Below, in pieces: positions 1-64,000 of a stretch of DNA of 64,000 nt; within the stretch, counting starts at the first letter, position 1; the number at the start of each line of letters is the position of its first letter. A program made the translations under genes and the position numbers. This DNA comes from Meloidogyne chitwoodi (taxonomy: Eukaryota; Nematoda; Chromadorea; Rhabditida; Meloidogynidae): assembly GCA_015183035.1 (NCBI GenBank), contig JACZZP010000008.1, positions 744,001-808,000 on the forward strand, given 5' to 3'. A model generated the notes under the pieces. The model did no database searches and was not told the DNA's origin. It worked only from the letters and a program-made list of their open reading frames with translations.

Positions 1-807
1 AAAAAATTATTTTTCCTATCAATTATTGCCCATCTGAGCTTTTTTTATTTTTTTTTAATAATTAAATTATTTAAATAAAATTAATTTTTGCAAAAATTAA
101 TTTTATTTATTTAAATATAAAAATATATTAGGACCAAAATAATTTTTATTTATTTATTTTTTTTAATTTTACAAAAAAAATATTAAATTTAATTTAAAAA
201 GACCCAATGAATTAAAAAATAAATAAATAATTTTTAATTATTAAAAAAAATAAATTAAATTAATTTCCTTTAAAAAATTTATTTTATTTATTTTTTTGTT
301 TAATTTAAAAGAAATCTGATACATTAAAAATAAATATTTTTTTTTTATTTGTTAAATAAAAAAGGAAGAAGATAATATTTTTAGTCAATTTTATTTTTTA
401 ATTTATTTCCTTATTTTTATTTTTTTAAATTAAATTATTTAAATTTAATAAAAATAATATTAATTTATTAAAAATTAAAAAATAAATTTATTTATTTAAA
501 TATTTTTTTTTAATTTTTTAAATTAAAAAAAACTGAGATAAGTTAAAAATATATAGGTATATATTCCTCACATTTTTATTTAAATATTAGTCCATTAAAA
601 ATTAAATTTAATTAATTTATTTATTTAAAGACTTTAATATTTTTTATTTAAATTAAAAATAATTATTTTAATATTTAATTTTATTTATTTAAAGGACCTT
701 TAAAAAAATTATTTTAATTAATTTTAATATTTAATTTTAGTTTATTTTTAGTTTATTTTTATTCAAATTTAAAATTAAATTTAAATTAAATAATTTCAAT
801 TATTTGT
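1..807. other. AT-rich flank without a recognisable gene
   Basis: Almost pure A/T with long A and T runs. No open frame with coding character was seen on either strand. It may contain the promoter and 5' UTR of the GPCR that starts at 808, but no specific element could be picked out. Confidence 0.6.
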
Positions 808-3800
808 ATGGAGTGTGGCCCCAATGAGCCAGCATTATTTAATTTTGAAAATAATTCTACTAGACAATTTATTCATTCTTTAGTTTTATTTCAAAAGTAA
901 TTATTAATTTAATATTTAAATTTAAATAATTTAAATAATTATTTAAGAGGATATGCACCAATTCATGGAAGAATTTGTGTATTTTTATGTCTTTTTGGTT
1001 ATTTTATATTTTTAATTTAAAATAATATTTTTTAAGGTGTAATAACAAATTTAATTCATTGTGTAGTTCTTACTAGACCACAAATGAGGCAATCCGCTGT
1101 TAATTCTATTATGGTAAGATATTAATATTTTTTTAAAAATAATTTAAAAAAATATTTTTATTTTTTAATTTTAATAAATAAATTTAAAAAGACTGCAGTA
1201 GCTCTTTGTGACCTTGGAACAATGGGCTCTTATTTAATTTATATTTGGCACTTTGTCCTTGGAGGAGAAACTTCTTGGTAATTAAATAAATTAATTAATT
1301 TATTTTTAATTTTAAATTAATTAATTATTTAAAAAAAGTTCAAATACCCAAACAAATATTTGGATGTATTTTCTTTTATTACACATTTTTCTTTCAATTT
1401 TATTACACACAGCAACACTTTGGTTAGCCGTTTTAATGGCATTTCTTAGACGAATGACTTTAAATAAAAATATACTTTATAGGTAAATTAATTAAATTAT
1501 AATTAATTGAATAAAATAATTATTTAAAAATAATATATAAATTATTTTTAATTATTTATTTTTAATTAAATTTTAAAAAAATAAATAAATATATATGTAG
1601 GTAAAAATGAAAAGTCGAGGAATTTCCTTTATTAAAAAAAATTTAAATTTATTTAAAAAAAGAAAAGATTAAATATCCTTTTTTAATTATACCTTATTTA
1701 ATTTAAAAAAAAAATAAATAAATAATAAAAATTAAAAAATAACTTTCCAGTACTTAGAGAACAACTCCCTCACTAATTTTAAAAGGAGAGTTTAACTGTT
1801 TGTCCAAAATTTATTTTTTTCTTTCAAAAAATACTTTTACCCTTTATATTTTAATAATTAAATTATATTAAAATTAAAATTAAATAATTATTTTAACAGT
1901 AAATGGCAAAGAGTACCCTTGGCTAGAAGATTATCTTTAACAATTATATTTTTTATTTTGTTTCTTTGTATACCTTCATTAGCTGTACATCAAGTAATTG
2001 AATATCCCCATGCTAATTGGAAACCTTCAATTTTATGTCAAAATGTTTTTTTATTAAAAAATTATAGTGAACCAATATTTACAATTATTATAAGAAATTC
2101 AGCTATGGCCAATGGTTGTTGGCTTTTTAAAGCTAATTTATGGTTAACTGGAATTTGTTTTAAGGTAAAACATATTATTAATTTAATTTATTAAAAAATA
2201 AATAAACATTTTAAAAAATAAATAAACATTTTAAAAAATAAATAAATATTTTTAAATAAATAAATATTTATTTTACCCTTACCACTTAAGAGGAGTGTGT
2301 GACCTTCTAACATTAATTTCTCTATAAATATTTTTTTTATTCATAAAATTTTTAAATAAATAAATAAAATGGACACTAATATAAGTAAATTAAACATTTT
2401 AACAAATAAAAAAAATTCCGAAAATTTTAGTCCTTAAAAAAGACAAAAAAGTCATTTTATCCCTTTTAGGTATTTTAATATTTTTATTTAATTTTTAAAT
2501 AATTAAATGTCCATAAATTTTAAATTTTCTTATATTTATTTTTTATTATAATATTTATAAAAAATTAAATAATTTAGGTAATTCCTTGCCTTTTACTTTT
2601 AATTCTCAGTGCTAGTCTTCTTCAAAGACTTAGACAAGCAGAAAAAAAACGTTGCCAACTTTTACTTAAACAAATTGGTGATTCTTCTAATGGAAGAAAT
2701 TCTGTTGATATTTTAAAAAAACAAAAGCAAATAAATGGAGCAAATGTTGGACATAGAAAGTTGGAATTTATTTATTTATTCAGTTTAGGTCACAGAAATG
2801 GAGGTCAAGTGAGCGGAGCGCGAGAAATTATAACACTGGAACGGTTAGTTCATTTTAAGTGATTATGATATTTTTAAATAGAGCAGAAAGTCTTCTACAA
2901 AATATCAAAAAACTAGAATTTTTGTAAAACTTCAAAATAAGTTGTAGTGAAAAAACCTCCAAAAATGTATATTCTCAAAACATTTAGTTTTTTGGCTACA
3001 ACTTTTTTTCTATTTTTCAAAAAATTATCTTCTTTTGATATTTTATAGCAAATTTTCTGCTCTATCCAATGGTATCATAATCACTTAAATTGACTAATCA
3101 TTCAGTTGTTATAATTACTGGCACTCAGTTCCGTTCAAGTTTACCTAAAGTGGATAAATTAAAAAATATTTTTATAAAATTTTCTAAAATTTTTTAATTT
3201 ATTTAATAGAATGAATGCTGACAGAACAACAGGACTTTTATTAGCAATTCTTTGTGTTTTTCTCCTAACAGAATTACCCCAAGGACTTATTGCTATATTA
3301 AATGCAATATATACTGCAGATGTTCATCGTTTTATTTATTTAACTTTGGGGGATGTTTTAGACCTTCTTTCATTAATTAATTCTTCTGTTAATTTTGTTT
3401 TATATTGTTTAATGTCTTCACGTTATCGACAAACTTTTTGTTCAATTTTTCTTCCAATTAAAATTTGTAGACGGTAAAATTATATTTTTAATTTTTAAAG
3501 AAGAATTTCTGTTCAATAATTTAAAAATAAATAAATATAATATTTTTTAATTTAAAGTTGTGTTGCTTCAGCACCTGCCCACAGTTTTATGTCAGAAAAA
3601 CAATTTAATGAAAATTGTGATGAAAGAGAAGGCAAAGAAACGCTTACCCAAAGACTAGCACAAAGGAGAAGGTTTTTATATTTATTTAAAAAATAATAAT
3701 TTTTTATTTTAATAAAATATAATTTAAAAAAGAATTTTCTTATAAATTTTAATATTTTTTAAAATTATAAAAAATAATAATTTTATTAAATTCCAAAAAA

Positions 3801-4022
3801 AGGTCAACTCCAAATCTTCGTCTATTACAAAGAATTGAAAGTCATCAAAGTCAGACAAGTATGAATGATTGGAAAGAAAAAAGACTACAAAGAAGAAGCT
3901 CTAATTTACCACAAAGAAATCTTTTAAAAATATTAGAACCTTTTGAAGAAAATGAAAGAAGACAACAAATAAATAATATTTCTTCATCTAATTATTTACT
4001 TACTCCAAATGCTGGATTTTAA
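808..4022 (+). CDS. dmsr-like: DMSR-like (myosuppressin receptor-related) rhodopsin-family GPCR, ten exons
   Basis: Ten exons splice into one open frame of 496 residues: 808-896, 948-997, 1037-1113, 1192-1277, 1339-1482, 1900-2164, 2578-2759, 3210-3473, 3558-3671 and 3803-4022. All introns have GT..AG ends. Seven hydrophobic segments are visible. TM1 follows a GYAPIHGRICVF stretch and runs into GVITNLIHCVVLTR. The TM6 region has DRTTGLLLAILCVFLLTELP, and TM7 has LLSLINSSVNFVLYCLMSSR. The helix-6 TELPQG motif and the NSSVNFVLYCLMS form of NPxxY are typical of nematode DMSR and insect myosuppressin receptors, so the product is probably a plasma-membrane receptor for an FMRFamide-like peptide. 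A long basic cytoplasmic tail (last two exons) follows. The ATG was chosen because it precedes N-glycosylation site NNS and the TM1 lead-in. The tail exons were duplicated elsewhere in the window. Exact ligand unknown. Confidence 0.88.
2780..3152. repeat. Inverted-repeat element in GPCR intron 7
   Basis: The two halves are reverse complements. The segment around 2843-2900 (TTAAGTGATTATGATA then TAGAGCAGAAA) is mirrored at about 3040-3105. The ends share TTTAGGT. Single-arm relatives occur at about 16018-16115 and 36120-36220. No clear target duplication was found, so the ends are approximate. Probably a non-autonomous DNA transposon relic. Confidence 0.6.
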
Positions 4023-4790
4023 AATAATTAATTAATATTTATTTAAATAATTTTTAAACTGTGATTATACTTATTAAACATTTATTTACTTAAAGTCTAT
4101 ATTTCTCAATTTAATAAAAAAATTAATTTTAATTAAAAAAAGGGAAAAGTGCAATTTTAACTTAAGACATTTATTTTAATTTAAATATTTTTAAATTTTT
4201 AATATTTGCACTTTTTACATATTAAATAATATATTTCTTAATCAAGATTAATTAATTAAATTAACTCAAACAATATAAATGCACTAAAAGAGACAAATAA
4301 ATAAATGGGCTCTTTTTGTGTTAAATAATTAATTAAAAATTATAGTTAAATTTTTATAAAAATTATTCGAGGATATTCAGTAAATTAAAAGTATAAAATT
4401 TAATTTAGTATTACACGGTTATTTTCTATATTTTATAACTTTGAAAGCCTTCTTTTAAATTTTTTTAATTTTTTTTTTAATTTTTAGATTAACATTTTTT
4501 ATAAATTTAATATTGAGTTTGATCAATGCTTTTTTCTTTTTTTTTTGCCGCTTTCAATAAAAAGTGCCTTACCAATGATCAAAATATAGATTAATAAATT
4601 ATTTTAAATTTTTTTATATATCTTCAATTTATTAGCTACCCAAAACACATTTTTTATTTTATTTAAAATTTATAATAAAAAATGTTTTAAAAATATCTTT
4701 TATTATTTTATTATTTTTTAATTTTAGCTGTTGTTTATTTAAATAATTATTTTTATATTAAATTACCTATTTGTTTGAAAAAACAAAAAA
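4023..4790. other. Intergenic AT-rich stretch
   Basis: Lies between the GPCR stop and the start of the UGT-like gene. The first 70 bases after the stop are also present downstream of the two GPCR tail copies at 11138 and 20100, and homology ends near 4093. Nothing else recognised. Confidence 0.5.
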
Positions 4791-7700
4791 ATGATTCTTC
4801 ATTATTTTCTTTTTTTATTTTTAATTATTTTTTTGATAAAACAATCAAATGAAATGATGGAAGGGGAAAGTAGTAGTACTAAAATAGAAGAAAAGAAGAA
4901 ACATGTTTTATTTATTGCACCTTGTTTCAATAAATCTAATTATGAAAAAAATAGAATATTTGCTGAATTGTTGACTGAACATTACTTTGTGGTAAAAACT
5001 ATCATTTATTTAAATATTAATTAATTTTATTTTAGCATTTTGTAATTATAAGAACTGGCGAAATGAACAATTATCCTTATACTTCAATTAATACAAATAT
5101 ATTTAATTATAATCGCCAAAAATTGTCTAAAAATACACATGAATATATTAATCTTAAAATAAAAGAAAATTTTAATTATGATAATGAGATTGATAAAATT
5201 TATAATAATCAATCATACACTGCCTTTAGAGGTATAAAAAACATTTTTATTTTTATTACTCAAAAATTCACTCAAAATTTAACAGATATATTACTTGAGA
5301 AAGGTGATTTTATTCAACGAATGAAAAATTTCAAGTTTGCTATGGCATTTTTTGATACAATAGATATGGGAGCATTATATCTTTTCTTAACTATTGAAAT
5401 TAGAAATATTTTTGGAATTAGTAATAATCAACATTTACCTCAACAATATATATTCAATTATGAAAATAAAAATATAGTACCAGCAATTATTCAAGGTTTT
5501 AGGGTTTAAATATTTCTTAATATTCTAAAATATTAACTTCGTATTTCTTTGCTTTTAAAATTTTTAAATAAAGTTACTAAATTGTCTGGTTTAAAAACAA
5601 AAACTGAAGTCAAGTTAATGATAAAATTCTGAGGGTTTCACCAAACAAATTAATATATTACTGCTCCAACAATTAGCCAATAATACCTTTACTCTCCCAT
5701 ATTAAAAGGGCCGTGTGGTGACGATATAAAATATAGCTTAATCTTCTTTTAAAATAAAATAAAAATTAGAAAACAATAAAAGCTTTTAGAAAACATCGGT
5801 GAAGAGAAACAAAATGAAATTAATTCTGAATTGATTACATATGACGCTGTGTTCAAAAAAATGGTTAAAATTTAATTTAAAAAAAATTAAAAATAATTTA
5901 TTTAGGACGATTGGTTAATTCAAAATATGTCCGAAAGTTTAAAATTTTTTGGAGATATTATTAAAAATATTTACCGAAGGAGAATTAAAGGAATATTTAT
6001 CAACAGTGATGAATTATTAACAACTTTTCCAGTAGGAATAATAAAATATATTAATCTCCATTATGTTGGTGGAATTCATTTAAATAATGTAAAAGAAATA
6101 GAAATGGTTAGTTTAATTGTTTAAAACTTTTTAGTACTAGACAGGCTCGAACCTGTGACCTTTCTTCACATAATCAAATGCTCTACCGACTGAGCCACCG
6201 AGGCGACTTATTACTCTTTCTTTTAATATTCCTTTAATCTCGATAAACGTTTAAATAAGCTAAAATGTACAATATATATTTATAATAAAAATTCCTTTTT
6301 AGAATGAAACAATCAAAAATTCAAATAAAGAAAATATTCAAGTTATTGTAGATTTTGAAAATTGTTTTGAAATTTTAATAAATGAAAAGAATCTTTTTAA
6401 TTCTTTTTTGGACGCTTTTCATATAATTTCTGAAAATTTGAAGCAAAAAGGACAAAAAGTTAACTTTATTTATAATTGTGAAGTATTTAAAGAGGATTTA
6501 AATGAATTTAAAAATAAATTAAATAAAATAGAAATAGAGGTTATACATTCATCTAAAGAGTTGAAAAGATCAAAAGAAGAATTATCTAAAATATTAATAA
6601 AAAAAGAGGAAGATAAATTTAATATATTAAAAAAAGAGATTGAACATTTATCTAAATTGTTTGAAGAAACAGAGAAATATTTACTTGCCGAGTTGGAAAA
6701 AATGGGAAAAATAGAGGAAGATAAATATAAATTATTAAAAAAAGTGTTTAAATCTTTTTCTGAAGAATTAAAAAAAATAAAAGATTTATTTGAAGAAACA
6801 AAGGAAGATAAATTTAATAAAATAAAAATTGTGTTTGAAAATTTATCTATATATGTGAGAAAATCTGAAGCAGATTTATCTGATGATTTTAAAAAAATCG
6901 AGGAAGATAGATTTAATAAAATAAAAGAAATATATAACAATTTATCTGAAATGTTTAAAAAAGAAAAGAATGATTTATATAAAATGTTTAATATAAATAA
7001 ACAAATTAATACTATAATAGATAAAGCATTTGAATATTTAAATGATAATGAGTTGACTAAATCAATGGAAGATATATTTAAAAAGATGAAAAGAGTCGAA
7101 GAAGGGAATACTTATTTTATGCAAGATGAATTGGGTAAGTTTAGATAAAATAGAGGTCTTAAATAACATCCTAAGTTAACACAAGCATTACCCCGTTTCG
7201 TTGATGTTAATCAATGAAAAGCTAGGAAAACAAAACAATAAGATCATTTAAAGAGTGGAATAGCCACAGTCGTCCAAGATTCAAAGAAATAGAATTCTAC
7301 CAAATTTTTAAGAGACAGGGCACCAATCTTTGACACTGTATATATCATAACTAATAAACACTGTTTTCTTTATTGGTACAGAATAAATTAGGAAGACTAT
7401 TTTTGCATTTATTGCTTTATTTTATTTATTGCTTTAGTTTCAGGAGTATAACTCTATAATTTTTTGTTTCCAGCAAAAGGCAAAACAAGCTTAATAATTT
7501 CCAACTGCACTGATTCACAAGTTATTGAAGCTATTGCTTTTAATGTTCAAATTCTTTGTTTGCCTACTGACCAATATAAAGAATTAAAAATTCATCATGA
7601 TATCGATAAATTTGTTCAGACTTCTAATTTATCTAAAGGATTAGGAAAAGAAAAGATAGATGAGACAAAAGATAAAAACTCTTCTACAGGGTCATCAAAG

Positions 7701-8210
7701 TCTCAAATAATTGAAGAAGACAAAATATTAGAACAAACAAGTGAATTTGTTAATCAAATTAATAAAGAAGGTACATCAACCTCCAAAACTATCAAAATAA
7801 ATTCACCCTCTACTTCAAAAAGAGAAGAAATAAAAGGAAAGAATATTTCTTCTCCAACAAGTCCAAAACAAAAAAAGTCTCTATTTTGTGGTTTTTGTAC
7901 TAAAAGAAGCAAAAGAAATGTTACTAATTTAAATATTAAACAAATTGTAAACTCTCTAGAAATGATTAATGGCTATTTAAAAATTGAAGATATTGTAAAT
8001 GCTTTAATTGAAATGTTGACAACAGAAAAGTAAAAAATTATTAATTTTGGACTTTCGAAAAATATATTTTTTTTCTTCAGATATAAGATAAATGTTTTTA
8101 AAGCATTTAACTATTTTCATCAAAAATGGCAAAATAAAACACCTAAGGATGTTTTTCTTGATGAAGTTAAAAAAGTTTTTTCAAAAAATGAAGCAATTAT
8201 GATAAATTAA
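4791..8210 (+). CDS. Divergent UGT-like protein with large coiled-coil insert
   Basis: Seven exons join in frame to 817 residues: 4791-4991, 5036-5495, 5790-5863, 5906-6106, 6303-7134, 7474-8029 and 8081-8210. The N-terminus has a hydrophobic signal-like segment, then HVLFIAPCFNKS and RIFAELL, which resembles the start of UDP-glucuronosyltransferases. Near residues 240-290 an ELLTTFP...LHYVGGIHL stretch resembles the UGT middle region. About 215 residues follow (roughly genomic 6480-7100) made of Lys/Glu-rich heptads built on an EEDKFNKIK...LSEELKK unit. The exon at 7474 resumes with TSLIISNCTDSQVIEAIAF and ILCLPTDQ, a degenerate version of the UGT donor-binding loop (THGGQNS..EA...P). A Ser/Thr/Lys-rich low-complexity stretch comes next. 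Because the catalytic signature is poorly kept, activity is doubtful. It could be a pseudo-enzyme or a secreted lineage-specific protein. Confidence 0.62.
6129..6205 (-). pseudogene. tRNA-like sequence in an intron
   Basis: On the minus strand a good A box (TGGCTCAGTCGG) and a perfect B box (GGTTCGAGCC) are correctly spaced, and the D stem (GCTC/GAGC) and T stem (ACAGG/CCTGT) pair. The 5' GCCTCGG does not pair with the 3' CTAGTAC acceptor half, and no clean anticodon stem is seen. Most likely a tRNA pseudogene or tRNA-derived SINE head inside intron 4 of the UGT-like gene. Confidence 0.5.
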
Positions 8211-8577
8211 AGAAATAGTGGGAAAATTTAAAAAAAAAATACAAAAAAAATTAAAAAATACAAAAATTAAAAAAATTCTTAGCACTTTTATCTTTGTACA
8301 TACATATTTATTTTAATTTTTCTTATGGTTAGTATTAGAATAAATTAGAGTAGCACGAGACCGAGTTTTTAGTAAAAGTGGGGATTAATTTTTTTATTTA
8401 AACAATAATTTAATTATTTTATTTGCTTTTAAGAAACAATAAAGAGTAAATTAAAATTTTTTTTAAATTTACATTTAAATTTTATAATAATATATTCAAG
8501 TTTTATAATAAACGTTTACTATCTTTTAAAAGCAATACTTAAGAATATCACAATTTAATTAAAAAATAATAGTTTTA
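8211..8577. other. Convergent intergenic stretch
   Basis: A 3' flank shared by the UGT-like gene and the collagen gene. AT-rich, with no repeat or gene recognised. An AATAAA-like poly(A) signal could serve either gene. Confidence 0.4.
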
Positions 8578-9974
8578 TTATTCTGAATAACCGCCGCTTG
8601 GTTTTGGATTTACTGCTGCTGTTGACCTTTAATTTATTAAATATAATATTAATTTTTAAATTATTTACTGTTCATTTGCAGTCTCCGCTACATTTGGTTT
8701 ACTAGATGGGGAAGCTGCCGAAGGGCGATCTCCCTCATATTTATTATTAACTGGAGAAACTGATGATTCAGCATTACTCTTCTGAATTATTAAAGTGATA
8801 AAATTATTAAAAAATAATAATAATATTTACAGAAATATGCTCCATTGGTGCGTAGTCAGTCAAAGCATGATGTGAAGATCCGCCAGTACGACTGCTAGAT
8901 AAAAGAACTTCGCCTGTTCTCGGAGGACAAGGACAATATTCCGCTGAAATATTATTGAGAAATTGTACAAATAAATGGATTTACCATCAGATCCTGGTAC
9001 TCCTTTCCCTCCTGATTTGCCAGGTTGACCTGGTTGGCCAGGAATTCCAGGCGATCCTGAAGGTCCAGGAGGACCTGCTGGACCAGGAGTTCCAGAGGGA
9101 GGAGAACTGAGAAAATAATGATAAATTTTCTTTTAGTATGTTTATAAACTTACGCTCCCGATGCTCCAGCTTGTCCTGGTGGGCCTGGAGGTCCAACAGG
9201 GCCTTTATGTCCAGGCTTTCCTTGACCATGCATTCCTGGATTTCCTGGTTTTCCAGCTTCACCTGGCTGTCCTGCAAGTCCAAGTGGTCCTTGATCGCCA
9301 GCAGGACCCGGGGGACCAAAACCTCCATTTTGACCCATCCTTCCAGGCATTCCAGGCTGAATGATAAATTACAAGCAATTTTAATAATGTAGAAATGTAA
9401 ACAATTTCTAAAATTACCATCCCTGAAGATCCAGGAGGTCCTACAGGTCCAATCCCTCCAGGCAATCCAGGTGCACCAGCCGGACATTTAACACATCCAT
9501 TTTGTGTAGGATGTGATACTTCACTTGGTGCACTATCACTTCCAGCCTTTCCAGCTTGTCCATTAGTCCCATCCTCACCAGGAATTCCATTTTGACCTTT
9601 TTGACCAGGAGGACCAGATGGACAATTATTTGGTTGCCTTCCACAATTACACTGACCTTTAAATAATTTTAAGATAATTAAGTAAAGAATAGGTTACCCT
9701 GCTGCTGAGGAGCTTTTTGTGTTTGTTCGTATTGTCTACGTACTCTTTGTTGTCTATTGTCAAAATTGTTCGATTCTTCCATTAACTGTTGCCAAGCATC
9801 ATTTGCAATTAAATTAAAGTCATTTAAATCATTATGAATTTCAGAATATAACAAATTTAAATCATTAAATAGGGAGAGTATAATACAAATAAAAGTAATT
9901 GTGATAAGACCACATGCAGAAATTGATCCAGAGATGAGTGTTCTCTCAGAAAATATTTTAACAACAGAAAACAT
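8578..9974 (-). CDS. Cuticle collagen
   Basis: Minus-strand gene with at least six exons. The first (9974 down to about 9700) starts [19 protein letters not shown], contains one hydrophobic membrane segment, and has [10 protein letters not shown], the basic homology-box-A/furin-type site of nematode cuticle collagens. Later exons carry Gly-X-Y blocks separated by Cys-containing interruptions ([35 protein letters not shown]), such as [15 protein letters not shown] at about 9290-9330. The last exons give an acidic Ser/Pro/Asn tail. Using the donor inside CAGTAAAT near 8667 gives the ending [11 protein letters not shown], a classic cuticle-collagen C-terminus. Reading through instead would stop after NEQ. 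Such proteins are secreted, trimerise and are crosslinked into the exoskeleton. The opposite-strand open frames here are shadows of the Gly/Pro codons. Confidence 0.92.
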
Positions 9975-10497
9975 TGAAAATTCTTTGCAATTTATTCTTC
10001 TGTTTTAAAAATAAATAAACTTAAATAACCATTATTAACCCTTGTTCTGCTTTATATATGTAGTACATTAAAATCTTTTTTATATAAATAAATATTTTTA
10101 TTTTCCTGTTTTAGATTAATACAAATATCAAAACAAATAAAAAGTTTTTTTGATTTCTTTGCTATCCGCCTTTTTTATATTTTACTAGAATATTAATAAA
10201 AAGAGAGTAAAAGTGAAAGTACAACAAAATATTACAGAGAAAAGTCTCTTATTATATTCTCTAAAATTATTGGATTTGATCGGGAATAATGCAGGAAATG
10301 AATAAAGTATATTAATGTTGTAAAGAATTTGTGTCATTTTTTATGACATTTTTTTAAGATAAATTAATCCAGTGGATGGGTGTGTAGCATAATGTTGGTA
10401 TAGAATTTTTGGGAGAGTGAGTCGGGGAGATTGCTTAAAAAATTCTTTTGAGGGATTTCGCGGAGGAGTGTTTTTGTTCACTTTTTCTTCCTTTTAA
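9975..10497. other. Collagen upstream region
   Basis: About 520 bases between the collagen start and the left copy of the GPCR tail. It probably holds the collagen promoter. A short GC-richer tract lies at 10370-10480. No gene recognised. Confidence 0.4.
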
Positions 10498-11203
10498 ACT
10501 TTGTAGACGGTAAAATTAGATATTTTTTTAATAATTTTTGTTCATAATTTAAAATAAATAAAAATAATATTTTTTAAATTAAAGTGTTGCTTCAGCACCT
10601 GCCCACAGTTTTATGTCAGAAAAACAATTTAATGAAAATTGTGATGAAAGAGAAGGCAAAGAAACGCTTATTCAAAGACTAGCAAAAAGGAGAAGGTAAA
10701 AAATACTTTTTATTCGTGTCCAGACATTTCGTCGAACAAAATTGCACGACATTTCGTCCAAACGGAAAAAATCGTAGGCTCGGGTAAACGAAATGTAGTT
10801 TTTTGCCGTAGAGGCGAAATGTCGTGCAATTTTGTTCGACGAAATGTACAGATCCCTTTTTATTTTAATAAAATAATTTACAAATAATAAAATAATTTTA
10901 TTAAATTCCAAAAAAAGGTCAACTCCAAATCTTCGTCTATTACAAAGAATTGAAAGTCATCAAAGTCAAACAAGTATAAATGATTGAAAAGAAAAAAGAC
11001 TATAAAGAAGAGGCTCTAATTTACCACGAAGAAATCTTTTAAAAATATTACAACCTTTTGAAGAAAATGAAAAAAGACAAAAAATAAATAATATTTCTTC
11101 TACTCATTATTTGCTTACTCCAAATGCTGGATTTTAAAATAATTAATTAATATTTATTTAAATAATTTTTAAACTGTGATTATACTTATTAAACATTTAT
11201 TTA
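10498..11203 (+). pseudogene. Truncated copy of the DMSR-like GPCR 3' end (left arm)
   Basis: This matches 3463-4093 of the intact GPCR: the last bases of exon 8 (TGTAGACG then GTAAAATT), the next intron, the last two exons and about 65 bases past the stop. It has no upstream exons. In the last exon a Trp codon is changed to TGA (the GATTGAAAAG context near 10981), and two bases are lost at the exon-9 junction. A palindromic element interrupts its intron. It shares derived bases with the right-arm copy (ACAAGTATAAATGATT, GAGGCTCT, TACTCATTATTTGC), so both copies descend from one earlier copy of the parent. Confidence 0.9.
10715..10855. mobile_element. Palindromic MITE, 9-bp target duplication
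   Basis: Arms ACATTTCGTCGAACAAAATT and its complement bracket the element, with a second GACATTTCGTC copy just inside. Flanks CTTTTTATT at 10706-10714 and 10856-10864 are identical, consistent with a 9-bp target duplication. The element is absent from the equivalent intron in the right arm and in the parent GPCR. It is non-coding and non-autonomous. Confidence 0.8.
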
Positions 11204-11298
11204 CTCATCTTTATTGAATAATAATTTTGTCAATTTCTTAAGATTTATTCAACAAAAACAAATTAAAAATAACTTCAGATCGTCACAAAAATGTCAAC

Positions 11299-12495
11299 TT
11301 AAAAAACATTTAACCTTAAAATACTTCTTGCTCCCTCTCTAACCATATGATGAACCTTCGCCAACTTAAAGTACATAAGAAGCGATTTGAGAATTACCAA
11401 AACAACTAAAATTGTTTATTATTTTTATAACTAAACATTCGACTTTTAAAAATTCCCCAATCTCTAATTAAACCAATAAAAAAGTAAAAAATACCATCGG
11501 CAAACAAATTCCACGCATCTCCGTCAAAAATCTCCATTGTTGTATTACGGCAAACTGAATGACAGTTGCGAAAAAACACTGCAAGAATGTTCCTTTTGAG
11601 AACCACAATAGTCTCCTAAAATTAAAGCGAATCAATTGATTTTTTAAATTAGAAATAGATAAACAAACCAAAGCATAATCCTCATTATTAGGCCAAGCAT
11701 GATCCTGTAAGACCTAAAAGTAAAATAAAACCTTAGAAAAAATATTCTTAAATTTACCGCAGCCAATCCCATCAAGAACCTCTTTCCAACGCTATAAGTG
11801 ATCACATTGTAAATACCTATAAAATTAAATATAATAAAATTATCAAAAACTAAAGAATTAAATAAAAACCAGTTAAATATTACCAGAAAAACGGAGGCCC
11901 TAAAGTATAAAATTACCAAACATAAACTCAGAAAATTAGATACATTATAATAGGTTTCACGTTTAGCAGAAACTAAAAAATTGTTCCGAAATATTCTTAG
12001 AATGTATAAATGGGAACTTTAGATTTACTTTTGAACAATTTAATTAAATTTGCGTAAAATCATACCATTAAATGTAGCATTAATGTTCTGCAAAACATGA
12101 ACTGGTAGTCCAACGAAACTATCAAATCCATCGATCGCCTCCAAAACATTACCAAAAGAAGAAACCAAACGCTGTTTCACTGATGGTTGCTAAATAAAAA
12201 ATTAGAATTTGTATAAAATTAAATTTTTCTCATTTGACCCATCTAACTCACAGACAGATAAATGCTATAATTAACAAAAAATCAAAATTTCGCTCAATAA
12301 AAACTATTAAGTTATAGCGAACAAGGCCAAAGGAAAAAATATAAATTTCGTTTGGCATATAAATTTATACAGAAAACTAACCACCGGAGTGCTTCCTTCA
12401 AGTTCTGCAATACGATGGTTGAGAAGACGAATCTGTTCGTCACGAAGGCGAATTTGTTCATCACGACGACGAATATCTTCAACATTACCACTCAT
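11299..12495 (-). CDS. Orphan coiled-coil protein, left-arm copy (apparently intact)
   Basis: Six exons join in frame on the minus strand. Exon 1 (12495 to about 12382) encodes MSGNVEDIRRRDEQIRLRDE and continues as a short Arg/Glu heptad coiled coil with RDEQIRL twice. Later exons encode SVKQRLVSSFGNVLEAIDGF, GIYNVITYSVGKRFLMGLAA, LQDHAWPNNEDYAL and ETIVVLKRNILAVFFRNCHS, continuing to ...DAWNLFAD. The final exon gives a basic tail ending RSILRLNVF. The family was not recognised. The compact multi-exon structure, intact frames and near-identical partner in the other arm suggest a real gene. It could be a domesticated or still mobile element gene, or a lineage-specific regulator, but no catalytic motif was seen. 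Confidence 0.6.
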
Positions 12496-12834
12496 AACGA
12501 TCTTTTTATTTAAAACAACAAATATTTAAAAGTCTAAAAATTTAAAAAATAAATTTTACACTTAAGGTGACTTATGAATCAGAGACCTTTTTAAATTTTA
12601 TCAAGAGAAATTTATTTTGTTTTACTAAAAATTATAAATAGTTACCTAATTTACAACAACAAAACTGAAAAAATAAACGCGAGGAAAAAAATTAAAAAAC
12701 GCGAGGGCATAAATTAAAAAAAAATGAATAATAACAAAAGTTAAAATCATCGATTTATATAGCATGTTTTTGTCTCAAAATAAATTAAAATATATTGGCA
12801 AAATGTTTAGCGATATTTAAAGTTTAGCAGTTTA

Positions 12835-13083
12835 GGGAGCAGTTCAGTTGAGTCAGCACGATTGAGTCACCGTCTAAAATATTTCACCCAAGTTTTTTCC
12901 TAGATACGAATTATATAAAAATATGAATGATAGCTCATTTGAAAGAGCTCTTCGAACTGAGTCGAATGAGACCAAAATGAACGAATTTAGTAGGCTTCAA
13001 ACGAAGTTAAGAGAAACGGTGACTCAACCGTGCTAACTCAACCGTGTCAGACTCAATCGTGCTGACTCAACTGAGGTGTACCC
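12835..13083. mobile_element. MITE family A, copy 1, 8-bp target duplication
   Basis: Termini GGGAGCAGTTCAGTTGAGTC and the complement of GGGTACACCTCAGTTGAGTC bracket 249 bases. The flanks are identical: GCAGTTTA at 12827-12834 and 13084-13091. The corresponding place in the right arm (near 18450) has a single uninterrupted site (CTATAAAACTGC then TGAAATTTAAATATCG). The 8-bp duplication suggests a hAT-type source, although the terminal bases are not the usual hAT signature. Confidence 0.88.
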
Positions 13084-13104
13084 GCAGTTTATAGAGTCAA
13101 ATTA

Positions 13105-13362
13105 GCGAAACTGGCGCCACCTCAGCACCGCCATTTCAGTACTGCCATTTAATTAAGCGTTTTTCAAAATGTCTATATTTCCTTGATGATCCATATTAAA
13201 CTTGAATAAATATAAATGAACCAAGTAAAATAAGATATAAAAATGAAAGAAGAATATTAAAATGAAGAAAAAACCACTATTTCAGTATAAAAACTTTTTC
13301 GTACTGAAATGGATCCGTTTGTACGGACTGAAATGGGGGCACTGAAGTGACTCCAACCCACA
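13105..13362. repeat. Inverted-repeat element present in both arms (left copy)
   Basis: Ends GGCGCCACCTCAGCACCGCC and the complement of GGAGTCACTTCAGTGCCCCC are imperfect inverted repeats, each followed by an ATTTCAGTAC motif. The matching copy lies at about 18185-18440 in the right arm, so this insertion predates the inverted duplication. Confidence 0.6.
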
Positions 13363-13581
13363 AATTAGAGTACGGCGCAAAACAGGAATATTTTACACGA
13401 TTAAAATCTGTAATTTTAGTATTTTTAGGCATAGTCCTGTCAGATTATGTTCTCTAAAATAATCCAATCCTATTGCAAATCAACTAGAACAAATATTTAC
13501 TTACAATTAGTGGAAAATCTGTTTGAAGATTAACTACAAATCCATTTCACATTAAACTATCCAGTTTAAATTTTTATAAAA

Positions 13582-13845
13582 TTATATTTTTCTTACCTTT
13601 CTTTTTTTGAAATTTTTTCCTTTAAGTATATAAATAATTGCTGAGGTACTCAGAATATTTTTAACATTTTGACACCATTGCACAAAATTTCTTTTAAAAT
13701 TTATTTTTGTAGTTATATTATTCTGCCTTAAATAAATTAGGTATTTGTTTTTTGGCAGTTTATTTGGAATTATTGTTGGTATTGAATTTAATATATCAAT
13801 AAGTAATTCATTAGGTAATATTTTATTAAATATTTTTTTAAACAT
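13582..13845 (-). CDS. Short F-box-like ORF, left-arm copy
   Basis: Encodes 87 residues if unspliced. It starts MFKKIFNKILPNELLIDILN, close to the LPxELxxxI core of F-box motifs, then WCQNVKNILSTSA and a KKRK end followed by a GTAAGA donor. It is identical at protein level to 17681-17944. The spliced relative at 21313 continues through two further exons after the same KKRK|GT junction. No counterpart exons were found here, so this copy is probably a 5' fragment. F-box proteins recruit substrates to SCF ligases, but the match is too short for a firm call. Confidence 0.45.
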   Translation of the reverse strand: MFKKIFNKILPNELLIDILNSIPTIIPNKLPKNKYLIYLRQNNITTKINFKRNFVQWCQNVKNILSTSAIIYILKGKNFKKRKVRKI

Positions 13846-14117
13846 ATTTTAATTTTATTTAAAAAATTAAAAATTATTTATAAATAGTATATAATAAAAA
13901 AAAGAGAAACTATTACCTTTAAAATATTATTTAATATTCTTTATTTGTTTTAAAAAACAATAGAAATTAAAAACAAAGAAAATTTATTAAATAATTATGA
14001 GAAAATATTTTATAGCCTCTTTTTTTTATAATTTAAAATATTTCTCATATTAAATTTTAAATAAAAATAAAAAATTTAATTAAATAAAAGAATTTTCATA
14101 TAAAATAAATAATTTAT

Positions 14118-17100
14118 TTAAATAATATAAATTGTTTCATTAATATTAAAAAATATTTTATTAATTAATTCTATTCCAATTTGAAAACAAGTATCTTGAT
14201 TAGATAATTCATATTTCCAACCTCCAAATCTTTTTTAATTAAAATTAAATTAAATATATTTATATTAATTTACCTTCCTCTAGAATATATTTTTAATTTT
14301 TCTAAACAATTATGACATTCTTTTAATATTAAATCTCTTTCTTTTGTAGGTATAGGATAACCAAAAGGTAAACATTTTATCCATTTAGAACAAACATTTT
14401 TTTTATTATTATTTATTATATTCACACTAATTAAATCTTTAGATAAAAAAAGAATTTTTTTATTTAAATTATTTTTATAACTTGACTACTCTAACGGGTA
14501 CACTTCAGTTGAGTCTTCACAGTTAGTCACCGTTTCTCCTATAACTTCGTTTGAATCCTACTAAATTCGTTCATTTTAGCCTCATTCGACTCAGCTAGAA
14601 GAGCTCTTTCAAATGAGCCATCATTCGTATTTTTATATAATTCGTATCTAGGAAAAACTTGAATTAAACTTAAAACAGTGACTTAACCGTGCCTGACTCA
14701 ACTGAACCGCTCCCACTCTAACACCCTATTTAATCGCAAGAAAATAAAACATTCTTCAATTCATACTTTAATAAGAGAATTTTGTGATTAAAAATAGGGT
14801 GTTTACCTAAATTAGTTAATTTCAAATTTTTTAAGGATATATAAACCTAACTTTATTAAAAAATATATTTATTACCATTAATAACTTTTTCAAAAATTAT
14901 ATTTTGTTGATTAATATCTAAATGTAATTCTTTTTCAGAATTTTGACCAATTTCACAAAGTATTGACCAAAATTGATTTTTATTATTTAAATTATTATTA
15001 TTAATTAATGAAGATGATGAACTACTAGAACAATTTGGAATTAATTCTGAACTAAAATTTGAAAGAATTGTACAGCGATAAAATAAAATCTAAAAAATTA
15101 AATAAATTAATTAATTGGAAATTTTATTTAATTTAGAAAAGGTCCAAAATAATTAAAAAATTTATTTTTTAATTAAAAATAATTACATCTTTTCTTGGAT
15201 AATATGCCCAACTTAATTGTTTAGCAAATTCACTTTGTCCACCAAATAATCCAATACCAACTAAAATTACCTAAAATAAAATAATATTATTATTTATTTA
15301 TTTAATATTTACAGTAGAATATTTTAAAGGCAATGGCTGAGGTAAAAGGCCTTCACTCATTCGTCCTAGTTCAGTTAATGGAATTGTGGAAATAAGAATA
15401 TCGTAATTCCATTTCTTTAAATAAATAAATTATTTTTAAAATATTTATTTTAATTTAAAAAATTAATTTTTTTAAATTAAATTAAAAAAAAAATAAATAT
15501 TTATTTATTATTAATTAATTAAAATTAATTAAATATATAATTTTTAAAATTAATTTTAAAAATAAAATAAATTTACCAATTCATTTCCTTCTTTATTAAC
15601 AGAAAAAACAATTTTATTTTTTGAATCAATTTTAATAATTTTTTGACCAAAATTAAAAATATTTTTAGGAAATCTTTTAGAAAATAATTTCCACATTTCT
15701 CCAATTCCTTTACAATTTGAAGGATAACGAAATGCTGTTTGTATTTTTTTATCTTCATTTAATAATTCTTTTTTTGAAAATAAACATCTTCGTTTTAATT
15801 GGGTTAAATCAATTAAAGGAACTCTTCCTTTTAACCAACTAATTCCCATTTGAGATATTGGAACTGTCCAAACCTTGAATTTAAATATATATTTTTATTT
15901 TTTTAATTTATTTTAAAGAAAAATATTTGATAATACACGTGAGTTTGAAGATTCAACTGAGTTCGGTGTCATTTGATCCCCATAAATTATAAAAAATAAA
16001 CTATTATGTAATTTTAGGTGTTTATGGTACCATTGGATAGAGCAAAAAATTTGCTACAAAATATCAAAAAATTAAAAAATTTAAACAAATAGAAGAAAAA
16101 GTTATAGTCAAAGAACTCATTTGTCAGAGAGGAGTGTTGGGGAAGGTGGGTTGATTTTAAAATTTACATTTATTTGGAAAATTGAAATAAAAATTTAAAT
16201 TTTTTATAATTTTAAAGTACTCATTCTCCTCTATTTTTATTTTTTAAATAATTTAATTTTAAAACAACTTTTTTTATTTTATTTTTACCTTTTCATTGTA
16301 TGGCCTAACAAATATTTTTTGTAAAGTTGGCCCAAAAAGTGAAAGGGAAAATTTATCAAAATTTTCTTCTTCTTTTTCTTCTTCTTTTTTAATTAAACAT
16401 AATAATTCTTCTAAACATTTTTGTTTTAAATTTTTAGGAAAATAAGGAATTGAATTTTGAACAGGATAAGGAATATAACCTTTAGGTATTATTAATTCAT
16501 TATTATTATTATTATTTTCTTCTTCTTTTTCTTCGTTTATTATATGTGACATTTCTGCCTTAAAAATAAATATTATTGTAAAATTTTGGTTTTTTGAAAA
16601 AATTAAATTATAAAAATTTTGATCCTTTTTTAATTTTTTAAATATTTAAAAAATTATTATTTTTAAAAATAAATAAATATTAAAGGTATTAAATTAAAAA
16701 AAACAATTTTCCTCTAACCATTGCACATCTTGGTATAATATTCCATTCAGTCACACATTCTTCCATTGCATCAATAAAGTTTTGATATTTACTAATTCCT
16801 TTATATTTTTAAATTAATTAATAATTAAATTAATATTTATTTACCCATTACATGAACACCTAAATCCCAACAAAAACCATTTTCATCAATTACACTATTT
16901 GCCAAACCACCAATTTCATTTTCTTGTTCAATAACACAAATATTTATATTTTCCTTTTAATTTTTAATATTTAATTTAATTTATTTTAATTAATTTTAAA
17001 TTCCTTACATTAATTAACTTTTCTTTTTTTAATTGAAAAATGCGATAAAGTGCTCCTTAAAAATAAATAAATATTTTAATACAAATAAAACCTAAAGCAG

Positions 17101-17188
17101 TTGGTCCAGCACCTAAAATAATTATTTTATTAAATAAATTCTCTTCAGTTGAATTTTTAATATTATTTTCTTTTTTAATTGAAGACAT
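14118..17188 (-). CDS. glf-1: UDP-galactopyranose mutase (eukaryotic type)
   Basis: Multi-exon minus-strand gene in the spacer between the inverted arms. Order of motifs: N-terminal FAD Rossmann loop [16 protein letters not shown] (about residues 20-35); [16 protein letters not shown] with [53 protein letters not shown]; a GIGEMWKLF...FNFGQKI segment; the [17 protein letters not shown] core; [10 protein letters not shown]; and C-terminal [20 protein letters not shown]. These follow the layout of fungal and nematode UGM, a flavoenzyme that interconverts UDP-Galp and UDP-Galf for Galf-containing surface glycans. Low-complexity Glu/Asn and Ser/Asn inserts lengthen two loops. Introns carry a MITE (14496-14714) and a dispersed repeat (about 16018-16115). 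Start ATG at 17188, stop complement at 14118. Confidence 0.88.
14496..14714. mobile_element. MITE family A, copy 2, in a UGM intron
   Basis: Begins GGGTACACTTCAGTTGAGTC and ends with the complement of GGGAGCGGTTCAGTTGAGTC. The 8-bp flanks ACTCTAAC at 14488-14495 and 14715-14722 are identical. It shares the internal TCATTCGACTCAGC...AGAGCTCTTTC segment with the copies at 12835 and 44227. Confidence 0.88.
16018..16115. repeat. Dispersed repeat fragment in a UGM intron
   Basis: Contains GGTACCATTGGATAGAGCA followed by TTGCTACAAAATATCAAAAA and AAAAGTTATAG, matching one arm of the element at 2780-3152. A further relative is at about 36120-36220. Confidence 0.55.
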
Positions 17189-17680
17189 TTTAAAAATTAA
17201 ATTAAAATAATTTGTTTAAATTTTATATATTTTAATTTAAAATGTGTTTAAAAATAATTAAATTGATTAACAACGAAATTTTCATGCTTCCTTTTTATTT
17301 AATAAAATTGACCTAATTTTTTCTTAAAAATTAATACATTAAATTGTTAATAGAAATTATTAAAAAAATATAAAATATAATTATAGATATATATTTTAAT
17401 TAGGATAATATGGCCATACTATTTTTAAATGTAATTTAAAAATATAAAACTCTTAAATATATGTATGTATATGAGAAATATTTTAAATTATAAAGAATAA
17501 AGAGACTATTAAATATTTTCTCATAATTATTTGAATAAATTTTCTTTGTTTTTAATTTCTATTGTTTTTTAAAACAAATAAAGAATATTAAATAATATTT
17601 TAAATAAAGGTAATAGTTTCTCTTTTTTTTATTATATACTATTTATAAATAATTTTTAATTTTTTAAATAAAATTAAAAT

Positions 17681-17944
17681 ATGTTTAAAAAAATATTTAA
17701 TAAAATATTACCTAATGAATTACTTATTGATATATTAAATTCAATACCAACAATAATTCCAAATAAACTGCCAAAAAACAAATACCTAATTTATTTAAGG
17801 CAGAATAATATAACTACAAAAATAAATTTTAAAAGAAATTTTGTGCAATGGTGTCAAAATGTTAAAAATATTCTGAGTACCTCAGCAATTATTTATATAC
17901 TTAAAGGAAAAAATTTCAAAAAAAGAAAGGTAAGAAAAATATAA
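17681..17944 (+). CDS. Short F-box-like ORF, right-arm copy
   Basis: Encodes the same 87 residues as 13582-13845 (MFKKIFNKILPNELLIDILN start, WCQNVKNILSTSA, KKRK then a GTAAGA donor). Protein identity with the left copy points to a recent duplication. As in the left arm, no downstream exons corresponding to those of the gene at 21313 were found. Confidence 0.45.
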   Translation: MFKKIFNKILPNELLIDILNSIPTIIPNKLPKNKYLIYLRQNNITTKINFKRNFVQWCQNVKNILSTSAIIYILKGKNFKKRKVRKI

Positions 17945-18184
17945 TTTTATAAAAATTTAAACTGGATAGTTTAATGTAAGAGGGATTTCTAGTTTATAAT
18001 CTTCAAACAGATTTTCATTAAATGAAGTAAATATTTGTTCTAGTTGATTTGTAGGATTCGCGCAATAGGATTGGATTATTTTAGAGAACATAATCTGACA
18101 GGACTATGCATAAAAATACTAAAATTACAGATTTTAATCCTGTAAAATATTCAGGATCATGTTTTGCGCCGTACTCTAATTTGT

Positions 18185-18440
18185 GGGTTGGAGTCATTCA
18201 TTACCGTCATTTCAGTCCCAGTACAAACGGGTCCATTTCAGTACTAAAAAGTTTTTGTACTGCAATATTGGTTTTTTCTTCGTTTTAATATTCTTCTTTC
18301 ATTTTTTATAACTTATTTTACTTGGTTCATTTATATTTATTCAAGTTTAGTATGGATCATCAAGGAAATATAGACATTTTTGAAAAACCCTGGTAATTAA
18401 ATTGCAGTACTGAAATGGCTGTACTGAAGTGGCGCCAATT
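18185..18440. repeat. Inverted-repeat element, right-arm copy
   Basis: Counterpart of 13105-13362, with TTGGAGTCATT at one end and GAAGTGGCGCCAA at the other and internal CATTTCAGT motifs. It is more diverged than most of the arm. Confidence 0.5.
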
Positions 18441-18776
18441 TCACTAATTGTCTATAAAACTGCTGAAATTTAAATATCGCTAAACATTTTGCCAATTTAT
18501 TTTAATTTTTTTGAGACAAAAACTCATGCTATATAAATCGATGATTTTAACTTTTGTTATTATTATTCATTTTATTTTTAATTTATGCCCTCGCGTTTAT
18601 TTTTCAGTTTTGTTGTTGTAAATTAAGTAACTATTTATATTTGTAGTAAAACAAAATAAAGTTCTATTGATAAAATTTAAAAGGGAACCGTGATTCAATA
18701 AGTTACTTTAGTGTACTAATTATTTTTTAAATTTTTAGACTTTTAAATATTTGTTGTTTTAAATAAAAAGATCGTG

Positions 18777-19990
18777 ATGAGTGGTCATGTTGAAGATATT
18801 CGTCTTCGTGATGAACAAATTCGTCTTCTAAACCTTCGTAATGCTGAGCTTGAGCGACGTATTGCTCTTCTTGAAGGAAGCACTCCGGTGGTTAGTTTTC
18901 TGTATAAATTTATATGCCAAACGAAATTTATATTTTTTCCTTTGGCCTTGTTCGCTATAACTTAATAGTTTTTATTGAGCGAAATTTTGATTTTTTGTTA
19001 ATTATAGCATTTATCTGTCTGTGAGTTAGATGGGTCAAATGAGAAAAATTTAATTTTATACAAATTCTAATTTTTTATTTAGCAACCATCAGTGAAACAG
19101 CGTTTGGTTTCTTCTTTTGGTAATGTTTTGGAGGCGATCGATGGATTTGATAGTTTCGTTGGACTACCAGTTCATGTTTTGCAGAACATTAATGCTACAT
19201 TTAATGGTATGATTTTACGCAAATTTAATTAAATTGTTCAAAAGTAAATCTAAAGTTCCCATTTATACATTCTAAGAATATTTCGGAACAATTTTTTAGT
19301 TTCTGCTAAACGTGAAACCTATTATAATGTATCTAATTTTCTGAGTTTATGTTTGGTAATTTTATACTTTAGGGCCTCCGTTTTTCTGGTAATATTTAAC
19401 TGGTTTTTATTTAATTCTTTAGTTTTTGATAATTTTATTATATTTAATTTTATAGGTATTTACAATGTGATCACTTATAGCGTTGGAAAGAGGTTCTTGA
19501 TGGGATTGGCTGCGGTAAATTTAAGAATATTTTTTCTAAGGTTTTATTTTACTTTTAGGTCTTACAGGATCATGCTTGGCCTAATAATGAGGATTATGCT
19601 TTGGTTTGTTTATCTATTTCTAATTTAAAAAATCAATTGATTCGCTTTAATTTTAGGAGACTATTGTGGTTCTCAAAAGGAACATTCTTGCAGTGTTTTT
19701 TCGCAACTCATTCAGTTTGCCGTAATACAACAATGGAGATTTTTGACGGAGATGCGTGGAATTTGTTTGCCGATGGTATTTTTTACTTTTTTATTGGTTT
19801 AATTAGAGATTGGGGAATTTTTAAAAGTCGAATGTTTAGTTATAAAAATAATAAACAATTTTAGTTGTTTTGGTAATTCTCAAATCGCTTCTTATGTACT
19901 TTAAGTTGGCGAAGGTTCATCATATGGTTAGAGAGGGAGCAAGAAGTATTTTAAGGTTAAATGTTTTTTAAGTTGACATTTTTGTGACGA
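18777..19990 (+). pseudogene. Orphan coiled-coil protein, right-arm copy (frameshifted)
   Basis: Same exon series as the left-arm gene, starting MSGHVEDIRLRDEQIRLLNL at 18777. Exon 1 differs from the left copy by heptad-sized changes while the following intron is unchanged. In exon 5 two bases are missing (CGCAACTCATTC versus CGCAACTGTCATTC in the left arm). Translation then runs RNSFSLP and stops, removing the last exon and a half. Everything downstream is still conserved at DNA level, so the loss is young. A frame-restoring sequencing error cannot be excluded. Confidence 0.6.
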
Positions 19991-20094
19991 TCTGAAGTTA
20001 TTTTTAATTTGTTTTTGTTGAATAAATCTTAAGAAATTGACAAAATTATTATTCAATAAAGATGAGTAAATAAATGTTTAATAAGTATAATCAC

Positions 20095-20640
20095 AGTTTA
20101 AAAATTATTTAAATAAATATTAATTAATTATTTTAAAATCCAGCATTTGGAGTAAGCAAATAATGAGTAGAAGAAATATTATTTATTTGTTGTCTTCTTT
20201 CATTTTCTTCAAAAGGTTCTAATATTTTTAAAAGATTTCTTTGTGGTAAATTAGAGCCTCTTCTTTGCAGTCTTTTTTCTTTCCAATCATTTATACTTGT
20301 TTGACTTTGATGACTTTCAATTCTTTGTAATAGTCTCAGATTTGGAGTTGACCTTTTTTTAGAATTTAATAAAATTATTATTTTTTTATAATTTTAATAA
20401 ATATTAAAATTTATAAGAAAATTCTTTTTTTAAATTATATTTTATTAAAATAAAAAATTATTATTTTTTAAATAAATATAAAAACCTTCTCCTTTGTGCT
20501 AGTCTTTGGGTAAGCGTTTCTTTGCCTTCTCTTTCATCACAATTTTCATTAAATTGTTTTTCTGACATAAAACTGTGGGCAGGTGCTGAAGCAACACAAC
20601 TTTAAATTAAAAAATATTATTTAAATATTATTTTTGTTTA
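20095..20640 (-). pseudogene. Truncated copy of the DMSR-like GPCR 3' end (right arm)
   Basis: Minus-strand copy of the last two exons of the GPCR at 3558-4022, with the intervening intron kept almost as in the parent. Both exons remain open here, unlike the left-arm copy, but no upstream receptor exons exist. It could only be expressed as part of another transcript. Confidence 0.85.
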
Positions 20641-21312
20641 AAAAAATCTTTAAAAAAAAAAAGAATTATTTAAAATTAAAAATTCACATCTTTTTATTAT
20701 GATTAAAATATACATAAAAATGATTTAAAAAAATAAAAATATTTAAATAATTTAAAACATATTTAAATAAACAAGGAGAAAATGTTTTTCTTATTTTTTC
20801 TTTTAAAATTTCAATTTTTAAATATAATTATTTACAAAAAATATTTTAGATTAAAGAATAAAAGGTTATTAAATATTTTTGATTAAATCTTTATTGTATT
20901 TTTTAATCTATTTATTGAATTTTACCGACAAAGAAAATGTTATCCATAATTTTTTATATTTTAATAATTTGTAGGCATAAAATCAACAATCATTTAAAAA
21001 AATATAATATAAATTATAATACTGAATGGTAAAACTGCTTAATGAATATGATGATTATTGATACAAATAATAATTAAATAAATATATAAGTATTTAAAAA
21101 TAATAATCTTTTCTAAAAAATAAGTTTACTTATAATAAATTGCCCTTAAAAATGATAAAATATTTAAGGATAAAATTTTCAGACGGCAAAATTAATAAAT
21201 ATAATGAATTAAGTATTTACTTATATTTAAATAAAAGTACTTAAAAGTTTCTTTTATAAATTTATTTTTAAAAAATAATTTTATTTTTAATATTTAAATT
21301 AAAATTTAAAAA

Positions 21313-22139
21313 ATGTTAAAACAAATATTATTTAATAATAATAAAATTAAAATATTACCTAAAGAATTAATTATTGATATATTAAATTCAATACCAACAA
21401 TTAAAAAAAAGTAAATAATTTATAAAATTAAATTTTAATAAAAATTAATTAATTTAAGTAAAATATTTAAATCTAAAAAATATTTTGAAGAATGGTGTCA
21501 AAATGTTAAAATTATTTTATCAAGTTCAGCTTTTCTATATTTTTGTATTGGGAAAAATTTTAAAAAAAGAAAGGTAAAAATATAAAATTAAAATAAAATT
21601 AATTAATTAAAAATTAATTAAGATTTATTCTAAATTTATAAATTTAAAAAATTAAAATTTTTTTGGAAAATTTAAATATTTTTTATAATTTTAAAGTACT
21701 CATTCTCCTCTATATTTTTATATAAAAAATTTAATTTTAGCTGTAATTTAAATAATTTTTTTTTTAATTTTTATAATTTAATTTTAAATTAATTAAGATA
21801 CAAATTGATAATAATTTTAAACAAAGAAGACTATTAAGTATTAAAATTTGTCAAAGTAATCTTCCTGAGGTTTGTTTTTTTTTAAATTATTAATTAAAAA
21901 TAATCTAGAAAGTTGTCTTTTTTTGTGTTTTTTGTAACTTAAAAAATAAAAAATATATATATAAATTCTTTAAAATAGGGCTCTAATAAAATAAAATATT
22001 TTTTTATTTATTAAAAATTGTAAAATTATAATTCTAAATTTTATTAATTTAATAAATACAGCAAATGATCACATATTTTTTAAATTCTTTGGAATTTATT
22101 GATCTTTCTTCAATTAACAGAACAACTTTAATTTTATAA
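21313..22139 (+). CDS. Small F-box-like protein, spliced
   Basis: Four exons join in frame: 21313-21410, 21459-21573, 21798-21869 and 22062-22139, giving 120 residues. It opens MLKQILFNNNKIKILPKELI, similar to the MFKK.. ORFs of the inverted arms, keeps WCQNVKIILSSSAFLYF and GKNFKKRK, and ends SSINRTTLIL. The LPKELIIDILNSIP stretch resembles the first helix of an F-box, but the rest of the domain is not obvious. It appears to be the diverged, complete relative of the arm ORFs. Confidence 0.55.
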
Positions 22140-22710
22140 AAATAATATTATTATTTTTTTAATTATTTTAAAATATTCTAAATATTTTTATTTTAATTAA
22201 TTAATTAATATTTTTAAATAAAAATATTAATATTATAATTTAATTCTTTTTTTCTTATTTAAGTATAAAATTATACAAAAATTTTTTTTAAAAAAATTTT
22301 AGATTTTTTAATCTTGTCCGGAATAATTTTTTTAAGATAATTTTTTTAAAATAATTTTTATATTCCGGATTTTCTTTTTTATTAAAAAATTAAAAAAAAA
22401 AAATAATATTTCGGTCGACTAATTAACTGGTTATTTTTCTTTCTCTTTTTTATTAAATTAATTTAAGTAAAATGATGGATAGTTTTAATTATTTTCTTTT
22501 TTCTTTTTAAAAATAAAGGTAATTAAATATTCTCTCAGGATTAATTTTATTTTTTAAAAATATGTTGGCGTCATTAAAATGAATTAATTAATATTTTCGG
22601 GTTAAAAAAGCATGGGCGGTCTTTTTAATGTTTTTTATTTAATTTTATATATTTTTTTCTTTTATTATTTTTAATTTAAATTTTAAATAAAAAAATAAAT
22701 ATATTTAAAA
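22140..22710. other. Intergenic stretch
   Basis: AT-rich. Contains a small inverted pair TCCGGAATAATTTTTTTAAG / TATTCCGGA near 22317-22370. No gene recognised. Confidence 0.4.
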
Positions 22711-24923
22711 ATGTCAAAATCATTTAATTATTTAATTATTGGTATGTATTTTATTTAAAATATAAATAAATTAATTAATTTAAGTTTTATTATTTTTAAC
22801 TTTACAATTGGTCTTGTCTGATTCTAATTTTATTGAAAATAATAATTTATTATTAAATAATAATAAAAGTTTAATTTTATGTAAAGATGGAAAAGGACCT
22901 TTATTAGAAGGTGAAGGTTATATTTTTAAATGTTTTGACAATAATTGTCCTAATGGATTTATTTGTGAATTATTAAATAATAAAAATGAAGGAGGAGGTA
23001 TTTGTTGTCCTAATTTAACAGAACTTTTTAAGTTTTTTTTATTTTATTTTATTTAAGTATTTTTAATTAAAATAAAGATTATATAATGAAGAAAGTGTTG
23101 AAATTAAAGGAGAAAGTAATGAAAAAATAATTAAAGAAAGAGATGAAAAATTAAATAATAAACAGTTAAGTTTAATTAATTTAAATAATTAAATATTTTT
23201 TTAATTAATAAATTTATTTTTAAAATACTCACAGAGTTATTATCAATTATTTAAAATTAATTATAAATTTCTTTTTTACGCATAAAAATATAAAATGCAT
23301 CTAGTATTTAATTTATAATTTTTTTTTGGTTTTAAAATTTTATTTAGGCTTAAAAGAAATTTTTTTTAATATTTTTAAAAATTTAAATTTAATTTTTAAC
23401 TACCTAATTTTGTATTTTTTTTTAAATTAAAAAAATAAATAAATTAATTAATATTTTAAATTAATTAAAGAAATCAATCAGAAAAACAACCAATAATTAA
23501 TGCAATGGAACTTTTAGAAAAACATTATGGCAAAATAATTGCAAGAGAAAAACCAAAAGAAGAACAATTAAATAATAATAATGTAATGTAATTTAATATT
23601 AATTTAATTTTAAAATTTAATTTTAAAGAAAACAAAATTATCAGAATTAATTTCTTCTGTTAGAGAAGATTCTCCAGTATTTTTAAATGAAATTAAAAAA
23701 GAAGAACAAATAAAAGAAGCAAATATTTGGAAACCAAAAATATTAAATTCTAATAAAAGAATTTTTATAGACTCTAGTGGAGAAGAATTTAGCTGTAAAA
23801 GACAACGTTTAGAACCTTTCTGTGAAAATAATGAAGGAAATAAAAAAACACAATTTGTTATTCGTTGGTTTGCTAAAGAAGGAATTTGTTATTCATATCC
23901 TTGGGGTTATTGTCCTGGTTTATTTTAAAATTTATTTATTTTTTAATTATTACACTCTCTCATTTATTCCTTTTAAATATAAGAAGGGTGTAATTAAATA
24001 GACGAGATTTTAAAAATATTTAAAAAATTAAAAAGTTATGCCCGTCCTGATCGGGATATTCCTATTATGCTTGAGGAATTCTTTGATAATTATTTTTTAT
24101 TTAATATTTTGTGATCTGTTTTATAATTTAGAAAATTAAAAAATTGAAAGGACTAAGTGAGAGTGAATTATATATTTTTACATTTAAATAAAATTAAAAT
24201 TAAGGGGAACCAATAGCAACAGATAAAACATTAAGAACACTTAAAGAATGTGAAGAATTATGTACAAATAATAATAAATTAAATAATAATAAAAATAAAA
24301 TAAAAGAACCTTTTTTACCTATTTCTGGTATTGTCCGTTTAACTGAAGAAGAAAATAATGAAGAAAAAGAAAATAATAATAATGAAATTTTAAAAATAAA
24401 AAAAGAACAAAAATTTAATGAAATTAAAACAACAAAAACATTAAATAATATCGAAGAAAATAATAATAAAATAAATGTAATTAAAAATTTAAATAAAAAA
24501 ATTAATAAAAAATAAATTTTTTAAATTTAAAAAAAGGAAAATAATAATTCATTAATTTCTTATAATTCAATAATAAAAAAAGAAGAAGTACCTCCATCAT
24601 CAGCATCAGCAGAATTAGCTGAATATTTATTATTAGAACAAAAAATAATTCCAAAAATTAAAAAATGTGAAAAAATAACTCCTTACAGAACAAAATGTAA
24701 TTTAAATGGATTAAATAGTCAATTTACTTTACGTTGGTATCAAAGAGGAAATAATTGTTTTGCTTATCCTTATGGATATTGCAATAATGTTTTTTATTTT
24801 TTTTAATTTTTAAAAATTATTTTTTAGGAAGAATATGAAGAAGAACCGATAAAAACAGAAAAAGAATGTTTATCAATTTGTATACAAAGAAGAGGAAATG
24901 AGTGGAAAAAAAGAAGAGTTTAA
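22711..24923 (+). CDS. Secreted protein with Cys-rich N-domain and two Kunitz domains
   Basis: Exon 1 plus exon 2 give a signal peptide (MSKSFNYLII then VLLFLTLQLVLSDS). Next is a Cys motif CKDGKGPLL...CFDNNCPNGFICEL...GGICCP, like the lustrin/WAP-type Cys repeats found beside Kunitz domains in nematode secreted proteins. Two Kunitz/BPTI domains follow after Asn/Glu/Lys-rich linkers. The first has spacing C-x8-C-x21-C-x7-C-x16-C-x3-C, with RWFAKEGICYSYPWGYC. The second has C-x9-C-...-C-x7-C-x15-C-x3-C, with LRWYQRGNNCFAYPYGYC. All six cysteines are present in both. It probably acts outside the cell as a serine-protease inhibitor or matrix protein. The reactive-site residues are not the usual Lys/Arg-Ala pair, so inhibition is not assured. 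Ends KKRRV. Confidence 0.8.
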
Positions 24924-25123
24924 TGAAAAAATTAAAATAAATTTATTTATAAATATTATTTTAAAATAATTAAAAATAAATTTTATATTGAATTAAATTA
25001 GGTATAGATATTCTTTTAAATATTTATTAAAATTTATATAGAAAAGTAAAATTTATTTTTATATGGGAAAATAATTTATGAATTTCTTAGCTGATAAATC
25101 ATTTAAAAATATTTAAAACCCAA

Positions 25124-26662
25124 ACTTTTATTCACCCTTTTTAAGCTAATATAAAACATTGTCATGTTATAATATAATTACTTATATATTTAACATAAAT
25201 GGAGCTACTTTTTGCGATGTTGTTCATTGACGAGAGAAAAGACAGTAGCAACCATCATATTGATAAGAAAGAGCAACATCGCAAAAAGTAGCTCCATTTA
25301 TGTTAAATATATGGTTGCAGGACATTTGCGCCGTTGACATTTGCGCCGCGACACTTGCGCTGCGACTTATGCGCCGACGACATTTGCGGCGACGACTTTT
25401 GCGCCGACGACTTTTGCGCCGGAAATATTTTAAAACGCGACATTTGCGCCGCCTTTAAATTAAAAAAGTAAAGTAATATTAAAGATTTAAAAAATTAAAT
25501 TTTAAAAAGAATTAAGTCTAAAATGATTTTAAAATTAAATTTAATCATTTATTTAAATGATATTATTAAAATTTTCAACAGCCTAACAGGTTTGAAATAT
25601 TAATTAGCAACTAATCAACCCAATTATCAATTCCTTTTTTATGCTCTAATGAATGAAAAAAGACTGCAGCTATATTTGTGCAGTTAAATATTTGAATATT
25701 GTATGTTATAGAGACTTTTTCTTTCTGTACCGATCCGGATGAGTGAGGTGTCATTCGAAAGCTCTTGCAGACATGGGGGAAGTTGATCCGACGTCTAAGA
25801 GCCGAGTTACAGGTCCCCGAAAATTGAAAAATCATAGGGGGAGTAAGCTCATTTTTGGGGTGAAAAATTCGAATATGAGTATATAGCTCATTCGAAAGAA
25901 CTCTTCGAGACCTATCGAATGAGACCAAAATCGTTTTGATTGAACGATTTTGAACAAAGCTATGAAGGATCGAAGTTTGCTAGAAACACGCCAAACTTGG
26001 ACCAATTGGGAGTGTTTTATGACTTCTTCATTTGAGAGCCCATCTCTCGTTGGCTTTTGGTACATGCGTTATTCTACGGCGCAAATTACATAATTAATTC
26101 ACATCAGTGAAAATAATTAAAGTGCAGCCGCAGTAATCACTTAGTAGAGCTTGGTCCCCCCTATAATTTTTCAATATTCGGGGACCTGTAACTCGGCTTA
26201 TAGACGTCGGATCAACTTCCCCCATGTCTAGTTCGACTAAGTTTTGCAAGAGCTTTCGAATGACACCTCACTCATCCGGATCGGTACAGAAAGAAAAAGT
26301 CCGCTATAACATACAATAGCCAAATATTTAAAAGAATGAATATTTAGAATCTTAATCGGATTTATTTAGTTGATACATTTTAGTTTAATTTTTTAATAAT
26401 TTTTTAATCCTTTAATAAATACATATTACTTTTTTTTTAAATTTAAAGGCGGCGCAAATGTCGCGTTTTAAAATATTTCCGGCGCAAAAGTCGTCGGCGC
26501 AAAAGTCGTCGCCGCAAATGTCGTCGGCGCATAAGTCGCAGCGCAAGTGTCGCGGCGCAAATGTCAACGGCGCAAATGTCGTCGCACCAAATATATAATT
26601 ATACTTAATTATATTATAACCTGACAATGTTTTATATTAGCTTAAAAAGGGTGATTAAAAGA
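25124..26662. mobile_element. Composite nested palindromic element
   Basis: The outer arms (about 25124-25460 and 26440-26662) are reverse complements beginning TCACCCTTTTTAAGC and carrying a GC-rich array of units such as GACGACTTTTGCGCC. Inside lies a second palindrome (about 25690-25870 and 26150-26330) with CCGATCCGGATGAGTGAGGT and GTCATTCGAAAGCTCTTGCA. The inner part is related to the element at 30822-31551. A third small hairpin element sits in the left outer arm. Open frames across it are by-products of the repeats. Confidence 0.75.
25190..25311. repeat. Small hairpin element nested in the left outer arm
   Basis: AACATAAATGGAGCTACTTT continuing to GCGATGTTG is followed about 50 bases later by its exact reverse complement, so about 37 bases pair perfectly. 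The right outer arm has no such insert at the matching place, so it arrived after the composite palindrome formed. Confidence 0.75.
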
Positions 26663-27091
26663 TTGTTAAATAATTTATGTAAAGATACAGCTTGGTTATA
26701 AACGAGTATCAATGAGTAATTGCTTTTTCAATTTTTTTATTCAAGATTGTCCGATTTTTGCTGGTGTGACGGAATGTCGTGTGACACTTTGTTGTTTTAC
26801 AAAATGTTAGGAGCTCTTGGTTGGTCAGTTAAGTGCCGCCAGTTATAGACTGCGCTAGACTGAGATGACCCCAACCGACCCTTTCACTAGTGAACGACAA
26901 ATAATTTTTTAACAAATTTATTCATTTTACAATCAAAATAAATTTAAACATAATATTTTATATAATTAAAATTTCTAGCGATTTAAATGTTAAAAATTGA
27001 AAAAAAAGATGACAATTTTTTAGAAAATCAAAAAAAAAAAATTAAAATAAATCACAAAAATGATTATTAAATACATAATATATTTTTAAAA
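26663..27091. other. Intergenic stretch before the SRF gene end
   Basis: A GC-richer tract at about 26755-26890 may be another repeat remnant. The rest is AT-rich 3' flank. No gene recognised. Confidence 0.4.
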
Positions 27092-30000
27092 TTAATCATT
27101 ATTATTAGATGGACTTGAAGAAGAAGATCCTCTACAATTTGATGTTGTTGTTGTTCCTCCTTTTAAAGCATTTACTATAATCTTAAAAAAATAAAATGTT
27201 TGAGAGATATATTTATTCTAAATATTATTATTATAAGGCTAAAAAACTGAAAAGATACAATTGACTCTAATTATAAGGACACTCCAATGGACACACCAAA
27301 GCGTCACCTTATATCAATTTATTCTTTATATTCGTGAAAGTTTTTGATAAGATCGGTCAAAGATTGTCCTAATAATAAATGTGACTTTATATAAGGTTTA
27401 TAACGAGAGTCAGTGTTGTTTATTTATTTTTAAATATTTTAAATTAAACCTGTTGAGCAGTTAAATTAGCTAAAGGTAAAATTCCAGAAGTAATTAAATT
27501 TTGAAAAGTATTATTATTATTTCCATTAATATTATTATTATTATTTTCTTCTTTAAATAAATTATCAGAAGAAATATTTATTGAATTAATTGTAGAAGAA
27601 GAAGATGAAGATACCCCTCCTGAACAAACTGCTGCCATACAACTTGCTTAAATTAAATAAAATTAAAATTAATTTTTTATAAAAATAAAGAATAATAAAG
27701 AGAGATAGAGGATGTTAATTCATCTAAAAATAATATCACAATTTTTAATATTTTTTTAAATTTAATTTGTTAGAGGAAAAGAGGTGTGTGAGTTGTGCTT
27801 ATTTTTTAATTAATTAATTAAAAATTATTTTTTTAAATAAATACCATTATTTAAATTATTATTGATACTTATTTTTCTATTATTAAATAATTTATTATTT
27901 TTATCTTCTTTTTCTTTTTCTTCATTATTATTATTATTATAATCATCATTATCTTCATCAGCTGCATAAACAACACCTTGAGGCATTTGATAAAGTATTG
28001 GAGGGGAATTTTTAGAAGAAGAAGAATTATTATTAATATTTAATATTTCTTTTGAAGAAGAAGAAGAAGAATTACTTCTTCTTTTTTGAGAAGAAAATAA
28101 AAAAGAATTATTATTATTATTATTTATTTGGGAAGGTGAAGGTAAAGAAGAATTAATATAATAATTATTATTATTATTAGGGAAAACAGAATTAGTTGTA
28201 GTAGTAGATGAATAAGAAGTTATTAATCCTTCAAAAAGAAATAAAATAATTATTTGTGCAATTTTAATAATTATTAAATATTTTTTAAAGTGCAAAAAAG
28301 GGAAAAATTTTATTTTTAATTGTTATTAAAAAATAAAATAAATTAATTTAAATAAATAATCCCCTTTTCTTATTTTTAAATTACTCCATCATTCTTTCCT
28401 TTTTTTATTATTATTCTTTTACAACAAAAATTTAAATAAATTAAAACCTTGAAGTAAAAAAGGTAATAAAGCTGCACCTAATTGTTGATTATTATTATTA
28501 TTATTATTTAATAATAAATTATTTTGATTATTATTTAATTGTTTTTCTTCTAATTTTAATTTTTTTGATGAATTTATTTGTTTATTTAATCTTTCTCTAT
28601 TTTCTGATGCTTCTTTAAGTGCTTCTTTTAATGTTTTTAATTGTTGTTTTGAATCTATTATTTTATTAGAAGAAGAAGAATTATTTGTTATTATTTGATT
28701 ATTTTGAAAAGAAGAATTTGAAGAATTTAATAAAGACTTTAAAAAATTAAATATATTTTAATGGTAAATATCCAGTTGACTGCCTACCTGTCCGCAAAGA
28801 GAATTCTCTCTTTCTTTTCTTCACTTGCATTTTTGGCGTTAGGAGAAGTGCACGCTTATTTTTCCTCTAACTGTAATATGCCTTTTGGCACTTGGAAAGA
28901 AAGGGGTAAAATAATTAAAATTAATTAATAATAAAGATAAATTATAATTATTTTAAAAGTGACCAAAGATTAATAATCAAAGAACATAAATTTTGAACAG
29001 CATTCTCAAATAAATTTCTAAAATATCAGGGAGATAATAACCTTTAATGGGATTATAATGAAGGGATAAAAACCAGTAAAAGGACAAATATTTAGGTAAT
29101 TCAGTTTCTGTAATATGTCTCATCTGATGGACAATACTGAATCTTAATCTATTCCAAAAAGCTTCGATCTGTCGAGTATTCGCATTATTATTAATTAATT
29201 TTAATTATTTGTTCTTTTCTTTCAAAGTGCCAAAAGGCATATTACAGTGTAGAGGAAAAATAAATGTGCACTTCTCCTAATGCCAAAAATGCAAGAAAAG
29301 AAAAGAAAGAGCGAATTCTCTTTACGGACAGGTAGGCAGTCAACTGGACATTTACCTATTTTAATTTATAAAACAAGTACTAATTTAATAATAATTTTAA
29401 ATTAATTAATTAATTAAAAAAAACAAACTTCTTCTTCTTTTCTTGGCTTTTTTCTTTGCTTTTGTTGCTCATTTTCTAATATTGTTGCTGTTTTTGTTTC
29501 TTCTTCTTCATCTTTTTTATCATTATTTGGTGAAATAATTGACTTTAATAAAATAATATTAATTATAAAATAAAATTTAATATTATTTTTTAAAATTAAG
29601 GAATAATTTAATTTTATTTATTTAAATGGCAAAAAAAGGTTAAAAAAGTCTAGCTTCAATAAATAAATAAATTTTATTATTTTTTAAATAAAAGAATGCC
29701 CCGACAAAGAAAAGTTTTATTTACTAATAAATCAATTTAAGTAATTTTTGGCCTTTTTTAATTTAAAATATGTGAAGAACCGACAAAATAAAATTAATTT
29801 TATAAAATTTTTAAATTTTATTAAAATTAAATAAATAAATAAATTTATTTAATTTTGTCTGATTTAAGAAAACAAAGAGAATTTTTCCTTTCAAAATTAG
29901 CATTTTTAAATTATTTAAATGTTGCGAAAAAATAAACCGACAAAAGAATTAATTAATTTATTTTTTTATTTTTTACCGGAATTAAATTATTATTATTATT

Positions 30001-33000
30001 AAATATTTTTGTTGTTTTTTCTAAAAATTCTTGTTCATTTATTTTTCTTTTTCTATTAATATTATTATTATTTATTTGTTGTTGTTGTTGAATAATTGAA
30101 GTTAATCCTAATGTTTGTGGTTCAAATGTAAATTCTGTTCTTGTTGGATTTTGGTCATTTATTTGTTCTGAAATTATTTTTTAAATTATTTTTTTAAGAA
30201 ATTTAAATATTTATTTATTTAATTTATTTAATTTTAAATAAATATTTTTTAAATTATATTTTATATTTTAAACAAAGACATGTCTCTATGTAAAATAACC
30301 AATGAGGGAATATTTCAAAAAAGGAAAGAAAAGATAAATAAAAAAGAACAAAAATTTACTGTGGAATTATTTTTAATAAATTTTTTTAATTTTTAAAATG
30401 TTTAAATTAAATTAATTAAAAAATAAATTAAATTAATTTAATTTTTACCTTCTGTAGCATTCAAACAATTCTTTAAAAATAAAAAAAATTAAATAATTTT
30501 ATTAAAAAATAAATAAAATACTTGAATTAATTGTTTTCCAGGTTCTGACAATATCATAGGTTTTAATTTACTTGTAGCAAAGGCATAAACATGACCAGTC
30601 TCAGAGGCAACAAGTAAAAGTACTTGAGTGCCTGTTAGGGTAGATAGTTCATTTGCCTTAATTTTAAATAATTAATTTATTTAATTAAATTATTTTAAAT
30701 TAATTTTATTTTTATTTAATTAAATTAATTAATAATATTTTAAATAAATTTAAAAAATAAAATATGTCCTTAGGGCATTTTATTATTTTTTTAAATAAAT
30801 GAATACTAAAATAAAATTAAGGGATCTGGTGAAGTATAGGTGGTTTTTTTGTAGCGGTTCAATTTACACAAGTGAGGTGTCATTCGAAAGAGCTCGGCGA
30901 GCTGAGTCGAACTAGCCCTGAACGAAGTCGAACCAACTACTCTGAGCCGAGATACAGACCCCCGAAAATTGAAAAACCATAGGGGGGAGTAAGCTCTTAT
31001 TAGTGATTACCGCGGCTGCTACTAAATTATTTTCACTGAATTATTTTGTTCTAATTTGCGCCGTAGAATAACGTATCTACCTTTGTGTCATTAAATTGGC
31101 TGTTCTTAAATTTTTGATAAATTAATTATTTATTTGTAATTTGCGCCGTAGAATAACGCATGTACCAAAAAGCCAACCAGGGATGGGCTCTCACACGAAG
31201 AAGTGATAAAACACTCTCTGTAGGTTCAAGTTTGGCGTGTTTCCAGCAAACTTCGATCTTTCATAACTTTGTTCAAAATCGTTCAATCTCGACAATTTTG
31301 GTCTCATTCGATAGGTCTCAAAGAGACCTATCGAATGAGCTATCATACTCATATTCGACTTTTCCACCCCAAAACTGAGCTTACTCCCCCCTATGGTTTT
31401 TCGATTTTCGGGGGTCTGTATCTCGGCTCAGAGTAGTTGGTTCGACTTCGTTCAGGGCTAGTTCGACTCAGCTCGCCGAGCTCTTTCGAATGACACCTCA
31501 CTTGTGTAAATTGAACCGCTACAAAAAAACCACCTATACTTCACCAGATTCAAATTAAGAAAATATATTATTCTTTTAAATTAAAGATTAATAAGGTTAA
31601 AATATAATTTTAAAATATAATAATATTTTTTTAAATTTTGGATATTCAAAAAATAAATATATTTTAATTTTCTCTTAATTAAATTAATTAATTAATTAAA
31701 TTAAATTAAATTAAATAAAAAACTTTTTTCATAATTCCAGTCTTTCTTTTACTAAAAGTAGTATATCTTCTTAATTTATTGCCAATATATTCCATTTTAA
31801 TTTTAACTCTTCCTTTAGTCTTTTTTCCATTAGGCAAAAGAATACAATTATTACTTCCTGCACCTCTCTTATTCTTTTTAATATTAATTATTATTTCTTT
31901 TTCTTCTTCTTCCGGTATTTTATTATTATTTATTGATGAGGTCATTCTCTTTAAATTAAAAACAAAAATAAATTAAAAATAATTAATTAAATATATCTTA
32001 TTAATTTTTAAAACAATTTATTAATTAAATTATTTTTTATTTTTTGATTAAAAATTAATTTAATTTTTATTAAATATTATTTTTATTTTGACCTTTTTTC
32101 TTTTTAAAAAAAATATATTTTTATTTTACTCTATTAAAACAAGGGGATAGTATCGTCTAAAAAATAACAAATATGGAAAGGAAAAAAATTAAAAGAAAAT
32201 AATAATAAAATAAAAAAATGAACACAAGGATTAATAAGGTAATAAAAATAAAAAAGGATGAGAAAAGTAAATAATTTTATTTTTTATTATTTTTATTATT
32301 ATATGTAAATAATTAATTATTTAAGACTATTTTTTTATTTAATTTTATTTTGTCAGTTTTGGTAAAAATTAAATAATTAATTAATATATTTATTTTTAAT
32401 AAATTAAAATTTGTTAATAAAAAAATATTATAATTATTAAAAATAAATTTTCACAAAATGCGCGAAATAATAAAATAAATAAATAAAAATAATTTCAAAA
32501 AAATATTATTTTCACTCTTTTGCCTTTATTTTATAATAATAATATTTATTTATTCTAAAAAAATAAATAAATATTTTTATTCCTCTTTCCAAATTATTTT
32601 TTTTTAACAAAATTATTCCGAAACCGGAGTTTCTTTCTTTCCTCTTTATTTAATTTTTTTCCTTAATTTTTCCTGATTTTTCCAATTATTTTGACGAGTA
32701 TCATTATTTATTTATTTATTTTTAGAGTAGATTGCCATTTAAAAAAAAATAAATAAAATAAATTCTTTCTTAAATATATTATACCTTTGCTTTTCTTTTA
32801 TTTAATAAATAAATAAATAAATATTTTCATTGACTGCCCAATTAGCAATGTCACACAGCTTGTTCTCCCCCTTCTTCTCCTCTATCTTTTCGGCATTCAC
32901 AACAAAAATATAACATATAAAAAATAAAAATAATGATTTTGCGATTGAAACAAATATTTATTAAGGAAGAAATAAAAAATTAAAGAAAAAAAGTAAAAAA

Positions 33001-33793
33001 AATAAAAATATTTAAATTTAAAAATAAATTAAAAATTTAAAAAATTCAAAAATAATTTTAAAAAAAGTTTTAAAAATTATAACAAAGAAAATATTTAAAA
33101 TTTTATTTAATTTATCTAAAAATATCCACAAAAAAATACGCGCATAAATTAATAAAATAAATATTTTTTTCGCGGTAGAGAATAAAAAAGGAAATGGATG
33201 GATTACTGTAAAAGGAAAAGAAAAAAAAGAAATATTTTTTAAATTTTAATAAAATAATATAAAAATAAAAAAAATTGAAAAAAATACTGAGAAAATTTAA
33301 ATAAAAAAATATTTTTTTTTTAAATTTATTTACCTTTTTTTAAAAAAATAATTTAAAGAAAAATGATTTTATTTTTTTCACTAAATTGGTGGGGGAATTA
33401 TTATTAGAATACTATGTCTTCAAAGGTTATTTTTAAATAAATTAATTAATTTAATAATTTAATTTAATTAATTACCTTAACATTCTCCTCTTCCTCTTCT
33501 TCTAAATTATTATTATTTAAATCATCTTCATCATCATAATCTTCTTCTTCCTCTTCTTCATTATCATCATCCCCAACATTATTTTCTTCTTCTTCTAAAA
33601 TATTATTATTATTATTTTGTTGTTGTTTTGTTAATTCTTCTAACATTTTTTCTAATTCTGATTGTAATAAAAAAGAAGATTGTTTATTTTGTTGTTTAGA
33701 AGAAGAAGAAGAACAAGGACTTTCTTCTTCTTCATTAATTAATAATGAATTATTTTCTAAATTATTATTTTTTGGTTCTTCTTTTATTCTCAT
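27092..33793 (-). CDS. unc-120: Serum response factor homologue (MADS-box transcription factor)
   Basis: About nine exons on the minus strand. An acidic first exon (33793-33476, MRIKEEPKNN..., long Glu/Asp runs) ends in phase 0. The next exon (31948 to about 31728) starts R-MTSSINNNK and carries the first half of the MADS box: GKKTKGRVKIKMEYIGNKLR then RYTTFSKRKTGIMKK. After a 1.06-kb intron, 30660-30522 completes it: ELSTLTGTQVLLLVASETGH, VYAFATSKLKPMI, GKQLIQ. This is the SRF subtype. Later exons are Asn/Ser/Gln-rich with a short ILYQMPQGVVYAADED segment and end SSSSPSNNND. The protein should bind CArG boxes as a dimer; in C. elegans UNC-120 drives muscle genes. Introns contain palindromic elements at 28763-29356 and 30822-31551. 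Attachment of the acidic first exon rests on phase only. Confidence 0.88.
28763..29356. mobile_element. Long-TIR palindromic element in an SRF intron
   Basis: Starts GGTAAATATCCAGTTGACTG and ends with its near-complement. The arms are about 150 bases long (including CCTACCTGTCCG, GGAGAAGTGCAC, AATATGCCTTTTGGCA). The 9-bp flanks TATTTTAAT at 28754-28762 and 29357-29365 are identical. Long inverted termini with a 9-bp duplication resemble Mutator-type MITEs. No coding capacity. Confidence 0.8.
30822..31551. mobile_element. Palindromic element splitting the SRF MADS-box exons
   Basis: It begins GGATCTGGTGAAGTATAGGT and ends with the complement of the same sequence with one difference. The inverted arms match for more than 150 bases (TACACAAGTGAGGTGTCATT, CGAAAGAGCTCGGCGAGC, GAGCCGAGATACAGACCCCC). 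Flanking AAATTAAG at 30814-30821 and 31552-31559 gives an 8-bp duplication. The internal region is related to 25690-26330. It lies in the intron between the two MADS-box exons of SRF. Confidence 0.85.
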
Positions 33794-35114
33794 TGTTTTA
33801 AATATTTTGAAACTAAAAAATAAAAAATATATTTAATTTTTAGTATTTTAAAAAAAGTCTCCACCCATAAAATTAATAAATAATATCTCTTATAGTTTCC
33901 CCAATATTTATTTTTTAAAAGACCGAAATAACTAAAAACGGGGGAATTCCCTGTTATTCTGATTTCAATTCCCCAATCGATCATTCTAAATAAAATTAAA
34001 GTTTAATATTTGACACAATTAATATATTTTATTTTTAATTTGGCATATGTAAAAAAATAAAATAAAATAAAGAGGGGAGATCAATGTTCTCCGCCAAAGG
34101 AGATTAATAAATAAATAAATAACCAAAAAGAGAATAATAATTATATAGAAAATAATGTTTAAAAAAATTACAGCTGGGACATTTGGCCAAATAAAAGTTT
34201 TTTTTTAATGGCAAGAAAGAAAAAAAAGATGAATGGCCAATTTTAGCAGTAAAGGAATTAAATATTTTTCTCTTTTTTTCTTCTTCACCGAAATTGGTAG
34301 GAGGAGATAAATATATTTATTTGGAAAAAATAAGTTTTTTTTCGGTTTTTTTGTAAAAAATAAATAAATAAATTATTTTATAAAAAATAATTTTAATTTT
34401 TTTCTTTTTCAAAGCCAAAAGAATTAAAAAAAAGACAAAGAAATATTACTGTAAAAGAGAATATTTTACATAAGACAAGAGAAAGGATATATTTTACTTA
34501 TATATTCATTTAATAAATAAATTAATTAAATAAATATTTAATAAAATAAAATAAATATTTATTTATTTATTTATTAAATTGAGTTTATATCTCTTTTTCC
34601 TTATTTACTATTAAATACTTTAATAAATATATCCTCTCCTATCTTCTCTTTCTTTTTAAGCATTTCTTAAATCTTTCTTTCTTTTTATTTTCACATTTAT
34701 ATATATTTATTATTTTCCCATTTTTGATCGTTTCTTGCGTTTAAAACAATTTTTTCTTTCTTTTTTCTCCTAAAGAAGAATTTTCTTTTTTTGCCATAGA
34801 CAGAAAAACGCCATGTGTTGTGCGCCTTTTTTTACTTAAAAATTGAGAATATATATTTGGCCCGAGAATGGCAGAAAAAACTTAAAAAGAAAGAAAAATA
34901 AAAAGATTTAGTGAAATTGAGAAAGAAAAAAATAAAAATAAAAAAGTGATTGGAAAAAGAAAATTTCCAGGGAAGGAATTGATGAGATTTAAAAAAGAAA
35001 GAAAAAATAAATTAACTAAAAATAAGAGATTAGAAAAAATATCTTTTAAATTATCAATATAATTTAAAATATATAAGAAGAAAATAATATTGACAAGAAA
35101 AATAAAAAATAAAA

Positions 35115-35474
35115 GGGTAGGGGACGATTCAGAGTAACCGGTTGTTTTTGGCCATAACTTTTTTATTTCTTAACCGATCAGAATAGTTCTTTTATCAATC
35201 GAAAGGATCCGATAAGAGGATAAATTTAACTAATTGGACCAATCAAATCAGATCACTCAACAAAAAGTTATAGCTGATAAAAGTTGAAAATCGTGATTTT
35301 CGCGTTTTTCGGGAATAACTTTTTTTAAAATCAACTGATCTAATCGGTCAAATTAGTGAAAATACTCAACCTTTCGAGCTCTTTCGAATGACATAAAAAT
35401 CATTTGAAAAGGTTTAAAATGAAAAAAGTTATCGAGCTACTCTGAATCGGCCGACTCTGAATCGTCCTTTACCG
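35115..35474. mobile_element. MITE with 9-bp target duplication upstream of SRF
   Basis: Termini GGGTAGGGGACGATTCAGAG and the complement of CGGTAAAGGACGATTCAGAG bracket 360 bases. The flanks AAAATAAAA at 35106-35114 and 35475-35483 match, though such AT-rich flanks could agree by chance. It contains the TTCGAGCTCTTTCGAATGAC core also seen in other elements here. Confidence 0.75.
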
Positions 35475-36119
35475 AAAATAAAAATATTAAATTTATATTA
35501 AAAATTTATTATTTTTTTCTAATCAAAATGTGTTAGTTTTAAAATAATAAAAAAAAGAAAATATTATAGAATTTCTATACCTTTTTATGTTCTGTCCTTA
35601 CTTAAAAAGGCCATATTTTCCCTTTTTTAAAAAAATGCCAGAAGGCCACACAAATCCTTTTAACTTTTTTTGGCATTTTTAAATAAAAGTTTAACTAAAA
35701 GAATTTTAAAAAGGAGCAACACGGCAGTTAAAAAAGAGGATGAGCAAAAAAAGGACATTTTCTCTACTGTAAGAAAATAAAAATAAAGCCGACAAAAGTG
35801 CCAAAAAATAAAAAAGATTTTTTTAATTTATTAAAAGAAAATATAATAAACTTCTGGCAAAAAAAAAGTTTTTTTAAAGAAAAAATAAAAAATTTTTCTA
35901 TAAGGGAAATTTATTTAAAGATGAAAAATTAATTTTTTATATTTTTTGTTTAGGTTGAAATAAGTTTTTTCTTTTAATTTAAATGCCATTAATTCCTTTT
36001 TATAAAATATTCTTTAAACTTTGAAACAATAAATATAAGAAAATTAAAATGCTTATAAAATAGGAAATTATTTAAGGTTTTAGTGTCATTTAGGGACTGA
36101 TTAAAGCAGTAAATGGTAT

Positions 36120-36220
36120 TTTATTTTAGGTAAATAGAGCAGAGAATTTTCTACAAAATACCAAGAAAACAAAATTTTTGAACAAATAGAAAAAAAAGTT
36201 ATAGCAAAAAACCAAAGGTA
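36120..36220. repeat. Dispersed repeat fragment
   Basis: GTAAATAGAGCAGAGAATTT, CTACAAAATACCAAGAAAAC and AAAAGTTATAGC match the arms of the element at 2780-3152 and the fragment at 16018-16115. Confidence 0.55.
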
Positions 36221-37518
36221 ATATACGGTAATGATAAAAGATTTTTAAAAAATATTAAAAATTGTTTATCTTTATAGATATAAATTAAATTATTTAACTT
36301 ATATATATTATGTATAAGCAATAATAAAAATATATTTATTTAATTAAAAACAACCCAAAATTAACCAACTGACAGACTTTACTTTTTATTTTTACAAAGT
36401 TTGCTTTCATTTATGGGAAAAAAAAGAAAATGAGAAAACAATGTAAAATTGGATGATCCAAAAGTGGGCTACTACTAAAAATTGAAGAAAATAAAAATAT
36501 AAGTTTGCTTGTCTGTGAGAGAAAGTTACTAACTAATAAAAAGAAGAAGAAAAAGAAAAAGCCCGACAAAACATTGCGCACGCGATTGAGAGTAAAGTAA
36601 GTAAAAATAAATTATATATATTTGTAAAAGAATATTTTATTTTATTTTTAAAAAGTATAATTTGGTAGTCGAGAGAGAAGGGGAGGGCCAAATATATAAA
36701 TAAATAAATAAATATTATTGTAATATTTTTATTAAAAGGAAAAGAGGAATTTGATCAAAAATAGGAAAATCAGAAAAAGTGTAAAAAGAAATTAATTAAT
36801 CTTTTAAAATAAAATTATTACTTAAATAAATAAAATAAAATTATTAAAAGTCTTCTTTAAGTTGATTAAAATTATATAATAATTTAATTCAACCTTTTCT
36901 AAGTAAGATTTCACAATTAAGTTTTTCTCATAATAAATGTCGATCTTATGGGTTTAATTAATAAATAAATAAATACAATCACTTCCGTTCTTTTCTTAAA
37001 TATTTTATGAATTTTTTCCTTCTTTCTTTTTTTTTAATTTTTCCAAAAAGATTCATTTGAAATTTTACTTTAACTCCTTTATTTTACGTTAACAAAAAGT
37101 TTTCTTTCCATTCATTGACAGCGCCTCAACTTAAATTTCTTTTTTTTTTATTTATAAATATTATCCACTTCCTCTTATTTATTCTCTTTCTTGTTAAGTA
37201 AAATTCTATTTGCTACTAACAGAATTTGTTAGCCAAAAGGAACGGCCAAAATATAAGTAAAGGTAAACGTTGATGGAATAAAAAAAAAGAAAAATAAAGA
37301 CAAAGGCAGAGATGGAAAACAACAAGATAGAAAAGGAGAGAAGAATCCGAATTGAGTATTATAATCAGTCGTTGTTGTGTTTGGCCAAATAAATGAAGAA
37401 AAATGGGGAACTTAAGAGGAAAACTAAAAAGAGAAAAAAATATATTAAAGGGGAGATCTCTTCTTCTGTTGGTGGTTGATCACAGTCAGTCAGTCAGTTA
37501 CACACACATCATTTTACT

Positions 37519-37612
37519 ATAAGAATTTTCCAGTTAAAGAAGCGACGGAAGAAGCCCATATATTCTCTTCCGCTGCTGCCACATCTTTAACTTTTACATC
37601 GCTCATTATTAT
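37519..37612 (-). CDS. Possible small ORF or terminal exon
   Basis: On the minus strand a 29-residue frame reads MSDVKVKDVAAAEENIWASS and ends with TGKFL and a stop. Base composition is clearly richer in G/C than its surroundings and codon use looks coding-like. It may be the last exon of an undetected gene, a micro-protein, or chance. Family not recognised. Confidence 0.2.
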
Positions 37613-38271
37613 TTTGCTTACCTTGTTTGTTAAGTGGAAGGCCAGAAAAAGAAGAAAAAAAATAAAATTTTGAGAGAATATAAAACAAATTCTCGTCCCA
37701 AGATTATCAAAATAAGAAGCACCTTTTATTTTCTTTCTTCTCAAACAGAAAATTAAATATAATAGGAAAAAGTCGGCTGTCTCCAAATAGAAAATAAAAG
37801 ATTAAACAATATAATAATTGTGTCTTAGAAAAGTAAAGTTCTTCATTTTACCTTAATATAATTAAAGAAAATATATTTTTGTATACTTACATATTAAAAT
37901 AAAATATAAAGATAATTTTAAAGGTAAGATAACTCAATTAATTTATAAAATTATTGTACTTTTTACAAAAAAAACAAATTTTTTTAATTATTTTTACAAT
38001 TATTTACAAATAAATATACAATTGAGAATATACATATCACCCACACAAAGGGGAAATGAGTGAATTGAACAGAAAATACATAGATAATTATATTATATTG
38101 ATGGCCATAAATATCAGAAAAGTAGGTGGAATATACAAAAACACCACAAAGGGGTTAAATAAGTTTATTAAGGCCATATTGATCATTAGAATATTAGGGA
38201 ATATATTTATTCACAAGTTGAGTCCTAAAGACAATTTGTCATTTTATTCTTCTCATCTCTCCTCTACATCT

Positions 38272-39191
38272 TCAGGCATTTGCCTTAATCGTTGGTGGAC
38301 GTCCACGACCTTTGCGTTCACTTTGTTGATTGCCAGTTGATTGACGTTGAGACTTTTGATTTGAGATATGTTTGCCAGAACGCAGAGCCACACCACTTGC
38401 AGCTTGGGGAGCAGTAGTTGCAGGTAAAGGCGTTGCTTTGACAGAGGTAAAGGATGAAGGCTTGTGATAGACTGCTGCGTTCTTTGGAGGACGTCCACGG
38501 CGCTTTGGAGCTTCTTTCTCACTGGAAGTACTTTCCCGATCAGAATTGGTTACCACTTGTGCTGGCTTGCTGTTGATCTTTGGCTTTGCAGAAGTTGGTG
38601 TCTTTGGAGGACGTCCACGGCGTTTTGGAGTTTCTTTCTCACTAGAATTGCTTTCCCGCTTGGAAATGGTTGCCGCTCCTTTCGTTTTGCTTATCTTTGT
38701 CTTTGTAGAAGTTGGTGGCTCAGAAACGGCTTTCGATCGGCGGCTTTCTCCTCTTAAAAGAAAAATTGAAAAACGTATTAAAATAAGCATTTACCGAGCG
38801 TCAGAACGTTGACCACGAACGCTTGATTTCGACGTGTCCTCCGCTGGGATTTCCTGTCCACATTTAGAACAAATTTCAGGGCGATCGCTGAAAATTAAAA
38901 AATAATCTTGGTACTTTTTTGATCTCACCTCAAGCTTGAATCTGAAGTAGTAGTACTTGTCTGACTACGACCACTCAATGAAACTGGACGCCCTTTTTGT
39001 GGACGACCTTTCGCTGTAGTAGCACGTCCCTTTGATGGAGCAACACGTCCTTTCGGTGGACGTCCTCTTGCCGAACGAGCTGTTGTTGAACGTCCTCTTG
39101 CTGAACGAGTTTTTGCTGTAGCAGGACGTCCTCTGGTAGAAGTAGTGGCAGGTACTTTTGCTGGAGTCTTAGCAACCTTGCTGGGAGCCAT
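38272..39191 (-). CDS. AT-hook DNA-binding protein
   Basis: Three exons: 39191-38929, about 38888-38794, and about 38753-38272. The first encodes a basic Ala/Thr/Lys-rich region with repeated RGRP cores (TSTRGRPATAK, SARGRPPKGR, AKGRPQKGRP). The second holds a lone Cys-x2-Cys (ICSKCGQEIP). The third has two tandem modules with SSEKExPKRRGRPPK, plus KGRGRPP near the C-terminus, all strong AT-hook motifs. It is expected to be nuclear and to bind the minor groove of AT-rich DNA, as HMGA-like or chromatin-complex proteins do. The divergent start of NDUFAF1 lies 375 bases away, suggesting a shared promoter. No larger family domain was seen. Confidence 0.78.
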
Positions 39192-39566
39192 GATACAAGT
39201 TGGTTGATGATTTGTTGTGAAGAATTGGCCGTGCCTGGATGATGATTGGAGAGTTTACGGTAATTAGAAGTAGAATTTATCGGTTTTTATATATTCAAGA
39301 ACAGAGGAATATAATGGGACTCAACTTGCGGGACTGAACTGGCCCAACCGTTTTTCTCGTGTATCTCTGGTTAGTCGCGGTCAGTTTGTAGTGCAATTTG
39401 CGCAAGGTAACAAATCTGAAATTATTTTCACAATCAGTTATCTTTATCTTAACTGATCCCGATTTGGTACTTTCTGGTAATTCTCTCCAAAACAAGTCTA
39501 ATTAGTTTCTTTTTAGCCGTTAAGCGTTTATTCCTAATTTTATAATAAATTTTTTAATTTTTTTAG
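39192..39566. promoter_or_regulatory. Divergent promoter region between the AT-hook gene and NDUFAF1
   Basis: A 375-base gap between two head-to-head starts. It is GC-richer than the surrounding flanks. A bidirectional promoter is inferred from layout alone; no specific site was identified. Confidence 0.4.
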
Positions 39567-41036
39567 ATGTTTTCTAAAAAATATATTGAAAAATCTTTTA
39601 CTTTATTAAAATCAAATATTTTTCAATTGGAAAAATATATCAACAATTCATATGTTAATAATGCTAATTCTAATTCAGATTATGTAGAAGAAACTGAAAA
39701 TGAACCTCCAGTATATAATCCAAATAAATCAAAAGAAAAATTGGCTAAAAGTCAAATTAAAAAACCATCAACATTTCAGGCTTTTAAAAATTTTGTTGAA
39801 TTTAAACCAGGAAATCTTGCCCCAACAAGTTTGTCAATTGTTGATCCAAAAGGTGGAACATTACAATTAGATGAAGATATTCCTTTAAGTGTTTTATTAG
39901 AAACAGCTCCAAAAATATTTAAACAGGAATCGAAGGTTTTAGTTATTAATAGAATATAGATTAAGAAACAAATATTTTTAAGATTAATTTTACATAAGTT
40001 ACTCTATTTTTTCATCGTTGCAGCTATTTTCATTCTTTTAATTTTAAGAAGCTCGCAACCCATTTTCGACAAAGATTTTTTTTGGTAGATCACCCAAATT
40101 TATTAAGAGAACAATCTGATTCAGCACATTCAGAAACATTTGTTCAATATGAATTTAGAACTGATGAAGTTTATTACTTTAATATTTAATTAAATTTTAA
40201 TTAATTTAGGACTTTGAATATTGGAATACGGGAAGTGATTCTGATTGGAGTGAAGGTTATTCAAAATGTGATTTTTATAAAACAGACAGAGGAACTGCTA
40301 TTTTTGAAGGAATTCTTAGTAAAAAAGTTGTAAAGGTTATCATTTTTTAAAAAAGTATTTTTTAGTTTAAATTTTTTAGGATGGAAGAACTGAAAGGGCG
40401 GGATGGTGTTCTATAAAATCAATAGACACGATGTCATTTAATTTAAGAAAAAGATATAATGAATGGGGATATTACAGCCATTTACTTATTAAAGTAAATA
40501 AATTTTAATTAAAATTAATTTATTTTTTAACAGTGCCGGGGCGATGGCCGTTCTTACAAAATAATGTTACATTCACCCGAAAGTTGGGATATAACATGGG
40601 GAGGTATGATTAATAAATTTTTAAAAATTATTTCTTAATTTAGATACACATTCCTATCCATTACATACTCATGGTGGTCCTTACTGGCAGTTTGAAATGA
40701 TTCCATTTTCTAGGTTTTTTTACACATTTGGTGGTAGGATAATGGACAAGCAACGAAAATTCTTTCAAAACGATGCAAGGTTTATTTTAATTTTTTTGTA
40801 AAATTTTACAATCTGGAATAATAGTGTATCGGAAATATAATTTTAGAACTCAAAATTTTATTAATTATTCACAATAATTAATTATTTTTAGCTCGGTTGG
40901 AATCGTTATAATGGACAATATAGAAGGACCTTTCCGATTAGAAATTGATTTTATTGGAGTGACTAATGACAGATCTCATAAAGAAGAACTTGCTTATGAA
41001 TCTTATAATACACCTTTACCAAACTCTTATATGTGA
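39567..41036 (+). CDS. nuaf-1: Complex I assembly factor NDUFAF1 (CIA30)
   Basis: First exon 39567-39935, then six or so short exons spliced in frame to a TGA at 41034. After a mitochondrial-type Lys/Ser/Asn-rich N-terminus come [20 protein letters not shown], the CIA30 core [20 protein letters not shown], the beta-sandwich signatures [33 protein letters not shown] and [11 protein letters not shown], and finally [20 protein letters not shown]. These match CIA30/NDUFAF1, a mitochondrial matrix factor needed to build the membrane arm of complex I. Convergent with the SLIRP-like gene, whose product also belongs in mitochondria. Confidence 0.9.
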
Positions 41037-41345
41037 AATCTTTTGTTTCTAGTTTAAATATTTTATAAATTTAAAGGAATTTTAGTTTTAGAACATGTTT
41101 TAAAAAATCTTAAGTTTTTGAGTTTAAAATCAACTTATTTATTAAATGTTCAAAATCTAAGAAGAACCTATTCGGAGGTTCTATTTGAATAACCTTTAAC
41201 TTGCGACATAATTTTAATACAAATTTAATAAACGCTGTCTTAACATATTTAATCTAGAATAACCCAGATGAATTGAAATAAAATTTTTGAATAAAAATCT
41301 CTTGAATGTTGGCAAAGAGCACTTAATTTCAATCAACCAGACTAT
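41037..41345. other. Convergent 3' flank
   Basis: About 310 bases between the NDUFAF1 and SLIRP-like stops. No gene or repeat recognised. Confidence 0.4.
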
Positions 41346-41927
41346 CTATCCTTTATTTTGATGACCTTGCATCTCGCGCAGACCTTTTTTCTGGAACTCT
41401 TGTGTAGAGAATTTATCGTGCTTCATCCGGTCCATTGGAGGTTGATTATCAACTAACACCTAAATTAACCGGTAATTTTATGTATCAAATACAATTTTTC
41501 TGAAAAATAAACGTTTTAACTATTTCTCAAATTTGTGGTTACCTACCAATTGTTATATAATAAAAATCTAGAAATTTATTACTACTCTTAAAAAGGAAAA
41601 AACCTCGTTTCCATCAATAAAATGTGGTCGTGCACGAAGTGCCCCCTCAACAGAATCTGAATTAGCAAATGTAATAGAAGCAAAACCTCGATGCAATCCA
41701 GTGTTTGGATCCTAAAAAGAGTTTTCTATAAAATTAAAATAAATAATGCTTACAAAGAATAAGCTAACATCATTAATTTTTCCATAACGATCAAAATGTT
41801 TTTCCAATTGAGTTCTACCAGTAACCCATTTCACATGTCTAAGGAAAATTGTTGATGGTTTTTGTGACTTTTGAATCCCAAATGCTTCAAATACTTGATT
41901 TGTTAAAAGACGAGAGGCAAATCGCAT
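41346..41927 (-). CDS. SLIRP-like mitochondrial RRM protein
   Basis: Three exons on the minus strand (41927-41754, 41711-41604, 41459-41346), 131 residues, all junctions in phase 0. It carries one RNA-recognition motif: IFLRHVKWVTGRTQLEKHFD (RNP2 region and first helix), then KINDVSLFFDPNTGLHRGFASITF (RNP1 as GFASITF), and HFIDGNEVLV. The WVTGRTQLEKHF and GLHRGF wording is typical of SLIRP, which works with LRPPRC to stabilise mitochondrial mRNAs. A basic N-terminal MRFASRLLTNQV segment fits a targeting peptide. Confidence 0.82.
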
Positions 41928-42486
41928 TTTTCCAAGTTACTAAATATATTCTAAAAAAAGCTCTTGATTATAGAAAATCCGAAAAAACAGCCAAAGGAAT
42001 CAACGATTATTTTGTGACAGCCTAAACAGGCCATTTCATACCCAAATTTAACTACCAAGGTCAGTTGAGATCTAAATTTTAATACAGAAAGAGACGATAG
42101 AAAGCTAACTTTATTGCTTATTAAAAGTACTTTGTGATTGGTGAACGTTTTTGAAGAGATTATACTTGCTTTGGGAAAATATTGGCCATTGGATTGATTT
42201 TTTATTCTAGGTATTTTTATTTGTAAATAAATTTGTCTCAAAAACTCTGTAGGGATAATACGTAAATACCTGTAAATAAACCTAATTAACTATTTTTAAT
42301 TAGAAAATTATGTTAGATAAATATATTTGTTTTTGGATTGTAGTAAATTATTCATATTATATTTATAATTTAATAAATATTTAACAATTAATAAAAATTA
42401 AAATATTTTATTCACTATTTAAAAAATTAAGAAAAGAATAAATCAACATAAATTTAAATCAAATTTATATTTGAGTTAATTCATTT
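41928..42486. other. Intergenic stretch
   Basis: Upstream of the SLIRP-like gene and downstream of the SPRY gene. A GC-richer block at 41950-42230 has an open minus-strand frame without recognisable domains; more likely promoter or old repeat than gene. Confidence 0.3.
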
Positions 42487-43754
42487 TTACCAACCACCTT
42501 TATAAACTTCTTCATCTTTATGAAATTCCTCATCTTTATAAAATTCTTCAGCAACATAATGCTTGGAAATATTATAAAGAAAAGGTTTTGAAGTTAAATC
42601 ATCACCAAAATTGGTTTCAACTGAACAACACTTTAAATCAAGATATGGTTGATATTCATAATTTTCTTTCAATAATAAAGTTTTACCTTTAAATTAATTT
42701 TTAAATAAAAAAATTATTAAAAAAAATTCTCACCAATTTGTTTTCCATTTTGAGTGAAAAAAGCATAAGGTAATTTTTTATCATTTTTTGAAGGAGGATA
42801 AACTAATCCACAACCAAGGACATCACCATCTTTAATGGAAAATGAAGGAAGATTAATCTTATTTCCTTTGCTTTGAAAGTAATAAAAAATTAAATTTGTA
42901 GGTGCCCATAAAGCTACAAGGATGTCTTGGCTTCGAAGACCTATTCCTATCACGACACCCTTTTTAATTGTAATTTTAACTTCATAATAAAAAAATGTGA
43001 ATGTTGTACAATTCAAACAGCATTGAAACAATGTAGAATTTTCTTTAGGTCTATTAAACCGATTTTTAGCTATTATTCTGGCTAATTTATCAGTTCCTAA
43101 ATTATTTAAAAATAATAAAATATATATATGCCAATAATTAATAAGATATCAATGAAGATAGTCACTATTTTAAAAAAATATAAAAAAAACTTACCTCTTT
43201 CTTTCCTACAATTAATATATATAACATTTGTTCCACTCTTAATTTGAATAAATCCATTCCCATTCGTACAAAAAAGATCTGGATTATAAGTGTTTATGCA
43301 TTGCTTTTCACAACATGGAAATCTTGTTTCAACAAATTTCCATTTGTTTTCAACATATAAAAAAGACTGAAAAATATATTTAATAAATATTCCAAAATAT
43401 CAAGAATAAATTGACCACTCTTTTTCCTTCTTTTATTTGTTTCAATTCAAAGTCTAACTCATCTATTCTTTTGATAATTGCAATAAAATCTTGATTAGTC
43501 TAAAATAAGAAAATTGATAAAATAAGTTAGTTTTAATATTTTTATTCTTAAAAACTAATAAAATTTAAAAAATTTAAAATATTTTTTAAATCATACCAGC
43601 AATGAAATTGAAGGAGTCTCAGCCCTATCTTCTAAAAGGCTAACTAGTGAGTCAGAAATATTTGTAAATGAACCCTTAATATATAATAATTTTATATTTT
43701 TTTAAATAATTTGTCAAATTTTACCAAAGTAGAATTTAAAGAGTTTTGAGTCAT
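42487..43754 (-). CDS. SPRY-domain protein
   Basis: About six exons on the minus strand. The start MTQNSLNSTL is followed by a short helical part (TNQDFIAIIKRIDELDFELK). A Cys-rich segment comes next, and then a SPRY/B30.2 core: FFYYEVKITIKKGVVIGIGL, INLPSFSIKDGDVLGCGLVY, AFFTQNGKQIG and YQPYLDLKCCSVETNFGDDL. A C-terminal EEFYKDEEFHKDEEVYKGGW tail contains an imperfect 7-residue repeat. Plant-parasitic nematodes have expanded SPRY families, including secreted effectors. No signal peptide is visible here, so an intracellular protein-binding role is the safer reading. Confidence 0.75.
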
Positions 43755-43910
43755 TTTATAAAATTTAAATAAATAAAAATGCTAAAAAATATAAAATTAT
43801 TTAAAATATTAAGAATGTTTAAGTGATTGAAAAATAAATAACTAATTAATGTAACAATTGAGTATTTTTTATATTTTAAGTAGTTTAAGAGCAAATAATA
43901 ATATAATATA

Positions 43911-44084
43911 TAGAGAGCGAACCCGGCCAGTTTTTTCCGGGCCCGGAACCGGGTGTTTTTGGAAAATTCCGGTTTTTCCGGGCTAACCGGTTTTCCCGGT
44001 TTTATCCGGAAAAACCGGCCCGGGTGCTAATCAGGGGAAAAAGTCCGGGTACCGGGCCCGGCTTTTTGAAAAGTTCGCTCTCTA
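43911..44084. mobile_element. GC-rich hAT-like MITE
   Basis: Perfect 12-base inverted termini TAGAGAGCGAAC and an 8-bp flank ATAATATA on both sides (43903-43910, 44085-44092). TAGNG ends with an 8-bp duplication fit hAT elements. The interior is packed with CCGGG/CCCGG words, in sharp contrast to the AT-rich host. Confidence 0.85.
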
Positions 44085-44226
44085 ATAATATATTCTAATG
44101 TTTATTTTTCAAATGACCTATATATTTATTTATTTATATTAGACATTAAACTTGCTTGAAGCTAAATTGATGAAGAAATGAAGATAAGACTAAATTATTT
44201 TTTTATAAAATTCTCCAATAATATTT

Positions 44227-44441
44227 GGGTACACCTCATCAATCACGGTTGAATCACAATTTCTGCTTAATTCGTTTGAAGCCTACTAAATTCGTTCATT
44301 TTGGTCTCATTCGACTCAGTTCGAAGAGATCTTTCAAATGAGCTATCATTCGTATTTTTATATAATTCATATCTTGGAAAAAAATTGGGTGAAATATTTT
44401 AGACGGTGACTCAACCGTGCCTGACTCAACTGAACCGCTCC
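44227..44441. mobile_element. MITE family A, copy 3
   Basis: Begins GGGTACACCTCATCAATCAC and ends with the complement of GGAGCGGTTCAGTTGAGTCA. The interior matches the copies at 12835 and 14496 (TTCGTTCATTTTGGTCTCAT, CATTCGTATTTTTATATAAT). The flanks do not give an exact duplication, so this copy is older or eroded. Confidence 0.8.
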
Positions 44442-44848
44442 TTAGAATTTTGCTCATGCAGTTATGATAAATATAGAGACCTATTGGTCGGTGTTGGAAA
44501 AAAACTTTACCTCAACACAATTTCTTTTATAATTGTGGGAAAATTGCTCTGTTAAAAATAAGTAAATTTTTAAAATTTATTTTTAATCTTCTTTGACCTT
44601 TTGTTGGGGTAATTGTTGTCAAAAATATTATATATTTTTCTTCACCAAAAATATTTAACTTTTATATTTATTAAAAATTTATTTTTAATATAAGTGATTC
44701 GAGATAAGGCGAGATCTTAGGTTAGGAAAATTTTTTTAGAAAATTCAGAAAAACTAAATTAAAAAAACACAAAATGAGTGAAAAATACAGAGAACCATTT
44801 ATTTATTTATTTATTTTTAAATTAAAAATAAACATTTTTTTTATATAC

Positions 44849-47800
44849 TTAAGCAACTTTAGTCAATGAAGTATTAAATCCAGAAAATAAACGTTGTTCC
44901 TTTTTTTCAAGTTGTTTATCCCATTCTTCCAATATTAAATCTGCTTTATTATTAAAATCATTCTAAAAAATAATAAAAAAATATTTTTTTTTAATTTAAA
45001 AAAAACCTGAATAATAATATTACTAGGCACAGGCCAAAGAAAGGTTGGTAAAGGTTGTAGAGATCGATATTTTTGCCAAAAACGAAGAAAACAAATTTTA
45101 AGCTGAAAAAAAATTTTTTAATTTACATTTGGCTAATTAATTTTAATTTAAATATGTACACTTAAAATAATATCCTAAAAGAAAAAGTCAGTAGATAAAG
45201 GAAAATAAAAAAATGCTCCCGAAGTGGTATGGCTCAGTCGGTTATGAGCTCGCCTATTTACCAAAAGGGGTGAAGGTTCGATGCTTACTGGCGGTTAGCA
45301 TTTTTCAAATATTAAAATAATAATAATAATAATTTTTTAATATTTATTTTTCATTAAAAAAATTTAAATAAATAAAAACTTACATTCTCAAGTTTATAAT
45401 TAATATTTTCTTTTAAATTTAAATATAACATCATTTCTCGTGGATTTGGATTTGAAGGTAATAATAAACGATTATATTCAGATAATAAATTATATGATTT
45501 TTTTAACATATTTTCCAATTCCACTTTTTCATTATTTTTATCACCACAGATTGAGCAAAGAAGAGAATTATTTTGTTTCTTAAAAAAATAAAATGTTAAT
45601 TTTAATTTAATTTAAAAAAGAAGCAGAAAAAAGGGAAGTAAAATTAAATTGTTCAGAAAGCACTAGTTTATCTTATCACACCACTCACTGACTTATCCCA
45701 TCCCCAAAATGTTCCCTAATTTGGAAAATAAAAATAATTTAAAAAATTAAACCTGATTATTTGAAATAAATAATTGAAGATTATTAGAAATTGCAGATGT
45801 TTTATTATCAGCATTATTTTTTATTATTTCTTCTTCAATAATATTAACATTTTTTTCTTTGTTTGAAGGAGTAGATGATGTAGTATTAATTATTTGTTGT
45901 TGCTGTTTTAAATTCTAAAAAAAAAATATTATTATTAAAATTTAAAAAAATAATTTTATTTATTTATATATTTTTTAACATTTATTAAAAAAATTTTTAT
46001 TAAAATAGTGGGAAGGTCAAAAAAATAATTTAAAATTTCAGATTCAGAATAATACAAGCTAAAATTTAAATCCTTAAGAGAGGAGTAAAGATAATTAAAT
46101 TTTCTTCCTTTAATTTTTACATTAAAAGACATCACCGCAAAAAGTGCCTTTTTGGAGAATTCACGAGTTAATTCACGCTCTTTTTCACGTAATGCATTTG
46201 TCTCAGATAATTGTGAAGAAAGTTCTTCTATTTTATTTTCATAATCACTAAAAATTTTATTAAAAAATTAAATTTTTTTAATTAAAAAAAACCTCGTTTT
46301 CTGTTCCAATTGTTCACATTTACTTTTTAGTTGCAAAATTTCATCTTTTAAAACAGTTCCAGCTTCATTTTCTACAAGTTTTTTTTCTGCCATATTAAGA
46401 CGAATCTTAATTTAAATTTAAACAAAAAGAAAAATAAATTTAAAATTTAAACTTTAATTATGCTAGTAGATTCATCTTTATTTTTTAATATAGATTGTAA
46501 TTTTAAAAGTTCATCGTCTTTTTTAGAAAGCTGAAAATAAAAATTAAAAAATTATAATATTCCCTTTTATGTAATATATAAAATTAAAGTAAATATCACT
46601 AACTTGCCATCTTAAACTATCTGCTTCAACAATATCTTTTTTACGTAATTGTGCACGATTTACAAGTGGAGGGAATATATCATTATTTAAATTTTGAATA
46701 AAATTTTCATTTGGACAAATTTCCATTGAACTATTTTCTAATGAGTCAGAAAGGCCTTGTAAAACATTTTTTACAGATTCTAATAAATCACTGAAAGAAA
46801 AATTAAATTAATTTTTTAATTTAAATTACTTACAAAATATGTTTGCAAGCTCCTTTTTGTCCATCCATTTGTTGACCAATAAATTTTTCAACTGAAGAAA
46901 ATATAAAATCTAGCATTTGTTGTGAAGGTAATGATTCAGTTAATTCAATTGTATCAACAATTTCTAATTCAGATTTTGCCATTGAACAAATTTGATTTAT
47001 TATACAACCACATTTTTCTAAAGTAGCTACAGCCATACAAATATTTTCATTTAACTAAATTTTAAAGAAAAAATTAATTAAAAATTAAATATAACCTCAT
47101 TAGGTAATAAAAGTTCATTTTCTTTAGGAATTCTATTTAATGCTCTCATTGTCATTTTATCACAATCTTCTAATAATTTATTAATTTGATCAACAAATAA
47201 AATAAATTCAAAATCATTTGTTGTTGTTGTTTCGTTATTTTTAGTCATTAATGTTGTTGGGGAATATTGAGAATCTGAAGAAATACTGGTAGACAAATCC
47301 TTTTTAAAAAAATAAAAAAAATCTTACTATAAAAAATAAAAAAAAAATACCAAAAAGAAATGACGAAGACGTTGTCCATTAAATCGAATCCAAACTAAAC
47401 CTTTCTTTATTTGAGCCAAAGTATGTTGTAAATCTTGTTTGGCACTGAAAGGTTCTGTGCTGAGATTTGCAGAAAAAATTCTCTAAAAAAATTTATTTAA
47501 CTTAAAAAATAAATTAAAAAAACCTCAAAATATTTAACAATTTGTTCAAGCATTTCAATTGAAGTATTTTCATCAAATTTATTTTGTTTTAATAATTTAA
47601 AATAATCTTCCAATTTTTGCTCTCTTTGACAAATTTCTGTTTGTTGTATAGCAAGACGAGAAAGAGGATCAGAAAGACGATCGTTGAAAGAACAATGTTT
47701 GAAAACACTAAAAAAATTATTCAATCGATAACCTTTTTAAATTTAATAATAATTTATAAGTGGAAAATAAAAGAACAAATCAAGGTGTAGTCTAAATTTG

Positions 47801-49395
47801 CGGAATGCGCAAATTTTACCACTTGGTATCAAATGATTGTCAATTAAATAATTAACAAAAAAAACTTAAATAAATTTTAAATAAATATTTACTCAATAAA
47901 TTTTTGTATAACAGTATTTAATTTTTGTAATTGATAACCAAAATGTCTAACATGTGCCCATTGTTCTCCTTTATGAGAAATTGTAACATGTTCACGTTTA
48001 AGTCCATCAGGTGGTTGTGGATATTTTTGTAATAAAAGTTGGGAAAGACAAAGTGCTTTAGAAGAAAGACGAGGTAAAAGAACACAAAGAATTAAACAAT
48101 CATTATCTCCTAAAAAAGAGAAAAAAAATTAATTTTTTAAAAATAAATAAACCTCCAGCTTTAGTAAATTTGTCTGGAATAAAACTACGAAGATAAAAAA
48201 TATTCTTTTTTGCCGATTCTAATTCAATCAGATTTAATTGAGCCTCCACTAACTAAATTTAAAAAATAAAAATATAAAATTTAAAAAAACCTCAGAAAAA
48301 TCTCTTTTTGCATTTGCCATTAAAGAAATTTCAGCACCTGCAGCCCTCGCCTTTTCTTCATCAAAAGCTTTTATTGTAGCCAAATCATCTTCCAAATTTT
48401 GAACACGTTCTTTAAGTTCAGCAGTTTTTTGGCGAAATTTATTTAAAGCGTGTTCATAATCTATGGCACGATCCTCAGATTCTGATAGTTGACGTTTTAA
48501 CTTTAATAAAAAAATTATTTAAAAAATATATTCTTGGGTTAAATTTGAACACTTATAAAATGATCTACCCTCTACTATAAATAAGGCAAAATTTATATTG
48601 AAAATCATTAAAACTATTAAAATAAATTATTTCATGATGTGGGAGGGAGGCTTTTGAAACAAAAATTTCTAATGTAAGAATAAAAAAACCTTTGCAATAA
48701 CAAGCATTTGTTCTTCATTTCCTTGAAGCAATACTTTCTCTGTCTCTTTTTGTGTATCAATAATTTCATCTTCCATAAGGTGCAATTTCTCCAATTCATC
48801 AAATTCAGCTTTTAATAAACTTAAGATTTTTTTAATTTTTAATACGAAACAAAAGAACAAACTTGTATTTCTCCTCTAAATCATGATTTTTACTTAACAA
48901 GTCGTCTATAATTGCCTCAGAACTCATTTGGCTTTCAATCTTTAATTTTAAATTTATTCAAAGTAAAAAATTAAAAAATATATTAACAATAAAATAACTT
49001 ACCCTACTTTCAAATTCACTTATTTGTGAGTTCATCTTAAAATTAGAATATTTATTTAGATTAAATTTAAAACCGTAGCAATAGTTAGTGCCAATTCTTG
49101 ATTTTTTGAATGTAATTCTTTTTCTGTCTCCTTTTGCATTTCAATAATTTCCTCATCCATTTGATGCAATTGCTCAAGTTCGTGAACATCCAATTTTAGT
49201 GTTCTAAAATTTTTTTAATATTTTTAGGTGTTTTGCGGACTGGATTTTTCCGCAAACTTTTCCCAAAATCAATTAAAATATCTATGGACCGAAATTAAAT
49301 CTAATTATTAAAAAATACTTTATCTGTTCTTCCAAATTCATATTTTTTCCAGTCAAGTCATTTATAATGTCTTCAAAGCGAAGTTGTTCCGTCAT
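44849..49395 (-). CDS. dnc-1: Dynactin subunit 1 (p150Glued)-like coiled-coil protein lacking CAP-Gly
   Basis: Roughly 18 short exons on the minus strand. The first visible exon reads MTEQLRFEDIINDLTGKNMN and then NLEEQ; the next ones are long coiled coil. Diagnostic for p150 is the segment after the dynactin coiled coil: FYLRSFIPDKFTKAGGDNDC followed by LILCVLLPRLSSKA, then the helical middle domain (EDYFKLLKQNKFDENTSIEM, VRHFGYQLQKLN), a second coiled coil and a C-terminal part ending LFSGFNTSLTKVA. p150 links dynein to cargo. Two oddities stand out. No CAP-Gly microtubule-binding domain occurs upstream within the window, and the first coiled-coil exon pair is duplicated (ELEQLHQMDEEIIEMQKETE and ELEKLHLMEDEIIDTQKETE). 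A good acceptor (TTTTTTAG) just before the ATG allows a missing upstream exon. Confidence 0.8.
45224..45303 (+). pseudogene. tRNA-like sequence in a dynactin intron
   Basis: A-box-like TGGCTCAGTCGG and B-box-like GGTTCGATGC are about 40 bases apart, and a D stem GCTC/GAGC is possible. Acceptor and T stems pair poorly. Probably a tRNA-derived SINE head or decayed tRNA. Confidence 0.35.
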
Positions 49396-49544
49396 TTTTA
49401 AAGTCTAAAAAATATTTAAAAAAATAAAAATTTTAAAAAATAATACATAAAATAAAATAAAAATAAAAAATCTCTCACACAACAAAAAACGCGCTCAAAA
49501 TAGAAAAAGACAAAATATCATTTTTAACTTTAGGTTAAATTGAC

Positions 49545-49725
49545 TTTAGTAGCGAAGTTGTCAATCCTTCGGCGTGTCCTCGATTTCGACAGTAAACTAT
49601 TTCTCATTTTCTAACTGTCTGCTTATTACCGAATATTAGGAATTAAAAAATTTCTGCCAGACAAAATTACCCACTGTCGAAATCTAACAGCACGCCTTTC
49701 GGGTGTCCTTCTTCGCTAGCAAAAA
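49545..49725. repeat. Inverted-repeat element
   Basis: Ends TTAGTAGCGAAGTTGTC and the complement of TTTGCTAGCGAAGAAGG, each followed by a GGCGTG word and GATTTCGACAGT, form imperfect inverted repeats. The target site is unclear. Confidence 0.5.
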
Positions 49726-49854
49726 GTAAAAAAATAGAAGTCGCCCTCCCACCTTCCCTGACCTCCCAACCACCATCATAGAACCACCACCGTTGGCGTA
49801 GCTAGTAGACGTTGTCGCAGCTTGTAGACGTTGGCGTAGCTCATAGAACATCCG

Positions 49855-50075
49855 CTCATAGAACCACCACCGTTGGCGTAGCTCCTATAACTTTCGTTAC
49901 TAGAACCACCACCGTTGGCGTAGCTCCTATAACTTTCGTTACTAGAACCACCACCGTTGGCGTAGCTCCTATAACTTTCGTTACTAGAACCACCACCGTT
50001 GGCGTAGCTCCTATAACTTTCGTTACTAGAACCACCACCGTTGGCGTAGCTCCTAGAACATCCGCTCATAGAACC
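49855..50075. repeat. 42-bp minisatellite
   Basis: At least four near-identical tandem units contain GTTGGCGTAGCTCCTATAAC followed by TTTCGTTACTAGAACCACCAC. Variant units lie at each edge (CTCATAGAACCACCACC). The period is 42 bases and all frames can stay open, so the minus-strand reading SYANGGGSSNESYR is probably not a gene. Related words (GTAGACGTAGC) continue to about 50190. Confidence 0.8.
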
Positions 50076-50460
50076 ACCACCGTTAGCGTAGCTCGTAGAC
50101 GTAGCTCGTAGACATAGGCGTAGCACGTTGACATTGCGTTGTTCGTAGACGTAGCTCGTAGACGTAGCACGTTGACATTGTGTTGCTCGTAAAACAGGAC
50201 TGGTAAAATACACGGTTTATATAGTATCAAACTTTCAAAAACACTAAAAAGCCCTATATATGTTGGTTAAAGAAAAGTAAGGGAGAATAATATATTGTTA
50301 CAATAAAGTGGAGTGCATTCATATTCTGGAATGATTTTACAAAATACTGTCGCAAAATCCTCTTATTTTTAGGATTTGCAAGACTAGTCCTGCCGGTAAA
50401 AATTTTTTAAAACCCAATGTTACCAGATCATGAAAATACGACTCTAGTTGAAATCTCAAT

Positions 50461-50743
50461 TAGAGATACGAATTTTGAAAAACTCGGGACCGTGAAACGG
50501 GAAATTTAAGAATGGAACGACCGGGAGGGACCCGGGACCGGGAAAACCGGGTATTCTCATTTTTTCAGGTCCAAAAATACGCATGTCCCACCGAGAAACC
50601 GGGAAAAAGGACTGGAATTGGAAATTTAATGACCGGCCGGGACCCGAAACGGAAAAACCTGATCCCGGTTTCATCCCGTGACTCAAAAAAGCCAGGAAAA
50701 AGGCGGGAAACGGGATCGGGACCCGATCCCGTTCCTATCTCTA
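50461..50743. mobile_element. GC-rich hAT-like MITE
   Basis: Termini TAGAGATACGA and the complement of TAGAGATAGGA, with an exact 8-bp flank ATCTCAAT at 50453-50460 and 50744-50751. TAGNG ends fit hAT. The interior is rich in CCGGGACC words, as in the element at 43911. Confidence 0.85.
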
Positions 50744-51078
50744 ATCTCAATATTTAGATAAAATTAGAGCCGATAGAAAGCGACCGTAAATTGCCCCACT
50801 AAAAGGTCCGTTTGAGTGCCAAAATAATCCTGATGAGTGAGTACAAAAACTGATTCGGAACAGAGAAATCCGGTAATTCGAAAATAAAACAGAGAATAAA
50901 AAAGAAAAACTCTTTGCTAAAAACATTATTTATTTTATATTAATTTATTAAAAAATATAAAATTAAAAAGTAAAATTGCACAATTTTAAAAAGTTTTTTT
51001 TAAATAAATCTTTTTTGAATATAAATTAAAAATATTTTTATTTTTCTTATCATTCAACAAAGTTAATATATAATTAAA

Positions 51079-52368
51079 TTAATTTAAACATGCAATAAAT
51101 CTCGTCAAGTCAATTGGCATTTCCAATCCAATTTTGTATTTGTTTAAGTCATATAACTTTAATTAAATTAAATTAAAAAAGTTATAAGGAAATTATTTTT
51201 ATAAAATTATATTTTTTTGTCAAAAAATAAATTTGGTAATAAAAAATAATTTTAAAAAAAAGCTAACTTGAATATAACCACGTTTAGTCATCCAAAGAAT
51301 TGATTCTTGATTATATTTAATAACTCCAATTAACTTTTCAGTTGCCAAATTTGGGAAATAATCAGAAACTTTTGCAATAAAAGGAGCTAAATTACGATAA
51401 GGATCATAAATAGCAAAACGATCTTTCTGTTTTTTTAAATAATTTGTTATTATTTTAAAATTATTATTTTTAATACATTTGCTAAAATTAAACGGCCTTT
51501 ATTCCATTGAAATCCTATAAGAGGTATAAAATTAATTTTATAAGGTAATTCTTGTGGACTGTTCCTTGCCATCTAAAAAATTAATTTAAAAAATAAAAAA
51601 AAAATAACAAACATAAAATCTTTTATTTTTTTTATTCCATTTATAACGATAAACTCTATTCCAAGCAATTAATAAAGTAATTCCACTTTTATGATTTATT
51701 AAAGCAGCAGTGACCTGTCTTGGACCATTAGGAAATAATTCATAAATTAAATAAGATTGTCTAAAATTTTTTAAAATTAAATTTATTTTTTCCTTCAAAA
51801 AACCTTTGTTGAAGTCCATAAATATCCCTCCATACTTCATAAACAATTTCTCCAGAAAATAAATATAAACGTTTATTATATCCTTAATAAATTAAAAATA
51901 AATAATTTTAAATTAATTAAATACCTTCAGTAACTGCATCTAATTTATTTGGACATTTTTCTGTATTTTTTGTTGTTAATATTGATAATTTTAATAATTT
52001 TTGTTTTTTATTAATTCCATAAATATTTAAATTTTTGTTTCGTCTAACGTAATAATGCCTTACTCCAAAATTTGTTTTAATAATTGCATGTCTTTCTTAA
52101 ATTAATTTAAAAAAATAATATTTAATTAATTAATACTTTTATTTTGTTTTAATATTTTCAACTTATTAAATTCTTCAGATTTTGAAGCAAAAATTCTTTT
52201 ATTATTTTCAATAAAAATACTTTTATTATTTAAATTAAAATTATTTTCTTCAAGAGAAGAAGAAGAAGAATTAATAAAAAATAATGAATTATTAATTAAA
52301 ATAAATAAAAAAGAAGAAAATAATAAAAATAAAATTAAAAATAAATTATTAAATAATTGTTGAGTCAT
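51079..52368 (-). CDS. Membrane-anchored hemopexin-like protein
   Basis: Seven exons join in frame on the minus strand. After the start (MTQQL) a single hydrophobic segment LFLILFLLFSSFLFILI indicates a type II anchor or uncleaved signal. A Ser/Asn/Glu linker follows. The rest is built from beta-propeller-like repeats. KCPNKLDAVTEGYNKRLYLF plus GEIVYEVWRD is a hemopexin-type blade. Then come GITLLIAWNRVYRYKWN, RFAIYDPYRNLAPF, SILWMTKRGYIQLYDL and the ending PIDLTRFIACLN. Hemopexin-like domains bind matrix proteins or metal; no metalloprotease domain precedes it here. The first Cys (KCPNKL) and last Cys (ACLN) could form the closing disulfide of the propeller, as in other hemopexin domains. 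Confidence 0.68.
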
Positions 52369-54276
52369 TTTTTTGTAAATTAATTAATTAATTAATTAAT
52401 TCTTGAAAATTAAATTTAAAAATAAAAATTTAGAATTTTAAACAAACTAAAAATAATAATTAAAAATAAATAAAAAAACGTGTAATAAATAATAATAAAT
52501 ATCGTTATGAGGACACATCTGAATATAGGTAGGTAATAAAATACAAAAATATTAAAAAATTACCTAAAAACAAATAAATAAATATAATCAACGATTGTTA
52601 AATAATTAATTAATTTTATTTAATTTTCAAAAAATGATGTAAAGATATAGTATAAAAACGTAAATATAATAGTAATTTTGTTTTAGAAAAATTATTTGTA
52701 TCGTTTTAAAATAAAAAGAAAGAGATTTTTTTTAATTTTAAGAAATCTATTTTTTATTTAAATTAATAAATTAAATATTAATTTAAATAAATAAATTTAC
52801 TAAAAAAAGTAGACTCTCTTTTTCTTAAAAAATAGCTATTACTCATACCTATAAAATATTTGGAAATATTACTAACTTTTTTTAGAAAAATAAAAAGTAT
52901 TTATTTATGTAAATTGACCAGTCTCTCTTTTTTAAATATCAAAATAAAAAAATGATTGGGCAGCTATTTGGACAGAGCAAATAATATTTAAGTAAAGAAA
53001 AACATTTAAAATCATCTAATCGAATATATTTAAATATTTTTTTATTTTTATTTTTAAAAATATATAAAAAATACAAAATTTTATTTTTTTTTAATTTTAA
53101 CATTTCCGTTCATTTTTAAAGACAATTACTATTTAAAATAAAAGAAAATATTTTTATAAAATAAATAAAAATGATTTTCCCAGTTTTTAATTGTAAAATA
53201 TATTTTTATTTATTTTTAAAAGTATTTATTATAAAAATAGAAAAATATAAAAAATTTTATTTTTTAATAAATATTTAAAAAATAAATATAAATTGACTTT
53301 ATTAAAAAATAAAACAAAATAATTAATTAATTAATTTTAATAAATAATATTTTATTTTAATAAATAAAAAAATGTTCAAATTATGTTATGGATATATTTT
53401 ATAAAATTTAGCAGTTTACCTATAAATCTTTTATTTAAAAAAATCTTATCAAAATATATTCTTTTTTTCCAATAAGGGAATATATTTATTTATTTAAAAA
53501 AGTTTAATAAAAAAGAAAATAAATAAATTTATTTTTGATCTTCTAAAAATGATCTGATAAAAATATTTTAGTTTAAAAATGTAAAGATAGTAATTGTCAT
53601 GTTATTTTAAAGAAAAGAAAACCTTAAGAATAAAAAAATAAGTTTGGAATTTGTTTAATTTTTATTAAATATTTTTTAATAAATCAAAGATTTACTTAAC
53701 TAAATTAAATAAATAAATAAATAAATAATAAATATATTACTCATTTTTATTAAAAAAATAAAATTAAAAAATTGATTTATTAATTCATTGAATCATTTTT
53801 ATAAGGTTAAATAATTTTTAAATAATTATTAGGACTTAAAAAAAGAAATTTTTTATAAAAATTTCTTTTAATCACTAGGACTATTTTACTTAAATGTTAC
53901 TATAAATAGAATTTCCACCTCTTAGAAAAAAAAATAATTAAACAAAATATTTAAAATTAATTTATTTTACAAAATTATAATAAAATCAATTAATTATTTA
54001 TAAGCACTAAAAATACAATTTTATATAATATACAACACAAAATTATTTTTAAAAATAAAAAAGGTTTTCCTGAGTGAAAAAATGGAACATTTTACAAAAT
54101 TAGATATAGAAATATATAAATGAAAATAGGAAAAATGTTATAAATTTATATTTTTTGAAAAATAAAGAGCTGAAATTCTTGAAAAATTTTAAAAAATTAT
54201 AGGAAATTTAAAAAATTAGAAATTCCTCTCGAAGGAAGCAGATAAAGCCAAAAAATAAGTTATTAAATAAGAAAAA
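52369..54276. other. Long AT-rich intergenic gap
   Basis: Almost 1.9 kb of A/T-rich low-complexity DNA with no coding or repeat structure that could be recognised. Confidence 0.6.
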
Positions 54277-55039
54277 TTAATTTCGATGAAAAAATCCAAC
54301 AAAAAGATTAGGTAAAGAAACCAGAAAATTAATTGCTTTTTTAAAAGAATCAATAAGTAAAACCAAAATATGGCTAATCGGACGGTTTCCGTGAGAACAT
54401 TTTGCTTTAACCTCGGGTTTTGGAAAATTAGACCAGCAATCCACAACTTGCCTTAAATAGAATATAATAAAAATTATTAAAAAATAAAATAAACTTGTCA
54501 CAATGACACAAAGCAGCTTGACAGCCAGTTAAAGAAATTGGGCATTTAGGCTCCCTAATTTTACATTCCCAACTATAATCATCAATATATTCAAATTCAA
54601 CATCAAAACATATTCTTTTATCCACTGCTGCATCATAACATTTATCATGAATCATACAACAACTGAAAAAAAAAATAAATTAAAATTTATATGTAAAAAG
54701 ATTAATGAAGAATATTTGTTATAATTTTTAAAAATAAAATTTAAAAGAAATATATATACGAATCAATTCTGTCCATAGGTTGTCCAATTCCACCAATTCC
54801 ACACCTAAATATTATTAAAATTTAAAAATAAATAAAAAATATAAGTTCACATACCAACATCCATAATCATTATAAGCAAGTGCACTATAACCTAATTTAC
54901 ATTCAGACATTTGATTTAAATTCCAAAGAGCATCAAATCCTTTTCTTGTTTTTATTGTTGTTTTATTTATTTTAGCATCTGATTTGGTTAATAAAAATAA
55001 AATAATAAAATAAAATAAAATTTTTAATAAAATAATCAT
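54277..55039 (-). CDS. Secreted phospholipase A2
   Basis: Four exons on the minus strand. A signal peptide (MIILLKILFYFIILFLLTKS) is followed by FDALWNLNQMSECKLGYSAL. The calcium-binding loop YNDYGCWCGIGGIGQP is split across exons, then comes the catalytic segment CCMIHDKCYDAAV with the His-Asp pair. Further cysteines lie in TGCQAALCHCDKQVVDCW. The catalytic and calcium-binding residues are present and spacing fits secreted phospholipase A2, which cleaves the sn-2 acyl bond of phospholipids. A short C-terminal hydrophobic part (SFKKAINFLVSLPNLFVGFF) is unusual and may anchor the protein. Lipid digestion or a secreted role at the host interface are both possible. Confidence 0.88.
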
Positions 55040-55366
55040 ATTTTTGCAATTTTTTATATTTACAAAAATCTTAAAAATAAAAAGGAATAATTAATTACAT
55101 GATTTACAATTAAAAAATAAATAAATAAAAAAAAACATACACTTTACATACCTAAGTTAGTTTTTTACCTTTTCTCCTTTTATTTAAAATGTAATTAGAC
55201 AAAATGAAAAAAAACATTTTGCCAAAAACCATTAAAATTTAAAAATTAAATAGCAGAAGAGCTTTTCTTGAAAAATGTTTCTCTAATATTTAGAAGAAAA
55301 AGCATTATATTTATTAATATTTATTTAAAAAAACATAAAAACTTTATAAAATAATAATATATTTAT
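55040..55366. other. Short intergenic stretch
   Basis: AT-rich gap between the phospholipase start and the stop of the second GPCR gene. Nothing recognised. Confidence 0.4.
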
Positions 55367-58300
55367 TTATAAAGCAGTAACAGGAAGTTTATTACAATTT
55401 TTATCAAATTCTATTAATAATTTAGAAAATTCATTTCTTTCTTTTTCATTATTTTTTCTGTAATTATTTGTTGATTCATTATTTAATGACATTTTTTTAA
55501 TATAATTTGATGAAAAAAATAAAAAATCTTTTTTTGGTTCAATAATTTTTGATTTATATTTTCTGTTATTTAAAGCTTCTGTTTTTGTTTCTGTGATTAA
55601 ATATTGTTGTATTGGACTCTTAAAAAAATAATAAATAATTTTATTTTTAAATTTAATTATAACAAACTTTAATAATTTCATTATTTAAATTATTAATTTC
55701 ATTTTCAATTTCTATATAATTATTTCCTGTTTTCCATTTAATAAAATGTTGCTTTTTAAAATTTTTATTTTTTCTGCAAGGACAAGATTGGTAAAAATGA
55801 CGTTGATTTAAAAAAGGTGAAATACATGGACAGGGAAGCCAAACAGGAGATAAATTATTATTAAATGATGTTGTTGTTGAATGTTTTTCATTATTTACTT
55901 TTTAAAATAAAATAATTAATTAATTAAGAATTAATGATGAGAACAATTTTTAAATTATTTTTTAGTAAATTTTCTTTCAGAATATTTTTTTATAAGAAAA
56001 AATAGATGAATTGATTAAAAAAAATTTTTTTTTTGACTCAAATTTTAAAGTTAAATTTTGAAAATATATTTTTTTAAATAAATATTCAATACTAATTTTT
56101 ATTATTTTTAACTATATTTACATACTAATATAATTTTACCCAAAGTGCCCTTTCAAAACTCATAAGTGATTTTAAAATACCGGGAGCCCCGTGAAAGTTT
56201 TACATGTCGGGGGGAACTTTTTGGGGCGCATCAAGGAAAACTATAGACTTTTTGGTGCGGGTGTCGTTTGGCACCGAAATGACCACGGTTGTTTCCGTAT
56301 CTCGAAAAAGTTCAATAGAAAGTGGTAAAGGTCTTGCTTTGAGGGCACCCCGCGCCGATTAGTAGATTTTTTTGGAAAAAAAAAATTTTCAAAAATTTCG
56401 ATTCTAAGGGGCGTTTTGCCCGTGAGACTGAAGTGTACAGCCCAGACTCTAATAGTTTTCTTAATTTCTAGCAAAAACGGATGGCTTTTTGAGGGAAATT
56501 CTTATGGGATAATGGGTTAACGAGCACAGGGATTTTTTGGGAGGGGTAATTTCGGTGCCAAGGTTGAGTGCGGCACTGAACAATACGATTTTTTTAATGC
56601 CTTTATATAAATATTTTTTTATTTTTTGATAATAAGTAATGGGGTAAAAGAAAATGTTTTGTATGGGCCATTTTGTTGCCGAATGTTAGTTCGGCACTGA
56701 AATGGACTTTTTGAACAGTTTTGTGAATATGATTTGGAATTTTTGGTAGAATATGAAATCGCGTATGGGGATTTTTTTATGATAGGTCACTTTGGTGCCA
56801 AGTTCGAGTGTGGCACTGAAATGGCCGGTTGAAGTTTTAAATTGGATTTTTGAGTGCGAAACTGAACCTGGGGATATGGAGGTAGTTGAAGTATTTGTAG
56901 CCAAGAGATGTAGTTACAAAATGTTTGTGAGACATTTGAGTCTTGGATTAAGATTTGGGGATGAGTCATGAAATGGGGATTTTAACTGTTTTTTGACTCT
57001 AACTTTTTGGAAATATTTTTTTTAATTTTTCTGATATTTTATTCGTGTTCAGCATATGTTTTTACCCCATATAAGATGTTTTTTAGAAAAAAATCGGAAT
57101 AAAAAATTTTACATTATTTTTCCAAAGGGGTACCCCTTTAGCCGAATTTTTTGAAATTTTCAATTGACCTTAACTTTACGAATTTTAATTAGATTTTAAT
57201 GAATCAAAGGTTATTAAATAAAGTAAAAAATTAGTTATTTTTTGAGTGAAGAAAAAGTTGAAAAATTTTGAGGTTAGGGGTAGTTAGGGTCGATTTTTTG
57301 AAAATTTGAAATTTTTCGGTTTTTCGAAAAAATTTTGGAATTTTTGCCATGGGATCAGATTGAAAGTATTTTTATAAAATGAAGCATAATTTTTAACACC
57401 TAATAGTATTTTAAAATTTTCAAAAAAGGTTCCTTTTGAAAAAGTTATGATTTTTTTAAGTTTTGGTCATAAAATCTCATCTAAAATTTTGAAGCCAAAA
57501 ATGCAAACATAAAAATTAATGTAATATTGGCAAATGATATATCATTTGAAAGCCCTTGATGAGCTGATTCTAAAAATATTTTTTGTAAATTTTTCGGGTC
57601 AATTTTGACAAAGTTGAGTCAAGTCGACATTTTGTTTCCTTTGGGGTTCACGGGGTGGGGTGTATTAATCGAGTCAATAAATTGTATTTTAACAGATTAT
57701 GTTTTAGAGCATCCAATGACGGTTCGAAAAATATATCACATGTTCGGGTACACTTGAGTCTCATATAGTTAGAGTCCAATGAATTCTCTGGAATTTTTTT
57801 ACTGACGCCCATATGTAATGAAGAAACGAGAGCCGAAGGCCAGCGGTGATCCATATATAATGAAGAAACGAGGGAAGAAGACCCGAGGTGATCCATCTTT
57901 AATAAAGAAACGAGGGCCGAAGGCCTGAGGTAATCCATCTGTATTAAAGAACCGAGGGCCGAAGGCCCAAGGTAATCCATCTGTATTAAAGAGCCGAAGG
58001 CCTGAGGTGATCCATCTTTAATAAAGAAACGAGGGCCGAAGGCCTCAGATGATCAATCTTTAATAAATAAACGAGGGCCGAAGGCCCGAGTGATCCAACT
58101 GTATTATAGAACCGAGGGCCGAAGGCCTGATGTGATCCATCTGTATTAAAGAAGCGAGGGCCGAAGGCCTGAGGTGATCCATCTGTATTAAAGAAGCGAG
58201 GGCCGAAGGCCTGAGGTAATCCACAAGATTTGGGATTATGAGGTGATCCATCTACAATGAAGAAACAAGAGCCGAAGACCAGAGTTGACCCATCTATAGT

Positions 58301-61300
58301 GAAGAAACGAGAGCCGAAGGCCAGCGGTGATCCATCTATAGTGAAGAAACGAGGGCCGATGCCCGAGTGATCCATCTATAGTAAAGAAACGAGGGCCGAA
58401 GGCCCGAGTGATCCATCTGTATTGAAGAACCGAGGGCCGAAGGCCTGAAGTGATCCATCTGTATTAAAGAACCAAGGGCCAAAGGCCCGAGCTGATCCAT
58501 CTGTATTAAAAAACTGAGGGCCGAAGGCCTGAGCTTATCCATCTATAATGAAGAAACGAGAGCCGTGATCCATCTGTAATAAAGAAACGAGGGCCCAAGG
58601 CCCGAGGTGATCCATTTGTAAAACGAGGGCCGAAGGCCCGAGTGATCCATCAGTACTGAAGAAACTCGGGCGAAAGCCCGAGGTGAACCATCCTTACTGG
58701 CAATGAAACAGCCTAATAAAAAAATATTTAAAAATAATACGGGATTTAATTGAATAATAGGTAATCGAGTATGGAGAATTCAATGGACATGGTCATTTTG
58801 TTGCCCAAATTGAGTGTGGCACTGAAACGGCCAAATAAATTTAAAAAAGGCGTGTTTTCTTGGGGATAATGGGAAATCGACTATTATAAATGTGCGAGAC
58901 CCGAAGGCCCGGGGTGTAACATGCATGGGACCCCCACAGATTTAACATAAGCATTCTAAAATTCTAGCAGCGCGCGAAGCGCGCCCCAAAGCCCGTTAGG
59001 GCTTTTTAAAACACAAAAATAATTTTACCCAAAATTTTTTTAACTTTCCAACTTTTTTATGTTTCCCATGTAATCTTAACATCCCATGTACTGCACTACT
59101 GAGTAGTGCACGCTTCCACTGGTTAAATAAATAAAAAAAAACTTTTAGAAGAATTATTTGAAATTAATAAATTTCCATTAATAATAAATCCATTTTTTGG
59201 TTGTTCATTTTCAATTTTTTCATTATTATTATTATTTTTAATTTTATAACAACCAAAACATTTAAAAAAATAATTTCTTTAATTAAAAATAAAATTAATT
59301 TATTAATTTAAAAAACTTACAAAAAAACTTCTCTATATTCTTTATTAAAAATTAAATAAATAACACAATTAACTGAAGAATTAAAAACTACTAAAAAATT
59401 ACTTGCATCAGATAATAAATTTAATAAAAGTGGATCAGGTTCAAAAAAAGTTTCTATTAAATTGACAAGAAGAGATAAAGTATTACAACATAAAAACAAT
59501 ATTACAACCTTTTTTAAAAAATTAATTAAATTAAAATAAATATATTTAATAAAATATTTTTTAATAATTATTTTATTTATTCCCTTTTACTAAAATAGAC
59601 CAAATTCAAAGAAGAAATATATCCAGGGCCTAGTTTAAAAATTTATTATATATTCTAATTAAAATATTAATTTATTTAAATAAAATATATATTCTCTTTT
59701 TTAAAAATAAAAAATAAAAATAATATTTTAATTATTTACCATAATCATAGTAATTGTTTCATCAGAATTAGGACTAATATTATTATTAGATTCAACAGAA
59801 GGAGCACTTAAAAGTGGAGTAAATTTTGATTCATTATTTTTTTGATAAATAAAAGGTGAAGAATTTTTATTAATTAAATTATTATTTTGAATTGTTGGTG
59901 AAGAACATGAAGAAGAAATACTTAATTAATTTTAATTAATTTAAATATTTATTTAAATATTTACCTTTTCTTTATTTGTTTTTTATTATATTTTGTTGCA
60001 TCCACAGATTTACGAAAAATAATTAAAAGATTTAAAAATAATAAAATAAAAAAAGGAAATAAAGTCATTGCAAACATATACAAATAAACTTTAAAAAAAA
60101 TTAGTAAATTAATTTTAAATAAAAAAAAATTAAAATATTTTAAAATAAATGGAAAATATTTTTTTTTATTTTTAATTAAAAAATCATAATTTAAGCTTTA
60201 TTTAGAATTATTTAAATTTAATCATATGTTTTACTAGAATTTTAAGAAATTTATTTATTATTTAAAATTAATTAACTTCCAGCCGGATTCGAACCTGCTT
60301 CTCTTCCGGTTAATAAACAATAACACAACCCACTAAACTAAAAGTTATCTTTTTAAGTTTTATACATTATTAACTGTTAATTTATTAAATTAAAGTTAAT
60401 TTAATCTTTTTAATTGATATTTTTATTGAAATAAAATATTTTCCAATAAATATTTTATAATATTTTATATTATTATTATACCATTATAAATAGTATTAAT
60501 ATGATAAAATAAATATGTAGGACATATTTCAATAATCATTTCACCACTTCCATTATGAATACATTTTCTAAGATTAAATTGAGGAAATCGTAAAGAATTA
60601 TAAATTATTGAACAAATTATTATACTAATTATTATTTTTTTAGCTTTTTTAATTGTACAATGAAATTGTAATTTTTTACGCCAACAAACCTTTTTAAAAA
60701 AATTAAAATAATTTTTTTATTAATTTATTTTTAATTTAATTTAATTTAAATATATTTTTATTTTCTTTTTTTTTAATTTAATTATTAAAAAAACCAACAC
60801 AAACATAACAATCAAAAGCTGCTGCTACAGTAAAGTAAATAGAACAGGACTGTGCCATATAACCAAAAGGTAATGTATATACCTTTAATTTAATTTAAAT
60901 TATTTATTTATTTTTATTTTAAAAAAACTGTAGTATAAGGTGCTTGTACTAATTGTGGAATATAAGACCTTGCAGAATCAATCCAAAAAATAAATAATCC
61001 AGTTAAAACAACAAAAAAATCTGAGAAGGCCAAAAAAAGTAAATAAGTATTTGAAGAATTTTTCATACAAGGACGAGTAAAAACTTTAAATAAATTAAAA
61101 TAAATTAAAAAATAATTAAAAAACTAAAAATATTGAGCAAATTAGTAATAACTCCAAATACAGAAAGTGAAGGTAACATAACTATAATAACAATATAATT
61201 AAACCAAGCATATAAAGGGGAATAATCTTCATGTTGTAAATCAGAACAAATACCTAATAAAATAAATAAAAATATTAATCTATTTTAATTAATTAATTTA

Positions 61301-61718
61301 TTTATTTAAATAAAACTACAATGAGATAATTATAAAATTTAATTTTAAATATTTTTTAATAAAAAAAAAAGATTAAATTAATAATAAAAATTAATAAATT
61401 ATTTTAATAAAAAATTAATTATTAAAATAATTTTTAAAAAATTAATTAAAAATAATTATAAAAACAATTAAAAAAATAATTAAATTAAAAAAAAGAATTA
61501 CAATGACTAGAATTATATTCATTTTCATCTGTTGGTGGTATTGCCATAATACTTTTTAAATAAAAAATAAATTTAAAAATAAATATTTATTTATTTTATT
61601 TATTTTTAAGTAAAATGAGAAGGTCTTTAAATAAATAAAAAAGAAATAAAAAAAACCTTGGAAAGAAAGGAACAATTCCTTCAACTTCTAAAGTTGTCTT
61701 TACTACTACTTTTTCCAT
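55367..61718 (-). CDS. Peptide-type GPCR (FMRFamide receptor-like)
   Basis: About twelve exons on the minus strand. The likely start exon (61718-61657, MEKVVVKTTLEVEGIVPFFP) splices in phase to an exon with MAIPPTDENEYNSSHC. TM1 is YAWFNYIVIIVMLPSLSVFG with VITNLLNIF; TM2 is NTYLLFLAFSDFFVVLTGLF. After TM3 the usual DRY is DCY (AAAFDCYVCVGVCWRKKL). Later segments include YLYMFAMTLFPFLFLLFLNL. TM6-TM7 are VVILFLCCNTLSLLVNLIET and LVVFNSSVNCVIYLIF, with NSSVNCVIY for NPxxY. This layout fits nematode neuropeptide (FRPR-type) receptors. The tail exons (about 55905-55676 and 55634-55367) are joined across a 3.2-kb intron full of repeats, a junction supported only by phase. The ATG at 61547 is an alternative start. 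Confidence 0.72.
56160..57640. repeat. Repeat-rich insert within the GPCR intron
   Basis: GC-richer than its surroundings and distinct in words. The motif GGCACTGAA recurs at about 56570, 56690 and 56810, roughly 118 bases apart, and again near 58815. No protein domain was found in any frame. It forms one block with the minisatellite and the tail to 59130, probably a single large mobile insertion. Confidence 0.5.
57815..58695. repeat. 42-bp minisatellite array (about 20 units)
   Basis: The unit contains GATCCATCTGTATTAAAGAA then CGAGGGCCGAAGGCCTGAGGT and is repeated head to tail with point changes and small deletions. The inner GGCCTTCGGCC/GGCCGAAGGCC word is palindromic. Since 42 is divisible by three, long frames such as repeated MDHLRPSALASLIQ arise. 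These are very unlikely to be genes inside an intron. Confidence 0.88.
59095..59125 (+). mobile_element. Helitron-like 3' terminus
   Basis: A perfect hairpin TGCACTACT-G-AGTAGTGCA is followed by CGCTTCCA, then CTGG and a T. This matches the Helitron 3' rule: a short hairpin, then CTRR, inserted before T. The 5' end (TC after A) could not be located, so the extent of the element, possibly back to about 56150, is unknown. Confidence 0.45.
60278..60352 (-). tRNA. tRNA-like gene or pseudogene in a GPCR intron
   Basis: Minus strand: the acceptor halves AACTTTT and GGAAGTT pair fully if G-U pairs are allowed. A B box GGTTCGAATCC and an A-box-like TAGTTTAGTGGG are present. The T stem has one mismatch, and the anticodon arm is weak (GTTA/TAAC around TTGTTTAT). 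The best preserved of the three tRNA-like intron sequences, but function is doubtful and no amino acid is assigned. Confidence 0.4.
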
Positions 61719-64000
61719 TTTTCTGAAGAGAAGGCTAATTGGAAGAAAAAAAATAAAAAAGTTTTTTATGGAAATTTAAAATATTCTTTTTTTAGTAAAT
61801 AGTTTTACTCTTTAAATCACTTTTTTTAATATTTTTAAAAGAAAAAATATTTATTTTTAGGTAAAATAATAATATTGGTATTTCAATTTATTCTAAAAAA
61901 TATTTAAATTTAATTAAATTTGTGGTTATAAAATAGATTAAAATTAAAAAAAATAATAATTTAACTTTAAATTAATAAAATTAATTTATATAATTTTTTA
62001 AAAAATAAATTAAAATAAATTTAATAAAAATTTATTTTAATTTAAAAAAATATTTATATAATTTTTTAAAAAATAAATTAAAAAGTCACAAATTGTTAAA
62101 TAATTTAAAATATATTTTTAAGAATCGTGTGAAATAGAAGTAACAAATAAATATCAGATTGTTTGCTTTTTTAAAGATATTTTGGCTATAAATTTGCCAA
62201 AAAGTTTTTTTTTAATTTATTATACCCTTGGGATTAAAAAGAAAAAAATAAAGAATAATTTGGATAAAAGTTTTTTTTTAATGCTAACGGCTGTTTTTTA
62301 TGTCATTTTGACGCTTTAAAGTCAAAAGGTGAACAGATGAGATATTTATTTTGATGAAAAAAAATTAAAAAAATAAAAACAATCCCAGGGGGTAAAAAAC
62401 AAAAAAATAAGGAAGATAAATATTAAAGTACATAAATAATTTAAATTAAAATATTATTATTAAAATTATATTTTTTTAAATTTATTTTAAAAATTAAATA
62501 TTTATTTTTTTTCTAGTAAAGTATTTAATGAAAAATTAAAAAAAAGTTTTATTTAAAAAATAAAATTATTTTTATTTTTAAATAAATAAAAAATATTAAA
62601 AAAAATAAATAAAATATTTTAATTGCTAAAGGGCATCAATTAATACATTAGGGAGAATAAATATATTTAAAAGAATATATTCTAAATGGAATTTTTGAAT
62701 ATTTTTTATTTTAATTTTAAATATTTCTAAGAAAATAAATAAATAATTTTATTTTTTTAAATGTTAAAAATATTCCATTTGAATAATTTTTAACAAATAA
62801 AAATTATTAAAAATAATTTAAATTAACAAAATTGTTAAGAAAAAAATTTTTACGCTAATTTAAATTTACTAATAAAAAATTTAAATAATTAGGTGTAGAA
62901 ATATATTTATTTATAGGAAAAGAAAAAATTAAAATTTAAAAAATAAATATTTTTATTTTTTAATTTTAAAATATTAATTAAAATAAATTAAATATTTTTA
63001 AAATTTAATTTATTTTTTATTTTGTCAAAAAATAAATATTTATTTAACTCTCTTGATTTTACTAAATTTAATAATTTTTATTTATTCTTTTTTTATAAAA
63101 TATTTGTAGAAAAGGTGACGTTATAAACTTGATAAAATATTAAATTTACGATATTATTTAATATTTCCGGAAAAGAAAATTTCTTTTAAAAGATTTATAT
63201 GTTGAAAATATATAAAAAATAAATTAAATAAATAAATAAAATATTAAAAATTTAATTGTAAAATTATTAAAAAAAATAATTAAATTGACAGATCTTTTTT
63301 AAAAACATTTAAATTATTATATTTTTTCAAAAAATAACAATTCCTTCCTTCAAAATTAATATTTTATTTTTAAAAAATAAATAAATTGATTTTTAAAAAA
63401 AAACTTTTCTTTTCCTTCCTTTGTATAGGCCACACATTAATTCTTCTTTTTTTTAATATATTTATTTAATATCTTCAACTAAAAAACCGGACATTTTGTT
63501 TTATGTTGTGTCCATTCCTTCTTTCAAACAAACAAAGAAATCTTTTTTTAAATGTCCAGACTAGAAAATAAAGAAAAGAAAAAAATATTTTTATTTTGAT
63601 CTTCTCGAGTAAAAAACAACCAATTTATTATTGTGTGCTTCTTATTTTTTAAAATATTAATTATTGTTTTTTCTTTTCTCTCTACCTAATTAATACTTAA
63701 TTGTCTAATAATAATAATGTAAGTAGATTAATTTTAAAAATATATTTTTTTAATATTTTAAATATATTCTATTGGAGGTTAAATTTAATTAAAACAAATT
63801 TATATCATTCTAATGGTTCATAATTATTATTTTACAAAAATTCCCAAATGCCCTTGAAAATAAAAAACAGAGGGGAAGAGTAGGCTAACACTCATCTAGT
63901 CGAATAAAACAAAAAAACTTAGCTTTACTGAATAAGTTTAAATTAGAATATGTTAATTTAACATATTTCCTATCAGGTTATCTCCGTAAATATTCCTCCA
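61719..64000. other. AT-rich flank without a recognisable gene
   Basis: Low-complexity A/T DNA upstream of the second GPCR. No coding exons, RNA genes or delimited repeats were recognised. The last few hundred bases are slightly less AT-biased. Confidence 0.55.

Follow-up and report, generated by a model that had tools for sequence, protein, structure and literature searches.

An inverted segmental duplication flanking a UDP-galactopyranose mutase gene in Meloidogyne chitwoodi, with unevenly diverged arms

Overall organization of the locus

The window, that is the whole stretch of 64,000 nucleotides analysed here, corresponds to positions 744001-808000 of contig C29 of the Meloidogyne chitwoodi assembly, and genome searches covered 47,477,280 bases in 30 contigs. 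Self-BLAST and full alignment delineate two facing arms of about 3.5 kb separated by a 3.4-kb spacer (14051-17468). The left arm spans 10471-14050 on the plus strand and the right arm 17469-20658 on the minus strand, both as defined by BLAST and alignment. Self-BLAST matches 10857-12833 to 20409-18457 with 95.1% identity over 1,988 columns, 13084-14050 to 18463-17469 with 93.1% over 1,001 columns, and 10523-10697 to 20658-20484 with 89.9% over 179 columns, a similarity far beyond chance. As its arms are homologous and oppositely oriented within a single contig, the locus is an inverted segmental duplication, or palindrome with a spacer, and both self-BLAST and alignment bear out the initial annotation, which had placed a large inverted duplication here around a UDP-galactopyranose mutase (UGM) gene. 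At their outer ends the arms are staggered, the left extending about 50 bp beyond the right, and the extra length of the left arm is mainly made up of two insertions absent from its counterpart. Each arm comprises the 3' end of a chemoreceptor-like gene, an orphan coiled-coil gene, mobile-element remnants and a short open reading frame (ORF); the composition first read from the sequence, in which a GPCR tail and a third ORF accompany an orphan coiled-coil gene, thus holds.

The UGM gene and the spacer

The UGM gene occupies 14118-17188 on the minus strand. Our model encodes 524 residues in 11 exons, running from 17188 down to 14118 with no internal stop and with introns that begin with GT and end with AG. 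A 112-residue exon of the gene has one match in the genome, so that UGM was detected as a single copy. The 524-residue protein is 72.6% identical to a Meloidogyne incognita protein, and its best relatives are Meloidogyne proteins, with M. incognita, M. enterolobii and M. javanica among those listed. Comparison with solved UGM structures gave an E-value of 6.2e-60 for 4dsg and a match over residues 19-527 for 3ute with an earlier model of 537 residues; that model has a different start of exon 10 and was revised to 524 residues against the M. incognita protein. The motif GAGPTALG, the N-terminal dinucleotide motif, is present, and the gene is of eukaryotic type as judged by full-length similarity to the solved enzymes that includes this motif. 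Intron 9 harbors a MITE-like insertion (14510-14714) of the same family as an element of the left arm (12835-13083, see below), with an 8-bp target duplication, ACTCTAAC. This intronic element lies near the exon 10 acceptor. UGM appears to be an ordinary bystander that has its own upstream region within the spacer.

Genes and open reading frames of the arms

A third copy of the outer end of the arms, here called P, was found by BLAST at 3435-4090 on the plus strand, where it forms the two 3'-terminal exons of a longer 7TM chemoreceptor-like gene. It matches 10471-10697 and 10875-11205 in the left arm and 20635-20065 in the right arm. The end of the longer gene, at 4022-4090, lies 6.4 kb leftward of the left arm. 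Its Pfam matches come from late exons alone: the exon at 3178-3477, upstream of P, matches 7TM_GPCR_Srw with an E-value of 6.8e-15, and 2578-2862 gives a weak match to the same family (E 0.0069). In the left arm the tail fragment (10587-11136, plus strand) is interrupted by an insertion and has two in-frame stops, one TGA and one TAA. In the right arm (20133-20393, minus strand) the last exon is open over 86 residues. The arms carry just the segment that matches 3435-4090, which lies past the 7TM_GPCR_Srw match, and an Srw-type transmembrane domain was not found in the arm fragments.

The orphan coiled-coil gene lies at 11406-12495 on the minus strand in the left arm and at 18777-19864 on the plus strand in the right arm. 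Exon 1 (12382-12495 and 18777-18890) encodes 38 residues in both arms. Between left and right, one heptad is gained and another lost through compensating 21-bp indels, accompanied by a few substitutions; the differing heptad-coding part is 12403-12485 on the minus strand, with its right counterpart within 18777-18890. A 2-bp difference near 11562 alters the frame of the last exon, which from the same exon start runs for 69 codons on the left versus 22 on the right, in line with the frameshift mentioned in the initial annotation. The exon model is partly uncertain: between 11755 and 11930 the exons have no confident in-phase join, a doubtful piece was omitted from the model, and a second frame is open (101 residues) across the last-exon region on the right, which leaves the model unsettled. 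Pieces of the gene match the genome at both arms alone (E<=1). Among 200 scored candidates no homolog of the protein was found at E<=1, an absence that carries some weight because the database contains Meloidogyne proteins; the search used the partly guessed exon model, and a wrong model would reduce its sensitivity.

The third component is an ORF of 88 residues at 13582-13848 (minus strand) in the left arm and 17678-17944 (plus strand) in the right arm, the two proteins being 100% identical. A diverged third copy lies outside the right arm at 21318-21598 on the plus strand (73.6% identity by BLAST; 52% at the amino acid level, with internal stops), and there are four further matches in the genome. 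This ORF had been called F-box-like. Pfam does not confirm the label, as it assigns no family to the ORF and none of the genome's 115 matches to PF00646 (E<=1) falls at the arms. Most of these 115 F-box matches are found on contig C1, many of them within about 375,000-950,000.

Insertions in the left arm

Arm-specific insertions had been noted beforehand, and alignment reveals two, both in the left arm. We refer to them as MITE-like, MITE being a label chosen in this analysis. The first (10698-10874) has an inner palindrome and is similar to sequence at several other sites in the genome. The second (12835-13083) is flanked by an 8-bp target duplication, GCAGTTTA, the right arm retains the empty site, and many copies are present in the genome. 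The two insertions show target duplications or matching flanks, and the corresponding site on the right is empty.

Divergence between the arms

Divergence is distributed unevenly along the arms. One tract, 11082-12402, comprises 1,319 aligned bases with no substitution and a single 2-bp indel, including 0 differences in the 750 bases taken as noncoding (outside the exon intervals). A second tract, 13551-14012, has no substitution in 462 aligned bases and contains one 4-bp and one 1-bp indel; over 13546-14012 there are 3 mismatches in 467 bases, all at the edges. In the counted segments outside both tracts, 109 of 1,197 bases differ, a count from which both insertions, the poorly aligning stretches 10697-10886 and 12835-13099 and all sequence outward of 10587 were excluded. 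The count includes 26 mismatches in 12403-12495 that are inflated by an ungapped fit across the two 21-bp indels; without this stretch the count is 83 of 1,104. The initial annotation had described the arms as nearly identical and young, which fits the two clean tracts but not the 109 differences in 1,197 aligned bases outside them.

The longest identical run, 1,319 bases, is nearly fourfold the maximum of 358 reached in 10,000 shuffles, and the second, 462 bases, exceeds the maximum of 242 in 2,000 shuffles. The copy P provides a further comparison in the chemoreceptor tail segment. With P as reference, the left and right arms share a base that differs from it at 3 of 19 informative sites outside the tract (10587-10696 and 10887-11081) and at 5 of 5 sites inside (11082-11206), 24 sites altogether after omission of the poorly aligned sites in 10517-10578 and 10697-10886 (one-sided Fisher test, 0.0013). 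Site 11206 lies at the edge of the P homology; with this site dropped, the value becomes 35/8855 = 0.004 under the same formula. Site sharing therefore shifts at the edge of the tract.

Duplicates in the surrounding 264 kb were used as controls. With minima of 200 bp and 80% identity, this region contains 22 inverted pairs. Inverted arms of at least 1 kb occur at the present locus and at C29:587618-593066, where an inverted duplication with 89% identity over about 1.1 kb and a 3.2-kb spacer is also unevenly diverged. Eight other duplicate pairs, direct ones included, were all non-uniform. For seven of the eight the observed run lay beyond all 2,000 shuffles, and for the eighth (P/R) 7 of 2,000 shuffles reached it. 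Since the control pairs are non-uniform too, the shuffle test alone is unspecific and the mosaic is not peculiar to inverted arms; conversion-like mosaics are a property of young duplicates in this region, not of this palindrome alone. Conversion at the present locus is argued from how long the tract is, from its noncoding portion and from the sites compared across three copies. Just to the right of the window, at C29:809396-816651, direct duplicates of 90-94% identity include one identical run of 480 bases beside sequence with 12-15% divergence.

Origin of the mosaic arms

The inverted duplication is genuine, well preserved and for the most part ordinary, apart from its odd heptad exon. The features of the locus are probably best explained by an older inverted segmental duplication in which two substitution-free stretches arose through later gene conversion from arm to arm. 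The composite segment, with its chemoreceptor 3' end, coiled-coil gene, mobile-element remnants and short ORF, is present in both arms; inverted copying would have placed a second instance of it across UGM. Left and right have diverged, and two MITE-like insertions sit in the left. Later, stretches of about 1.3 kb and about 0.46 kb in one arm would have been repaired from, or overwritten by, the sequence of the other, and the 1.3-kb tract may represent several conversion events. Conversion, which had been named beforehand as a possible consequence of such arms, is supported by the clean tracts: they have near-zero divergence inside otherwise diverged duplicates and cross noncoding DNA, in a region where control pairs are uneven as well. 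Plain purifying selection is argued against, because the clean tracts span exons, introns and intergenic DNA alike.

A single recent inverted duplication, with no conversion and with diverged parts that consist of fast-evolving or repeat-derived sequence, is unlikely. Part of the diverged stretch is indeed derived from mobile elements, and there the mismatch count is raised by alignment and local indels; all eight control pairs are uneven too. Against this, segments that are not repeats have also diverged, with 13 of 195 bases different in segment A2 and 31 of 262 in segment E, which comprise noncoding and tail-exon sequence, versus 0 of 750 noncoding bases in the tract; the change in shared sites at the tract edge likewise speaks against it.

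That the arms are an assembly artefact, either a fold-back contig or a repeat-collapsed consensus, is highly improbable. The otherwise perfect tract is broken by one 2-bp indel, which counts in favor of an artefact. A fold-back would yield identical arms and is unlikely, given that left and right differ by two insertions and by many substitutions (109 of 1,197 bases outside the tracts); the flanks and the 3.4-kb spacer are, moreover, unique. Consensus polishing of a repeat could be an alternative homogenizer of the assembled arms. Finally, two long inverted arms flanking a cargo gene might recall the terminal inverted repeats of one large UGM-carrying mobile element, a scarcely credible origin that we reject, as genome searches returned neither the arms nor UGM at a second place, the outer ends are out of register by about 50 bp and UGM is a normal nematode gene.

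Besides conversion, the initial annotation had proposed cruciform extrusion, spacer inversion and the seeding of amplification as conceivable consequences of the arms. Cruciform extrusion is implausible across a 3.4-kb spacer and is unlikely here. Inversion of the spacer through crossing over in the identical tracts is predicted as a possibility.

Comparison with known inverted duplications

A search of titles and abstract openings in the literature found nothing on this locus. The comparisons that follow draw on portions of the cited accounts. In Caenorhabditis, long inverted repeats of paralogous gene pairs are described at the hsp-16/T27E4 locus and others, and conversion has been proposed to maintain their identity (PMC1803023). 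As at the present locus, near-identical arms that contain genes and intergenic DNA face each other, whereas here the 3.4-kb spacer holds a whole unrelated gene and the arms are mosaic, compared with a spacer of 414 bp at hsp-16 (PMC1803023). Of 23 smaller C. elegans duplicon pairs (4 kb or less), 3 are head-to-tail and the rest inverted, and the arm size and spacing found here fit this class (PMC2728738). Those duplicons were, however, chosen by high identity in one species, and the portion of that account considered here does not describe a mosaic structure (PMC2728738).

Palindromes are reported in Meloidogyne, with one in M. incognita, three in M. arenaria and none in M. hapla (PMC5465968). 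Like the present locus, palindromes of parthenogenetic animals and Meloidogyne consist of duplicated blocks that lie inverted on a single scaffold and may undergo gene conversion (PMC7953838, PMC5465968). They are, however, multi-gene collinear blocks found by annotation, an approach that would likely miss a 3.5-kb case made of fragments and short genes (PMC7953838, PMC5465968). Conversion tracts between C. elegans paralogs have a mean of 117 bp and a range of 12-2,958 bp (PMC3966223), and among young C. elegans duplicates about one in two is partial or chimeric (PMC2728529). The 1.3-kb tract, at the long end, and the chimeric arm thus fall within the C. elegans picture (PMC3966223, PMC2728529).

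The locus offers a clear and readable example of patchwise ageing in a nematode inverted duplication, and cautions against dating a duplication by the high identity of its arms. One could also speculate that the arms form a diversification cassette, in which conversion maintains identity in the bodies of the two lineage-restricted coiled-coil genes, the heptad-coding first exon escapes and swaps 21-bp heptads at constant length, and the UGM spacer is inverted in the population by arm-to-arm recombination; we regard this as very unlikely. If the heptad exon were polymorphic, the locus could be used to ask whether an orphan gene pair is diversified by conversion together with slippage. Should UGM flip, the arrangement would supply a simple marker of inversion at a gene that other nematodes need for their surface sugars.

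Other features of the window

Collagen triple-helix coding exons were observed at 8860-9693 on the minus strand (Pfam Collagen, E 1.9e-13 for 9150-9368). At 57809-58692, self-BLAST gave many overlapping self-matches, as is typical of a tandem repeat array.
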